Shown: piece after piece, positions 1 through 64,000 of the stretch
Numbering within the stretch: position 1 is the stretch's first letter
Layout of the letters: the number at the start of each line of letters is the position of its first letter
Origin: Thamnidium elegans
Lineage: Eukaryota > Mucoromycota > Mucoromycetes > Mucorales > Mucoraceae
DNA: 64,000 nucleotides
Direction: 5' to 3'
NCBI GenBank assembly: GCA_025201345.1
Contig: JAIXMG010000038.1
Span: 124,001-188,000, forward strand
Notes under the pieces: generated by a model
What the model saw: only the letters and a program-made list of their open reading frames with translations
Told to the model about the DNA's origin: nothing
The model's database searches: none
Made by a program: the position numbers and the translations under genes

Positions 1-337
1 TTTGCACCAAGTTCTTATACCCATAGTTTAAATCTTTACCTGTAGGTGGATAATAATATTTCTACGCAATAAAAAATAAATAAAAAAGGTCCTTCTTTTT
101 TTTAGTAGTAAAAAGTACTACAATAAAAAAGAGGGAATCATTTACCATCTCTCTATTATCAAACCAAACATGTCGTTGATGATCAATACTATACGAAGTC
201 ACTTCTTGCGGCTGCTTATAAGCAGGAAAACCCCCTTCGTAATCTTGCGTTCTTTTTAATCTAAAACTTTGTACATGCGTCTTTTGTATCTTGACATCTT
301 GTCTTTGGTATTCTGCTTCAAAATTTCGTTTGGACAT
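1..337 (-). CDS. RAI1: Rai1/DXO-like decapping nuclease, N-terminal part (runs off the left edge)
   Basis: Two exons are visible: 337..146 (64 codons, starting MSKRNFEAEYQRQDV) and 61..1, joined across an 84-bp GT-AG intron (145..62) in phase 0. After the join the protein reads NREM then KYYYPPTGKDLNYGY. The layout of a short N-terminal region, an EVTSYSIDHQRHVW segment and a hydrophobic YYYPP block is that of Rai1/DXO family proteins, which carry an equivalent LRYY/LKYYYP block after a GxYS...R strand. The family removes incomplete or non-canonical mRNA 5' caps and, with Rat1/Xrn2, assists 5'-3' nuclear RNA decay. The catalytic residues lie beyond the window, so the assignment rests on the N-terminal region only. 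The ATG at 337 is the first in the frame after a stop-rich upstream region. The neighbouring INTS4 gene lies on the same strand, 950 bp away. Confidence 0.65.
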
Positions 338-845
338 GGTTGATTTAAAAAAGTAGTAATATCTGGGTCTCAAGTATTAATCTACCCAGTCCCAGTTTTT
401 TATTTATTTTTTTGTGCGCGTTTTTTATTTTTTTTATGCGTATATTTACTTTTTTTTTTTTTTTCTTTTCTTTTCTTCGTGTTCTCGGCTTTGTAAAACA
501 TACACGTGTTAACGCCCAATGGTATGGTTCCGGGTAACGGATGCGGGGAAGCTGGAGGGGGCGGGTTCCTTGTCCATCCGATAAAACGGGTGTAACAGCT
601 TTTTTTTTAATGAAAAAAATATCTTGAAAAGAAACAAGGTTAAAGATACCTATATTCCTTAATAATAGAGGGAGAGAGAGAGAGGGAGAGAGAGAGAGAT
701 AAATTAAATAAAAAGCATGCACACACACACACAAAATAAACAATTCTAGTTAAACTCTGATATAAAAGAGAACCCCAGTTCTTTCATCATTATTTTAACA
801 CGGGGCTTCAGGAGAAACAGATTCAAACTATAAAACTGATGCTGT
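338..845. other. Upstream region of the Rai1-like gene with a GC-rich patch
   Basis: No gene is supported here. Positions about 500-600 are much richer in GC than the surroundings, and 660-735 holds (GA)n and (CA)n simple repeats. The stretch probably holds the Rai1-like promoter. A minus-strand open frame across it is low-complexity at both ends and is not called. Confidence 0.4.
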
Positions 846-1191
846 ACAGTGCGTGTGGTCTCAAATGGCGGATCACAAAATATTAATTAACATACTCACA
901 AAAAAAATTGTATGACGAAAAGCAATTGAGGGGTCTCAATGAAGAAGCCCGTAGCTCGAAATGATACACCACGAATCAACATTACATATGAATGGGATTT
1001 GACTACACGAAATTACATTTTCATTGAAGAATATGCGTTTACCAGAATCTAGCCTCATACTATTTTAGGGACAATTTTTAGCAGTAGGAGTTGTCAACGT
1101 AGATATTAAGGGTCTGTTCAAACGAGTATGTATGTAGAAAAAGAACAAATGCCTTTTAAAAAGCCGCCATTTGAGACAGTAAAAGCACTGT
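846..1191. mobile_element. Small inverted-repeat element (MITE-like, 346 bp)
   Basis: The left arm begins ACAGTGC at 846 and continues to TCTCAAATGGCGG at about 859-871. The right arm, on the opposite strand from 1191, reads ACAGTGC and then, after a few mismatches, the same TCTCAAATGGCGG (1164-1176). The arms are about 30 bp with a short mismatched spacer. The interior carries one 37-codon open frame (939..1052, plus strand, starting MKKPVARNDTPR) that I cannot place in a family. It looks like a non-autonomous DNA transposon lying between the Rai1-like and INTS4 genes. No clear target-site duplication was found. Confidence 0.55.
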
Positions 1192-1286
1192 TCTAAAAAT
1201 AAATAGTAACATTTTTCATGCTGTACAATCGTATTTTATGACCCCATTTTTTTTTTGCATCTAACTAAAAACAAAATTTTATTATT

Positions 1287-4200
1287 TCAGGCTGTGGTAG
1301 GGCTAAGACGATACTTTAAATGTTCACTAATAACCGAAGAAGAAATAGGCATCCTGGTACCAGAATTCAATGAATTCGATAGCGAGGAAAAATTAGGGTA
1401 TTTCATAATATACTCATCTAATCCAGGTAAGTCCGGTTCAAATGATTGAACAACCCGAATGACAACAACACCAGGTTCTACAAAAAAAAAAAAGGTATAC
1501 ATTTAAAAAAAAAAATGATTGTAAAATATGCTCAAAAAACTAACCTGTCCAAGGTGATAAAGCAAGTTCAATATCAGTTGATAATTTAAAGCAGTAAGGT
1601 GTAGTTTGTTTAAAACTATTAGGTGCAGGCCAGAAGATAGATGAAGACTGATCTGGTAAAATAAACTAAAAAGGCCAATTAGAAAAAAACTTTTTTTTTT
1701 AAAAAAAAAAAAACTTACTTCAATGGCTAGTGTATTGGTGTCACTCGAGTTGAAAATATCCGCTTCAATATGAATCTTTACAGGAAATTGAAAAGTAAAT
1801 TTATATGGTTTATCTGGGTTTGGTAGTGGCTGAGTGATTTCAGCTGTAGTACGTTTGACAGGATTAATCAAATAAATATCCAGTGGCAAAAAAGTCTATA
1901 TATGTATATAAAAAATAAAAAAAAAGGATTTAACATATATATATAAATATAGGTTAGATTAACTTACTGTAATGAATGAATGAAGGAGTGATATCTTACT
2001 CGTGGTAGGTGACTCACTAGCAGATAACAAACTATGTTTTAAGTCACTTAGAACATCACTTGTTTTACTTTTACTATCCTGATCGAATTCCTTTTCAATC
2101 AACACGACTCTTTGATGAAAGGCCAGCAGCATATTATTAATACTAAACGACGTATTATTTGATCTATTTTTAAGAATAAAAAAAGTTAAAAACAATAACA
2201 ACTCGTATTTAAATATAATTTACATTGGCATTTGTTTTAACACACCAAACATCCAAACCATATTTGCTATAATCCTAATATACATGGCAGCCTGTAACGT
2301 CTCCTTAGACAACCCTAAAAATGTATGTTGCATGGTATATGAATGGCGTAGCAAAGAAGCCGCTGCCATTTGCGCAGTCGATGAATAAGTAGGAGACGAA
2401 TGACTTTGCTTAATTTTGATAACCGATTCATAGCACTGTAAATAAAGTTGCGCCAGTTCCGATTTACCAGCCAATACAGGTTTTAAACTAGTAATGTACT
2501 TAAAATTACGGACGGCGACATCTAATGTTAAAAGTGCCGTTGTTAACTCGTGACGTTCGACTTGCGATTTAATTACATTTAGCATATCCGTCGTGGCTGC
2601 CATGTAACTTTCTGCGTCCGTGGCAACCAACTTTTTAGCCGATGCTATAAATAATATATATATGGTTTAATGTCTATTAATAATATATATATATATAACT
2701 TACAACTAAATGTCATTGGTAAACAATCCACGTCTCCTTCTAATTTTATATCAGCATATTTGTATAGTTTCTAATAATAAAAAAAATATGTTTAAAAAAA
2801 AGGGGAGTGGGGGAGGGGAGAATCATATTTCTAATACATATATACTTTACGCGCAAATCAGGTATACAATCAGGATATTTGCTTTTAAAGTAAGCGAAAT
2901 GTCGAAAAATATACTTTGGTAAATTATTAAGCATTTTTGGGTTGGTGACACATGCATTGACGATCAGTATAACATACGCAGTATCTATTTTCAAATATAT
3001 TAGTCTATTTTATGCGTATATTAATAGCCAGAAAAACATACACATTTGATCTTCAACATTAGCTTCCTTCGGTAAGTACCGTTTATCAAGTTTTAATAAA
3101 CTAGGCACAAGGTCCTCAATATAATCTTCATGTCTCTTTCCAATATGACATAAACAACGATAAATTGATAATACATCAATAGGGTATCGTTTCATATTAG
3201 CGTCAAGCGCTTCTAATAATGTGTTTAACGAAGACTGGTGCGTTAAACGTACAACACTTATCAGCATAAATTAGTCGCAGGTAAGAAAAAAATAATACTT
3301 TGAAATACCGGGACTTACGTAAATAAATCGTGTGTTGCATGTCTAGCTAATGGATCACTATCTTCTAAAGCGCCCACTGCAATTTCTAATTGTTCTTCAT
3401 CGAATTCAAGCGTACATCTGGTTCCAATTTTACGTAAACTTTGAATTGCATTTAATCGAATTTTATCGATATCGTCGTTAAACATGTCTATAAAACATAA
3501 ATTTAATTATAAAGTTATAACATACTGAAAAAAATAACCATACCAACCAGAAATTCAACGGCTTTTTTGGTGAGTTGTTCATTATACATACTCAATTCAC
3601 AAATGGAATCTAGATACGATATATATATATATTTTAGTTGATAAACAATCAAATACAAAAAAAAAAAAAAAAAAAAAAAAAACTTTACCAATTGAAGCAT
3701 TTCTGACCTCTTGAAACTCATCTTCCAAACCATGAATAAACGACCCACAAGCACCCGAATCCAATAAATGAAACTCATTTGACTGCACATCAATATCGCC
3801 TTCAGCAATAGGTAAAGCACTATTAGCATATTTCTTTTGCTGCATCTTATACCTTGGAATCTTTCTTTTTAAATGCGACATGATTTGTTTACTAAACGTT
3901 TGATTTAAAGTATCTGATCCAACATGCTGATACGATGCCATCATAACGCATGCCTTGGTACGTACAGTAATCGCAGAATCATTGACTAAATCACACACCT
4001 TATTAAACGCATCATCAATCAATCTTGTTGTTTCATCTACCTCTTCATGTGCTAATTTCATGCGATGCTCGGGGTACAGTGAACTAAGCACACCCATCAA
4101 ATTCAATCCACCCATACGCACTTCTTCATAATCGTCTCGTAACGAAGATACTGATAAATTATAAATAGCTAAATCTAATGGACATCCGCGAAGATGCATC

Positions 4201-5102
4201 TGAACCAAGGAATCAAGCGCACTCTAATTATTAATATCATTTAGTTTCGATTTTTTTTTTTTTTTTATAAGAGCAAACTCATTTTACTTTTCTAACACGA
4301 GGATCACTATCTCTAGCATAATTACTAATGATTTTTTGAATTTCCATTTGCGTCATCATGGTCGGTTTATCTATAGCGCATCGATCGAGTACAAATGGTA
4401 GGATGGATAATAAGGATATACTGATAGCACGTACTTTATGATGTGCGTTCGATAGGTCGAGCGTAAGGTGCTCAAATAATGTCAAAATTTGTTGTTCAAT
4501 TATAATTTGGCGATTCTAATCATCATATTTTAGTAGTGCAATCAACGTAATCTAGTATACTTTACCTTTAAAATGCTGCCAATACAACTATAGACGTGCC
4601 ATTTAATCTTTGTTGAATCTGTTTGAAGCTATATATAATCTACTTAGCGAAAAAGGTACATATGTAATATATCAGTAGCTTTACCTCTTTTAAAAGATAT
4701 TGAAATACAGTAAATGCATTAATATTAGGAAATCGAGAACATTTTTCTATTAACAAAATCAGCATAGCCTATATACACATGTAAGTTATACATCAAAAAA
4801 AATAAATTAATGTTAAAAAAAGTTACTTTGGTGTCATTATCAGTTTCTTTTTGTAGTCTATAAATTAAAAGTTCGATAATATCTTTTTGTTGTTGAATAT
4901 TTAAAAGGGGTATATGACGAGCGATTAAAAGTAAACACTACAGCAAAAATAATTCTTTAATACTTTTTTCTACGTATATAAAAGTTTTTTTTTTGGGGGG
5001 GGGGAATTCAAACCTGTATACGATCGTCTACTTTACTAGACTCTAAAGCATTTAAACGTAACTGTTCAAATATTTATTAGTAATTATTTCTAGATCGTTT
5101 TA

Positions 5103-5134
<32 letters not shown>

Positions 5135-5328
5135 TTACGTCTGCCCATATAACGCCAGTGTTTGCATGGTTTTGCATTTGTTCGTCAGTAGCGATGGTTG
5201 ATTGGTCACTAAAAAAAAAGAAAGAAAAAAGTAATCAGGATACCGATCTCATATACTGACAACTCATTTGCAATTTTTTACTCGTTTGTCTTTTGAATAA
5301 TATACTGTTTCTCAAATGAACGCTTCAT
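1287..5328 (-). CDS. INTS4: Integrator complex subunit 4 (INTS4) homologue, multi-exon
   Basis: Many short exons on the minus strand together encode a HEAT-repeat protein that matches INTS4 along its length. Diagnostic blocks include LIDDAFNKVCDLVNDSAITV and LLDSGACGSFIHGLEDEFQE (the family has ESGACGAFVHGLEDE) in the exon 4208..3690. Others are the YPIDVLSIYRCL block (about 3180) and the FRHFAYFKSKYPD block (about 2890). The C-terminus reads SEHLKYRLSP at 1300. INTS4 is the scaffold that joins the INTS9/INTS11 endonuclease in the Integrator cleavage module, which processes snRNAs and attenuates paused RNA polymerase II transcripts in the nucleus. The start at 5328 (MKRSFEKQYI) follows from a donor at about 5280 joining to the exon beginning DQSTIATDEQ. 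The last exon (1484..1287) follows an acceptor at 1485. A plus-strand open frame at 1255-1449 is the shadow of this exon. Individual intron borders between 4500 and 5160 are approximate. Confidence 0.85.
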
Positions 5329-5509
5329 AATGAATGGGGAAGACCCTTTTTTCTTATATTAACCGTTTTTTTCTAAAAGAATACCCAAATACTTTGTGAC
5401 GTAGGCTTTCCGCTTTTGGGGTGTTTGATGGTTTTCCAAAGACAGACAATGCGCTTTAAAAAAAAATCTATTCCTCGCCAAGAATACCTTTATTTCTTTT
5501 TTAAAAAAA

Positions 5510-7855
5510 ATGAAGGGTATCCATTGGTTATTACTTGGACTAATACCGACTACAGTTCTTTCACAAAAGTTTCAGTACAGAACTCGATTTCCCAAGAATA
5601 AATTATACAATTTGGAAGCAAATACCATTGGATTAGATGTTATTGATGGCACAATAGCTGCATTTGGAGACTTTAACGGTGATAAATTGTAACTTGTTCT
5701 TTTCTTTACATTTGCATATACGTAATTTACTTATAAAAACTCCCTCTCTAGTACCGATATTTTTGTGTTAAGTGCAGACCAAACATCCGTATCGGTATAT
5801 CTTTGGAACCACGGTAAAGCAAAGAAAAGAAAAAGAAAGCCCGTTGTCAGTTTATACTTACTAGATAAAAAAAAAAAAAAAATAGAGGCATTTAGTTTTA
5901 AATCCTTACCGAAAGCAAGAACGATTCAACCTGGATTTATTATTACCAATGTAGTTCCGGGTGATTACAATTACGATGGAAAGTTAGATGTCTTATTGAT
6001 GGGAGAACAGAATCCCGAAAAGAATCCAACTAAAGAGATTAAAATGCAGATATATCTTGGCAACGGCAACGATACTTTTGGTATGAATAATTACGATTAT
6101 TATTTGATATAAATGTATTAAATTGGCTTAAAATATATAGAGTCTGAGGCGATCAAGTTAGATTCAGCAGTAGACTCATTGCCGATTGTATTGGATATTA
6201 ATGGAGATATGAAGACAGATATTCTAGGTTATGCAGAAAGTACAAATGAACTTTCTGTTTGGATGAACACAGCGGTTGATTCAGGGAATAACACTTCATT
6301 ATACAACTTGTAAGTACTCGTTAGCGTTTGTTTTTTATTCTAGTTTAACTTGGTTTTTATTCTGCAGAACATCAGCATCGACAATTTTTGATAAAGCATC
6401 TACTGATAAATGCGTTTGGTCTAATCCACACTCAAATGCATTTGTAGATTTAAACGGGGATTGCTTAGCAGGTAAATAAAATAAAATAAGATTTATCTTG
6501 AATTGCCGTAGAAGCACTAACAAGTAACCAATGTATAGATCTGGTATTTGTTTGTGGAGAAGCCGAAAATAAACAGTCGATACAGATTTGGACTAATGAC
6601 CGAGACAATGGATTTAAACTATCACAAGAATCAGATTTATTAGCCGGCACAGGCCCTCTTACATTTGCAGATATGGATGGCGATGGATCTATCGACATGA
6701 TTTTCCCTGTCTGTAAAGGCCAAACGTGTTCTGTTCATGTAGTTTATAATCAACAAATGGGTTTATGCTCTAAATCACAAGAGCAATCCAATACATCCTG
6801 CAGAAAGGCACAAAATCTATGTGTAGCAGACCCGCATTTTAAATTTGATTTATCAAAACCAAATACAAAAGATCATGCAGTCATCCCGATGGAAAGTTAT
6901 TTAAATAAGGGAGAATATATTCGAGTCAAAGATGATAACTTTAGAGGACATTTACCTATCCCTATTCATGTAGGTGATTATAATATGGATGGGTATCCTG
7001 ATTTATTGGTCACGACAAGTGAACGTGTCATCTTGTTGGAGTCCATTCTGTGTGATTCAAACATTTGTTCTAGTGCTACTGAAAAAGCTGGTAGAAGATC
7101 ATTTGAATTGGTGACTACAGGTGCTGATATTTTAAACAAAATATCTAACCCAAGTCAAGCAGCATTCTTTGATATTGATGAAGATGTAAGCCTTTTTTTT
7201 TCTCTCTCTTTTCTTTAGCTCTTATATAAAACAATAATATGTGTATATTTAGGGTTCGTTGGATATCTTAATATTACAACACATTAAAGGAAAAGATGCT
7301 GGACGTACACCCAACTTTGTAATCAATAACTTTTTTAACGATGCCTTCTTTTTAAAAGGATTAGTTTCTAACGGAGTAACTAATTTAGAAGCGTACGGTG
7401 TTAGTTATCCCGGAGCATCCATAAAATTCACTGTCCTAGATACATCAGGCGTCAAAAGATCACGTCAAATATCCCAATTATCACAATCGGGATATCTTTC
7501 ACTTCAAACACCTTACTGTTTATTTGGATTAGGTAGAACCAATAACTACGTTGAAGAATTATTTGCTGGCGTATCTCGACATCAAGAAAAGAATTACTTC
7601 TTTTATGAAGGTGTGATTCCTAATTCTCAACTTGTGTTCCTTCCTTACCAACCAGATCATGTACAAGATAGTTCGTCTTGGAAAGTTGAATTATATATTA
7701 AGCCTGCAGATTACGTACCTTGGGTGTTAGGTGTATTGGTCGGCGCATCTATCATATTGGCTATCGTAGTTGTCGTGCTTCGTACTATGGAAAAGAGAGA
7801 AGATGAAATGGAAAGAAGAAAAGCACTTCATATCATTAATTTCGATGCCCTTTAA
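5510..7855 (+). CDS. ITFG1: ITFG1/TIP-like FG-GAP repeat type I membrane protein
   Basis: Six or so exons join in frame: 5510-5689, 5752-about 6082, then exons starting near 6140, 6369, 6510 and 7253. The N-terminus MKGIHWLLLGLIPTTVLSQ is a signal peptide. The lumenal part carries FG-GAP/DxNxDG calcium-type loops such as GDFNGDKFTD (created across intron 1), GDYNYDGKLDV, DINGDMKTD, ADMDGDGSIDM, GDYNMDGYPDL and DIDEDGSLDI. It ends with one transmembrane helix (about 7711-7780, WVLGVLVGASIILAIVVVVL) and a charged cytosolic tail. This matches the ITFG1/TIP (LINKIN) family of predicted beta-propeller surface or secretory-pathway proteins. The substrate is unknown. It converges with the NDUFB4 gene, with 100 bp between the stops. 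Confidence 0.85.
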
Positions 7856-7955
7856 AAAAAAAACAAATTATATATATAATAGAAATAATAATAACATATT
7901 ATCAGTTGGCTTTATTTTCTTTTTTTGTGTGTGTATACGTTGACATGTAAAGTAT

Positions 7956-8023
7956 TTAGTCTTTCTTGTGATGTAAATCTTCCTTCGTTTGAGCAGCGGC
8001 AAAGTTCCATTTAAGCTATGTAT

Positions 8024-8057
<34 letters not shown>

Positions 8058-8262
8058 GTTAGTTTCGTTATTAACATGTCAATTTTTATACATATATTAC
8101 GTTTGTGCTATAGGACACAATGGTAAGTCCAATAGGAATAGCAATACCCCAGAATAAAGATCTTCTAACAGTTCTCTTATTCCAAGCAAAGTAGAGATGG
8201 GTATTTTCACGAAGATGAGCCCATCTTTCAATTGCAGGATCGATCTTAAGTCCTTCAGCCAT
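7956..8262 (-). CDS. NDUFB4: NADH:ubiquinone oxidoreductase B15 (NDUFB4) subunit
   Basis: Two exons, 8262..8101 and 8015..7956, are separated by an 85-bp intron that contains a run of about 27 A/T bases. The product is 73 residues. It begins MAEGLKIDPAIERWAHLREN, has one hydrophobic helix (SLFWGIAIPIGLTIVSY) and ends QTKEDLHHKKD. NDUFB4/B15 is a small accessory subunit with one membrane helix in the distal membrane arm of mitochondrial complex I. The ENPALLRW-like motif before the helix (here DPAIERW) is characteristic. Its length fits fungal members, which are shorter than the animal protein. It is easily missed because neither exon is long. Confidence 0.8.
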
Positions 8263-8744
8263 TATAATGTATTGTAAGTTATCAAAAAAAGAATCAAGGA
8301 AAAAAAAACATCAGCACTTCTTGTCTTTTCCCCTATTACAACACCCGCACCAGGGTTTAGAATCTTACGCTTATTTCCCCACCAGATAAGATGACGTCGG
8401 CATAAAAGTGCGAACCTCCCTGAGTTATAGAGAAAAAAGGCCGTGACAAAGGTCAAAGTTATTTAATCGATATTTGCCATATTAGCATTTTATACTGCTT
8501 TTACACACGATAAAATACATAAACCTATTCTTTTCTGCTTAGTATTCCTGCTGTTCTTCGTATTTTACTATATCTCTCTTTAAATAATAGGTTAATTAAG
8601 TTTGTAAAAAAAACAAATAGAAGAATATTCGATACGAATATAGTCTAAGAAAAGAAAAGTATTAATAGTTTTAAAAAAGATATAACGTAGAATATATGTC
8701 ATAAAATAGAGAAATATAAAGAAAAAGAAAGGAGCCATTTTAGG
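8263..8744. other. Upstream region of the NDUFB4 gene
   Basis: No coding sequence is supported. A GC-richer segment (8320-8440) lies directly upstream of the NDUFB4 start and probably holds its promoter. The rest is AT-rich. Confidence 0.4.
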
Positions 8745-8828
8745 GCCATGGGGCACCCAATCCAAAGTTACCCTATGAACATACCCGTGGTCCGAGTTAA
8801 TCAGAGCTGTGGTCCCTAAGAAAACCGT
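8745..8828 (+). repeat. Orphan end of the GGACCACGG-type transposable element
   Basis: These 84 bp align with the right arm of the element at 29042-30190. The shared order is a CCxxATCCAAA block, CTATGxACA, CCGTGGTCCGA, then TGGTCCC and AAGAAAACCG at the end. No matching opposite arm was seen nearby. It is a diverged solo end of the same family. Confidence 0.6.
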
Positions 8829-9078
8829 TAAAACTAAAGGGAAATGTTGTACAGAAAGAGGAAAGAGTTAATGTGAGTCTCAACAAAGTGTATAAAGCTT
8901 TTTATTGGTAATAAAGAATAGGGCTATCTACGTCTGGAATTTTGGTTGACAGGTTGATTGTTGTTGTTATTAAGTATAATACCAAGATTATTCTGCATGT
9001 TTTGAATTTGAGAATCAGTTAACGGATGAGGGTTCCGTAAGTAAGAACTTAAAACTTCTTGTAGATTACTAACAGCAT

Positions 9079-9445
9079 CTACCCGTTAACAATAGTTTGG
9101 GGGAAAGCTTGTAATTCTATTTCAATAGGTTGTTGTTGTTCGGTTCGAGTATTGTCAATAAATACCTCAGGAGTAGGCAAATCTGTTGAAATAATATTTC
9201 TGTTATATCTTTTCAAGAGGTACATGTGCTCGCAAGCTATGTTATTCCAAGTAAAATCGGGACAGTTGTAGGCCTTCATTTTGTCTTCAATGACACTGAC
9301 ATTATAGATAATATCGTCTGTAGTAAATGATTTTACTTTGTAAATCACTTCGTTTTCGTTTTGACTATCTTCGGCTTGTTCTATCAACAAAGGAAGTATT
9401 TCCTCGTTGATAGCTTCAAACTCAATTAAACAGCCAAAACTTTAA
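9079..9445 (-). pseudogene. Decayed SWIM zinc-finger ORF (MULE-type transposase-like fragment)
   Basis: The minus frame reads SFGCLIEFEAINEE, then a segment containing YNCPDFTWNNIACEHMYLLK. A Cys followed by a spaced Cys-x-His (ACEHMY) is the pattern of SWIM zinc fingers found at the C-terminus of Mutator-like transposases and related proteins. The frame ends at TAG after QTIVNG. Shifting by one base at that point restores a further open stretch (about 9068-8931, beginning RVDAVSNLQEVL and ending in an Asn-rich tail). A one-base deletion therefore seems to have broken the gene. A canonical start and any upstream transposase catalytic domain are missing. It could be a captured host gene fragment instead. 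Confidence 0.5.
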
Positions 9446-10621
9446 GAAATAGAAGTATGTCAGTAATTGACAACTGAATAAATCGTATCACAAAAGTATA
9501 AATGTATCCTTATTTTCTTTCTAATTGTTTCTTTCTTTCTTCTTTACTTTTTTTTCTCCTACTTAATTGAAAAGCTTCCTGATATTAATAAGTCCTATAT
9601 CAAGCAAGAAAAAAGAAGGAAATATCAGTTTCATGCGTAAAAATGATAGTTTTCATAATGATACTCAATTTTATTTAGAAGTACATGTCTCTGATTAACA
9701 AATTCTTACTCTGCTTAAACTGTTGCTCTGGTTGGACGCTTACTCTAATTGGACGCTTACTCTAGTCGGACACTTACTTCGGTTGGACTCTTACTCTGCT
9801 TGAACTCTGAATGGTACTAGTAATGTTTTAATGGTTTTTGGTGACAACAGATGCCGCTACTTTTCAGTTATCTTTTCCTCTTGTATTGTTTTTCTCTCCT
9901 CACGAAAGGTTTTTAAGAGGTTTTTACTGATGTCGCGGTTTAGTACTCCTACGCAAGATTGCTGTTTATTCTTATTTATGACAAAGGTAAAATAATCATA
10001 CAAAAATGTTGATATACATAGTGTTTTTGATCAAATTTTTTATTATTTACACTGTAGTCTCATCATGCTACAAGTTACCAAAAGCTAATTCTGGTACGGT
10101 GTCTAAATTCAAGTACATGATTTCCGTTACGAAGAGTGTTTTAGATTAGTACAAATAAGATATTTAAATATAAATTTATGCTGCTTGAAGGCCCGTAAAA
10201 GCCCATCATTTATGTTTATTTTATCGCTCTCTTAGAACGACGTATCATGACTCTAACTCATTGGTATGATACGATACAACAATTATCTGCATAATACATT
10301 TATGCTAATATCAACTTTTGTTTTAGCTTTATGGCCTTTAACGCCGCTTCTAAGCTTAAGCAGCTATTAAGAAGGTGTAGAAGAAAATACTTGAAACCGA
10401 GAACCGTTTCGTTCAGTATGGGAAACCCTTTAGGTAAGACCTGCTTTTTTAAAAAATTTTGGGACAAAATTTTTTTACGCTGAAATTTTATTCGATGGCG
10501 ATATATAGAGGTTCCATATTTATTTAAGGCATAAACTTCATAACAAGATAGGATAAAAGTAAAAAAGAGTAGAGGGCATATTAAATCTTATATATATATA
10601 TATGCGTGTATTGAGGTAACA
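9446..10621. other. Gene-free accessory stretch with a dispersed repeat
   Basis: Positions 9727-9800 contain about four degenerate 17-bp units of the type TTGGACGCTTACTCTAG. The span 9690-10215 is a copy of a dispersed repeat whose inverted partner is at 18340-18690. From 10216 to 10621 nothing coding is supported; a (TA)n run lies near 10590. Confidence 0.5.
9690..10215 (+). repeat. Dispersed repeat, copy A
   Basis: This region matches the reverse complement of 18340-18690. Shared landmarks in the same order are TACTCT-GCTTGAACTCTGAA, the block CTCACGAAAGGTTTTTAAGA, TACGCAAGA, ATTAGTACA-(AA/GG)-CAAGATAT and GAGGCCC(T)GTA-AAGCCCAT. The copies differ by many substitutions and indels. No open frame is shared, so it may be an LTR, a MITE or another non-coding part of a larger element. 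Confidence 0.55.
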
Positions 10622-10871
10622 CTATTTTAATAAAGGACAGGCGCGTCTTTGATGTCCATACTTTCCACACCATATGCTACATATAAAAAAGACATGTTAG
10701 TTGATTTGTTATATCTTATATATGAAAAGACTATACACACCATTGACCTCCTTCTAAATTTAATGGTTTTACTATATGAGAAGAATCATTACTTTCATTT
10801 AAATAGGTGATATAAGGTATTGTTACTACTGTTGCTGTGGCAGTCGTTGTAATGACAACAGTAGGCGACAT
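10622..10871 (-). CDS. Small CCHC zinc-knuckle protein (61 aa, two exons)
   Basis: Exon 1 runs 10871..10741 and exon 2 runs 10676..10622, with a 64-bp GT-AG intron. Splicing converts an uninformative short ORF (MSPTVVITTTATATVV...) into a product ending GGQCIWCGKYGHQRRACPLL. That is a perfect C-x2-C-x4-H-x4-C zinc knuckle, with C13/W/G/H spacing typical of retroviral-type Gag and RNA-binding knuckles. Total coding length is 186 nt including the stop. An alternative donor two bases away also leaves an open frame but loses the knuckle, so the splice choice is an inference. It may be a remnant of a retroelement Gag or a small nucleic-acid-binding protein. Confidence 0.45.
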
Positions 10872-11098
10872 ATAAAAATAAAAAATTAAATTATAAAGTA
10901 AAAAAGAAAAAAGCCAAGAGAAAAAGAGAAAGAAAGTCAAATTTAAAAGCTGTCAATATAACAGAATTGGTAACAGGTTTGCATTCTGCAAATCATGCTC
11001 TTGACTCTTAAGACCAAGACTCCTTAAAGAAAATAATATAGTGAGATAAAATGTGGCGTTTTTTATTTATTTATTGAAGAACTAGAACATATATACAA

Positions 11099-11935
11099 TT
11101 AAGCAAAACTAGAATAAGAAGGAAGAGGGTGTGCTTCTTGCCTCTTTGGAGAATAGTGCCTAGAATGTTTAGAAGAGGTAGGTTGATCATTTTCTCTTTG
11201 TCGTTTATTTGAATAAAAGGTTGTTGGTATAGGTGATCCAGGAATGTTATGATGGGTGTTTATACTGATTGGTCTACCAGATAAAAATGAAGCAAGTAAC
11301 TCCAGCTGTCTCATGGTCGTTACCTCGTTAGATGCATTAGTACAAGCAGTAGTCACAATATGAAAGTCATGCAGTCTTTCAAAAGGAGGATCATCTAGTT
11401 TCATACAGGCAAATTGATCGTTGAGATTGTGTAACGTCCTTTGACCTAAATAATTTGAATCAGCTAGTGCTAGTGAATATTCTTCTTCGTCATCAAATGC
11501 ATATTGTCTGAAAGTGATTGGTATCTTGTTATTTTGTTGAAGTATAGCTAAATTTCCTGCAAAAATAGTAAGGTGATGTACAAGCTTCTTTAGTTCATCG
11601 AGGTTGGTTTTGATTTCAATCCGATTTACAGAGTGTGCAAATTGATCAAATATCATGAGATAACCTGACCACGTTAAAGGTAGTTCTATCATCCTTAATT
11701 CCAATATGCCATAATGCCTAGTAATACGTGGTATAACCCTTTGAATAAATTTATCCGTAATACTTTTATCGCCTATTGGAAATAACAAGTTTCCATCATT
11801 CCACACTTCTGGACTCTTATAAACAAGATCACGTAATTTAGTATGACTATCTCCAAGAGCAAGTATATCTTTTAACCCAAGATAGTAAATCAAATTAATA
11901 ACTATAGAATCTGGTATCTTTAAAATATGCATCAC
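11099..11935 (-). CDS. F-box protein
   Basis: This is a single-exon ORF of 278 residues. The N-terminus (residues 3-46, ILKIPDSIVINLIYYLGLKD and on to SPEVWNDG) has the F-box pattern: a Pro after a short hydrophobic start, then Leu/Ile-rich helices and a terminal W. F-box proteins link substrates to Skp1-cullin ubiquitin ligases. The middle region (residues 60-130) is rich in Leu/Ile and may form degenerate leucine-rich repeats. The C-terminal 45 residues are basic and Ser/Pro-rich and probably disordered. No substrate can be inferred. Confidence 0.65.
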   Translation of the reverse strand: MMHILKIPDSIVINLIYYLGLKDILALGDSHTKLRDLVYKSPEVWNDGNLLFPIGDKSITDKFIQRVIPRITRHYGILELRMIELPLTWSGYLMIFDQFAHSVNRIEIKTNLDELKKLVHHLTIFAGNLAILQQNNKIPITFRQYAFDDEEEYSLALADSNYLGQRTLHNLNDQFACMKLDDPPFERLHDFHIVTTACTNASNEVTTMRQLELLASFLSGRPISINTHHNIPGSPIPTTFYSNKRQRENDQPTSSKHSRHYSPKRQEAHPLPSYSSFA

Positions 11936-12450
11936 TTTTTAGATATATAAAAACTGAAAAAAGGGGAAAATAACAAAAAAGAAAAAAAAAAAAAAAAACT
12001 AGATGTTGGTGTCACAGTGTGCATTTCAAACAAAATAGCCCTAAAAAAAAATGTGACTTCTTTTAGAGAGTAAAAAGACGAGAGAACTACAGCTGGAAAA
12101 AGAAAAATATAGTAACAAGAGCATCTTGTGTAAATGTTACGAAATCAGCCGATGTTATGTATTGCTTGTTTTGATCCCGTTTTGTTTTCTTTCTTTAAAA
12201 TACAGTTACATTAATCGACTTTATATAAAGAAACTCTCTCTTGTTTAGAATGAGATTATTGTAAATTATACCCTTTTATTTTGTTTAAAGAGGTTGTATT
12301 AAACCATTGTGAAAAAAAAAGTTTATTATTGCAAACTTTGATCGTGTAACCACCGGAACACTCATTGAATAAACATACCGAAACTACAATTCGTGGGTAC
12401 TGTTATACATACTTTTTAATGGCACAACAAGCACTGACCAGTTTTTTAAA

Positions 12451-12493
<43 letters not shown>

Positions 12494-12923
12494 TTTTAGG
12501 CATAAAAAATAAAAAGCTAAAAACCTGGATCAAACGTCAAAAGAGGTCAAACCTAATTGTATATAATAGTTAGGCGAACAGTAGTCTAAAAGTATCATAA
12601 TAAACCTAATCTTACCTCAATAAATATTAAAACAAGCCAATTTATCGTGACCACTGCATAATAAATATTTAATGGTTTATTTTAAACTGGTTGTATGCTA
12701 AAGAAACATGTTCTAAAGTCTTTACTTACTGCTGATTTGTTTCATAACTGCGATAATAATGATAAAAGTTTATGCGTTGAAAGTAGCCAATAGCCTTTAC
12801 GTATTCTTAGTTTTCATCAGCACTAATAGGTAATATGATTAGTTAGACAACATTCCCAAGTTGGATTAAATGGTATTTTTCCATTTTATCATTCTTCTTT
12901 TTCTTCCCTTTCTTCCTTGTAAA
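11936..12923. other. Intergenic region between the F-box and Yippee genes
   Basis: No gene is supported. It contains a (CT)n run at 12453-12486 and several A/T tracts. The two flanking genes are divergent, so both promoters lie here. Confidence 0.4.
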
Positions 12924-13332
12924 ATGGTTAAACAACACTCAAATTACTTGGATCAATGCAGAGTATTCTTTTCATGTACTACATGCCATGCGCAACTTTT
13001 AAGTCAACAAAATATTGTATCAAGGGCATTTCAAGGAAAAGTAAGTAACAAAAAAAGTATATACTTTTTTTGTGTAAGGATAATTTAAATAAGATAATAT
13101 AAAATAGGATGGCCCTGCTTTTCTAGTAAATAAAGTAGAAAACATCTCAATAGGGGTAAATGAAGAACGTATGCTAATGACTGGAGTTCATACAGTAGCG
13201 GATATATCATGTTACATTTGTAATTCAAGAATAGGATGGATTTATATAAAAGCACCGGATTCGAGTCAACAATATAAAGTAGGAAAATGTATTATTGAAA
13301 AATCAAAAGTAATAAAGGAATATAATCTATAA
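12924..13332 (+). CDS. YPEL: Yippee-like zinc-binding protein
   Basis: Two exons, 12924-13040 and 13108-13332 (67-bp intron), give 113 residues. The Yippee fold signature is complete. CTTCHAQL supplies the first CxxC, and SRAFQGKDGPAFLVNKV follows across the intron. Then come NEERMLMTGVHTVADISC with CYICN (second CxxC), and GWIYIKA...QQYKVGKCIIE. Yippee/MOH1 proteins are small, highly conserved zinc proteins; some are linked to the CTLH/GID ubiquitin ligase. The ATG at 12924 was preferred over the in-frame ATG at 12870 because the latter adds a hydrophobic stretch absent from the family. The stop overlaps the stop of glycerol kinase on the other strand by 6 bases. Confidence 0.85.
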
Positions 13333-14962
13333 ATTATCTTCAACATCATCCGTCCAATGAAGTGAACTTTCTACTGCCTTTTTCCAAACGTTATACCTAT
13401 CTTCTCTTTCTGTTTCAGTCATATTAGGTGTAAATGTAGTAATATCCTTTTCATTGACTCCATCTAATTCATGAACTGATTTCCAAACACCAACAGCTAA
13501 CCCTGCCGCAATAGCTGTACCAAATGCAGTTGTCTCTCTCATAGATGGTCTATGAACTGTAATACCTAATAAATCTGATTCAATCTGCATAGCTATATTC
13601 GAATTGGAAACTCCACCATCTACCTTGAGCACTTTTAATGGCGTACCTGCATCTTGATTCATACTCTCTAAAATTGCTCGTGATTGAAACGACATGGATT
13701 CAAGTGTCGCACGAGCCAGGTGATGCTTATTTGTATAGCTAGTTAGCCCGATCATTGTACCTCGTGCATCGTCACGCCAATAAGGTGCAAATAGTCCTGA
13801 AAATGCTGTAACAAAATACACTCCACCTGTATCAGGAACATGTTCCGCTAATAATTATTTTAATTTATATACCAACATATCTATTTTCTAGCTTTTTTTA
13901 CCCAAGTCACTCACTTCCTCCATTGTCTTTATCAATCTTAAATTATCACGTAACCAACGCAACGAAGATCCAGCTACAGCCATAGACCCTTCCAATGCAT
14001 AAATAGCAGGTTCATCTTTACCCAATTTAAAAGCAACAGTTGTAATCAATCCATGAGAAGAAGTTACCGGTTTTGTTCCAGTATTAAACAACATAAAAGC
14101 GCCAGTACCAAAGGTACATTTAGCTTCACCATTTTCAAAACATTTTTGACCTAACAAAGCAGCCTGCTGATCACCTAAACAACCAGCAATAGGAATACCA
14201 TCCAATGAAATACCCAATTTAACCTTACCGTATATTTCAGAAGAAGAACATAATTTTGGTAAAACGGATTTGGGAATATCAAAAAACTTTAAAAGTTCGT
14301 CATCCCATTGTAAGGTCTTCAAGTTCATTAGTAAGGTACGACTAGCGTTTGTGACATCAGTGACATGAGATGTACCACCAGAAAGTTTATAAATCAACCA
14401 ACTATCAACAGTACCAAAGCAAGCGTTATTTTCTTTTATTGCTTCTTTTACTTGTTCATCATGATCAAGCATCCATCTAATCTTGACAGCTGTAAAATAG
14501 GAAGCTAAATCTAAACCAGAAAGATCCTTGACAATATTGGCATTATCTCGTTTATTTAGCTTGTGAACTAATTCATCAGTTCTTACATCGCTCCAAACAA
14601 TTGTGTTACGAAGTGGTTCACCAGTTTTTTTGTTCCAAGCAACTGCAGATTCTCTTTGATTTGTGACACCAATACCCTTTATATCTTTTACGTTATATCC
14701 CATCAACTCAAATCGATGAATGGTCTTATCTATGCATTCCAACACAGTATTTAAAATATCTAGCGGGTCGTGCTCTAACCATCTAATTTATATATATTAA
14801 TTACATATCATATTATTACAAATATCAATTTTACCCTTGTTTGGGATTAGATTGTGGCAACTCTACTTGATGAAACGTAACTAGGCTTCCTTCATTATCG
14901 AAGATTAAAAATCTTGAAGATGTTGTACCTTGGTCTACTGCTCCAATAAACTGTTTGGACAT
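13327..14962 (-). CDS. GUT1: Glycerol kinase
   Basis: Three exons, 14962..14835, 14782..13902 and 13847..13327, give 509 residues, the usual length of fungal glycerol kinases. The N-terminus MSKQFIGAVDQGTTSSRFLI holds the phosphate-binding DQGTTSSR loop. Further marks are GIPIAGCLGDQQAALLGQ, CTFGTGAFMLFNTG and VYFVTAFSGLFAPYWRDDAR; the ATPase-type KVDGGVSNS segment is also present. The second intron splits an Ala codon, giving SDLAEHVPDTGG. The enzyme phosphorylates glycerol to glycerol-3-phosphate, the entry step for glycerol catabolism and glycerolipid synthesis. All active-site blocks look intact. It converges on the Yippee gene with a 6-base CDS overlap. Confidence 0.93.
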
Positions 14963-15088
14963 AATAAAAAGAAGTAAAAAGAACTGGGGAATAGTAAAAA
15001 AAAAAAAAAGAGGCTATTTATTTATTTTTCAGGCGGAACCATAAATATTTGTCATACTGAATTAAAACTCAAATTTTATTTATTCTAT

Positions 15089-16819
15089 TTACCAGAGATT
15101 TACAGTTTCTTTTGGCCACAGACCTGTATTTCTTGTTTCCCAATAACCACCTTTATACTGCCATGACTCGCCATCAGGATGATACTTATCTTCTTTCTTT
15201 TCAAACCAAAGAGGAATAGCATTTTGATTTTGTCTTTTTCTATCTCTCTGAAGTTGTTCTACTCTTAGTTTTTCATCTTCAGCTATACTGACCATACCAT
15301 TTTCGAACAAGCCTTGATCCTTTCTATATCTCGAATCAGTTATTGGTAGTTTATTCTTTTCCACTGACGTAATTTCATTTAACTCCATAGCAAATTGCGT
15401 AAAACCATAGTAATCTTGTGGATCGAGTACAGTAGGTGGTTTTGACCTCCAAATGACGGTATACTGATCAGGTCCAACTACTTCAGATAAAGTATCATTC
15501 CATTTCCCTTCTACCTCTTTTATCAATGAACCTTGACAATCAAAGAATTTGACTTGAATATTATTTCTATCCATTACATTACTACCACTTGAAAAGAATC
15601 CACCACCACTCTTGGATTCTTTAAAATTTACAATAGCGTATTCACCTGTATGATGATTATTTACTCGCATTTCACCAACATGTTCAATATATTTTACACC
15701 AGCAACTAAATTCTTGGAGGAGCTTATTGGCTTAGTATATGTAAACTGATCTTGATGTCCCCTAAGTGAGATATGACCTTGACCTTTTGCGTACAAGTCC
15801 ATTGATTGTCCCCAAAATTTTACCTCTCCGGAAAATGATTGTCTAAACTCAAAGTTTTTAGAAGTTGCGTGACACTTTATATATATATATATGTTAGTAT
15901 ACGTACGTATTAAACTATTTTATACAAAGTACTTACTGCCATTGTGTTAGGTACATGGGATACTTTTTCAGAAATAAATCTAAAGCCTTTATCTGGTCTT
16001 ACACACTCATAGGTTTCAGTCAGTAAGGGATTAAAAGGTTTTCTTCCTAATCGATAATGGGTTGAGGCATACCCAGAAATAGCAAATGCAGTAACATACA
16101 TTAGTCTATCCATGGAAGACGATTGTATTGCAGCTTGATCTAATAACTCACTGTATTCTAATTCTTCGCATAATCTTTGTAATAAATTGAGGGGTTCATT
16201 CAACATGATTGGTAAAGGAATATTAGACAAATCTTTTCCGATAAATTTTCTTAGCAGAGAAATAATTGAGAGTTTTTTAATGGCTACTGTATGAGGTAAT
16301 GTAGTTCTTCTTGAAATTAAATCTTTTGATAGATTTAATTTTCTAGGAGACAATTCTAAATAAATAAAGATATATTTAAGTAAAAACAACATCATAAAAA
16401 TAGTAATGTACGTTATATGACAAACCTTCATCTTCTGAATCAACTGCAATTAATAACTCATCCTCTTCTTCTCCACTTATTGTAAAATCTTCTGCATCAA
16501 AGAATGTATCTGATATACCACCATAAGAATAGAAACTACCCGATCGATGTGATGTAAAACCGGTACCTGTTCTACCAGGTATATCTAACGTATTGACACT
16601 TTGATTATATGCATTTACCAACTTTTCTCTATAACCGGTCATTAACTTTATAGATTGAGATACTTTTTCCAAGATTACAGTTGTTGAAGGTGGATTTGGT
16701 TTAGAATGATAATCATCTAAAGTACTTGTAGAAGAAGTAGCTCGTTTAAACGGAAATCGTAACTTGATACTACTACTGCTTGAATGAGATAAAGGTGGAG
16801 GAGAACAAGTTGAAAAATC

Positions 16820-16860
<41 letters not shown>

Positions 16861-17977
16861 GAGAGGCTAATAAAAGATGCTCTTGATTATTGAATTCTTT
16901 TGATACTAACTTACTTAGTGATTTTAATTCAATATCTAAATCATTTAAAGCATTTATAATAGTTTGATGGTGATCAATTTGAAAGCGTTCTGAAGTTAAA
17001 CTTATTGCAGATTGTGTCACATCTTCATTTTCTTCCCAAACAATGTTATTAGCTCTTTTGTCTCTTATACAGTTTAGCCATTGATCAAATTCTGTTATAG
17101 ATAATGCTCTGAGATGAAAAATAGTTGTACCAGAATCCAAATGAATAATACGTTGTTTGTGTGATACGGATATAGTAGCAAATAATGTTTGAATAGAGCC
17201 TCTTCTGGTACCACCTTTTTTAACAGAGTAAGATAATACGCCAGTAGATGATAATTCAAACCATCGCTTAGCCCAACCTATATATCTCCTATATTAAAAA
17301 ATGTGTATGTATATATATATATATATATATTATTGTGTTTTTTTTTACCTTGCATTTTCTTTCTCCTTTTTTTTAATAACCAACCACTCATATCATAATC
17401 TAAAGCTAATGCTTCATCGTCTTGTTCTTCATCTGTAGTAACATCCAATATTAACATTTTTGATGTGTTTCTGGAAAACATATTATCTACATATAAAAAA
17501 AAGGCTGGTAACTAATTAACAATTAAAAAAATAAAAAAAAAAAGCTTTACCAAATAATAAAATATAATTTCCTGGTTCTTCAGCAAAAAATGAGCCTACA
17601 GTTGGTTCTTTAGAAGATATTATTTGATCAATAGGTATTAATTCAGTAAAATCATTATCCAACAAGCTAATAGTTGAAGATTTTCTTTTATTACGAGAAT
17701 AAATAGAAGCTGAATCTTTTATACTTGAGTGTCTTTTCCCTTCTTCGTCTGAATTATAATGAAAACTTTGTTGGCCTTCTTGTTGATGTGGTAGTTTATT
17801 CTTTTTCTTTTTGGGCTCATCAAATGAGGTACGTGTACTACCAGTAGATTTATAGTATAATCCAAAGCATATGGTTTTCTTTTTAGTAGAAAAAGTCCAA
17901 TGTATTGTCACATTGACCTTCTTTGTACAAATATGATGTTCATAAACGCTACGTGGTTGAACACGAATTTCAGGCAT
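15089..17977 (-). CDS. OSH3: Oxysterol-binding protein family (GOLD-PH-ORD, Osh3-like)
   Basis: Five main exons run from 17977 to 15089, for a protein of roughly 870 residues. The N-terminus (exon 17977..17551) is a GOLD-like beta domain (VNVTIHWTFSTKKKTICFGL). The next exons hold a PH domain: MSGWLLKKRRKKMQG, then WAKRWFELSSTGVLSYS across an intron. A low-complexity linker with 12-13 consecutive Thr codons (16810-16855) follows. The lipid-transfer ORD includes LPIMLNEPLNLLQRLCEELE, an RPFNP-like RKPFNPLLTETYE block and the end GYWETRN...WPKETVNLW. Osh3-class proteins exchange sterol or PI4P at ER-plasma membrane contacts. The usual EQVSHHPP signature here reads EKVSHVPN, so the second His and both following positions are altered. 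The start ATG at 17977 is the first after an upstream stop-rich stretch. Confidence 0.85.
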
Positions 17978-19450
17978 TCTTTTTTCTTTTTTTTTGTAAG
18001 AAAGAAAAAGAAAAAGGAGATAAATAGCAATAAGGGGGCTTTTTATTGTATACAAATCAAGTAACATGACCCAACATCTTGTTATTGTTTATTACTTATT
18101 GTTATTGTTATTGTTATTTCTTTCTTTTTTTAAACAGGTAAAAAGTATTTTTTTGTATTTGTAATATAAATCTTATTACACACCTAAATATTAATGCTAC
18201 GAAAATTCTACGTGTAAACGTCGATTAGTTTTTAATACTAGGCCATAAAATGTGTAATACCAAGTTCCTAAAAGTTCAAAAAGCTTGTTATTATGATGTA
18301 TTATCCTAAGTGAGTGATAGAAGTAAATGTAAGTTTTATATAATGTAAATTATGGGCTTTCTACAGGGCCTCAAGCTAGATCAAACTTTTATTTAGATAT
18401 CTTGCCTGTACTAATGTAAAGTAGTCTTTATAACGGAAACCACGTACGTGAATTAAGATTAGACGACATTCTTGCGTAGATGAATAATCTGTGTTCATAC
18501 GTACTAAATCATGTCCTCACTAAAACCCTCTTAAAAACCTTTCGTGAGGTAAAAAAAAACATGAGAGGGAAAGAGGGCCAAAGGGTAGCATCAGCTTGAA
18601 AATATAGCTGCGCCAGCTGTCACTAGCACTATTCAGAGTCCAAGTAGAGTAGAAGTTTAAGCAGAGCAAGGGTTTCAATAGCCGTTTCGATTGTCAGAGC
18701 AATGTATTCCTATAAAATAAGTAAAACTGAGTATCATATATGAATTTTTTTTGTTTGAATATAGGGATACACTTGCCAGTTAGTTATGACGAAATGTCTC
18801 TCAAACGATAGTCAGTCTGAGGTTATAACTTAAGTATAATCTAAAGGTAAGTAGAATACCATTGGATAAACAAAGTTATGCGTTAACTGGCGTAACTGGT
18901 GGTGGTCTTTTTTATAGGTAAGCTATTCCTTATTACTGCTGCTTTTGCGGTGTGTTTCCATTGCTGTAGGACATTTCTACTGCCAGGGCACTTCCATAGC
19001 TTTTAAACGCTATTTTAGTAACTATTATTAGTACTTTGAATTTTTTTCTTAAAAAAAAAAGAAACAGCTTTTGTATATAGAGAGGGAGGGCGGAAAGTAC
19101 ATACGTTTTCATTACAGTCTTCCAAAAAATACTCGAGGCTCTCCTCCCATAAGAAAGTCCAACTTCTTGACTGAATTTCTTAGCTCCTCGGAATCGGAGC
19201 CTGAATGTGTGACGATATTTTCTTTTTCATGATACAGTTATAAAGATTGATATTTGCATGGATATTAGTTCCATGGATATTGTTTACGGTCTATTTAAAT
19301 AGAAAAAGAGAGAATGTACAATTTAGTATGTTTGTGTTTGTATAGTTTTTGTATTAAAGGAAAAATTTTACAGATTGGTTTGGACCAGCTTGTTCCTGAT
19401 CGTTATTTGTCTTATTTTAAAAGCTTTTTCTAATGGCAATAAACTGTTTG
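17978..19450. other. Accessory intergenic stretch with relic coding fragments
   Basis: It contains dispersed repeat copy B (18340-18690) and an unplaced minus-strand open fragment at about 19225-19113 (ENIVTHSGSDSEELR...MGGEPRVFFG, closed by TAA). The rest is AT-rich, with nothing else recognised. Confidence 0.4.
18340..18690 (-). repeat. Dispersed repeat, copy B (inverted relative to copy A)
   Basis: The reverse complement of this region follows the same order of blocks as 9690-10215, including CTCACGAAAGGTTTTTAAGA and the TACTCTACTTGGACTCTGAA block. It is shorter than copy A because of internal deletions. Confidence 0.55.
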
Positions 19451-19639
19451 TTAATATTGGCGTTTTTTTTTTTTTTTTTTTTTTATGCTCTGTTCTTTCA
19501 TAGAGTGAATTAGCCTTACATCGAATCTATGTAAGTAAAAACGCAAACTGTTCTTTGGCTTTTGAGCCAGAATTTCGCTTTCGGCCAAGATTTCCAAGTC
19601 ATGCTTAAAAGTTTGGGTTAATTCTTGGTATGCCACCAT
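19451..19639 (-). pseudogene. Unplaced ORF fragment, possibly retroelement-derived
   Basis: This is a 62-codon minus frame, MVAYQELTQTFKHDLEILAE and onwards. The first 50 residues are coding-like; it then runs into a poly-A/T tract at 19460-19483. A second open fragment on the same strand lies about 230 bp downstream (19225-19113). Together they look like exons or remnants of one decayed gene. No family is recognised. Confidence 0.25.
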
Positions 19640-19768
19640 TTACACCACACCATCATATCATAAGGAAATATTTAGACATTTGATAATATAAAAGGTACTT
19701 GTTTGTATATGAATTCATTGTTAAAAAAAGGAAAAAAAAAAAGATGGAATAAATAGGTGATTTTAATC

Positions 19769-19867
19769 ATGATAAAAAGAGGTTTATTTAACTATGATAA
19801 AATAGGGTTTATTCAACCATGATAAAACGAGGTTTATTCAACTATGATAAAAAGGATTTATTTAATC
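19769..19867 (+). repeat. Tandem repeat, four 25-bp units
   Basis: Units start at 19769, 19794, 19819 and 19844 and follow the consensus ATGATAAAA-GAGGTTTATT-AACT; the last unit has one base fewer. They lie between repeated segments that encode GxPPFT-like peptides. Confidence 0.75.
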
Positions 19868-19924
19868 ATCGTGATATTTATATTACAATTTCCTTTCTCA
19901 CCATATTAAAAAAAGCCGTTTTTA

Positions 19925-20174
19925 CATGTAAAGTACCTGCTATTGTAAATGGCGGTGCACCAAAATAGATAAAACTTGTTTTTTACTTGTCATTTGTTGG
20001 AGGTACACCAAAAATTACATCATAAATTGGCGCTGGTGGTGTAAATGGTGGTATACCAAGAATTAACCAAAGTTTGAGAGGCTTTATGAAATTCTCCATT
20101 AAACTTTTGTATATAATATGATAGAGTAGAGGAGAATGACCAATTAGAAAATTTTGTTTCAAAAAGTATTCCAT
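19925..20174 (-). pseudogene. Degenerate ORF with repeated G-x-PPF/T motifs
   Basis: The minus frame 20174..19983 ends with LILGIPPFTPPAPIYDVIFG and VPPTNDK, then TAA. The same frame continues with FGAPPFTIAGTLHVK (about 19955-19915). A matching segment lies on the plus strand at 19605-19650 (LILGMPPFTPHHH), making an inverted repeat of about 42 bp. This looks like decayed repetitive coding DNA or the arm of a mobile element. No family is recognised. Confidence 0.3.
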
Positions 20175-20465
20175 TTGATGAAAATTAAACGTAAGTAAAA
20201 CTGTTTTTTTTAGATCAAGAGTCGAGTAATATAGAATTAGAAATAAAAAGAAAAAAAAAAACGCGTTTTATGGCGTATTCTACGCCAATTTGTTTTTTTA
20301 GTAACCTTTCTCTAACATACCTAATACATGGAAATATTTCGAGTGAGGTATTTTGTATAGTCACACCAAATTAATTATGGGTCATGCGGAATTTCGACGT
20401 TTTTTGGTATGCGTCCTTTTCAATAAAACTAAGTTTTTCTCGTTAACATCGTAATTCAATACCAC

Positions 20466-21552
20466 ATGCCTTTAACAGTTATAACAAAAGAAACCTGTGG
20501 ACCTAATATTCCATCCAAAGAAGGCAAAGTTTGTGGTGTTTTCTACCTTAATAAACACGGTGTTTCTCAGAGTGCCATTGCAAAGACTGTCGAGCTTCCG
20601 AGGTCCACAGTACAGAATATCGTTAGCAGAATAAAGCGAACAGGAAGCCCTTTGTATGGAAAACGTCCAGGAGCTCAAAAAAAATTTTTGATGAAAGAGC
20701 CGAAAGACATATGGAACGTACTGTTAAGAATAATCCATTTGCTACATACGCCGACCTGAGATTAGATTTGAAAGGGGCAGGTATAATTGTCTGTAGAGCA
20801 GCAGCTATTTCTACTTTGAAAGAAATAAGGTTCGGGTCTTATTTCGCTTAACAGAAAGACACAAAAAACAGGGACTTCGTTGGGCCTTGTCACATGTAAA
20901 CCGGACCAAGGATCAGTGGAGAAACGTTATTTGGTCAGACGAGTCACGTTTCTCAATAACAGGCAGTGGTGGAGGAGCCAGAGTGATCAGGAAGATTGGT
21001 GAGAGGTACCTGGAAAAGCATATCGTACCGACAGTTAAATGGGGCGGCAGTGGTGGTATGATTTGGGGCTGTTTTTGGGGTGGAGGATTTGGGCCTTTGA
21101 TGATTATTGATAGTACTGTGAACCAGGATGAATATATCCATATTTTGGCAGGTAATTTTCATCCTTGGTTTCAGAAATTGACAGATGTCGAAGATAGATG
21201 CTTTATCTTACAAGAAGATGGAGCTTCATGCCATACTGGCGCGTACGCTAGATGGTGGAAGGAGTCTCATCAAATCGGGGGATTTGAATACTGGCCTGCC
21301 CAATCCCCTGATTTAAACCCGATTGAGCATCTATGGTGGGCTCTGGGATGCGGAATTCGCAGCGCAAACCCTCCAGCTAGAAATATAACCAGTTTGAAGG
21401 CTGTAATCGAAGAACATTGGAAGAAACTGAGTTTGGAGCTAGCAGGTCGTTTGGTCTCTCGTATGACATATCAGTGTCAAGCCGTAATTGATGTGCGTGG
21501 TGGACCCATACAATATTATCTTTTGTATGGTTCACATTTAATTAGAATTTAA
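20466..21552 (+). pseudogene. Tc1/mariner transposase, broken
   Basis: The N-terminal frame (20466-20690) holds a helix-turn-helix: VFYLNKHGVSQSAIAKTVEL, then PRSTVQNIVSRIKR. A frameshift near 20690 moves the coding to another frame (RTVKNNPFATYADLRLDL...FGSYFA, stop at about 20850). A second break near 20845 moves it to the frame that runs to 21552. The DDE domain is complete: the first Asp is in WSDESRFS, the second in QEDGASCHTG and the Glu in PDLNPIEHLWW. I count 35 residues between the last two, i.e. DD35E. The enzyme would cut and paste at TA sites. At least two frameshifts make this copy inactive unless joined by recoding. Clear terminal inverted repeats were not found; ttctacgcc occurs on both sides (20280, 21630), but in direct orientation. 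Confidence 0.8.
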
Positions 21553-22655
21553 GAAAAGTGAAAAAATTCTAATTAACTAATACTACAATAAATATTTATT
21601 CATTATATAATTTATACCGTAAAAGTCTTCTACGCCGCCTTTTTCTTTTATTTCGCTTGTCTATATAAAAAAAAGCAAGTGTTATTTATTTACATATTTA
21701 TGCGCATATTTATAAATGATTATTTGTAAACGTTATATATAAGAACACAGAAAATTGGTAACATATACAGACAAACCGTTGTTATATCTTCACTCTTTAG
21801 ATCTATCAGAAATTCATAAATACAGATACAATTTTATATTAACTATTCACTCTTGAACACATCTTATATATTTATGCAAGTATACCATTTATACCCAGCA
21901 GATTCAAACACAGGGCCATGAGCACGTTGTTCTAGAGCATTTCAATGTTTTATCTCCCTGGTGTGCACTTGTAAATCAAGTTGTTCATATTCTTCACCGA
22001 TAAAAACTTTTCTTCTATCTAGAAGCATTGATTATTTATCTTTCTATATATATGATATGTAAAAGGAAGAAAAAGTAAATATTTACGCATCATTAACGGT
22101 GTTATATCAAAGAAAATAATAATAAAAAAAAAATGGAAATGTTCACATCAGAACAGATAAATTTAAGAACATCCCGCTAAAAATTATTAAAAGAAAGAGT
22201 AAAGTATGTGAATGAAAAAGAGGCAGAATCGTATTTTATACTAAAATTTAAAGAGTGGTGCTTTATCTGAAAAGTTAAAAAGTGGTTTAAGAATTGTATT
22301 TTATAAAAAGCCACATTGTAGTAATTTATCAATACTTTTTTTTTGTAGTCAATTAAAAAATGTTTATAATAAAAATGAAGGCATCAATCGGTAAGTACAT
22401 AGCATAATGATATTTAAAAAATCCAAGAAGTTTTATTCACATATGCACATTTATGTATCCATTAAAGCTCTTAAAAAGACCAAATGATTCTGTCTTTTTG
22501 AATGCAATTCACAAGACAAGTACCTACCAGAGGGGGAAAGTTTGCTACTTGTACACCATCGTGACAAGATGTAGAGACATCATAATAGTTTGGATGTTCA
22601 CCAACGTGATAATTCCCAAAAGTTAACATCTCTGATCACATCTTTTTTCTTGTCG
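21553..22655. other. AT-rich stretch downstream of the transposase, with one possible exon
   Basis: It is mostly non-coding. A minus-strand segment at about 22625-22533 reads NYHVGEHPNYYDVSTSCHDG and then VQVANFPPL, directly followed by a GT donor (gtaggt). This looks like a real or relic exon whose partners I could not find. Nothing else is supported. Confidence 0.35.
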
Positions 22656-22973
22656 TCAGCCAAGGATTAGCCATAAAATAAAGCTTACTATTAGTATAAA
22701 AAAAAATGGAATTATATAATCAAAAAAATCAATCAAATGGCGTTTGTGTGGCTCCTGAAGCTTAGAAGCTGGTTTGTTACTATGATTAGTTTTTTTTTCC
22801 ACTACATAATTATTGGGGTCGCTTAGATACTTTATCTGAGCTAGTATTTTTACATTCTTACTACTACCAGCTTCTCTACTATTGCTCTCAGACATTTCAA
22901 CGTCCAAAGGTTTGTTTTTCAGGTACTCCTCGAAATCTGTCGGTTTATTTAAATTGTAAGGATCGCCTTCCAT
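22656..22973 (-). CDS. Small tail-anchored membrane protein, unknown function
   Basis: From the ATG at 22973 the frame gives 105 residues. The first two thirds are acidic and polar (MEGDPYNLNKPTDFEEYLKN...). The last 20 residues (IIPFFFILIVSFILWLILG) form a hydrophobic helix with almost no tail after it, as in C-terminally anchored proteins. The frame is open a further 20 codons upstream (HENGSGNITNEAVDF) without an ATG, so an upstream exon is possible. No family is recognised. It is divergent from the lipase gene at 23483. Confidence 0.45.
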   Translation of the reverse strand: MEGDPYNLNKPTDFEEYLKNKPLDVEMSESNSREAGSSKNVKILAQIKYLSDPNNYVVEKKTNHSNKPASKLQEPHKRHLIDFFDYIIPFFFILIVSFILWLILG

Positions 22974-23482
22974 CTCGAAATCCACGGCTTCGTTCGTAAT
23001 GTTACCGGAACCGTTTTCGTGTAAAAAAAGGTAAGCTCATTATGAATTATGAAGAGTAAAATAAAGAAGTAAAAATAATGTTCAGACTTAAGTTCCAATA
23101 AATGTATGTACTACCAAGTTTGATTTGAGAATGGACACACTATATCTGGTGTAGTAGTCTAATGTGTAACAACAATTGTTTGAACTTGGTTATCTTACTA
23201 TATTTACATTCTCAAATAAGAAAACTTGTTGGTGAGTAGATCACAAGTAAAAAGTGTGTATAACAGTAACCCAGGTTCTCTTTCGCTCGCTCTTTCTCTC
23301 TCTCTCTCTTTTTCTCAAATGTGGCAAGAATTAATTGTGAAAAGGAAAATCTTCTCATGCATGTGACAGTCAATTGGCGTGATTAAAACGCCGTCTTACA
23401 CAGCTAAACGCAAAAAGCATTTAAATACGCTAGCTTAATTTCCCCCCTCTTTTTTCTTCTCTTTTATATACAAATATAAATA
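22974..23482. promoter_or_regulatory. Divergent intergenic region upstream of the lipase gene
   Basis: It lies between two divergently oriented genes. It has a (CT)n tract at 23288-23310 and an inverted repeat at 23116-23226 (arms around TTTGAGAATG and CATTCTCAAA, with AAGTT-side extensions). A pyrimidine-rich run (23443-23462) directly precedes the lipase ATG. Confidence 0.4.
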
Positions 23483-24680
23483 ATGACTAGTACAATTGTT
23501 GATGAATGGATTAAAACTACAGACGGAAATGACATTTTTACAAAGACTTGGAAGACTTCTTCTACACCTGTTGCCACACTTGTGTAAGTATACTATATTC
23601 ATTTTTACCCCGAAACATTTTTATCTTATATTTGTACATGTTAGAATGATTCATGGCTTTGGTGAACATATTGCTAGATATGATAGAATGTTTTCTGTAT
23701 TTGTAAGTCAAGGAATTGAATGTTACGGTTATGATCAACGTGGTTGGGGCGAAACTGGAAAAAAGTCTAATCAATTTGGTAACAACCAGGGGTAAGTAAA
23801 TGTAAAAAAGAAAAAAGACATTATAAATTCAGTTGTCATTTTTTTTATTGTTTAGTTATGATACTGCTTTAAAAGATATAGATAATGCTGTATTAAAAAA
23901 TAAAAGAGAAAATATACCACTCTTTTTAATGGGTCATAGTATGGTAAAGTTAAATAATATATATATATATATATAGTTCTTGTAACTTACAAAAAAATGA
24001 AATATAGGGCGGTGGTCTTATTCTTAATTATCTTGCTAGAGGTGATAACCTGGAAGGGGTCAAGCTAGTAGCTGGTGCAATTTCATCCGCTCCTCTTGTT
24101 ACGTTATCAATGGCTATTCCAGCACCTAAATATTACGGCCTTCGTTTTGTATCTAATTTCTTACCCAGTTTCACCATCCAAACTGGAGTTGATGCAGCTG
24201 GTATATCACATGATCAAGAAGAAGTTAAAAAATATTTAGATGATCCATTGGTTCACGATTTTGCTACTTTAGCCACATGTAATGTTACATAGTAATGCAT
24301 ATATTTATAGTTAACAACAACTTATCTAACTATCGTATTAATAGTGGGAGGATTTCTTGACGCTGGAAAAGATATTATTAAGTCAAAAGCAAGATTGATC
24401 AAAACTCCCATTTTATATTCTCACGGTGATATTGACCCAATTAATGATTACAAAGGTACCTTACAGGCTTATGGTTTAACTCCAAGTACAGATAAAGAGA
24501 TGAAGACTTGGCCTGGATTATTTCATGAATGTAAGCATTTATTGCTAAGAAAAAAATAGACTTTGTTTCTTACTAACTATATTTTGTTTAGTGCATAATG
24601 AAACCATGCCTCAAAGACAAGAGGTATCTGACTACTATGTTAATTGGATTAAAAACCGCCTTCCTGTTGTAAAGAATTAA
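23483..24680 (+). CDS. YJU3: Monoacylglycerol lipase (alpha/beta hydrolase, Yju3-like)
   Basis: Six exons start at MTSTIVDEWIKTTDGNDIFT (23483). The oxyanion region is MIHGFGEH and the family YDQRGWGETG block follows. The nucleophile elbow GHSMGGG is built across the intron at about 23944-24006. The acid is in the YSHGDIDPIND segment and the catalytic His in the GLFHE segment (about 24525). Fungal monoacylglycerol lipases hydrolyse monoacylglycerols to glycerol and fatty acid at lipid droplets and membranes. An intron (24281-24343) repairs LATLGGFLDAGKD. The length of about 290 residues is normal. WRAP53-like follows on the same strand 155 bp later. Confidence 0.85.
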
Positions 24681-24834
24681 TAATAATAACTATAATAAAT
24701 CATTTGTATCAATTCTAATGCAAAAAACAAATGTTATGGTTCCTCATGTCTTCTTTTCGCAAGTCACAGCTAAATAAACTGTGGGATAAAACACTAAAAA
24801 AAAACTTTTTTAACACAAACACATATCCATACTA

Positions 24835-25183
24835 ATGTCAACACCCGAAAAAGTTGTAGAAAATCCTACAATAGACCGAGTAGAGCCTATACAGGAAGCT
24901 ACTACTACTGATACTGCCACTACTACTACTATAGAAGAAACGACCTCTATGGAACAAGTTATCGTAGAAGAAACAACTGCTCTAGAACAACCTGTCATAA
25001 CTTCCTATAGTGTATTTGTGCCTAATTTTGAAAACTCCTCAAATACTCTAATCAGTTCAACTTTTGACCGTTACAATGATTCCATAAGAAACTCGCTAGA
25101 GAAAGATCTTGATATTATTCAACAAAAGGTCAACCTTTCTTTACAAACAAAAAGTAATAACTTTTATCGAAACGCTAAATGGT

Positions 25184-25216
<33 letters not shown>

Positions 25217-26610
25217 CTACGCTTTATATAGTTTAAATGTCCAACTCTTTTTGTTTTCGTTTAGGTCACCCGATGGATCATACTTATTAACAAATTCTGC
25301 TGATGATGTTATTCGTTTGTTTCAATTGTAAGCACACTTTTTTTTTTTTTTTTTTCTAGATGAAAAAAAATAACGTATTTTATACGTAGACCTAGTAACG
25401 TATATGAAGACACAGAAAACGCAGATAATGTAGTTCCTATGATACCTACATTTGGTATCCGTGAGGGTGAGTCAGTATATGATTTTTGTTGGTTTCCTAC
25501 GATGAACGCACAAGGTAAAAATGTAGGCTATATAAGGAATTATAATCTTATATTTTGATAGATCCTTCCACCTGTTGTTTTTTGACATCTGTTAGAGATC
25601 ACCCTATTCAGCTATGGGATGTTAGTTCAGCGACAGTACGAGCCTCATATAGTGCAATAGATCATTGTGAAAAATTTATTGGACCTAATGTTTTATCATT
25701 CAATTTAGATGGATCAAAGTAAGTGTTTTTTATTTTTATTTTTTTAGTATACTGATTTTATTATTATTAGAATTTATTGTGGATACGAAAATATGATTGA
25801 AATATTCGATGTACATCGACCTGGACCTGACTCAAAAAAAGTAGCTACAATACCTAAACGAAAGAGTAAAAAAGGTCAAAAGGGTATTATATCTTGTATG
25901 GATTTTTGTCCAGATTATTCTGGATTATATGCAGCAGGATCTTATAGTCAATCTATTGGTATTTATGATGAAATTAATAACGAATTATGTTTAAAGTTGA
26001 CTGGATTTGAAGGAGGTACAACACAAGTCAAATTCTCTAAAGATGGTACCCTTTTATTTTCAGCCTCTCGTCATTCCAATTCTATTTTATGCTGGGATAT
26101 TCGTGATTCAGCAAATATCTTGTTTGAATTACCTCGTCCTGGTAAAACAAACCAAAGAATTTCTTTTGATTTAGATGCAACTGGAAAATATTTAATCACT
26201 GGTGATCAATTTGGAAATGTATTAATTTACGATATTGCAACTGCTGAATCAGAGGATGTCGAAACAAAAAAACGTTTAGTTCAAAAGTTTAAAGCACATG
26301 ATGGTAATTGAAAATAGTTATACATTAGTTATCTTTACTTATATATGTTTTGAAAGATATCGTTTCATGTGCGACATTTAATCCTGTCTATCCTGTAATT
26401 GCAACTTGTTCAGGTCAGCGTAAGTTTACATTACCACAGGATGATAGTAGTGATGAAGATATGGATGAGGAAAAAGCGATTATAGATAATACATTAAAAA
26501 CATGGCGAGTGCCTGGTCAATATCAATGGTACGCGTATGAAAGTGCTCCAGTAGTAGTAGATTATCAAATGATTGAAAATACTGAAGAAACAGTTGTATT
26601 ACAAACATAG
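24835..26610 (+). CDS. WRAP53: WRAP53/TCAB1-like WD40 protein
   Basis: Six or seven exons encode an N-terminal acidic Thr-rich region (residues 1-60) and a WD40 propeller. Marks include YRNAKWSPDGSYLLTNSADD across intron 1, DFCWFPTMN, and TCCFLTSVRDHPIQLWDVSS. ISCMDFCPDYSGLYAAGSYS, VKFSKDGTLLFSASRHSNSI and CWDIRDSANILFELPRPG follow. The DHPIQLWD and ASRHSNSILCWDIR blocks are characteristic of WRAP53 and its yeast relative. WRAP53 binds CAB-box or H/ACA-type small RNAs and delivers them to Cajal bodies, including telomerase RNA in animals; in fungi the role is less known. Intron 1 (25183-25264) carries a run of about 30 T. Confidence 0.8.
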
Positions 26611-26676
26611 AAAGAAAATATATATTTATACCCAACAATGTACATTTATCAAGTAATAATAATAAAAAAAAGTTTA

Positions 26677-28091
26677 TTATATTAATTCATATTCGGGATC
26701 AAATAAAGTACTAACACTCTCACCAAAATGAATTCTTCTAATAGCTTCAGAAAAGAGAGGGGCAACAGGTAAAATCTTAAACTTGTCACATTTCAAGATA
26801 TGATCATCTTGAGGAACAGAATCACTAACGATGACATGGTCCAAATAGCTTTGTTGGATTCTTTCAACTGCATCTCCAGATAAAACTGCATGTGTAATTA
26901 ATGCATAGATTTTGGTTGCTCCATTTTCGTGTAAAAGTTTGGCTGCTTTTGTAATAGTAAAGGATGTATCGGCAATATCATCAATTAAAATACACACCTT
27001 ATTACGAACATCACCAACCAACATTAAATCATGCTTTTGTGGCTTGTCTGGTCTACGACGCTCTTTATGAATAAGCGCGAAATCCATATGTAATTTCTCG
27101 GCAATAGATGTTGCTCTAATTAATTAAATAAATAATTAATTATATGTTATTTACAATATATAATGTTATATACCTCTTGGCTCCACCAGCATCAGGAGAA
27201 ACAATAACAGCTTCCAAATAGTTTGGAATATTACGATAAATATATCTTCCCATTGAAGGTAATGAAGATAAATTATCTACAGGACAATCAAAGAAACCTT
27301 GAAACTAATGAACCGAAATGTTATTAATAAATAAAAGAAAACTGTATCATGATCATACATACTTGAGGATCATGCAAATCCATTGTGATAATATGGTCGG
27401 CACCTTAAAGTATGATTTAGTTATAAAGCTTAATGAAAAAGAGAAAGAAAAAAATCTTACCTGCACAAGTTAATAATTCAGCAATCAAAGTACCAGATCT
27501 TACAACCCACTGTTTATAACCATCATTAACATTTGTATTATTCACTTTCTTTCCATTGATTGCAATAGAAGAACTAATGCCAGTATTTTTAAAGTTAGAG
27601 TTATTACCCCCCAACATAATTTGTTGACCAATATCCAAATCATTAGATAATCTAGAGAATACTGTAGGTGAAATAGCAGGCTGAAAGGGATTTTCTATTT
27701 CGTTCTTTGGTGTAGAAGGGGTAGTCTTTGGTGAAGAAGGAACTGTCATGGGTGGTGGACGAATGAATGGTGCGCCTGATCTCTTGAAGGGTGCATCGGG
27801 TTGTCTTGAATAAGGAAAGAAAGGAATAACGGCTGTTACTTTACGTGCTGACGCAGTTTGACAAGCTTGAATCATAATTAACAACTCAAAAAAGTTATCA
27901 TTGACATGTCCACAACCTGATTGAACAATATAAACGTCTTGCTCACGTACACTTTCGTATAACTCAACACTGGTTTCATTATTACTGAACTTGCTTAAAC
28001 GTGATTTGCCTGGTTCTACACCTAAACGATCACAAATTTCTTGTACTAGTTTAGGATGACTAGAGCCTCCCAAAATAACTGGTCCTTTCAT
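26677..28091 (-). CDS. PRS1: Ribose-phosphate pyrophosphokinase with an inserted linker (Prs1/Prs5-type)
   Basis: Exon 1 starts at 28091 ([20 protein letters not shown]) and four exons follow to 26677. Catalytic marks are [31 protein letters not shown] (spliced across two introns) and the PRPP loop [12 protein letters not shown]. The enzyme makes PRPP from ribose-5-phosphate and ATP for nucleotide, His and Trp synthesis. Between the FPYSRQ block and the [13 protein letters not shown] helix there is an insertion of about 85 residues, Ser/Pro/Asn-rich (27770-27510). Such non-homologous regions are known in the fungal Prs1 and Prs5 paralogues. The gene converges with WRAP53, with 66 bp between them. 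Confidence 0.9.
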
Positions 28092-28211
28092 TGTGTGTGT
28101 TTTTTTTGGGGGTCTTTATTAAGAATAGAGAAGGGTAATATGTATTTTTTTAAGAAAAAAATTTGACAAAATTTATTGTGTCACATTGCTCCATGAAGAA
28201 AGCCTCTTTTT

Positions 28212-28707
28212 TTAAAGTTTGCTTTTTCCAGACACTTGTTTAAAAACTGTATCTAGCTTGTTGGCTAACTGTACGTTTCCTTCGATCTTTATTTTTCCTA
28301 GCATAAAAGCTCTTTGACCTTAAAAGAAACATATATATATATATAAATATAAATATTCATCCTTTAACAAACAAAAAAAACAAACCATTTAATCTTCCTT
28401 TGGCAAGGCAAGCGAAATCACTATCTGTCATGGTTATTATAGTATTAGACTCACCAAGAGGTTTACCATAAATTACTATTCCTGCTTTTTTCAAGTCAAT
28501 TGTAAATATCACACATTCTCCGTCACTGTTATTTTTAATATGAAATTCAAACACTCCGTCTATCTACACAAAAACATATATCAATTTTCATCAGTCTTAA
28601 CGCACCCTTTTTATATACTTTACTTTTTCGATTAATTCATTTATTGAGGATTCGTCTATTGCTTGTAAAAATCTGTCTATTTCCCTGAAGATTACTGGAC
28701 TTTGCAT
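28212..28707 (-). CDS. SCP2: SCP2-domain protein with a peroxisomal SKL tail
   Basis: Three exons, 28707..28624, 28563..28386 and 28318..28212, give 122 residues. The core fits the sterol carrier protein 2 fold: IDGVFEFHIKNNSDGECVIF, then KPLGESNTIITMTDSDFACL, then FMLGKIKIEGNVQLANKLDT. The last three residues are SKL, a canonical PTS1 peroxisome import signal. Single-domain SCP2 proteins of fungi bind fatty acids or acyl-CoA and support peroxisomal beta-oxidation. All three splice joins keep the domain in frame. It lies just upstream of the PRPP synthetase start, in the same orientation. Confidence 0.88.
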
Positions 28708-29257
28708 ATTTTCGTATTCGTGTGAAAAAAGAAGGTAACAAAGATTATCTTTTAATTTTTTTTATTTAATGCGAGACTGCTACGTACTAGCAGTATTTGA
28801 CGATGCTACTAGTAAGAGCATGGAACGTTTTGGTTCATATAAAATCATTTGCTATAGTTAAACAGCGGCCCTTACCAGTCAAAATATGAGTAGTTTCACT
28901 TTAGTAAGTTGCAAAAATTACAAGCTTGAAATTTACTCTAGATACAACCTTGCAGTAACTATTTAAATGCACGTGATTTGAAGCCTTCTAACAGTAGGTA
29001 TGTGACCCGAAAAAAAAAAGCTCACCTTCATAAGAAATAAACGGTTTTCTTAGGAACAAATTATTCGGACCACGGCGGTGTGTACATAGAGTATTTTTGG
29101 ATCAGGTACCCCGTGGTCCGAAAAAAAATAACTACGTGCACTCTCGTGGTCCGAGAAAGTTTTGGTCCCTGAACTGCGTCAAAACAAAAGTTTAAAAGCT
29201 CAATGATGATAGGCATAGAGATGTCAAGAAAGATATGCTCGTAGAGTGTGAATCCAA

Positions 29258-29896
29258 TAAGAACATGTATGTAAATACTTTGGTTTCGACGTTGCCAGCC
29301 TAGAAAGGAACATCAAATCAGATATGTACGAGCATAGAAGAACGAGCATGCCTATTTGGTTTGACTATCTTGGCTGTATTCAAGCTATTGCAGATACTTA
29401 CAACATACCTGCATGTACAAATCCCAACCCCGGGAATAAAAGACGTCTTTATGAACCACTCACTGTTTTGCCACTTAAGATTACTATAAAACCAAAAGTA
29501 AAAGTACGGCCACACCACCTTCAAAATATAAAAAATGCACACTGCACTATGGCGGAACTTATGGTAACAACATCCAATATGGGACCTATGTTACCATAAT
29601 TTTTATACGCAGCGAATTAGATTACAGAATAACTAATATTATGGCAATTTTGTTTCCATATTGTGCACTGTTACCATAAGTTCCGCCATAGTGCTGGGTA
29701 GCTGTCGAGTTCGGCCATAGGCGTATGTCATATCCTTCTGTTAGCCGTATGTACTTCCATGTAGACGAATCCTATGCTACATTGTTTAAATCGACATGGA
29801 ATCTCTTTGCGCAATTTCCCAAACATACAAAAAGTAAGCCTTTTGACGCAGAAAAAGACGGGCTTGTTATAATCGAATCTTCCGATGAAGAATGAT
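29258..29896 (+). pseudogene. Coding remnant inside the compound-TIR element
   Basis: The first part (about 29258-29545) reads CKYFGFDVASLERNIKSDMY, then MPIWFDYLGCIQAIADTYN and on to VKVRPHHLQNIKNA. After the nested element the frame resumes near 29700 (VEFGHRRMSYPSVSRMYFHV) and ends IESSDEE with TGA. The two halves look like one C-terminal coding region split by insertion. The frame has no convincing start. The protein is probably the transposon's own, but I do not recognise the family. Confidence 0.4.
29544..29693. mobile_element. Nested 150-bp inverted-repeat element (MITE-like)
   Basis: The left arm 29544-29567 (GCACTATGGCGGAACTTATG, then GTAAC) is matched exactly in inverse by 29670-29693. 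Weaker matches (AATATGG) extend inward. The 100-bp centre is AT-rich and non-coding. It sits inside the coding remnant of the larger element. Confidence 0.7.
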
Positions 29897-30190
29897 AACT
29901 TTTTTTTCTCTTAATAAACTATATTTTATCTACCTTATTTCCTTTATATTTTCAAAGAAAGATAATAAAATACGAAGAATAATATGAATACTAAATATAA
30001 AAAATGGCTTTAAATATTTTATGGTGTGTATAAGTAAACAATTCTAACGTTTTAGTTTTATTTGATAATGCTCAGACCATGGGAGTGCACGTAGTTATTT
30101 TTTCGGACCACGGGGTACCTGATCCAAAAATACTCTATGTACACACCGCCGTGGTCCGAATGATTTGCGCCGTGGTCCCAAAGAAAACCG

Positions 30191-30558
30191 AAAAATAAAA
30201 GGGGATAAACAGTTTTTACAGCATGTTATCATTATCATACAATCACGTGTGTTTCGAATCTTACACATCGAAATGATCTCGAGACGTACGACCGAACTTT
30301 AAATGATATCGTAGCATATTATAGAAAAAAAATAAGTAGACGTTGCTATCTACATGAACACAACAAGTACTTTATATACCATATATTACATTCCTTAAGG
30401 CGATCTTACAGGGGTTAAATAGAGTGTTCCGCAGATAATAATTTTCCCACTAAGCACAAGTCGGTGATTTGTATTTCACTGGTTTCACCTATAAAGTGAG
30501 ATGAGACCTTTTTTTTTCTAGAAGTAAAAAGAGCACCTTTTCTTTCAATATATATATC
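30191..30558. other. Upstream region of the unknown gene at 30559
   Basis: No coding sequence is supported. A long T tract (30509-30518) and AT-rich sequence precede the ATG. Confidence 0.3.
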
Positions 30559-31769
30559 ATGATTGAAACTACAAAAACTGAAAAACTACAGAATTTAATT
30601 GAAAGAAAAAGACCTAGTAGACGTAAAAATTCAATTTCAGGTAGCTCATTCAGCAGTATAAGTGCCAAATCACAACACCCCAATCGATTCTCTGCATACG
30701 CACCGGGTATTGAAGAACAACTTAATTCACTTGTTATAGAAAACAATGAGGACCAAGAAGATGTAGCCGAATTATTACAACAGGATTTTGAGCAGCCCAA
30801 TATAGAGACTGAATATTATCAACCTAGTATACCTTTTAGAGATTCGATAAATTATAGTTCATTAGGTTCTTTGGCACATATATCGCACAGTTCCGATATA
30901 ACAGATACAGAAAGCCATCAAGTATCACCTAGTATCAGTAGCTACAGGATTAAAGAACGAAATAATGTAAGTACAATTTTTATTTACAGTATGGATAAAA
31001 AGCTATTAAGCATTGCTTTTTTTTTTTTTTTTTTTTTGCGTAGATGCATGTATAATTTTATACAAATGATATTTTATGGCGTGTATTGACATTAGTATAC
31101 TTTTTTTAATATATATATAGGCCGCAAGACTTTTCAAGTTTTCCTTCCTTATTTGAAGAAAAACCAACTATTATTGGTAAACATCCAAACTACTATATCA
31201 CATCACCTAGCAGAATTCGAAATTATTTAGAGCTACCAGATGAATTTATATTAAAAACAATGAAGTTACCTTATCCCTATCGTACAAAGGAGCCTATATC
31301 TCAAAGACTAGATTGCATAGATAGCAATGACCTACTACAAACAGACTTTAATATGAAACATCCTCCTCAATTAGAGGGAAGCAAAAGAAGTAATAATAGG
31401 AACCGCAGTGTATCTCCAAGACCATCCTTTCGGCATATAAAGACCTTAGAGCGACATAGTGTAGCGTTAGGTCAAGTAGATCGATTATTAGAAAACAATA
31501 AAGATAGACCATCAGCAGATAGTTTATCTGTAGAGCCTATATCAAACAACGAACTAATAGAGTCTCGGAATGATATATATAAACAGTATCGCCCTATGTC
31601 TCTTTCGTCTAGTCGAGCGGTTCAGGATATTTTGAAATGGATACCCGATCAAGATACAGTATGGCAGGATAGCAGAGTAAGTGACTCTGTACAGATGGTA
31701 GAGATACCTAATAGTTCTACCAATAGTAGGCGAAAAAGGCCATTACATCCATTAGACCATTCCCTCTAA
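30559..31769 (+). CDS. Protein of unknown function, Ser/Arg-rich, two or more exons
   Basis: The first exon (30559-30966) starts MIETTKTEKLQNLIERKRPS and ends at a GTAAGT donor after ERNN. The second part (about 31121-31769) reads PSLFEEKPTIIGKHPNYY, then ELPDEFILKTMKLPYPYRTK and a long polar tail, ending LHPLDHSL. The phase of a simple join (acceptor at 31119-31121) does not match, so a small extra exon or a different border is likely in 31041-31120. The protein is polar, basic and mostly disordered, with no recognised domain. Confidence 0.5.
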
Positions 31770-32096
31770 CTAACTAATTTTTGGTTTTGAGATGTAATAT
31801 ACTTTATGGGGACCGTCACATCCATTGATAAACAAATTTTGATTGTTTTTTTTAAAAAAAAATCGTATATATCATGTCTCTCTCTTTTTTTTTTTTTTTT
31901 TTTTTTGTGGTTAAATAGAATTCTTGTCAACTACTTAATTTTTATCGTTTGATGTACCCTTTTATTTTTCCCTTCCCGAAGGCTTGTTTCACACGTCACA
32001 TACCGTAAATAAAAACTGAGACTCCGTCTCCCTTTTATTCAAAAAAATTTTCTTGTTGCCAAATCTCATCTTTTTTTTAAAAAAATAAAAATCAAC

Positions 32097-33614
32097 ATGG
32101 CTGCCACACAAGATTTGACAATGAGAATGATTCCATTCTTGGATCGTCATCTCGTTTTCCCTCTTATTGAATTCTTGGAATTGAAAGAAGTAAAATTTAA
32201 CAATAATTTTTTGACCTGTCGAGAAAAAAAAAAAAAACTAAATGGATTCTTTTTTAGGTCTATGCTCCTGAGGAATTATTACAAGCCAAGTACGATTTGT
32301 TCAAGAACTCCAACATGGTTGATTTCGTTCTTGAACTTTATAAGAAACTTCACAAGACTGAAGAAGCTCCCAAGGGTAATACTAGATTTTTTTTTTTTTA
32401 TAAATATATATATACATATACATGTATAGCATCCTAACCCTGTAAATATATATAAAAAAAAATAGAGTTCACTGAAAAGAGAGAAAAGGTTTTGTCTCAA
32501 ATGGAAGAATTAAGAACTAAGGCGCAAAAGGTCATGGATATTCTTGAAAAGCCCGAAGTTATTGCTGCTCTTCGTCAAGATAAGGCCCAAAATTTGCAAT
32601 ACTTGAAGGAGAACTATAAGGTACGAATATACAAATACATTTATTTAATAATGCGTGCTAATAATAATTCCATTTTAATAGTTCACTGATGATTCTATCA
32701 ACATTTTATACGAGTTTGGCCAATTCCAATACAACTGTGGTGATTATGGAGGGGCTGCTGATTATCTTTACCATTTCCGCGTCTTATCGACTGATAATGA
32801 ACGTTCTCTTTCAGCTACTTGGGGTAAGATGGCCGCTGAGATCTTGACTGGTAACTGGGACGCAGCTTTAGAAGAGATGCAAAAGTTGAGAGAAGCCATT
32901 GATCAAAAGAGCAACAGTTCACCTCTTCAGCAACTTCAGCAACGTACTTGGCTCCTTCACTGGTCCTTGTTTATTTTCTTTAATCATCCTAAGGGTCGTG
33001 ACGGTATCGTCGATATGTTCCTTACTCCTCAATACATTAACACTATTCAAACCTCTTGTCCTTGGATCTTACGTTACCTCGCAACAGCTGTTGTTACTAA
33101 CAAGCGTAGAAAGAATCAAATGAAGGAATTAGTCAAGATTATTGAACAAGAAACATATGAATATAAAGATCCTGTTACTGAATTTGTTGAAGCACTTTTT
33201 GTTCGTTTCGATTTTGAAGGTGCTCAAAAGAAATTGAAGGAATGTGAAGATGTCTTATCCAACGATTTCTTCTTGGCTGCTACTCATGAAGATTTCATGG
33301 AAAGTGCTAGACAATTTATTTCTGAGACATACTGTAGAATTCATCAAAAGATTGATATTAAGGAAATGTCACAAAGATTGAATTTGACTCAAGAAGAAGG
33401 TGAAAAGTGGATTGTCAACTTGATTAGAGATACACGTGTTGATGCTAAAATTGATTTTGAGGAAAATACCGTTATTATGAACACACCCGTAACATCTGTA
33501 TATCAACAAGTCATTGAACGTACAAAGGGCCTCTCTTTCCGATCACAGGTACTTGCTACCACCATTAAGAGACGTGAAGTTGCACAGGGTACTTCAACTG
33601 AAATTGCTGCTTAA
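32097..33614 (+). CDS. EIF3E: Eukaryotic translation initiation factor 3 subunit e
   Basis: Four exons start at [20 protein letters not shown] (32097). INT6/eIF3e marks run throughout: [20 protein letters not shown] (across intron 1), [20 protein letters not shown], then [20 protein letters not shown] and [20 protein letters not shown]. The C-terminal PCI domain holds [20 protein letters not shown] and [10 protein letters not shown]. eIF3e is part of the eIF3 complex, which recruits mRNA and the 43S pre-initiation complex. Introns lie near 32193-32255, 32376-32464 and 32620-32681. The coding sequence looks intact. Confidence 0.95.
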
Positions 33615-33949
33615 AAACAAAAACAAAACAAAAAAATTGAAATAAATAAAAATTAATATTGTGCTTTTTTTTAATCTGACGCCCTCCCCCCTATTTTTCC
33701 CCGCCTTTTGGTTTTACTGTGTATAGTCTTTTATAATTATTTAAAGGGGATGACGATGTCCAGATGATTCATTACGCGTTGATTGGTTCTTCTCATCATT
33801 TTGGTTTTGATACCTGGGGACATAAAATATAACCCCTATATCATATGATGAATATTTATTTAAGATATAAATAAACTTTTTTTTTTTTTTTTTTTTTTTT
33901 ATATATATATATTTCTACTCTCTTCTTTATATAACATATATTCATTATA

Positions 33950-35940
33950 ATGAGTAGTGAGCAAACTGCTTTATTACAGCAAAAACCTCCTCGTTCTGTA
34001 AGGCCCAAAAACAGAAGAAGAAGATCTTCATTTGATCCTTCTACTTACAATAGTATTGGTACTATTGCTGATACTCCATCAAATCAAAATGTATCCAAAG
34101 AAGCTGGTCTAGGTTTATTAGAAATATTAGGTCTAACTATTTGTATGGCTGGTGTACAATTTACATGTATGTATTATATTAAATACCTGGATTTATTTTT
34201 TATTTTTCATCTAACGATATGTACATTTGTAAACATTCAGGGACTGTAGAATTATCGTAAGTGTTATTAAAAATATCACTAAACTTATTAACCTTCTTTA
34301 AAGTTATGGTACGCCATACTTATTGTCACTTGACTTATCAAAGGAACTTACGGCATTAGTTTGGTTGGCCGGCCCTTTGTCTGGTCTTCTTGTACAACCT
34401 GTAATGTATCTACTCTCCAAATATTTATAACCATGATTAACCTTCCTTTTTTTTTTAAAAAAAAACAGTTAATCGGCGCCTTTAGTGATAAGTGTACTTC
34501 AAAATTTGGTAAACGTAGACCTTTTATCGTAGTATCTGGTATTTTGACTTGTTTATCCATGATTGGTGTAGCATACGCAAAGGAGTTTGGTGCCTGGATC
34601 GCACGTCATTTTTATTCCCCTGATGTATTTGATTCAATTGTAAGTTAAATCAAAAATATACATATGTATATACCTGCATTATTTATTTATTTTATTTTGT
34701 ATACAGGCCCATTTTTATGCAATTGTAGTAGCAGTTTCTTCATTTTATTTTCTTGATTTTACTTTAAATGCCGTACAGGCCATTTGTCGTGCTTTGATTT
34801 TAGATGTTCCCCCTCTTTGGCAACAAGAGTATGCAAATGCTTGGAGTGCAAGAATGAGTAATTGCGCTATGGTGGTTGGTTATTTTGTTGGATTTATGGA
34901 TTTGGTAAAGTATTTTCCTTGGATGGGTGATTCTCAAATAAAGGTATTTTGTGTGGTTGCCATGGCTGTATTCTTGATTACTTTGGCTATTACGTGTATT
35001 GCCGTTAAGGAGAAGCAATATATAGAAACTGAAGATCAGGATAATTTGTAAGTTTTATTTTAAGACTAATTTTGATTATACTACTAAATAATAGTAATAA
35101 TAATAGGCCCTGGTATAATACATTACAATACATTTGGAGAGCATTCCGCTTCTTACCTAAACCTATTCAATCACTTTGTAATACACAATTTTTTGCATGG
35201 ATGGGTTGGTTTCCGTTCTTATTCTACAGGTAAAAGCTAAAAAAGGGGATTGTTTTTTTTGTTTATTAATCTAGAAATATATTAGTACGCAATGGGTTTC
35301 TGATCTTTATTTTTCAACTCATCCACCAACATCACCAGGTGAAGGAGATTGGGCAGAAGGAACTAGAGCTGGGTCCTTTGCGCTCTTATGTAATTCAATG
35401 GTTTCTGTAGTTGCAGGCATGGTGATCCCGGCTCTGGTGATGCGGTTTGAAAAGAAGGGTATCTGGTGGTTATCATTATTAAATGTTTATACAGGGTCTC
35501 AGCTGATCATTGCAGCTGCCCTTTTATCCACTTGGTTTATCCGATCCGTTACCGCTGCTACTATTGTCTTGGCTATTATGGGTATTCCATGGGCTATTGT
35601 TCTTTGGATTCCGTTTTCACTTGTAGGAGAGTATGTAAGTTACGAAGATGAACGTCGTAAGAAGGGTGATATTGCTGAACAGACTACAAGTGGAGCTATC
35701 GAAGACCAACAAGATGATTTTGACGCAGGTATGATTTTGGGCGTTCATAATATGTATATTGTGTTCCCTCAATTTGCTGTAGCCATCATTTCTTCTCTTA
35801 TCTTTGCTGCTTCTGCTAAAGAAGAAAAGGACCCTAATGATGATGGTAGATCCAATGTCTCAACTGTATTAGCCTTCGGTGGTCTGATGGCTTTACTTGC
35901 CGCTTTAGCTAGTAGACGTATCATTCGGGTTAAGAAATAA
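33950..35940 (+). CDS. Sucrose/glycoside-cation symporter-like MFS transporter (SUT/SLC45 type)
   Basis: Six exons encode an N-terminal cytosolic tail (MSSEQTALLQQKPPRSVRPK) and about 12 membrane helices. Family marks are FTWTVELSYGTPYLLSLDLS (spliced), LVWLAGPLSGLLVQPLIGAF and the loop SKFGKRRPFIV, which corresponds to the RxGRRRPFI motif of plant sucrose carriers and SLC45 proteins. The central part holds ALILDVPPLWQQEYANAWSA. A long loop (EDQQDDFDAGMILGVHNMY) precedes the last helices. Relatives such as S. pombe Sut1 import maltose or sucrose with protons; the substrate here is an inference. The gene follows eIF3e on the same strand, 335 bp later, with a long T tract just upstream. Confidence 0.85.
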
Positions 35941-38359
35941 TGCCTCCTCCTTCTTTTTTTTTTTTTCTCAATGTTTACTTTTTTAATATACAATAATAAA
36001 TATTACTTTTTATTATTATTATTATTATTATACCTGCAGTAGTTATTGTAATATATAAAAAGTAAATTGCTTCTATTTCACCTATAATAGACTTGCCGAA
36101 ATTTTAGTTACACCGTTCTCCCTCCCCCCCCCCTTTTTTTTAAAAAATAATAATAATGTATTATGTACCTACAGAAATATAAAAACCGAGGTCTTGATAC
36201 AGTGCATATTTTGAGGCTCCCAAGTGGTGGTCCATTTTTTCTTTTAAAGAAATTCTCGGTATTTGTCGAATATCAAAATTTAACACCGCTTGTCCCGGCT
36301 GACTAGGTGAGATTCTATCTTACATAAACAAAAAATGCCTTGTGATATTCAAATGTCACACCATCTAGTAAATTTTTACAAGCCTTTGAGCAATGCACAA
36401 ATGTCACAGGAAAACGTGGTATATTTTTATTCCACTGTATAGTTTTCCTCTCCTCTTTTTACCTTCTTTATAAAAATCCTTTTTTGTTGGTTTAGGCTTG
36501 AAGGTTCCTGGGCTTGCTGATGAAAAGGTTGCGAATGTATCTGAAACTTTTTCGGTTCTAGCTAACAAAACAGTTTGAATATCTGCAATACTATTTAAAT
36601 GTAGTACTATTGAATTACGGCACTTTATTCATTCATGCAAACACCCTTTTTTGGCTGATTTGAATGTTACGTAGTGTAAATAAGGCGTATAGTACAGAAG
36701 AATCGCAATGCCAATAGAGAAGTGCCATAGTATTTTACGGTAAGTATATGATAGTAATGTAACACTAAAACCTGCAATGAATGTCCTAGCTACCAAAGAA
36801 TAGAGACCTTGTTGCAGTTTTAAACATGGGTCAGTATTTATAAATATGTATCATGTGTAGGGGGAGGGACTACAAACTTTTCGCTTACCATCCAAAAAGT
36901 TCGCACCGAAAAAAATACAGGTTTTTTTTTCGGTGTAGAGATTTCAACGCTCCGATCATTTGAAAAGGGAGTGGTTAAAATCGATTGTGTTACTCCCGAT
37001 TATGATGGTCGCGGCGTATTTTTGGAGAGCTTGAAATGTGCGTGGATAGTACCAAAAGTTCTAAAAAGAAATATACGTTTGTATTTAAATATCCAATCAA
37101 GTATATATATATATATATTCCCGTAACTTGTTACCAACAAATGCTTTGATGGTGTATATATCATATATTTGGTTCAATATAGCAAATCACTGCAAAAAAA
37201 AAAAGATAAAGGAGGGTAGTACGACAATAAGAATACAGTTAGATGCGTTATTGTTATTATAGTATAAATCGTTTATTATTATTTTGAACGGACCACTTTT
37301 TAAACTTTCAAATCATGTGTATAGTTTTTTGTAATGTTTAATTTAAATATATTTTCAGTGTGTGTCATACTTTTTGTATCGTTTTTTTTTTTTTCTCTAA
37401 AAATATGTAACTGGTAATCATATAGTTATGAGAAATATTTTTAAAAAGAAAAAGGAAAGGCTAATAAAGTTGACGGGGTATGTCATAACGGTGATCGCGC
37501 TAAAAAGAAAAATTTACATCATACACAGGTGTAACATTTATAAACTGAACTTGACTTAACCTTTTTACCCATCAAAAACCTTAAGAGAATATATTAAACT
37601 AAAAAATTATTCTAAATACACACGTACGTGTTTACCACATGTCATCCACCTTTTTTTTTTCCCAGCGGAACCAACTTATTTTTAAGCCACTTTTTTTTTA
37701 AAAAAAAAAGGTCGATATGATTGATAAACCCAGTCGAACTTCTTTTTTAACTTTATTATGCGTACAAAAAAAGGTTGATTTAATTACTTGGGTCCCACAC
37801 CGTCAACTGTCAAGATTCTAATAGTAATAAGATTCTTTTTCGATACGTTAGCTATGTGCTAAACTTTATACTTTGTTAAGCATCCAACTGCCCGTGTAAC
37901 AGAACGATGCTGGAATCGTCTCATAAGATTCTTTTTATCATAACAAACTAAAAAAAAAATATGTCTGTAACTCTCTTTTGGACATAAATAATATTGTGTT
38001 AAAAAAAGGCTAGAGTTTTAATAACACTTTGCCTTTTAAAAATCCTGTCAAAAAATGTCGATGTGCGGCACATTTATGTCAATGATACATTTTTGTTTCC
38101 AAATTAGGATTAAAGAACAAACAAAACCAAAAAGAAAGTGAAGCTAGTAATAAAACGTAGCACAATTTATTGTTGTTGTTAATACTAAAGAGATACGTGT
38201 CTATTTATTCTATAAATCAGACGTTTTTTTTTTTTTTTTTTTTTAATTAGAAGCACTCAAGTAGTGTAACTTATTTTATTTTTTTTTGGGGAGGGGAGGG
38301 GATAAAATAATAATAAATGTGAGTAATATAATATAATAATAATGGGTATATAATCTTTC

Positions 38360-38391
<32 letters not shown>

Positions 38392-38429
38392 TGTTGTCGT
38401 AAAGAGATATTAATAAATTAAGTACATTC
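35941..38429. other. 2.5-kb gene-poor stretch
   Basis: No gene is called. There are many A/T homopolymers (for example 38361-38388, 28 A) and short (TAT)n and (TA)n repeats. One plus frame stays open for 100 codons (36824-37126, with VKIDCVTPDYDGRGVFLESL near its middle) but has no start codon or visible splice context. Confidence 0.45.
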
Positions 38430-39809
38430 TTAATCAGATGCAGTTGTTACTGAAGATTTAGATGAAAATAAACTAGTATTTGACGGGTGAACTATGGCGC
38501 TAGTTCTTGTGGAAGACGAAATTCGAGAAGTAGAAGTTGAGTTTGAATGGACAAGAGTAGTAGGTGCAGCGTAATATTGATGATAAGATGAGCTATCCAG
38601 CAGTGCAGAAGATCGTTTAATCGTATTTTTTAATGATTTACATGTTGTATTTTGTCTGGTCCTCATAATAACCACTTTATAAAGTTCATCACTACTTTTA
38701 TGACTGTGATGACTAGGTCTTCTTTGAGGTTTATTATAAGGGGGTACAATATCCAAAAGTAACTCCGTTTGTTGGATAGGTGATAGGTTAGTTGAATGCC
38801 GACTCGGGTGCAACGGAGGAGATGATGCATTATTATGTTCATTTAGGTAAGAAGAAGAAGAAGATGGATGACAAGGTACTGTATTACGACCAGGAGGAGA
38901 TACTACTACTTGCCATAGTAACGAAGAATCTTTCCAGAGTTCTAATAAGGTGTCACTATATTCTATCAATAAAGTCCAAATCTGTGTCCATTTAGTATTA
39001 GTTTCAATAAATTGTCCCATATCGTTCATCATTTTGGTACGAGTATGTCTTTTGACCCAAGAAGGAATTTCTTTCAAGTTATGTTCAAGACCTGTACATA
39101 CTGGTGCTAATACTACAGCTAAAGCTTCGGGATTCATCATGTTGATATTAGAGTGCTTTTGTATTAAAGAAGACATGATGATAATATAGTGAATTAAATG
39201 AAAATGTTCTCTTGGAAGTTGTTGAATTTTAAGTGCTAATGAGTTAATAGTTGACTTTTTTGAAAATGATCGGTCTAATTTTTATGTTTTTAGTCTTTTG
39301 TACTATTATACCCTGGAAGTTCTTATAAATAAATAATAAATAAAAAATAAAATTTACCATATAATTGTATGAATTCTTCGTGACAAGCTATAGGAATAAC
39401 TGGATCAGGTAATTGCCTTAAATACTTTTTTACTACACCAGTAATAGCATGAATATCATAATCTTTCAAGTCAATATACTTTCCATAAGTAGGTGGTTTA
39501 TCAAAGTCTAATAAGAGATTTTCAACTTCGGGGGCAGCACCCGAAAGTCTAAATATACCTTCAATAAGTAATCCTAAATAAAATCATGCGCGGGGAATAC
39601 AATGATTAGACCTCAGCAGGTTGTTATTGTTTTTTTTATTTTTTTATTTTACCTCTCTTCATAATTTCTTCAAAGCATCGATAAACAGGGTCAGGAACGG
39701 TTAATCCAAAACTATTACACGAACCACACAATGACGCTGATTTTAATGGTGCTCCGAAAATTCCTTTCGTAATCATAGCTCCTTTATTTTATTAAGTAAA
39801 AAATACAAT

Positions 39810-39840
<31 letters not shown>

Positions 39841-39957
39841 GTTACCTTTTTTATGAGTAGAGCTCATACTATTCATAAAATGAAGTTTACCATTAGACAA
39901 GAATGATAACAGATTCTTTTGTCGTTTTTTATCACTAAGGTTATCATCAGATATCAT
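38430..39957 (-). CDS. RhoGAP domain protein
   Basis: Exons from 39957 (MISDDNLSDKKRQKNLLSFL) to 38430. The RhoGAP domain starts IFGAPLKSA and has CFEEIMKRGLLIEGIFRLSG, whose Arg (in FRLSG) is the catalytic arginine finger. It continues with VKKYLRQLPDPVIP and LPREHFHLIHYIIIMSSLIQ, then NMMNPEALAVVLAPVC. It should stimulate GTP hydrolysis by Rho-family GTPases controlling actin or polarity. The C-terminal third (after about 38900) is Ser/Pro/His-rich and disordered. Four exons are separated by short introns, one of which carries a run of 30 A/T. Confidence 0.85.
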
Positions 39958-40746
39958 TTTTTTGTTGTTATTATTATTATAATATATATAAAAAAGTAAT
40001 AATAAAAAAGTCAAAAAAAAAAACAAGAGAAAGAAAGAAAGCTGGTTTACAGTTTGAGGAAGTACATCACAAAATTCAAAAGCGGGGTTTTATTATCAAT
40101 TTATATATTACCTCCTCTGTGTAACTTTAACCAGATGATCCGTGCAAAAATAGTGAATGTGTGTAATTTTACCGATAAGTTGTAACAACAAGTTGCATGA
40201 GCAAATAATCCCCCTAGTTTATCAATCTCTGTGTATATCAGCAAATATTACTTTTTACATGTGCGCACAAGAGCACTAGTTAAAAATGCTCACATGTGCT
40301 TCACCCGAAACAAATAAGCAGGATATCATCACTCTACAAGGCTTGTTTAAAGATCAACGTTATTGAGAACGCATCTTTGAACAACTAATTGGTACGATCG
40401 GCTAACAGTATCACTAACAAAGGGGGCATAGCAAGAAAATAAATCCGTCACACCAAGCACAAACTATAACATACCCAATGTTTAACGAAGCACAGGCTTC
40501 CGAGGTTTTTTTTTTTTTTTTTTTTTTTTTGTATGTAATTAAATTACACATGGTTTTTGACACTGTAAAAAAAAAGGTAGACCGATCATATGATTTGTTG
40601 TTATTACTTATATGATCTTCTAAAAAAAAGGGGAGTGTATGCGGAAAGGTATAAGGTATGTACAAGTGACTATGTTTTTATTGATGTACACAAACAAACT
40701 CGATAATTTATATCGTTTTTTCTTCTTCTTTTCTTTTATTTCTGTA
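39958..40746. other. Divergent intergenic region
   Basis: It separates the RhoGAP and MCFD2-like genes. No coding sequence is supported. It contains a poly-T run at 40506-40530. Confidence 0.4.
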
Positions 40747-41340
40747 ATGATGCGTACCCTTCTATTCGCGTTCAGCTGCTTATTTCTATTGCAAGTAGTG
40801 TCTGCAGGTCCTGGTACACACAGGTACAAGGAGCCTCACTCAAACTATGGTGATGAAAAGAAAAATAAACAGTAAGTGATATCACACCACTTTTTTTTTT
40901 TAAAAAAAAAATATACATATATATATATATATTGACGCGCGTTCAAATGCTTTTTATATAGACATATTCAGGAGCATATGAAGGCAATGACAAAAGATGA
41001 TAAAAGTACAGAAACACCCGAATTAAGTGAAAAAGACATGATTTATTATTTGTTCGTTATCCATGATATAAACGGCGATGGATATTTGGACGGACATGAG
41101 CTAAGAGCTGCATTTACTGATTTTGATCATGAAGATGGTCATACAGACGAAGAAAAAGAAGAATTGATTCCCTTAGATGAAGCAAATGATATGGTTGATC
41201 ACGTATTATTAGAAGACGATAAAAATGGAGAGTAGGTTTTTATTTGATTCTATTCATTTTTATTATTAAAACCTATTTTGTGTAGTGGCTTAATTTCATG
41301 GAGTGAATATCTCGAAAGTCAGTTGTATCACGACGATTAA
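40747..41340 (+). CDS. MCFD2: MCFD2-like secretory EF-hand protein
   Basis: Three exons start at MMRTLLFAFSCLFLLQVVSA, a signal peptide. Two EF-hands follow. EF1 is DINGDGYLDGHEL (41067-41103). EF2 is DDKNGDGLISWSEY, whose Asp codon is completed across the last intron (41235-41285). The insert between them is acidic. The order and spacing match MCFD2, the soluble partner of the lectin LMAN1/ERGIC-53 that helps load glycoproteins into COPII vesicles. The protein ends YHDD rather than a classical HDEL retention signal. A generic secreted calcium-binding protein is the alternative. Confidence 0.7.
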
Positions 41341-41928
41341 CTAGTTCATAACAAAATAGAGGTTATTCAGTTACACTGTTCTTTTTATTATTACTTGTGT
41401 AATCTTTAAAAAGGCATATAAATAAGCCACTACTTGTCCTACTTAATACACAATTGAATCAATTAAAACTTTTTTTTTCTTCTTATATATATATCATACA
41501 TGGAACACTTTTAATAAAAAAAAAATCGCTTAAAAGTAATTCAACGTGCCATTGTACAGTGTTATCTTAAAATACAAATACTTTTAAAAAAAACTACCCC
41601 TCTATCATCAACTTACTTTTTGGATCAGCTTAATTCAAGAGGAGCTTCTTTACCCCACATCAAAGATAAAATATCTTTCTTTGTGTGTATGCGCTTTTTT
41701 TTTTATCAAGTAATCAAGTAATATAATTTTCCTTTTTCTAGCAAGGCAAAAGAGCTAGTCTGCCCCCCCCCACACACACTATTGATTGGTTTCATCTCTT
41801 TCATGTCAATCTCGGTATCCAATTGAAACTTTTCAAGTGATATAAGCAGTCACTGGTCTTGTTAAGTATTCTCCTGAAGTAAATAAAAGTTTTTTTTTCT
41901 CTTTTTTTTTTTTTTTTTTCATTAGAAA
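41341..41928. other. Upstream region of the TYW1 gene
   Basis: No coding sequence is supported. C-rich and CA-rich runs lie at 41762-41780, and a T tract directly precedes the ATG. Confidence 0.4.
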
Positions 41929-42544
41929 ATGAGTAATTTCATAAATAGCTTGTTATACGGGTTTACCAACATATTATCTGTTGGACCTGAAGAACCTAAA
42001 GAAGGCGATTCTGCAGGATGTGGATCAGAACAAGGGTGTTGTAAAGATCAACCTAAAGTAAAGCAAGCCTGTCAAAATGAAGCAGCAGACGCTTGCTGTT
42101 CTTCTTCTTCTGAACCCAAGCAAAATACAGGCTGTTGCTCTTCTTCTTCTGAACCCAAGCAAGAGACCGGCTGTTGTAAAGACAATACAGTTAAATCAGA
42201 GACAAAGGATACTTGCTGTCAATCATCAGATACTGGAAAAGAAGCTTGTGCCTGTGAAGGAGAAAAGGAACCAGTTGTCATTGACCATTTAAAGATTATT
42301 TTTTCTACTTTAACTGGTACCGCTAAAACCATGGCATCAGAAATTGAAAACAAGATTCGACAAAATGATAGAGTTACTGTCAATAAGGTCGATATTATGG
42401 ATATTACTGAATATGATAATGATAATCTTTTACAAGAGACTGCTATTTGTGTCTTTATTTTATCTACATATAATGTAGAAGGTCCATTGGATTGGTAAAA
42501 CTGAATTTATAAATTATTCTGTTTTTGATGTGTAAGCGACTAAA

Positions 42545-42594
<50 letters not shown>

Positions 42595-44281
42595 CAGGTT
42601 CTCAAACTGGCTTCATGATCTTCGTTATGATTTCCGTGTAGATCGTGACGCTTTAAAAAAATTACGTTACTCCGTTTGTGGTTTAGGAGATTCAGCTTAC
42701 GGCGATGAGTTTAACGTAGCTGCCGCCAATATTGACAAGTGGTTAGGTAGATTAGGCGCCACACGTATTTATCCTTTAGGTGAATGTGATAAAAATGCAG
42801 ATCAAAAGGGTCAATTTGATACTTGGTCTAATGGATTTGTATCTGAGCTTGAAGATAAACAATGTTTAGAGTTTTCTCCTACTGACATTTCGTATCAATC
42901 TGATGAAGAAGAGGATGAGGCCTCCGGTGAAGAGAATGGCGAGATCGATATCGAAGGTTCTGGTGACGAAATGGTCGACCTTGAAGATATGGGTAATATG
43001 GCTAGTAAGATTAAGGCAGCTAAAGCTAGACGTGCCGAAGAAGAAGAGGATTACGAAAACAGTAAAGCCAAGGCTAAGCGTATGATTGGTGTAGATGATA
43101 ATAAGCCTAGAGAAAAAGCCAGTGCTCCTCAAGCTCGTGAGATGGTTTCTCCCATGATTATGAAGAACTTGACAAAGCAAGGTTATAAGGTGATTGGTAC
43201 TCACTCTGGAGTTAAAATCTGCAGATGGACTAAATCCGCATTGCGCGGCCGCGGTTTCTGTTATAAGCATGCTTTCTACGGTATTCAAAGTCATTTATGT
43301 ATGGAGACTACACCTTCTTTAGCTTGTGCAAACAAGTGTGTGTTCTGTTGGAGACATCATACTAACCCTGTTGGAACCACTTGGAGATGGAAGGTAGATG
43401 ATCCTCAGTTTATCTTGGACGGTGCTATGGAAAACCACTACAAGATGATTAAGCAGTTGAAGGGTGTCCCTGGCGTTAAAGCTGAACGTTTCCAAGAAGC
43501 TTTTACTATTAGACATTGTGCTCTTTCTCTTGTTGGCGAACCTATCTTTTACCCTCATATCAATGACTTTGTTACTATGTTACACAAAAAGAGAATATCT
43601 TCTTTCCTTGTCACTAACGCTCAATTCCCTGATAAGATTGCTGAAATGGTTCCTATCACTCAACTTTATGTTAGTGTAGATGCTGCTACCAAGGAAACCT
43701 TAAAGAAGATCGATCGTCCCTTGTTTAGAGATTTCTGGGAGAGATTCTTGAACTGTTTAGAACAATTGGCATTAAAGGGTCAACGTACTGTTTATCGTAT
43801 GACTTTAGTCAAGGGTCACAATACAGCTGAAATCGATGGCTATGTTGAATTGATCCGTCGTGGTAAACCTTCATTTATTGAAGTTAAGGGCGTTACCTAT
43901 TGTGGCTACAGCGGCGCAAGTGATTTAACTATGGCTAATGTACCTTTCCATGTCGAAGTTATTGATTTCTGTCAAAAGTTGGTTTCCAAATTAGGTGGTG
44001 ATTATGAAATCTCTGCAGAGCATGCTCATTCTTGTTCTCTTTTGATTGCTCATAAAGATTTCAAGGTAGATGGTGTATGGCATACACATATTGATTATAA
44101 CAAGTTCTTTGAACTTGTTGAGTCTGGTAAACCTTTCAATAGTTTGGATTATATGGCAAAGACTCCCGAGTGGGCTCTTCACGGCCATGAAGCTGCTGGT
44201 TTCGATCCTGAGGAGACTCGTTTCTATCGTAAGAACAGAAAGGTTGTTGCTGCACCCGAGAACCCTGATATCAATGCTTAA
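41929..44281 (+). CDS. TYW1: tRNA 4-demethylwyosine synthase (TYW1) with a Cys-rich N-terminus
   Basis: Two exons, 41929-42494 and 42598-44281, give 749 residues. Order: a short hydrophobic start, a Cys-rich segment (residues 28-110), a flavodoxin-like domain (IIFSTLTGTAKTMASEI, then CGLGDSAYGDEFN), an acidic linker, and the radical SAM domain. The [4Fe-4S] motif is CANKCVFCW, i.e. Cx3CxxC, with surrounding TTPSLACANK and RHHTNPVG. TYW1 condenses N1-methylguanosine-37 of tRNA-Phe with pyruvate carbons to build the wyosine ring, at the ER face or in the cytosol. The N-terminal segment includes two tandem CCSSSSEPKQ-T-GCC units and several further CC pairs. The intron contains a run of about 37 T followed by 12 A. 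Confidence 0.93.
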
Positions 44282-44468
44282 TTTTTTCTTTTTTCATATT
44301 TGTCTATTATTATTACGTTTTTTTTTTTTTATATATGTATATTCTCACTATTTTTTTTTAATGTATATCATTCTTGTATAATTTTTTTTTTATTAAAAAA
44401 AAAATCTCTTTTGCTCTATTATTTATACTTACTCTATTTTATTTTATTTTTGTAAAAATGAAATGCTC

Positions 44469-45530
44469 TTACATGCGAAGTGCTTTACGCGGTAAAATAG
44501 AAAGGATAGCTTCTACCAATCCATATCTAGTAGCAAACATAGCACCGAATGCAGTAGCGTATAATGCCAATCGATAACCACGTCCAATCTGAAATAATGT
44601 TTTAACTGCGAAAAATAAATAAATACAAAAGGTTTTTGCAACTCACAAAAAAAAAACTTACTTGGAGGAGGAGAAAAGAGATAATTCAAATTTAAACCTG
44701 ATTTTAAAGCGCAAACGTGTAAAATGGGAGAATGAAAGAAACTATAGATTGAAAAAGACAAGAGTGCCATATTTTTTGACGCGGGTAAAACCAAATATCT
44801 TCCACTGTAAATCATATACACAGGTGCTGCCAAAATTAAAATATGTTCTAAAAAAGAATGAATTAAAATAACGTCTTTTTTTTCTTTTTCTTTTTTATAT
44901 ACCTGCAAAAAAATTAAAGGTTTCTCCAACTAAATAATGGTCCCTTAAATCAGGAAAAGCCAAAGCACCGATAGCGCCCCATTGCGTATGTAAATAAATA
45001 TTAAATAGTAAATTGGTAACAATTGAACTCTTATTTGGGTTTGCTAAAGTGATCAACAGTAAAGCAGCACTCATATGACAAGGTTGAAGCATAAACAATT
45101 TATTTTTACGCATTACTTTATGTGTTGCGGTCAATCCAAACGATCCAAGTAATGAAGCAATCAAGATCTTTTCGGTATTTGTAGCTGGCCCAACTGGTTT
45201 AAACGAATTTAAGGCTTTCCAGGTGATACTGGAGGGATCGAGAATTTTGGTCAAGTAGTAATATGAGGCTGCCGAAAATCCGGTTGATAGGATTAAAAAT
45301 TCAATGCCATGTTGACGTGGGTGAAGGTACCTTATACAAACAAAACAAGTTATAAACCCCTACCAATATGTATATGTATATATATATATATATATATTAT
45401 ACCATGATCCCTTGGTTGAGTCTGTCCAATCGGTTTCTTCTGGCAAGTCTTTAGCAATGGATCGAATCCATTTTTCTAACCCATTGTATAAAGGTGTTAA
45501 AGGTTTATTAAGTACACTCAGTACAGCCAT
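44469..45530 (-). CDS. TMEM164: TMEM164 family multispanning membrane protein
   Basis: About four exons start at MAVLSVLNKPLTPLYNGLEK (45530). The family core is present: LHPRQHGIEFLIL, MLQPCHMSAALLL, then FLEHILILAAPVYMIYSGRY and FHSPILHVCALKSGLNLNYL, ending FSPPP. These match the TMEM164 N/QPCH motif and the region before its LNNMLCP block. The animal protein is an ER acyltransferase that places polyunsaturated chains on ether phospholipids. The fungal substrate is unknown. About six or seven hydrophobic helices are visible. The 5' end abuts the truncated relic gene at 45768-48662, so its promoter lies within or next to transposon-derived DNA. Confidence 0.75.
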
Positions 45531-48500
45531 GATACGAAAAGTTTTTAAAAGGAAGCAAAGAAAAAAATTTGAATGCCATGTTTCTTTTTTAATTATTTTC
45601 ACTGAGTTGTAAATCCATATAAACCCCAAAAAGAGGGTTAGTGAGGGTGATGGAGTAAAAACGTTAAATAACCCATAAAAATTCACAGTCACATCACTAT
45701 TTAATAGCTCGGATTTCGTCTTATTTTCACATTGATTGCAAACCTATGTTAAAGCAATTAATTTATAAATTCTCTATTTTATACCAATTGAATGATGTCC
45801 ACTTACTACAGAAGTTTGAAACTCATTGATGTCTATTAAACATAGCTCCCTGAGCCGTTCTCTTTGTCTTAGATCTTGATACACAAAAGAGGTAACACCA
45901 TGGAGATTACCTTTAAAGGGAACACCATATTTATATGAAACATTCAATTACCGAAGATTACCAAGGGCATTTTGGTTTTTTATCGCCTTCATTAAAATTG
46001 CTTTTTCGGCAAAGATTTCTATGTTCTTAGAAATGCAGGATATCATTAATACACGGTATATTATTTATCAATATTATTCAAGTAAAATTACCTGGTGGTC
46101 TAATTTTACAGAGTCAGTCAAATCTTGAAATATTTGCAACATTTCTTTCCGAAGCATTCCGACAAGCTTCAGCTTAAAGGATGACGGTTTCGCTAACAAC
46201 GACATTATTTCTTGCCTGAGTTAAAGTATTTTGCATAGTAGCAAATATATATTATAGAAGAACTATCAATTGACTGAATAGTTTCGGATGAATTAACAGA
46301 GTCGAGGATAGCAGTAGCTAATGTTTCTGAAAGATTTGTAACATTTGTAATACCCAATGATGCGGTATACATGAGTTCCTTTGTTCTACTTGATGAAACT
46401 AAGTTATAATTCATGTTGCCGGTAACATCAGTAATATTGGATGTGATAACTACTGAAGAGCGCAAAATGACATCTATATTTATATTGGAGTTGAATGACA
46501 CGACGTTTGGGGTCATTGATGTTCTCCGTATGTTTCTAATGCATGTAGTTAATAATAATTTTGAGTCTTCGTCTTCATGATGTGATTGAGACGCGACAAC
46601 AGCAGTTTCAATGGAATTTACAAGGACTCTCGTGCTATTGATTGTAGATTCTTCTGCTGCAACAGTTGCTTGTGTCCCTTGTAATAAGACTGTTCCTAGG
46701 CTTGATAACTTTATGTCGCCTGAAGGATGTTTTCGGAAACAGTTATATTAAATCTTTCTTGCAATTGTTCATATTCATTAATTATTTCGCGGAATAATGG
46801 TATTACCGAGCCTGGATTGCTTGAAATTCTTGCTTTAGTCTATGGATTACGTCTAATAGATATAGGCAATTTATCCTTTATATTATTAATCAGCGAGCCA
46901 TTATCTATAAAAATTCTCAATCTCATTCGAAATAGTTCATTTTCAATAATATCAAAATCATCTTCGTGAGGTTCTTCTGTGTTTGTAATTAAAAGTAATG
47001 CATAATCATTCACAATCCTTAGAATTTCAGGAAATTCTACAGATAATTTATAAATCAAATTACTTTCGTAATTTTCCTTTATATGTTTCTACATAGTAAT
47101 TGTTATATAATGTGCTTATAGTAACGCAAGCCGTAGAAAGATACACCGTATAACGAATTCAATAACCTTCAAGCAGACTTTGATTTTTGAGTCAGTGATA
47201 TCTGAATATCTTTTCTGTAAGTCTTTCTCGGAAATAGCATCGTCACCATTATTAAAAAGTATACCCTTTACTATGCTTTTCAAACTTTGTAGGGGTTTTA
47301 TAGAAACGTATTGTAGTAAACGATCATTCATATCATCATCGTCAGAAGAGTCAGTAGTTTATGGCGCCTTTTCGGAAATATCTGTATCAATAATAGCTAT
47401 ATCGTTTACTGAACTACTAAAAGAGGTCAATTCTAAGCTTAAACTTTCAGAAGTCTAATAAAATATGAATGTTAGCACAAAACTTTGTAATAATAATAAA
47501 GCTTACATACCAGAGCAGGACGAACAATTTTACTTTTAAAATATAAGATCCTTTGGTTGCAAGCAGAAATTTTGGCCTCTTTGTAATTGACATATGTCTA
47601 TACTTTCTTCTGGTATCTTTTAATGTTTCTTAACTCGCTTCGGATGGCATTTCTTCTTTGATTTCTAAAATTTACGCGAGAAGTCTTATCACATTCGTCT
47701 TCATTTCTTTTCCTGAATTATTTATAGTACTCTTTGGATATTTTAGAGGCTAAATTAATACTCAAAAGAGTGGATAAGAGATTGTTCATGGCTTTCATAA
47801 ATATTATCTCAAAGAGTTTATCAAAATCACTAACATATTCTGATGCGAGCAAACCGGTCGGAACCGTAAATGTAGATAAGGTTTGTTTACTATCTTCTTC
47901 CAAAAATTGTTTTGATAAAACGTTGTTAATTTTTAATAAAGGCGGATTTTTACAGCATAGTCCATCGTTTTGAACATCAAACATTATGTTTTTAAGGGCT
48001 GTCAGTGCGATATGAATGAATTTATCGAGTTCAATGGTGTGATCAGGAGCATTAATATTATTCTTATGGAACTTTGATTCAATAACAGATTTTAATTCCC
48101 CAGGCATGTCTTTTCTCATTATCTGGTTTACGCTAAAGGGAAAGTCCTATACACTTCTTCCTTTTTAGTAAGAATTTCTAAAGGTGCTACAGTCATTACT
48201 GGAGTTAAGAGAATACTTTCTAAAATTTTATTTAACAAACGAATTCTATGCAATATTACTCTTTATCGGCCGACGCTCAAGAAACAGGTGAGAATCTTTT
48301 GGAGCGCAGGAAGACATATCAGCGGCATTTGTTGCTACTCTTGAAGGAAGTTTTTTTATCAGTAGAACGCTTTTCTTTTAAAGCTTTTAATGATTCTTTT
48401 CTTTTCTCGATGCTCTTGTTATTTTTGATTATATTGTAATTTTTGTTTTTCAGAGTATCACGTATTGATTGAATAAAAATTTGCGAGTAGGGAAGCTTCA

Positions 48501-48662
48501 TCTGGTAGTTGTGAGCGAAGACGTTTATTGAAAGAATTAGGTGATTCCGCCTTATCCAAACGTCGTTTTTATAAGCTTCTACTAGAGGATATTATTATTA
48601 GTAACGCCGTTGCTTTGCCGTCACTCGTGCTTTTTTGAGCTGTTTTTCCCCTTATAATCATG
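45531..48662 (-). pseudogene. Decayed Fanzor/TnpB-like nuclease gene (3'-truncated relic)
   Basis: A long coding-like path runs on the minus strand from an ATG at about 48662 (MIIRGKTAQKSTSDGKATAL) to about 45720. It has at least three plausible GT-AG introns (near 47510-47458, 47130-47096, 46092-46032) and one more at 45814-45768. About 12 in-frame TAA/TAG and 2-3 TGA codons interrupt it, with at least three frameshifts. The last two exons read VSYKYGVPFKGNLHGVTSFV, then LIDINEFQTSV and, across an intron, VCNQC. This fits the TnpB/Fanzor C-terminal pattern in which a Glu-containing E(Y/F)xTS motif (RuvC-II) precedes a CxxC zinc finger. The second CxxC and the RuvC-III Asp are missing; the sequence runs into the TMEM164 promoter. 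The middle region (46200-48100) is not recognised. The Fanzor call is an inference from one motif block. Confidence 0.5.
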
Positions 48663-49286
48663 AATAATACTAACAGTAAATGAATTAATACATACGCTAC
48701 GACATTAACTACAATAAGAGCTTACCAAAATGCCTTACGAGTAGAAAAAAAAAATAGCTCAATTTGAAAGAAAGAGAAAAAGAAGTAAAAATGTTTAAAA
48801 TGTATAAAGAGACGAAGTCTCTGATTTATTAAAGCAAAAAACACGCAATTAAAAAATAAGTCATATTATTTTTGAAACTATAATTGCCTCTATTTAGAAC
48901 ATCTGGAGCTGGTTATTATAGTCAAGAAGAGAATCTTATGATACGTTAGAGGATCCGCAGCGGTGCACTTAAAATAGTCACTACATTAGATAAGTGATTC
49001 ATTATAAAATAAAATTTAAAAAATCACTATACCTAATGTGCACATTTCCTCGACTTTCTTTTTTCCTTTTCCAAATTTTAATAAACTTTACTTATCAAAT
49101 TAGCAAGATGGATACCGAGCATTCTTAGCAAAGTATTGCTTATACAATCTTTCATGTTCCCCTTCTCTATCGCGTTCGATGTAGATTTTTTCCTTCTACC
49201 TCTCTTTCCTTTCTCTCATTTCTCTCCTTTCTCTTCTTCAACGCAGAAAGTATAAGTGTATTGCGAGGGCTTGATAACACTCACAA
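48663..49286. other. Divergent spacer between two relic mobile genes
   Basis: It is AT-rich, with nothing clearly coding. A partly inverted pair of GTGCAC-ended blocks (48963-48968 and 49038-49043) flanks about 80 bp and may be a structured or terminal sequence. Confidence 0.3.
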
Positions 49287-49832
49287 TTGATTGTTTTATT
49301 TTTTGTCCGCTGCGAACTCATCGAAAAAAAGTCATTGGATTCATTGTCTGATGGAAAAATTAGTCACTTATTAAATGCAAATTTAAGTGCTCTTAATTTT
49401 TTTATATGCATTCATTTAATCATACAACATGTGATAGCAAATGTTGTAAAGTATATTGATGAACAATTACCACGATACCAACATACTATTAAGCCTTTCA
49501 AAAAAGATGGGTATAAGGTCATTGGTTACATTATAAGATCCCGACCAAAAGAAACAGATGAAGCACGCACAAAGTTGTTGAATATGATGTGCAAGAAACT
49601 AAAGACGAGCTCAATGATAGACACAATTTTCGTGTCTTTTAAAACAGACGCAAATGAGCCTATAATAGACAGGGGTATAGATGATGACAAGAAGGTATTG
49701 GAAGAAACCGATGCTGATGGAAATACACAAGGTAAAAACATTATAATAGGTAGTTTTTTACACACACACACCGCTAATGTTAAAGTTTCCAGATATGTTG
49801 AAATATGTCTGCTCAAAAAACATGTCTTGTGA
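49287..49832 (+). pseudogene. Serine-recombinase-like ORF (mobile-element protein, probably partial)
   Basis: The frame of 181 codons has a coding-like core from about 49440: HVIANVVKYIDEQLPRYQ, then GYKVIGYIIRSRPKETDEAR, KLLNMMCKKLK, IDTIFVSFKTDANEPIIDRG and NTQG. An apparent donor (GTAAAAAC) follows NTQG at about 49732. The order of a G-Y-x-R-x-S-like strand, a helix with regularly spaced Leu/Met, a second strand with FVS and a charged loop ending in Arg resembles the N-terminal catalytic fold of small serine recombinases such as IS607 TnpA. The candidate nucleophile would be the Ser in IIRSRP. This is a shape-level match, not a proven homology. It is divergent from the Fanzor-like relic, with about 620 bp between starts. 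Confidence 0.35.
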
Positions 49833-50572
49833 CATTAACTTTTGCAGGTTTCACGTAAGCTTGAAAATATGATTCAATGAAAATAAATAATTAACTAACA
49901 AGACTTAATAGCAACAATACCAATGTAGAGAAGATTGTTGTGGACAGCCTTTCCCATAGCAACAAGATAGCTTTATTTGATAGGAAGGAGCTACTCAACA
50001 ACCAATAGAAAATACAGCAATTCAAATGTAGAGTAGGCTTTGAGCAGAAATAAAGATATCGTTTAAGTCAGTTTCCTTGATAGGAAGGGAAAAGCTTTAT
50101 TTATAAGTGCTTTAAAAACATTAGATGTCAAGTAACGGTAAGTCTGATCCAAATCGAAAAGGATCATGTTCAAAATCTGTGAAAACCTCCGTTCCTTTGT
50201 GAATTCTGTGTGCTACATTTTGTCCAAAAATTTCCTATTATTGTTGAAGGGTACTGGTGATACTTTGGGTTAGCCCTCAAGGGAGCATATGATCGGCTTT
50301 GTTGGATCATCTGTATAACATATTTCGTAACGGACGAAATCGTCAACTTCTTTGGTTAATTTTTGAGCATTATCTTCCTTGTACTCTTCGCAAAAAAAAA
50401 AAAAAAAAATGCATATTGTTTGCTCTCTGGTAATGACATTTATGTTCAATAAAGAAATAAAGGAAAAGACAATCGAGAGAAAAAACAGCAAATGTTTTGT
50501 TACTTGAGAAAGACACAAAAGAAAAGACGAGGTCGAATGAGTGTGAAATATCATATACAAAGTCGACGACGA
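49833..50572. other. Stretch with minus-strand relic coding fragments
   Basis: Two minus-strand coding-like fragments are present. One is 50392-50270 (EEYKEDNAQKLTKEVDDFVR, then YEICYTDDPTKPIICSLEG and stop). The other is about 50170-50060 (MILFDLDQTYRYLTSNVFKA, LINKAFPFLSRKLT and stop). They may be exons of one decayed mobile-element gene. No family is recognised. Confidence 0.3.
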
Positions 50573-50714
50573 GATTTTAGTCTTAATTGGTACGGTTGTA
50601 TTTTTTTAAGTACCTTACAAAAGTAATTTGGTGCCGTATTCACCGCTTATTTCGTCTCAACCGTACCAAAAAGTATTACAGTTGTACCAAACCGTACCAA
50701 TTAAGACTAAAATC
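50573..50714. mobile_element. 142-bp MITE with perfect 23-bp ends
   Basis: The left end GATTTTAGTCTTAATTGGTA (continuing CGG) at 50573-50595 is matched in inverse at 50692-50714. A second inner pair, around CCGTACCAAAAA, also occurs. The centre is non-coding. The same end sequence appears once more at 61957-61979, next to the reverse transcriptase relic. Confidence 0.8.
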
Positions 50715-50841
50715 CTGTAACTTGTATTCGGACATTTAAAACGGAAGCTTCATTTGCAGTTGTTTTTGGAACAATGCAAAATAAAGCCAAAAAAAAAGTG
50801 TTTTCTTCTTTCTTCTTTTTATTCTTTTTCTTCTGCTTCAT

Positions 50842-51593
50842 ATGTTGTCAATTATATTGTTTTATCTGGTTGCATCAGTGTCATGCTTTCCATTTTCAAA
50901 TGTATTTCATATGGGTTGTTTAGAACCCATCGAACAAGAATTAAATATTGCACAGGGCTTAAAACCTGACTTATTAAATACTGCAACAAACTTTGGTAAC
51001 TTTTTTTTTTCTATCACACCTAAAAAATAAAATAAAAATGATTAATTAAAACATCGTTATTACAATTAGGATATGTATACCGCTTAGATACACCAACACT
51101 TCGATTAGGTCCTGATATTACAGTACTTGATATATCCGAGACTTATCCGCCTCAGGCAGCCGTCATTTTGTCTAGTATGTCATATAACGAATTTGATACA
51201 AGACTGGTATTGAGAGGTCAGATGAGTAAGCTTAATTGGTACCGAATTAACAGATTAGAGAGCTTGGAAGGTACTTTAATGACAATTCGGTTTGATACGT
51301 TTAGTTATAACAAGAAAGATACGTGGTATGCTAGGCTTGGTTCATCTCACGGAGGTATTACGGGTAGAATATCTAATTTTGATATTCAACAAGAGCAAGA
51401 CATTATGATTGAATTGGTACCTGAACCAAATACGTTTCATGATGAATATTTAGAATTTAAAACTGTACCTAATGGTAACGTAAAACGTATTGATTGGACT
51501 GCCTCTGGTAAACACGGGTGCAGAACCAATCGTCAAGTAAATAACAAAGTGGATCAATTTGATCAAGTATTTGATAGCGCTGTTTTGTTATAA
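50842..51593 (+). CDS. Secreted protein of unknown function
   Basis: Two exons, 50842-50995 and 51070-51593, give 225 residues. The N-terminus MLSIILFYLVASVSCFPFS is a signal peptide. The mature part has beta-strand-rich segments (YRLDTPTLRLGPDITVLDIS, FDTRLVLRGQMSKLNWYRIN, LMTIRFDTFSYNKKDTWYAR) and a Cys near the C-terminus (HGCRTNRQ). No family is recognised. The join is in phase 1 and gives FGYVYRLD. A (GA)n microsatellite lies right after the stop (51597-51620). Confidence 0.6.
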
Positions 51594-51596
51594 TAT

Positions 51597-51853
51597 AAGA
51601 GAGAGAGAGAGAGAGAGAGAGTTATGTGAATTATGCATAACACATATTCTCTTTAAAATTTTAATAACAATAATAATAAAAAAAAATATGTACATAAATA
51701 GACCGTGGCTTATTTATTGTGTAAACAATGCACCTTTTTCTACATGTTGTTGTACTCTATCAGCCCATTCCTCTCTCCCTCGGGGATGCGTACAAAAGAA
51801 AATGATAAACGAGTGAAATTTATTGGAGTTGTATGTAATATATATATATATAA
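51597..51853. other. Short intergenic region with a GA microsatellite
   Basis: A (GA)n run of about 24 bp at 51598-51621, then AT-rich 3' flanks of two converging genes. Confidence 0.6.
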
Positions 51854-53269
51854 TTAATAAGCTTTGGTATGAACAACAGAAGGACCTGATTCATTATAAT
51901 CTACTTTACTGATATAGTTCTTTGCATCAATGAATACAAGCTACAATAATAATAAATAAAAAAAAAACATATATTAGATGCTTAAACGAAATATACATAT
52001 ATCATTTTACCTTTGCTACAATTTCAGCACCTAACCAAGTAGAATATTGTTGATACTTTTTATCTTTAAGGACAGTAAAATAATCAGCAATTCTCAAAAA
52101 GCTTAATTGACGAGGTTGAGTATCTCCAGAATTCTCAGAATGAGGTAAGAACAATTGAACTTCGGTCTTTATACGTCTAGCTAATCCAAGGGTATTACAA
52201 CAACCACCAGTTATAGCAATATTCTCCCAAAGCTTAGGTCTGATCTCTGGTGGTTCACAATTCATGGCAGATAAACGCATAGTTTCAGGAAGTGAGGGGC
52301 TATCGATATTTACCAAATCGGGACTAAATAATGGATCCAATACATCATGACGGTAAGGACCAATATTAAACTTATGTCCTTTATATTCAATCTCTACAAC
52401 TTCAGGTACATCGCCTATTTCCTCCTCCTCTATTTTTTTAGGGTTCTGTTCATCGTCCAAGATTTCATCGACAATTTCAGATTCCTCCATGGCGTTTAAT
52501 AATTCAGCTGCCAACATATTGTCTGCTAATTCATGGCCAATAGATACGTTACAGATACCAGGTAATTCACGTACGTATCTTGCAAATTCGACATTTAATT
52601 CGACGTCTGGTAAACTTTCAAATTGTTGTACAAGTTTTGTGTCCTTTTTTAACAATTGAAGAAAGTAGTTGTCGAATACGTCTCCTGCAATAGGGATAGA
52701 AAATGTTGATTGCAATTGTATGTTACTATCCACGATAATATTGACATCTATTCTGGATGTTAGTTACATAATTACCCCTAGTATAAATACATACTTACCA
52801 GTAGTCTCACTACCAATATCAACAACAATACCAGATACGGTCCCGCATCCAAACAATGTCAATAAGGGTTGAGGAGCAATATAAACACCAGGCACATTAA
52901 AGTTCTCGAAAAAGATTTGAGTGATGCGTTCGTGGTCCAACTTGGTCCATTGCATTGGTACTGCAATTAAAACAGGGCTTTCGTTGCGAGACTTTTTAAT
53001 ACCAAGCTCTTTAAATAGAATATGATGCCAACATTCTTCAAGATCTTTCCAATTGACAATAACATTGTTTTTAATAGGATGGTTAAAGTCATCCATATTG
53101 ATAATCTAAGTTTTTATCGTTTTTAGTTGACTTTTTTTATTTATATTTTATAGACATTACTTACTATATTGGGTGGTTTATTGGTGTCGTGCATGCCAAT
53201 ACCTGCTGTGGTATACTTTGAACCTACATTGATTACTACAAAGTTTTCTTCTCTAAGCGCAATCGACAT
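51854..53269 (-). CDS. Actin-related protein, probably chromatin-remodeller type (Arp9-like)
   Basis: Four exons run from MSIALREENFVVINVGSKYT (53269) to a stop at 51854. The actin fold shows in NVGSKYTTAGIG (phosphate loop 1) and VLIAVPMQWTKLDHERITQI. It continues in GIVVDIGSETT (phosphate loop 2), IAITGGCCNTLGLARRIKTE (adenosine-side GG) and the terminal STWLGAEIVAK, equivalent to actin's SxWIGGSILA. A long acidic insert (EIVDEILDDEQNPKKIEEEE) between subdomains sets it apart from conventional actin. Fungal Arp7/Arp9-type proteins sit in SWI/SNF and RSC. The exact ARP class is uncertain. Confidence 0.65.
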
Positions 53270-53494
53270 TATATGAAAATAAAACGCGTTTAAATAAAAA
53301 AGAGAAAGAAAAAAAAAGTGTCGATATGATTTAAACCGAGTCACCCACAAAAAAAAAAAGTTTAATATGTATACGGTTAAATAAAGCGCCGAGTTCGTAT
53401 ACAAAGTCGAAAAAGGATATTCTGTTTACAAATAGTTTTTTTTTTCTCTTTTCTTATTATTCTTATTTTCTAGGTTTTCGACTTTTTTTCTTTC
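53270..53494. promoter_or_regulatory. 225-bp divergent promoter between the ARP and OCRL-type genes
   Basis: The two start codons (53269 minus, 53495 plus) face away from each other with only 225 bp between them. The spacer has T/C-rich tracts and no open frame that fits either protein. Confidence 0.5.
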
Positions 53495-56400
53495 ATGCCG
53501 GGACATAAGAAAAGATACAGCGTTGTAGACAACCTAGTACTTTCTCCAGACAGAGCTGAATTCATATCCTTTTTTTTTTTCTTCATCTCGTGTTTTCTAG
53601 TTGTTACTAATAAACCCCCTCCCCCTCCCCCCTTTTTTTTTGTAAGCTGTATTCCTTAACTCTTCCTTTTTTTTTTTATATCTTACTGCTGTAAAATTAA
53701 AGTTGTAAAAGATGCAGATAATACCATTGATGGACTTTTAGCTATTGTCATTCATGGAGATAAGAATGCACCTATAACGCCTACTGAAACGCAAGAATCA
53801 TGGTAACAAATAAAATAAAACAAAGATAAACCCCGTTTTTTTTTGAACCTTTTTTTGTTTGTTGTAGTTTAATATTTTTCGAAGAGACAAAAGATATATC
53901 GATGCCACCTATTGTATTAAAGACACTCCCTATTTGTTCAGATTTAAACGTTGAAATAGGTCTGTTATTATTTTCATGATTTTTTCTTTCTTTTTGTTGT
54001 ACTAACTATGATATTACAGCACAATCTACTCTTCCTAATAAAAACAATTCGGGTGAGGTTTTTTTTCTATTGCTTGAAAATGGGTTGTTGTTAATGCATA
54101 ATAAATATCGTTAGATTTACTGGTTACATTTCTTATGAAACAAGACTCCGCCCGTGTCATTTTTACCGAGAAAGAAACCATGGTTCAACTCCTTAGCGAG
54201 ATAAAAGTATTAAAAGCAGTAGCCGGTAAAAAGAAGAAAAAAATTAAATGAAATGCATTTTTTCCTTACAAAAACAATCTATTTTAGAAAATAATAAGTT
54301 ATACTCTACAAGCGATCGATCTTATGAATGGATTAAAACTTATTCTCAATTTAAAAGTAAAATAAAAAAACCAAAAAAAAAAACCCTTTTTTTTACTTAC
54401 TAACAAAACTTCTCCCTAGTTGAAAAGAATGAAAAGAGACCAATACGAGCAAATTCTTTACCTATCGATGACGAAAATCCTACCAGCGCGCTTCGTTACG
54501 TCTTGCCTCTACAAAGAGCAGAAACTATTGCGAAGATTAATTTAAAGCGTACTAGAACTGTAAACGTTGCAAGAGAGCGTAAAATTAAATTGGAAGACGC
54601 TAAGAAGCATTGGATTAATAACCAGTTAATGAACAGAGAAGATGAATTTGTAAAGTGGCAAAAGACTAGGTAAAAGAAAATGCGTTTTTTTGTTTTGTTG
54701 TATATTTTTTTGACATGTTTTTATAAAGTGCTTTTATAGGTACTTGGAACGTTCATGGTAGTTCACCAAATGCTAATTTAAAAGTTTGGTTACAAGATAC
54801 TTTAAAAGCAGATGATGGAACTACTATTGACCCGGATTTTTATATTATTGGGTAAGAAAAAAAAAAGAAGGAAACACACACACACACACACACATTTGAT
54901 ATATTTATACATATATAGCCTCCAAGAAATGGAAACCAGTACAGAAGCTTACGTTCGATACGATCCAGCCAAAGAAAACGCCTGGGTAAAAACGGTGATT
55001 GAATCATTAAAGGGCAGTGGCCAAGATTACTACAAGGTGGATTCGAAACAGTTGGTGACCATGTTACTCATCGTAATTGCCAAAAAGATTCACAAACCAT
55101 TTGTTTCCGAGGTAACCAGTACATATGCAGGTGTAGGATTAATGAACATGATGGGAAATAAAGGTGGTATTGCTGTACGATTAAGATTTCACGATAGTTA
55201 CTTGTGCTTTATTACAAGTCATTTGGCTGCGTTTACAGAAAAGGTCGAAAAGAGAAACCAAGATTTTACCGAACTTACGAAAAGACTATCGTTTCCTCAT
55301 CGCACGGATCCTTTAACTGAGTATGTGTTTTATTCTTGGAATAATGGTGGTGATGAAGGCGTGTCGTTTATGGAGAATCATAATGTGATAAGAAATTGGG
55401 CTAGTGAAGCTTCTATTTTTCATAACGAGTACAGTAACGGCAACAACAACAAAAAAGTATGACACTTTAAAGCTAACTTTTTTTTTTCTAGTTTCTTAGT
55501 TTGGTGTGGTGACTTAAATTATCGTGTTAATTTGAATGAAGCTATTATTAAGAATTGGGTTCGACAAGGGAAATTGGATTTGTTGTTAGAGTATGACCAA
55601 TTAAATATCGAGCGTAATGCAGGTAGAACCTTTCCTATGTTTGATGAAGGAGATATTAGGTTTGCACCTACTTACAAGTATGATGCCGGTACTAACAGAT
55701 ATGATACAAGGTAAAACATATATATACTTTGTGATACGAAAATACAATAACTCAAAAAATTACTATTTAGTGAGAAACGCCGTGCTCCTTCTTGGACAGA
55801 TCGTATTTTATGGAAAAAAGACCGTCTTGATTCCAAAAAACAAAGCCTCAGTTTAAAAAGCTACTCAAATTGTATGGATATGATGATGAGTGATCATAAA
55901 CCAGTGCGTGCTTTAATGGAATTAAGCGTACGAAAGATTGATAGTCGATTACAAAACGAAACTAGAGAAAAGTTGGTACAACAGTTAAAGGATCACCAGG
56001 ACGATCAACCACGTGGTGATCTATCCTCTTCCTTTGTCGATTTTGAAAAGGTTCAATTTATGGAGTACAAGGAGAAATTGATCTTGCTTGAAAATACCGG
56101 TCAAGTATTGACTGTATTCAAGTTTATGCCAAAGGGAGAAAATGATACCATTTTACCTCCTTGGCTTCAAGTATCGCCTCTTTCTGGTGTACTGGCTCCT
56201 GGTGAAAAAGTTGTGATCCGATTTGAAATTACGATTGATCCTACAATCTCTGCACCTTTAAACCGCGGAGAACAAACTTTAAGCGATATTCTTATTCTTC
56301 GACTTGAGAATTGCAAGGATTTCTTTATTTCGGTCGATGGTGATTATGTCAAGACTTGCTTTGGTGTTCCACTAGAGCAGCTGTCAGAGATGCCTGTACC

Positions 56401-57272
56401 CATTAGTGAAGCAGCTGCAAGGAATTTAGAAATGTCGAGTCAGTATAGTGGCTCTCCTCCTTCTTCTCCTGTTCCTCCGTTAAATCAAATCAATTTACCA
56501 AAACAGTTATGGAAAGTGATGAACTTTTTATGGAATTCCAATATGTTTTGCATTGTAAGCTGTGATTTTATGATATATAAACATTTTTGTGTATTTATCT
56601 TTTTTTGTTGTAGGAATCATTGTTCTTGGAACACGGTGATTTGATCGTTTCTACATATATTAAAAAATGTCTTGATAACCAAGAACAGTTTGATACGAAT
56701 ATTTTGTTGGGAGGTCAACCTAGCGCAAATTATGAAAACTCGGATGCTGATAGTGAAATTACCTTGATATCGGAGGATGATAAGTCTAGAAAGGAAGCTA
56801 TTAGTGCTAATTCCATGATTGATGTATTGGTTGCCTTTTTAGAGTGTCTTCCTGATCCTGTTGTACCTACCAATATGTATGAACGTGCTTTAGAGGCTGC
56901 GGAGTCTTATGAAGCGATGAATTATGTAAGTTGAAAAGTCTCTTTTTTTATTCTATTTTATTAATATTTTTATATGTGTGTAGCTGAAGGATTCTCTTCC
57001 TCCTTTTCATCGTAATGTTCTTTTGTATATTGGCATGTTTTTGAGACAAGCAATTGATCGATCTCCAGCATCCTGTAAAAAGGACAGAGAAGCTAAAATC
57101 AGTAAGCCTTTTTTTTGTGTGTATTTTTAATCGTATACTAATATCTACTATAGTCGAAACTTTCACTGTGCTATTAAGACCTCCTATTGATTTTAAGGAA
57201 CGTAATCCAGTTGTTGCAAAGGAAAAGAGAGAAAAGTTTATATCTCAACTTTTAAAATCATTAAGAACATAA
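53495..57272 (+). CDS. OCRL: Type II inositol polyphosphate 5-phosphatase (OCRL/INPP5B type)
   Basis: More than ten exons start at MPGHKKRYSVVDNLVL. The N-terminal part (53700-54240) is a PH-like domain. The 5-phosphatase domain begins GTWNVHGSSPN (54740). It has LQEME, TYAGVGLMNMMGNKGGIAVR, CFITSHLAAFTEKVEKRNQD, the metal-binding WCGDLNYRVN and PSWTDRILWKK, then MSDHKPVRALM. An ASH domain (FEKVQFMEYKEKLILLENTG) and a RhoGAP-like domain (LPKQLWKVMNFLW, then CLPDPVVPTNMYERALEAAE) complete the OCRL order. Such enzymes remove the 5-phosphate of PI(4,5)P2 on endosomal and Golgi membranes. The last intron joins to VETFTVLLRPPID and the protein ends LLKSLRT. Borders of the first three exons are uncertain because of long T tracts. 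Confidence 0.88.
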
Positions 57273-58067
57273 TTTGTATATTCCCCCCTTCTTTTAGGGC
57301 GTTTTTTTTAAAGAAATGGCCCTTTTTTTTTTATAAAATAATTGAAAAAGCAGTAATTACAGCGTAAACTCGTTTCTTATTTTGTCAAATGCACCTGAAT
57401 TTTAGGAAATAAAGGGAATTATTAGGCAAAATATGTAACGAAATATCTACTTATCATATGCTGCCATTCATAGTTTAGTTTACTGAAGCTAATAATAACT
57501 TAAATAATCACTGACCTTTACGGCCTTTTTTAAAGGACAGTATATTTTTTTTATACTTAGGTTTATAGAAAGCTAACTTATTTTTGAGAGTATGGTTAGG
57601 AAGAGTTATATGTTTATGTTATTAGGCGAATATTTTCTTGCGCGAATTAGATAGCTTGACGTGTCTTCCAGAAGTGGCTCAAACTATAGAATTGTTTTAT
57701 AAACAGATAAAATAATTAATCTCGAAAAGAGTATACATTAGTTTTTTGGTTAATACGGCTCATATCCTACTCGTTACATTAAGTAAGGCTTATAAAATGA
57801 AGAAAGAGGTTTTTTTTTTAAAATCATTGAAGTACTGTCCGCTAGTTACACTGTTCCATTCACCCATATCGGCTATTTTATTCGCTTATTAAAGTATTCG
57901 ACCGAGCTGTATGGCGTCCTTCCTGGTTAGAAACATACTTATTAACGAAGCTGATCTTTGTTTTTTAAATGCAAATATTTTATTTAATATAAAATATAGT
58001 TGGTCTAATTTTTTTTTATGTATAATGTATGTTACAAGGTTTTATTTTCTAAATAAAGAAAAATTGG
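57273..58067. other. Intergenic region between convergent OCRL-type and NEMF genes
   Basis: AT-rich, with no coding sequence supported. It holds the 3' flanks of both genes. Confidence 0.4.
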
Positions 58068-61000
58068 TTATCTTCTATTTCCACCCTTCTTACGTTTGCT
58101 GGCTTCAAGATTAGGAGCAGAGACCTTTACTTTACCCATCATGGTATTGATACTTTCCATATCAGGTATACACTTGATAAGTTCCTTTTCACGCGCAGTA
58201 GCATCAGACAAGTGAAAGAACACAGACTGAGCTTGTTTGACAGCCTTACCGCGTTTAAGAGACCCAGGTGTCAATTTCACCTTATACTTGTACTTCTGAA
58301 TTGCAACATAAGGAGCACACACAGGGATAGCAAAATGAATGATATCTTCAGGTAATGGATTAGGTGTAAAAGAATCAAGAACAGAAAGGTTGGCAATTTC
58401 ATCTGCTTCCAACATGGTAATGTTTTCTTCCTTTAACATTTGACGAATGGCTTCCGTATCGTTTTCATCGACACCTTCTGTCCCTAATGGTTGAACCTTT
58501 TCTTGTTCTTTTTGTTCTTTTTGTTCTTTTTGCTTCTTTTGTAAATATTCTTTTTCTTCAGCTGCTTTTTTAATGGTCGCTCTTTCTTTTTCTAAAGCGG
58601 CCTTTTCTTTTTTGGCTTTAGCATCACGTTTGGCTTTTTTACCCTTTGGTTGAGGTCCCTTATCAGACTAAAAAAACATATGAGTAACTATATAATTACA
58701 GCAGTTATATATATGTACTTACAGCTAAAAGTTCCATACGAAGTTGCTTCTCTTCTTCATCTTGATCAGCATACTTATCTTTAATCTTCTTGGCCTTACT
58801 CTTGCGACCACGTGTAGGAGCAGGAGGAGCAACTACCTTGGGTTTAGCAGGTTCTTGCTTTTGTTTAATTTGTTTTGTTTGCTTTTGTTGTTGTTCCTTG
58901 ATAGCATCAGTAACTTCAGTTACGTTATTCTTTTTCATTAGACGACGTTCCTTGGCTGTGATAAATCTCTTGGCAGGAGTATTGGTTCCATTGGTTGGGG
59001 TATTGGTAGAACCTTGATCGTCAGAGTCTTGTCCATAGTCTTCTAAATCGTACTTGTCAGTCTTTGTGTCCTCTTTGGTGTTGATGGTAAGCGAATCAAG
59101 TTGAGTATCAGGGAATGCGTTTTCGTCATCGCCGCTGCTGTCATCTGAATCACTTTCATCTTCCCCTTCTTCATCATCTTCATTATCTTCTTCATCATCA
59201 TCTTCTTGGTCACTTTGAAATTTCTCTTCAATGGGTGTAGAAGCTTCTGTGGTAACATTAGATGTCTCTGCTGCAATATCAGAAGTTTCTGCGGATTTCT
59301 TTACTGGTTCAGCTGTGGTATCTTTTTCTTGGGATTCGTTAGAGTTTTCCTCAATGGCGTCAAGATAATCAGGCTTATTACCAGATTCTTCTTGTTCGTT
59401 GTTTTCTTTGTCATCTTCGTTTGCAGTTTTGACATGGTTACCAATACACGATTCATCCAATTTAAACACGTAACCAAAACCATACACGAGTTGTACAGGG
59501 GGTAAAAAGTTCTTTTTACCACGGATCATAAAACTTCCTGTAGTCAAGTACTCGCCAGAGGGGGCAGACTTGGATACTTGATCAGGATATACCCAATAGG
59601 CACTAGTTACCATTTTTGCGTCCCATGCTTTACTTTGACAGACAGACATGATACCAGCTTGATATAAAGTACTAGGGGGGATAGGTTGACCATTGGCATT
59701 AGGTTTGTTCTTGACAATAACACTAGCAGCACCGTGAAGATCAGCATGGACATATGCATCGTCTTTTAAAAGATATCTTTTTACTAAAAGTTCGTTTTGC
59801 TGCATATCGCGACCAGCAATAATTAAATGACCGTCAGTTGAAATAAACCACAAGAACTTTTCAAACCAGAAAGGCTTTCTGATCTTGTTGATGGTGGCGG
59901 TGATTTTGGTTTCCTTTAAATCTTGCCTGATCTTACGTTCAGCGGATTTTAAGGCCTTGGAGGAGGCTTCCAGGGTCTTTTCATGTTTGTGAGCAGTGGA
60001 TTTCTTTTGCTCGTAGTATTTTCGGGCGTTGGCAAATGCAGTGAGGCCGATTTCAACATCGACTTTAAAGGTCTTAGGTTGTTTATGTGCAGGTTCTTCC
60101 TCATCGCTGTCTTCATCGTCACTGTCTTCATCGCTTTCACTTTCATTAAATTCTTCAGGATCGGATAAAATCAAAGTCAACTGATTGGTATCCAATTTAA
60201 GTGTTTCGATAATCAAGGCAATAGGGTTCTGTCTTCTCTTTTCCTCTTTTACTAAATCATTTAAATCTTGCCAATCCATTTGACTAGCAACTGCGTTTCG
60301 AATAATGGTAATAGCTGCATCTACCAACTGAAGGTTTAATTCAATCAATTGAGCTTTACGAACATTTGTAATTTGTTGATCCAATAAAACTTGAACTCTC
60401 TTTTCTTGCTCTTTACGAACAGACTCTAATTTCTTTAACGCAGCTTCTTCTTGACGTCTGGTCTTCAGTTCCAGTTTTTGAGATTCGATGGCGGAAAAGA
60501 ATTCGTCCACTGCGCTGTCGAATGTAAGAAATTCCTTAAATTTACGGTTGGCAAATTGTTTATATAAGTGAGGATGGAATTCGTCATATCTATTTTTTTT
60601 AAAAAAAAAAGAAAAATTAGCCTTTTTTCTTGAGCGGCTTTTTAAGATAAAAGCTTACATTTCAACTTCTTCTTCATTCTCAGTTTTGGGTTTATCCTTA
60701 TCGTCAAGTAAAATGATGTAACCTTTAGGTACTACGTTTTTTGTTGCTTCAATCAATTCATCGCCTTTTTGGAAACTGTCTAATAAAACTATCAACATGG
60801 GAGAATCTATAATACAGATATTTAGAATACAGTTAATATCTCCTTTTCTTTATATATATATATATATACCTTCTGAAGTATCAAAATCAGTTACAACTTT
60901 CATATTTGGATCTAAATTAGCACCTAAAATGATATCTTCTATCATAGCAGGTCCGTATTCTATTACACACATCAGTTATCCATTTTTTTCCAGCATTTTG

Positions 61001-61786
61001 TTTTTTCACTTACCAAATTTAATATTCAATAATTTCTTTAAGGTATCCTTAGGTCCAGCAGATCTTAAAGCAATTCTCAATTGATCCACATCAACCTTTT
61101 CAAAATCGTTTAATACAGTCTTGATATTATAAATTTCTCCAACAGCCACCTTTAAGGTATCTGAAGCTTGAACAGGACGTAACACAGCCAAGATTCTATA
61201 CTCATGATCTGTTAAGATAATATTACCCTATTTTTTTTTAAGAAAAAATGTCAGTAATAGCTTCCTTTTTTTCACTTGCGCTTAAAAAACTTACAGAAGA
61301 GTAAAATTCACAAATGATATGGTACCCAATACCCATTTCACCACCTGCGAATTCAAAATCCACAATACGATCAATACCTAACTGACGAACATTGGTAACA
61401 CGACGAGTACGAAGATGTTTACGAAGCTACATGTATAAAAAATAGTTAATATTACTTGCTTGAAAAAAAAAAGCACGTTCTTTTTAATTTTTTTACCTTG
61501 GCACAAAAAACAGAAGGAGTAATAGACTTATCTCTACTGAACTGAGTTGTATGGATACGAACACCAGATTCTACCAATACAAGTTCTTTATCGTCAGGTT
61601 TAGCAAACTTGAATAAAAAAGTCTTTGAATTAACGTCATAAATGTTTTGCAAACGAATACCGATTAATCTTTGAAAAAAACAGGGTGTTAAAAAGGTCTC
61701 TCTCTTTTTTCGTATTTATGTATTTACCTTTCTCGAAGATTAATAACGGTTGCTCGAACATCTAAAGCGTTAAAACGTTGTTTCAT
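58068..61786 (-). CDS. NEMF: NEMF/Rqc2 ribosome quality control protein
   Basis: Exons run from MKQRFNALDVRATVINLREL (61786) through the 1.8-kb exon 60510-58705 to the stop at 58068. The NFACT-N domain includes GIRLQNIYDVNSKTFLFKF and RRVTNVRQLGIDRIVDFEFA. The coiled coil is around 60500-60200. NFACT-R (DUF814) has FWFEKFLWFISTDGHLIIAG and ADLHGAASVIVKNK. Acidic linkers follow, then NFACT-C (IHFAIPVCAPYVAIQKYKYK, VKLTPGSLKRGKA), ending RKKGGNRR. Rqc2 binds stalled 60S subunits with peptidyl-tRNA, recruits Ltn1 and in yeast directs CAT-tail synthesis. The residues known to matter there (Asp9, and the DR pair at about 97-98 in GIDRIV) are conserved. Confidence 0.93.
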
Positions 61787-61956
61787 ATTGTGTATTTTTT
61801 ATTTTTTAAAAAAGAGACGCGAAAAAGAAAAAGACTAGTTGAAGGTTATGTTTTAAAAGGTGACTGTAGAAACTGCTGCGGTTTTTAGTTATTAAAGAAC
61901 CATAGATTATAGTAGTCTTGTGGACTTTAATTCTTCTCCGAATTTGTGTAATACAG

Positions 61957-61979
61957 GATTTTAGTCTTAATTGGTACGG
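61957..61979 (+). repeat. Isolated copy of the 142-bp MITE end
   Basis: GATTTTAGTCTTAATTGGTA followed by CGG is identical to the end of the element at 50573. No inverse partner is seen between here and the right edge. It directly precedes the reverse transcriptase frame. Confidence 0.75.
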
Positions 61980-61984
61980 CTGTT

Positions 61985-63522
61985 TTTTTTTTCTGGTAGG
62001 ATTTGTAAATGACTTTTCTAGTGGGAGTTTAGCCCCAGAGGATATTGAATTATACTTACAGACGATTGAGTTTCCCCGGAAGATTACAATTGATGATATT
62101 TTAGATCATGCGAAACGTAGCCCTTCGCAGAGCAGTCCTGGCGATGATGGCTTAGGATACCAATATATCCATATGTTATTCCAAATTAAAGCTCTACAGC
62201 CTCTGATTAAGGAAGTGTACAACCAAGCATTGCTCGATGATGTGTCACCAAAGTCCTGGAAAGATATTCGTGTACGTCTACTTCCGAAAAAAGGCGACCT
62301 GACTGAATTAAAGAACTGGCGTCCTATTTCGTTGATTAACTGTGATGCAAAGATTTTTACTCGGATCATGAAGAACGGTTGGCTTGGATTACTAATGAAG
62401 TCATCCAACTGAATCAAACGGGCTTTATGCGAGGACGATTCATAGGAGATAATGGATTAGCTCTCCACACAAGCACAATTCAAAAAATACCCTGGCGTTG
62501 GACTTCTTCTCGATCAAGAAAAAGCTTATGATAGGGTGAATATTATCTAGTCAAAGTGTCAACAGCTTTCCGGTTTCATCCAACCTTTATTCGATGTATT
62601 GAAAATCTGTTCTTTGGAAATACGGTCCAAATCAATGTCAATGGACATTTGTCACCTATAGTAAATCAGCAAAGAGGATTACGACAAGGAGACCCGTTAC
62701 CGCCGATTATGTTCAACATAGCGCTTGAACCTTTATTATTGTCTATCATATGAATACCCCACTACCAGTGGAATACACAATATCAAAGTGATGGCATATG
62801 CAGATGATATATGTGTCTTGTTGCATTCTAAAGAAGATTGGGATCGTCTGCAAGAAGGTATAAAACAATATTCTGCGGTATCTAATGCAAAATTCAATCA
62901 CGGCAAAACAAAAGCTTTTTCGTTGAGTGGTAACAGCGACGATGGTTGAACTAACGCACTTGAAAATATGAACATAACTAAATATCATAACAATCAATCC
63001 ACAGCCCCGTTTCGTTATCTAGGGTTCTACATGGTATACACTATAAATCAAAGTAACTGGATCCAAGAAAAACTATTTGCAATAGTAAAAGCCTCGATTC
63101 AACTATACTCTGCTAGACAGATTTCTTTAAGAGGTCGGGTAACGATAATGAATACCCTCATTATGACCAAAATATGGTACTGTCTTCGATTACTTCAACC
63201 TACTCAAGTATTTTTACAAAAATTACGCTCGGCGATATATGGATTTGTGTGGCAAAACAAAAGACCATTGGTTTCGTTCCCACAACTGAGTCTCCCCTTA
63301 GATAAAGGTGGCCTTGGGGTACTAGATCCTCACAGGCAATTTATGACTCTTCAGGTTCGTCATCTTCGACATGTACTCTCTCTATCTGAAACCTCGGCCC
63401 TGGTTCAACCTCTAATAAAACATCATATGACATTAAGCACTACGGCAACTGACAACCACTTTATGTCCTTTTTTATACCAGAACTACGTAACCCCACTAG
63501 TTCATCCAACCGCAATAGTTAA
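61985..63522 (+). pseudogene. LINE-type (non-LTR) reverse transcriptase, 5'-truncated and broken
   Basis: Successive frames cover 61985-62412, about 62370-62540, 62556-62753, 62725-62949 and 62968-63522. RT marks are AKRSPSQSSPGDDGLGYQYI, KKGDLTELKNWRPISLINCD, then GLRQGDPLPPIMFNIALEPL, the catalytic AYADDICVLL (62794 on) and the thumb or downstream block QISLRGRVTIMNTLIMTKIW. The order fits non-LTR retrotransposons, L1-like in overall form. At least four frameshifts or stops separate these blocks, and the endonuclease domain and 5' part are missing. It cannot be active. It lies 170 bp upstream of the NEMF start, divergently. Confidence 0.85.
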
Positions 63523-64000
63523 CACAATGTTCAAAGCTTTTGATCATTTTCATTATAGAGAAATAAAATAAAAGAGAAATAAGTTTACAGAGAATTATAT
63601 AATAAAAGAATACAATTCAAGGGATCTTTATAAGTAAGAAACTGAAATATAGAATATAAAATATAGGTGAAAAATAAGATAGGTCTTATTGATAAGTAAA
63701 ATTATGTGGTATTTATATTCAAAGGATGTCCTGACCGACTCCTTTGAATCTTGTAAAATATCTTAGATATCAGGAATAAATTTGTTCCCTTTTGATATTA
63801 AGATGGATGTAATGGATAAACTTTCTAAACTAAGTGTGATGTTTTTGTTCTAGTTGACTAATAATATAAATAAATTGTTGTTTTTACAATCAAAAAGAAC
63901 TAAAAGGTATTGTAAAATAAAATAAGTAGATGGAATAACATATCTGATGTTAAATGAAGGATAAACTTTGAATGACTAGAAAGTGTAACAGAAACTGAGA
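63523..64000. other. AT-rich right flank
   Basis: No gene or RNA is recognised. It may contain the 3' end of the LINE relic; no poly-A tail or repeat end was identified. Confidence 0.35.

Follow-up and report, generated by a model that had tools for sequence, protein, structure and literature searches.

Fanzor proteins are the eukaryotic relatives of the CRISPR-type RNA-guided DNA cutters. Fanzor1 has been described in Mucor circinelloides, Rhizopus oryzae and Phycomyces, as well as in Tc/mariner elements, with 10 families reported in 2013 for Mucor, 4 for Rhizopus and 3 for Phycomyces (PMC3627910, Bao and Jurka 2013). The same source describes multi-exon Fanzor1 genes and mariner-type carriers with TA target sites, and gives the Fanzor1 motif as D-X(125,275)-[TS][TS]-XX-C4 finger-X(5,50)-RD. 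In the Fanzor1 of Parasitella parasitica (PpFz1), an insertion termed FRI sits in RuvC and binds cyclophilin; in the available text of PMC11423790 it is reported from Parasitella and Rhizopus only, and published Fanzor1 omega RNAs are 75-150 nt long.

The window analysed here is a stretch of 64,000 nucleotides of the Thamnidium elegans genome, in which the initial annotation had described, on the minus strand, an almost 3-kb coding path of a Fanzor-like gene. According to our results, positions 47158-45715 (minus strand) are, with a probability of about 0.95, a dead, doubly truncated Fanzor1 copy from an old T. elegans family, probably once carried by a transposon. The RuvC-II block, the intron and VCNQC are present as annotated; a single path is not, the Fanzor part being broken and the stretch chimeric. 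Relatives fetched from the same genome are indicated by L numbers (coordinates of L021-L040 follow the direction of the Fanzor gene, those of the remaining loci are as stored), and database proteins by P numbers. The features are the following.

44469..45530, minus strand: TMEM164 gene, limit of the relic (PF14808, E=2.8e-7, over cut-off, on ORF 45359-44895)
45715..46058, minus strand: Fanzor1 relic, with RuvC-II exon, intron and first zinc-finger half (87.5% DNA identity to L029 over 344 bp)
45715..45743, minus strand: first CxxC (VCNQC) of the C4 finger, without the second pair and RuvC-III (sequence, ORF list)
45744..45806, minus strand: intron of 63 nt, GT..AG, between TSV and VCNQC
45822..45824, minus strand: codon of the RuvC-II Glu (INEFQTS)
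46084..46097, minus strand: internal deletion junction, with loss of about 940 bp that L032 retains, RuvC-I among them (breakpoints from blastn alignments to L032 and L030)
46098..47158, minus strand: Fanzor1 relic, part preceding RuvC-I, interrupted by several frame changes and stops (DNA 82-88% identical to L033, L030 and L032)
46274..46705, minus strand: subfamily-specific V/S/T/A-rich insertion, upstream of RuvC-I
47514..48269, minus strand: remnant of a repeated ORF, not Fanzor, probably reaching about 47165 (by eye, from L042/L045)

The block FKGNLHGVTSFV...LIDINEFQTSV is read in a single frame, 45947-45777, and the translation of ORF 45947-45774 ends in FKGNLHGVTSFVYQDLRQRERLRELCLIDINEFQTSV. 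As annotated, it continues across the intron into VCNQC, and relatives (L025, L029, L035 and others) have an intron at the same position. The Glu of INEFQTS-V|VCNQC lies ahead of the finger, in an alignment column common to the paralogues, whose profile is in register with SpuFz1, the Fanzor1 of Spizellomyces punctatus. A search of the genome assembly (34.1 Mb, 64 contigs), in which the window occupies C32:124001-188000, with the 47-residue block produced 37 matches at E<=1, of which one is the block itself and 36 lie elsewhere; nine other places were found at E<=1.8e-8, and the best eight other matches show 59-76% identity. A Fanzor profile was then built from six other Fanzor readings of the same genome, leaving out the window and its nearest relative, L029, and was run on all 1929 window ORFs of at least 20 aa. 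ORF 45947-45777 was matched with E=1.5e-11, as compared to only 0.94 for the next window ORF and 0.71 for the best reversed ORF. Because of the many genome matches, and of the profile score relative to reversed ORFs, the RuvC-II match is beyond chance. By Pfam, the RuvC-II piece with the start of the finger reached E=0.12 only, and in NCBIfam neither the L039 nor the L035 reading matched TnpB; the family call, previously made from the position of the RuvC-II Glu before a CxxC and upheld here, therefore rests on profiles, PDB and fold.

Protein-level Fanzor similarity begins at about 47158, and Fanzor similarity ends at 45715; the DNA alignment to L033, L030, L032 and L029 spans 47141-45715, with 80-88% identity in the longer pieces. 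A fungal Fanzor profile matches ORFs 47158-47063 (1.7e-7) and 46839-46714 (4.7e-5). Stops interrupt the reading of the relic in every frame and, together with the frame changes, agree with the earlier description of the copy as dead. A second intron is likely at about 46090-46027. L033 is collinear across the deletion junction (85% over 240 bp), and the alignments of L032 and L030 break there. Since the junction is common to L033 and the window copy, the deletion predates their split, and at least one copying event involved a RuvC-I-less form. L033 retains finger, RuvC-III and 3' block. In L033 (about 4540-4766), as in the window (46220-45981), the deletion joins the upstream exon straight to the GTAATTTT splice donor, a fusion with which splicing could have survived.

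None of the 47 genome matches to RuvC-I falls in the window, and none of the finger/RuvC-III places, at least 68 at E<=0.001 with a blended query, a lower bound, coincides with the window copy, which is devoid of the RuvC-I Asp, of a complete C4 finger and of the RuvC-III Asp. The copy had been correctly described as ending ahead of the second CxxC and of RuvC-III; to this must be added the loss of RuvC-I. As the defining residues of the family are lacking, its Fanzor1 membership rests on descent.

TMEM164, correctly placed next door by the annotation, has its first Met at 45530, while its 3' end is deduced from ORF 44642-44469; the end of the Fanzor similarity (45715) is about 185 bp from this Met, on its upstream side. 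The whole of 48662-45720 could be viewed as one many-intron Fanzor gene, decayed but collinear, as both halves are contiguous on the same strand and Fanzor N-termini are highly variable (PMC3627910). We regard this as very improbable, and rejected it: 48269-47514 matches another family, and only 47158-45715 is Fanzor. The segment 48120-47500, which had been suggested for a Fanzor profile search, is not Fanzor: window ORF 48146-47721, which overlaps it, is matched (E=2.8e-10) by the profile of P0016-P0021, hypothetical proteins whose sources include Thamnidium and Blakeslea. By tblastn against the loci fetched by then, 47514..48269 matches L042/L043 (E=2e-14 and 1.7e-11) and L044 (5e-6), the only ones to do so among the loci searched. 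The Fanzor copies L029-L036 have no match to this piece, so that, as far as examined, the window is the one place where both pieces adjoin; the N-terminus of the Fanzor copies is different, with its own start and, in the young family described below, a zinc-knuckle-like motif.

The repeated-family ORF stands, in L044, before a clear DDE_3 fragment (E=1.1e-17), and in L046 a transposase-like ORF, read by eye, is found on its other side; Pfam gave no match for the repeated-family ORF of L044 or for the window ORF. Positions 48662-48270 had no significant match in the searches against fetched loci and profiles. A short repeat at 49382-48948, with inverted CACTTAAA...TTTAAGTG ends (by eye), is 76-90% similar, in reverse, to a stretch downstream of the Fanzor of L037, and looks like a small non-autonomous DNA transposon.

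A young family, represented by twelve fetched copies, about 96-99% identical in long pieces, gives a more complete picture of the gene. L021 and others contain FLDPGRKNAY (RuvC-I), DINEFRTSS and VCPNCK (RuvC-II and first finger pair) across the intron at the same position, and ICNDCNIFWNRD (second finger pair and RuvC-III). At least one break in Fanzor was seen by eye in each of seven copies whose ORFs were read (L021, L022, L024, L025, L038, L039, L040). The ends are imperfect inverted GTGCATCTA termini with TA outside; all 8 left and all 12 right ends inspected have this TA next to the common end. ORFs upstream of the Fanzor match DDE_3 weakly (E=0.0072, 16.6 bits, below the cut-off of 28.6), and the 258-aa upstream ORF had no match in a Pfam search. 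Host bases outside the element are common to the left flanks of L021 and L022, and to the right flanks of L024 and L025, hinting at segmental duplication or at recombination between copies. The N-terminal Fanzor exon of L025 (2941-3744) contains the zinc-knuckle-like motif CKSCGQPGH...CPNH (zf-CCHC_6, E=0.023, sub-threshold), similar in P0004 and P0005. A second Fanzor-like family (L003, L005 and other PF07282 places) has a 270-aa open frame over the finger; the TNB profile (PF07282) has 21 genome matches, 19 of them above its cut-off, and the RuvC-I Asp is not obvious in this family.

Database searches returned 14 proteins at E<=0.001, 13 of them with names, from Thamnidium, Mucor, Gilbertella and Benjaminiella, in agreement with the Mucorales-type genome that the annotation had recognized. 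P0001 (T. elegans) matches 70% of the L025 reading with 100% identity; P0004 (Mucor flavus MFLAVUS_002581) and P0005 are 55% and 42% identical to this reading. The suggested search for better-preserved paralogues led to the complete-looking P0004 and P0005, and the D-E-D residues proposed as a test were found: both proteins, and the young-family readings, have DPG, INEFRTS, CxxC..CxxC and WNRD in order. Of 23 sequences, three, namely P0004, P0005 and the reading of L039, fit our own form of the Fanzor1 motif; one or more elements are lacking in each of the remaining 20, many of which are fragments or truncated gene models.

The old subfamily, to which the window copy belongs, is characterized by the V/S/T/A-rich insertion, about 225 aa long in L035, where it separates the N-terminal part from the RLFSLFP motif; that of the window is 34% identical to it (E=4.7e-7). 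A genome search with the insertion gave 7 matches at 6 loci, including L035 itself, L036, L030 and window 46705-46274, and L032 and L033 also match the window across it. Inspection by eye shows a short linker at the corresponding place in P0005, P0015 and the young family, and no such insertion in P0004 and P0005. A protein search with the L035 reading found one relative, P0015, without the insertion, which is therefore known here from the Thamnidium genome only; as scoring was limited to the 7993 candidates with the most words in common, this absence is weak.

A 53-nt block, soon after the last Fanzor exon, is common to L029, L032, L033, L034 and L035, with an identity of 68-91% versus 18-50% in the adjoining stretches (ten pairs, in a gapless comparison that handicaps the flanks). 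When up to 3 mismatches are allowed, 9 instances of its 21-base core are found in 34 Mb, against none of the reversed control. Eight of them follow a same-strand finger/RuvC-III match, beginning 0-57 nt beyond it; the remaining one, L057, is an isolated fragment, of which only the 3'-end part matches Fanzor copies. At L057 352-475 (C1:1035051-1035174) the conserved block and right end of the old subfamily stand with no Fanzor coding match before them. The core is absent from most of the 68 finger/RuvC-III places. The covariance model R1 recovers the training copies and an untrained one (L013, 70.5 bits) and, among seven young-family loci searched (L019-L021, L024, L025, L039, L040), recognizes the block in none; its best match in the window (14.1 bits, at 1585-1638) is far from the relic, at which no copy of the block is present. 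Covariation within the block is no better than in shuffles (140/500), and the one compensatory change, seen in L034 (C-G to U-A), has no statistical significance. Judged by eye, the 3' end of the young family may resemble the block (GCCAC..GTGG). The conserved block represents a concrete candidate guide RNA for a possible new Fanzor1 lineage.

Four right ends of the old subfamily have TTTTCTTTG(G/A)GAGTGTA in common, for which neither a convincing left partner nor a transposase was found in this subfamily; the young-family end AGTGCATCT/ACGTGCATCT has no exact copies in L029-L036 or in window 40001-52000. That the old subfamily was once mobile is therefore suggested by its young sister family only.

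By analogy with the solved Fanzor1 proteins, the product of an intact copy would take up a short guide (omega) RNA transcribed close to the 3' end of its gene, and would cut matching DNA through the RuvC D-E-D site; the window copy can do neither. Its ancestor was already without RuvC-I, as the junction of L033 is the same; RuvC-III, half of the zinc finger and the 3' end were lost later, and the frame broke. With the relic directly next to what remains of an unrelated repeated ORF, the locus may be described as an accumulation of mobile-element-like pieces on the upstream side of TMEM164. A retained role, such as that of a transcribed regulatory RNA or of a truncated protein competing for guide RNA, might be argued from the proximity to TMEM164 and from the copying of the RuvC-I-less form; it is, if anything, less probable than the one-gene view, as the frame is broken repeatedly, RuvC-I, a complete finger and the 3' block are absent, and the window has no match in Rfam. 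Least probable of all is a different zinc-ribbon or Cas12/TnpB-type protein in place of Fanzor1, although the finger/RuvC pattern is common to TnpB, Cas12 proteins and TranC.

A more tentative proposal, to which we give slightly less than even odds, is that the window copy is a member of an old and distinct lineage of Mucorales Fanzor1 that has the insertion of about 225 residues ahead of RuvC-I and a compact guide-RNA scaffold, the conserved GCCAC(N7)GTGG block, with its start 0-57 nt beyond the finger/RuvC-III match; part of this lineage would have multiplied as a RuvC-I-less, cleavage-dead form. No description of such an insertion is contained in the available text of PMC3627910, PMC11423790 and PMC10711439, and Thamnidium is unmentioned in the matching literature of a limited search. 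The relic alone is ordinary; it points to a genome rich in Fanzor remains, with one family amplified recently, and leads to a complete-looking relative in Mucor flavus.

Among known systems, SpuFz1 (PDB 8gkh, 9ceu-9cez) is the best sequence match of the paralogue profile, from RuvC-I to RuvC-III and the C-terminal tail (E=2.1e-12), and the best Foldseek match of the relatives' model; in the fold alignment the two are about 15% identical. The model, that of P0005, is of middling confidence (pLDDT 58.4), and in it the relatives of the window copy are predicted to have the Fanzor1 fold; unlike SpuFz1, the window copy has no RuvC-I, half of the finger and no RuvC-III. The insertion of its subfamily, upstream of RuvC-I, differs in place from the FRI of PpFz1 (PDB 9cf0-9cf3), since the latter sits in RuvC. 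P0004 and P0005 have the full D-E-C4-D pattern, whereas the window copy is broken. The Mucorales elements of PMC3627910 come from the same fungal order and, like the Thamnidium family, have multi-exon genes; those named there are MuDr-like, whereas in the young Thamnidium family the ends are flanked by TA and an ORF is weakly similar to DDE_3. As Mucorales Fanzor1, mariner-type carriers and multi-exon genes were all published in 2013, the window copy adds to an already described Fanzor1, and is a correct sighting of a dead member of that type.
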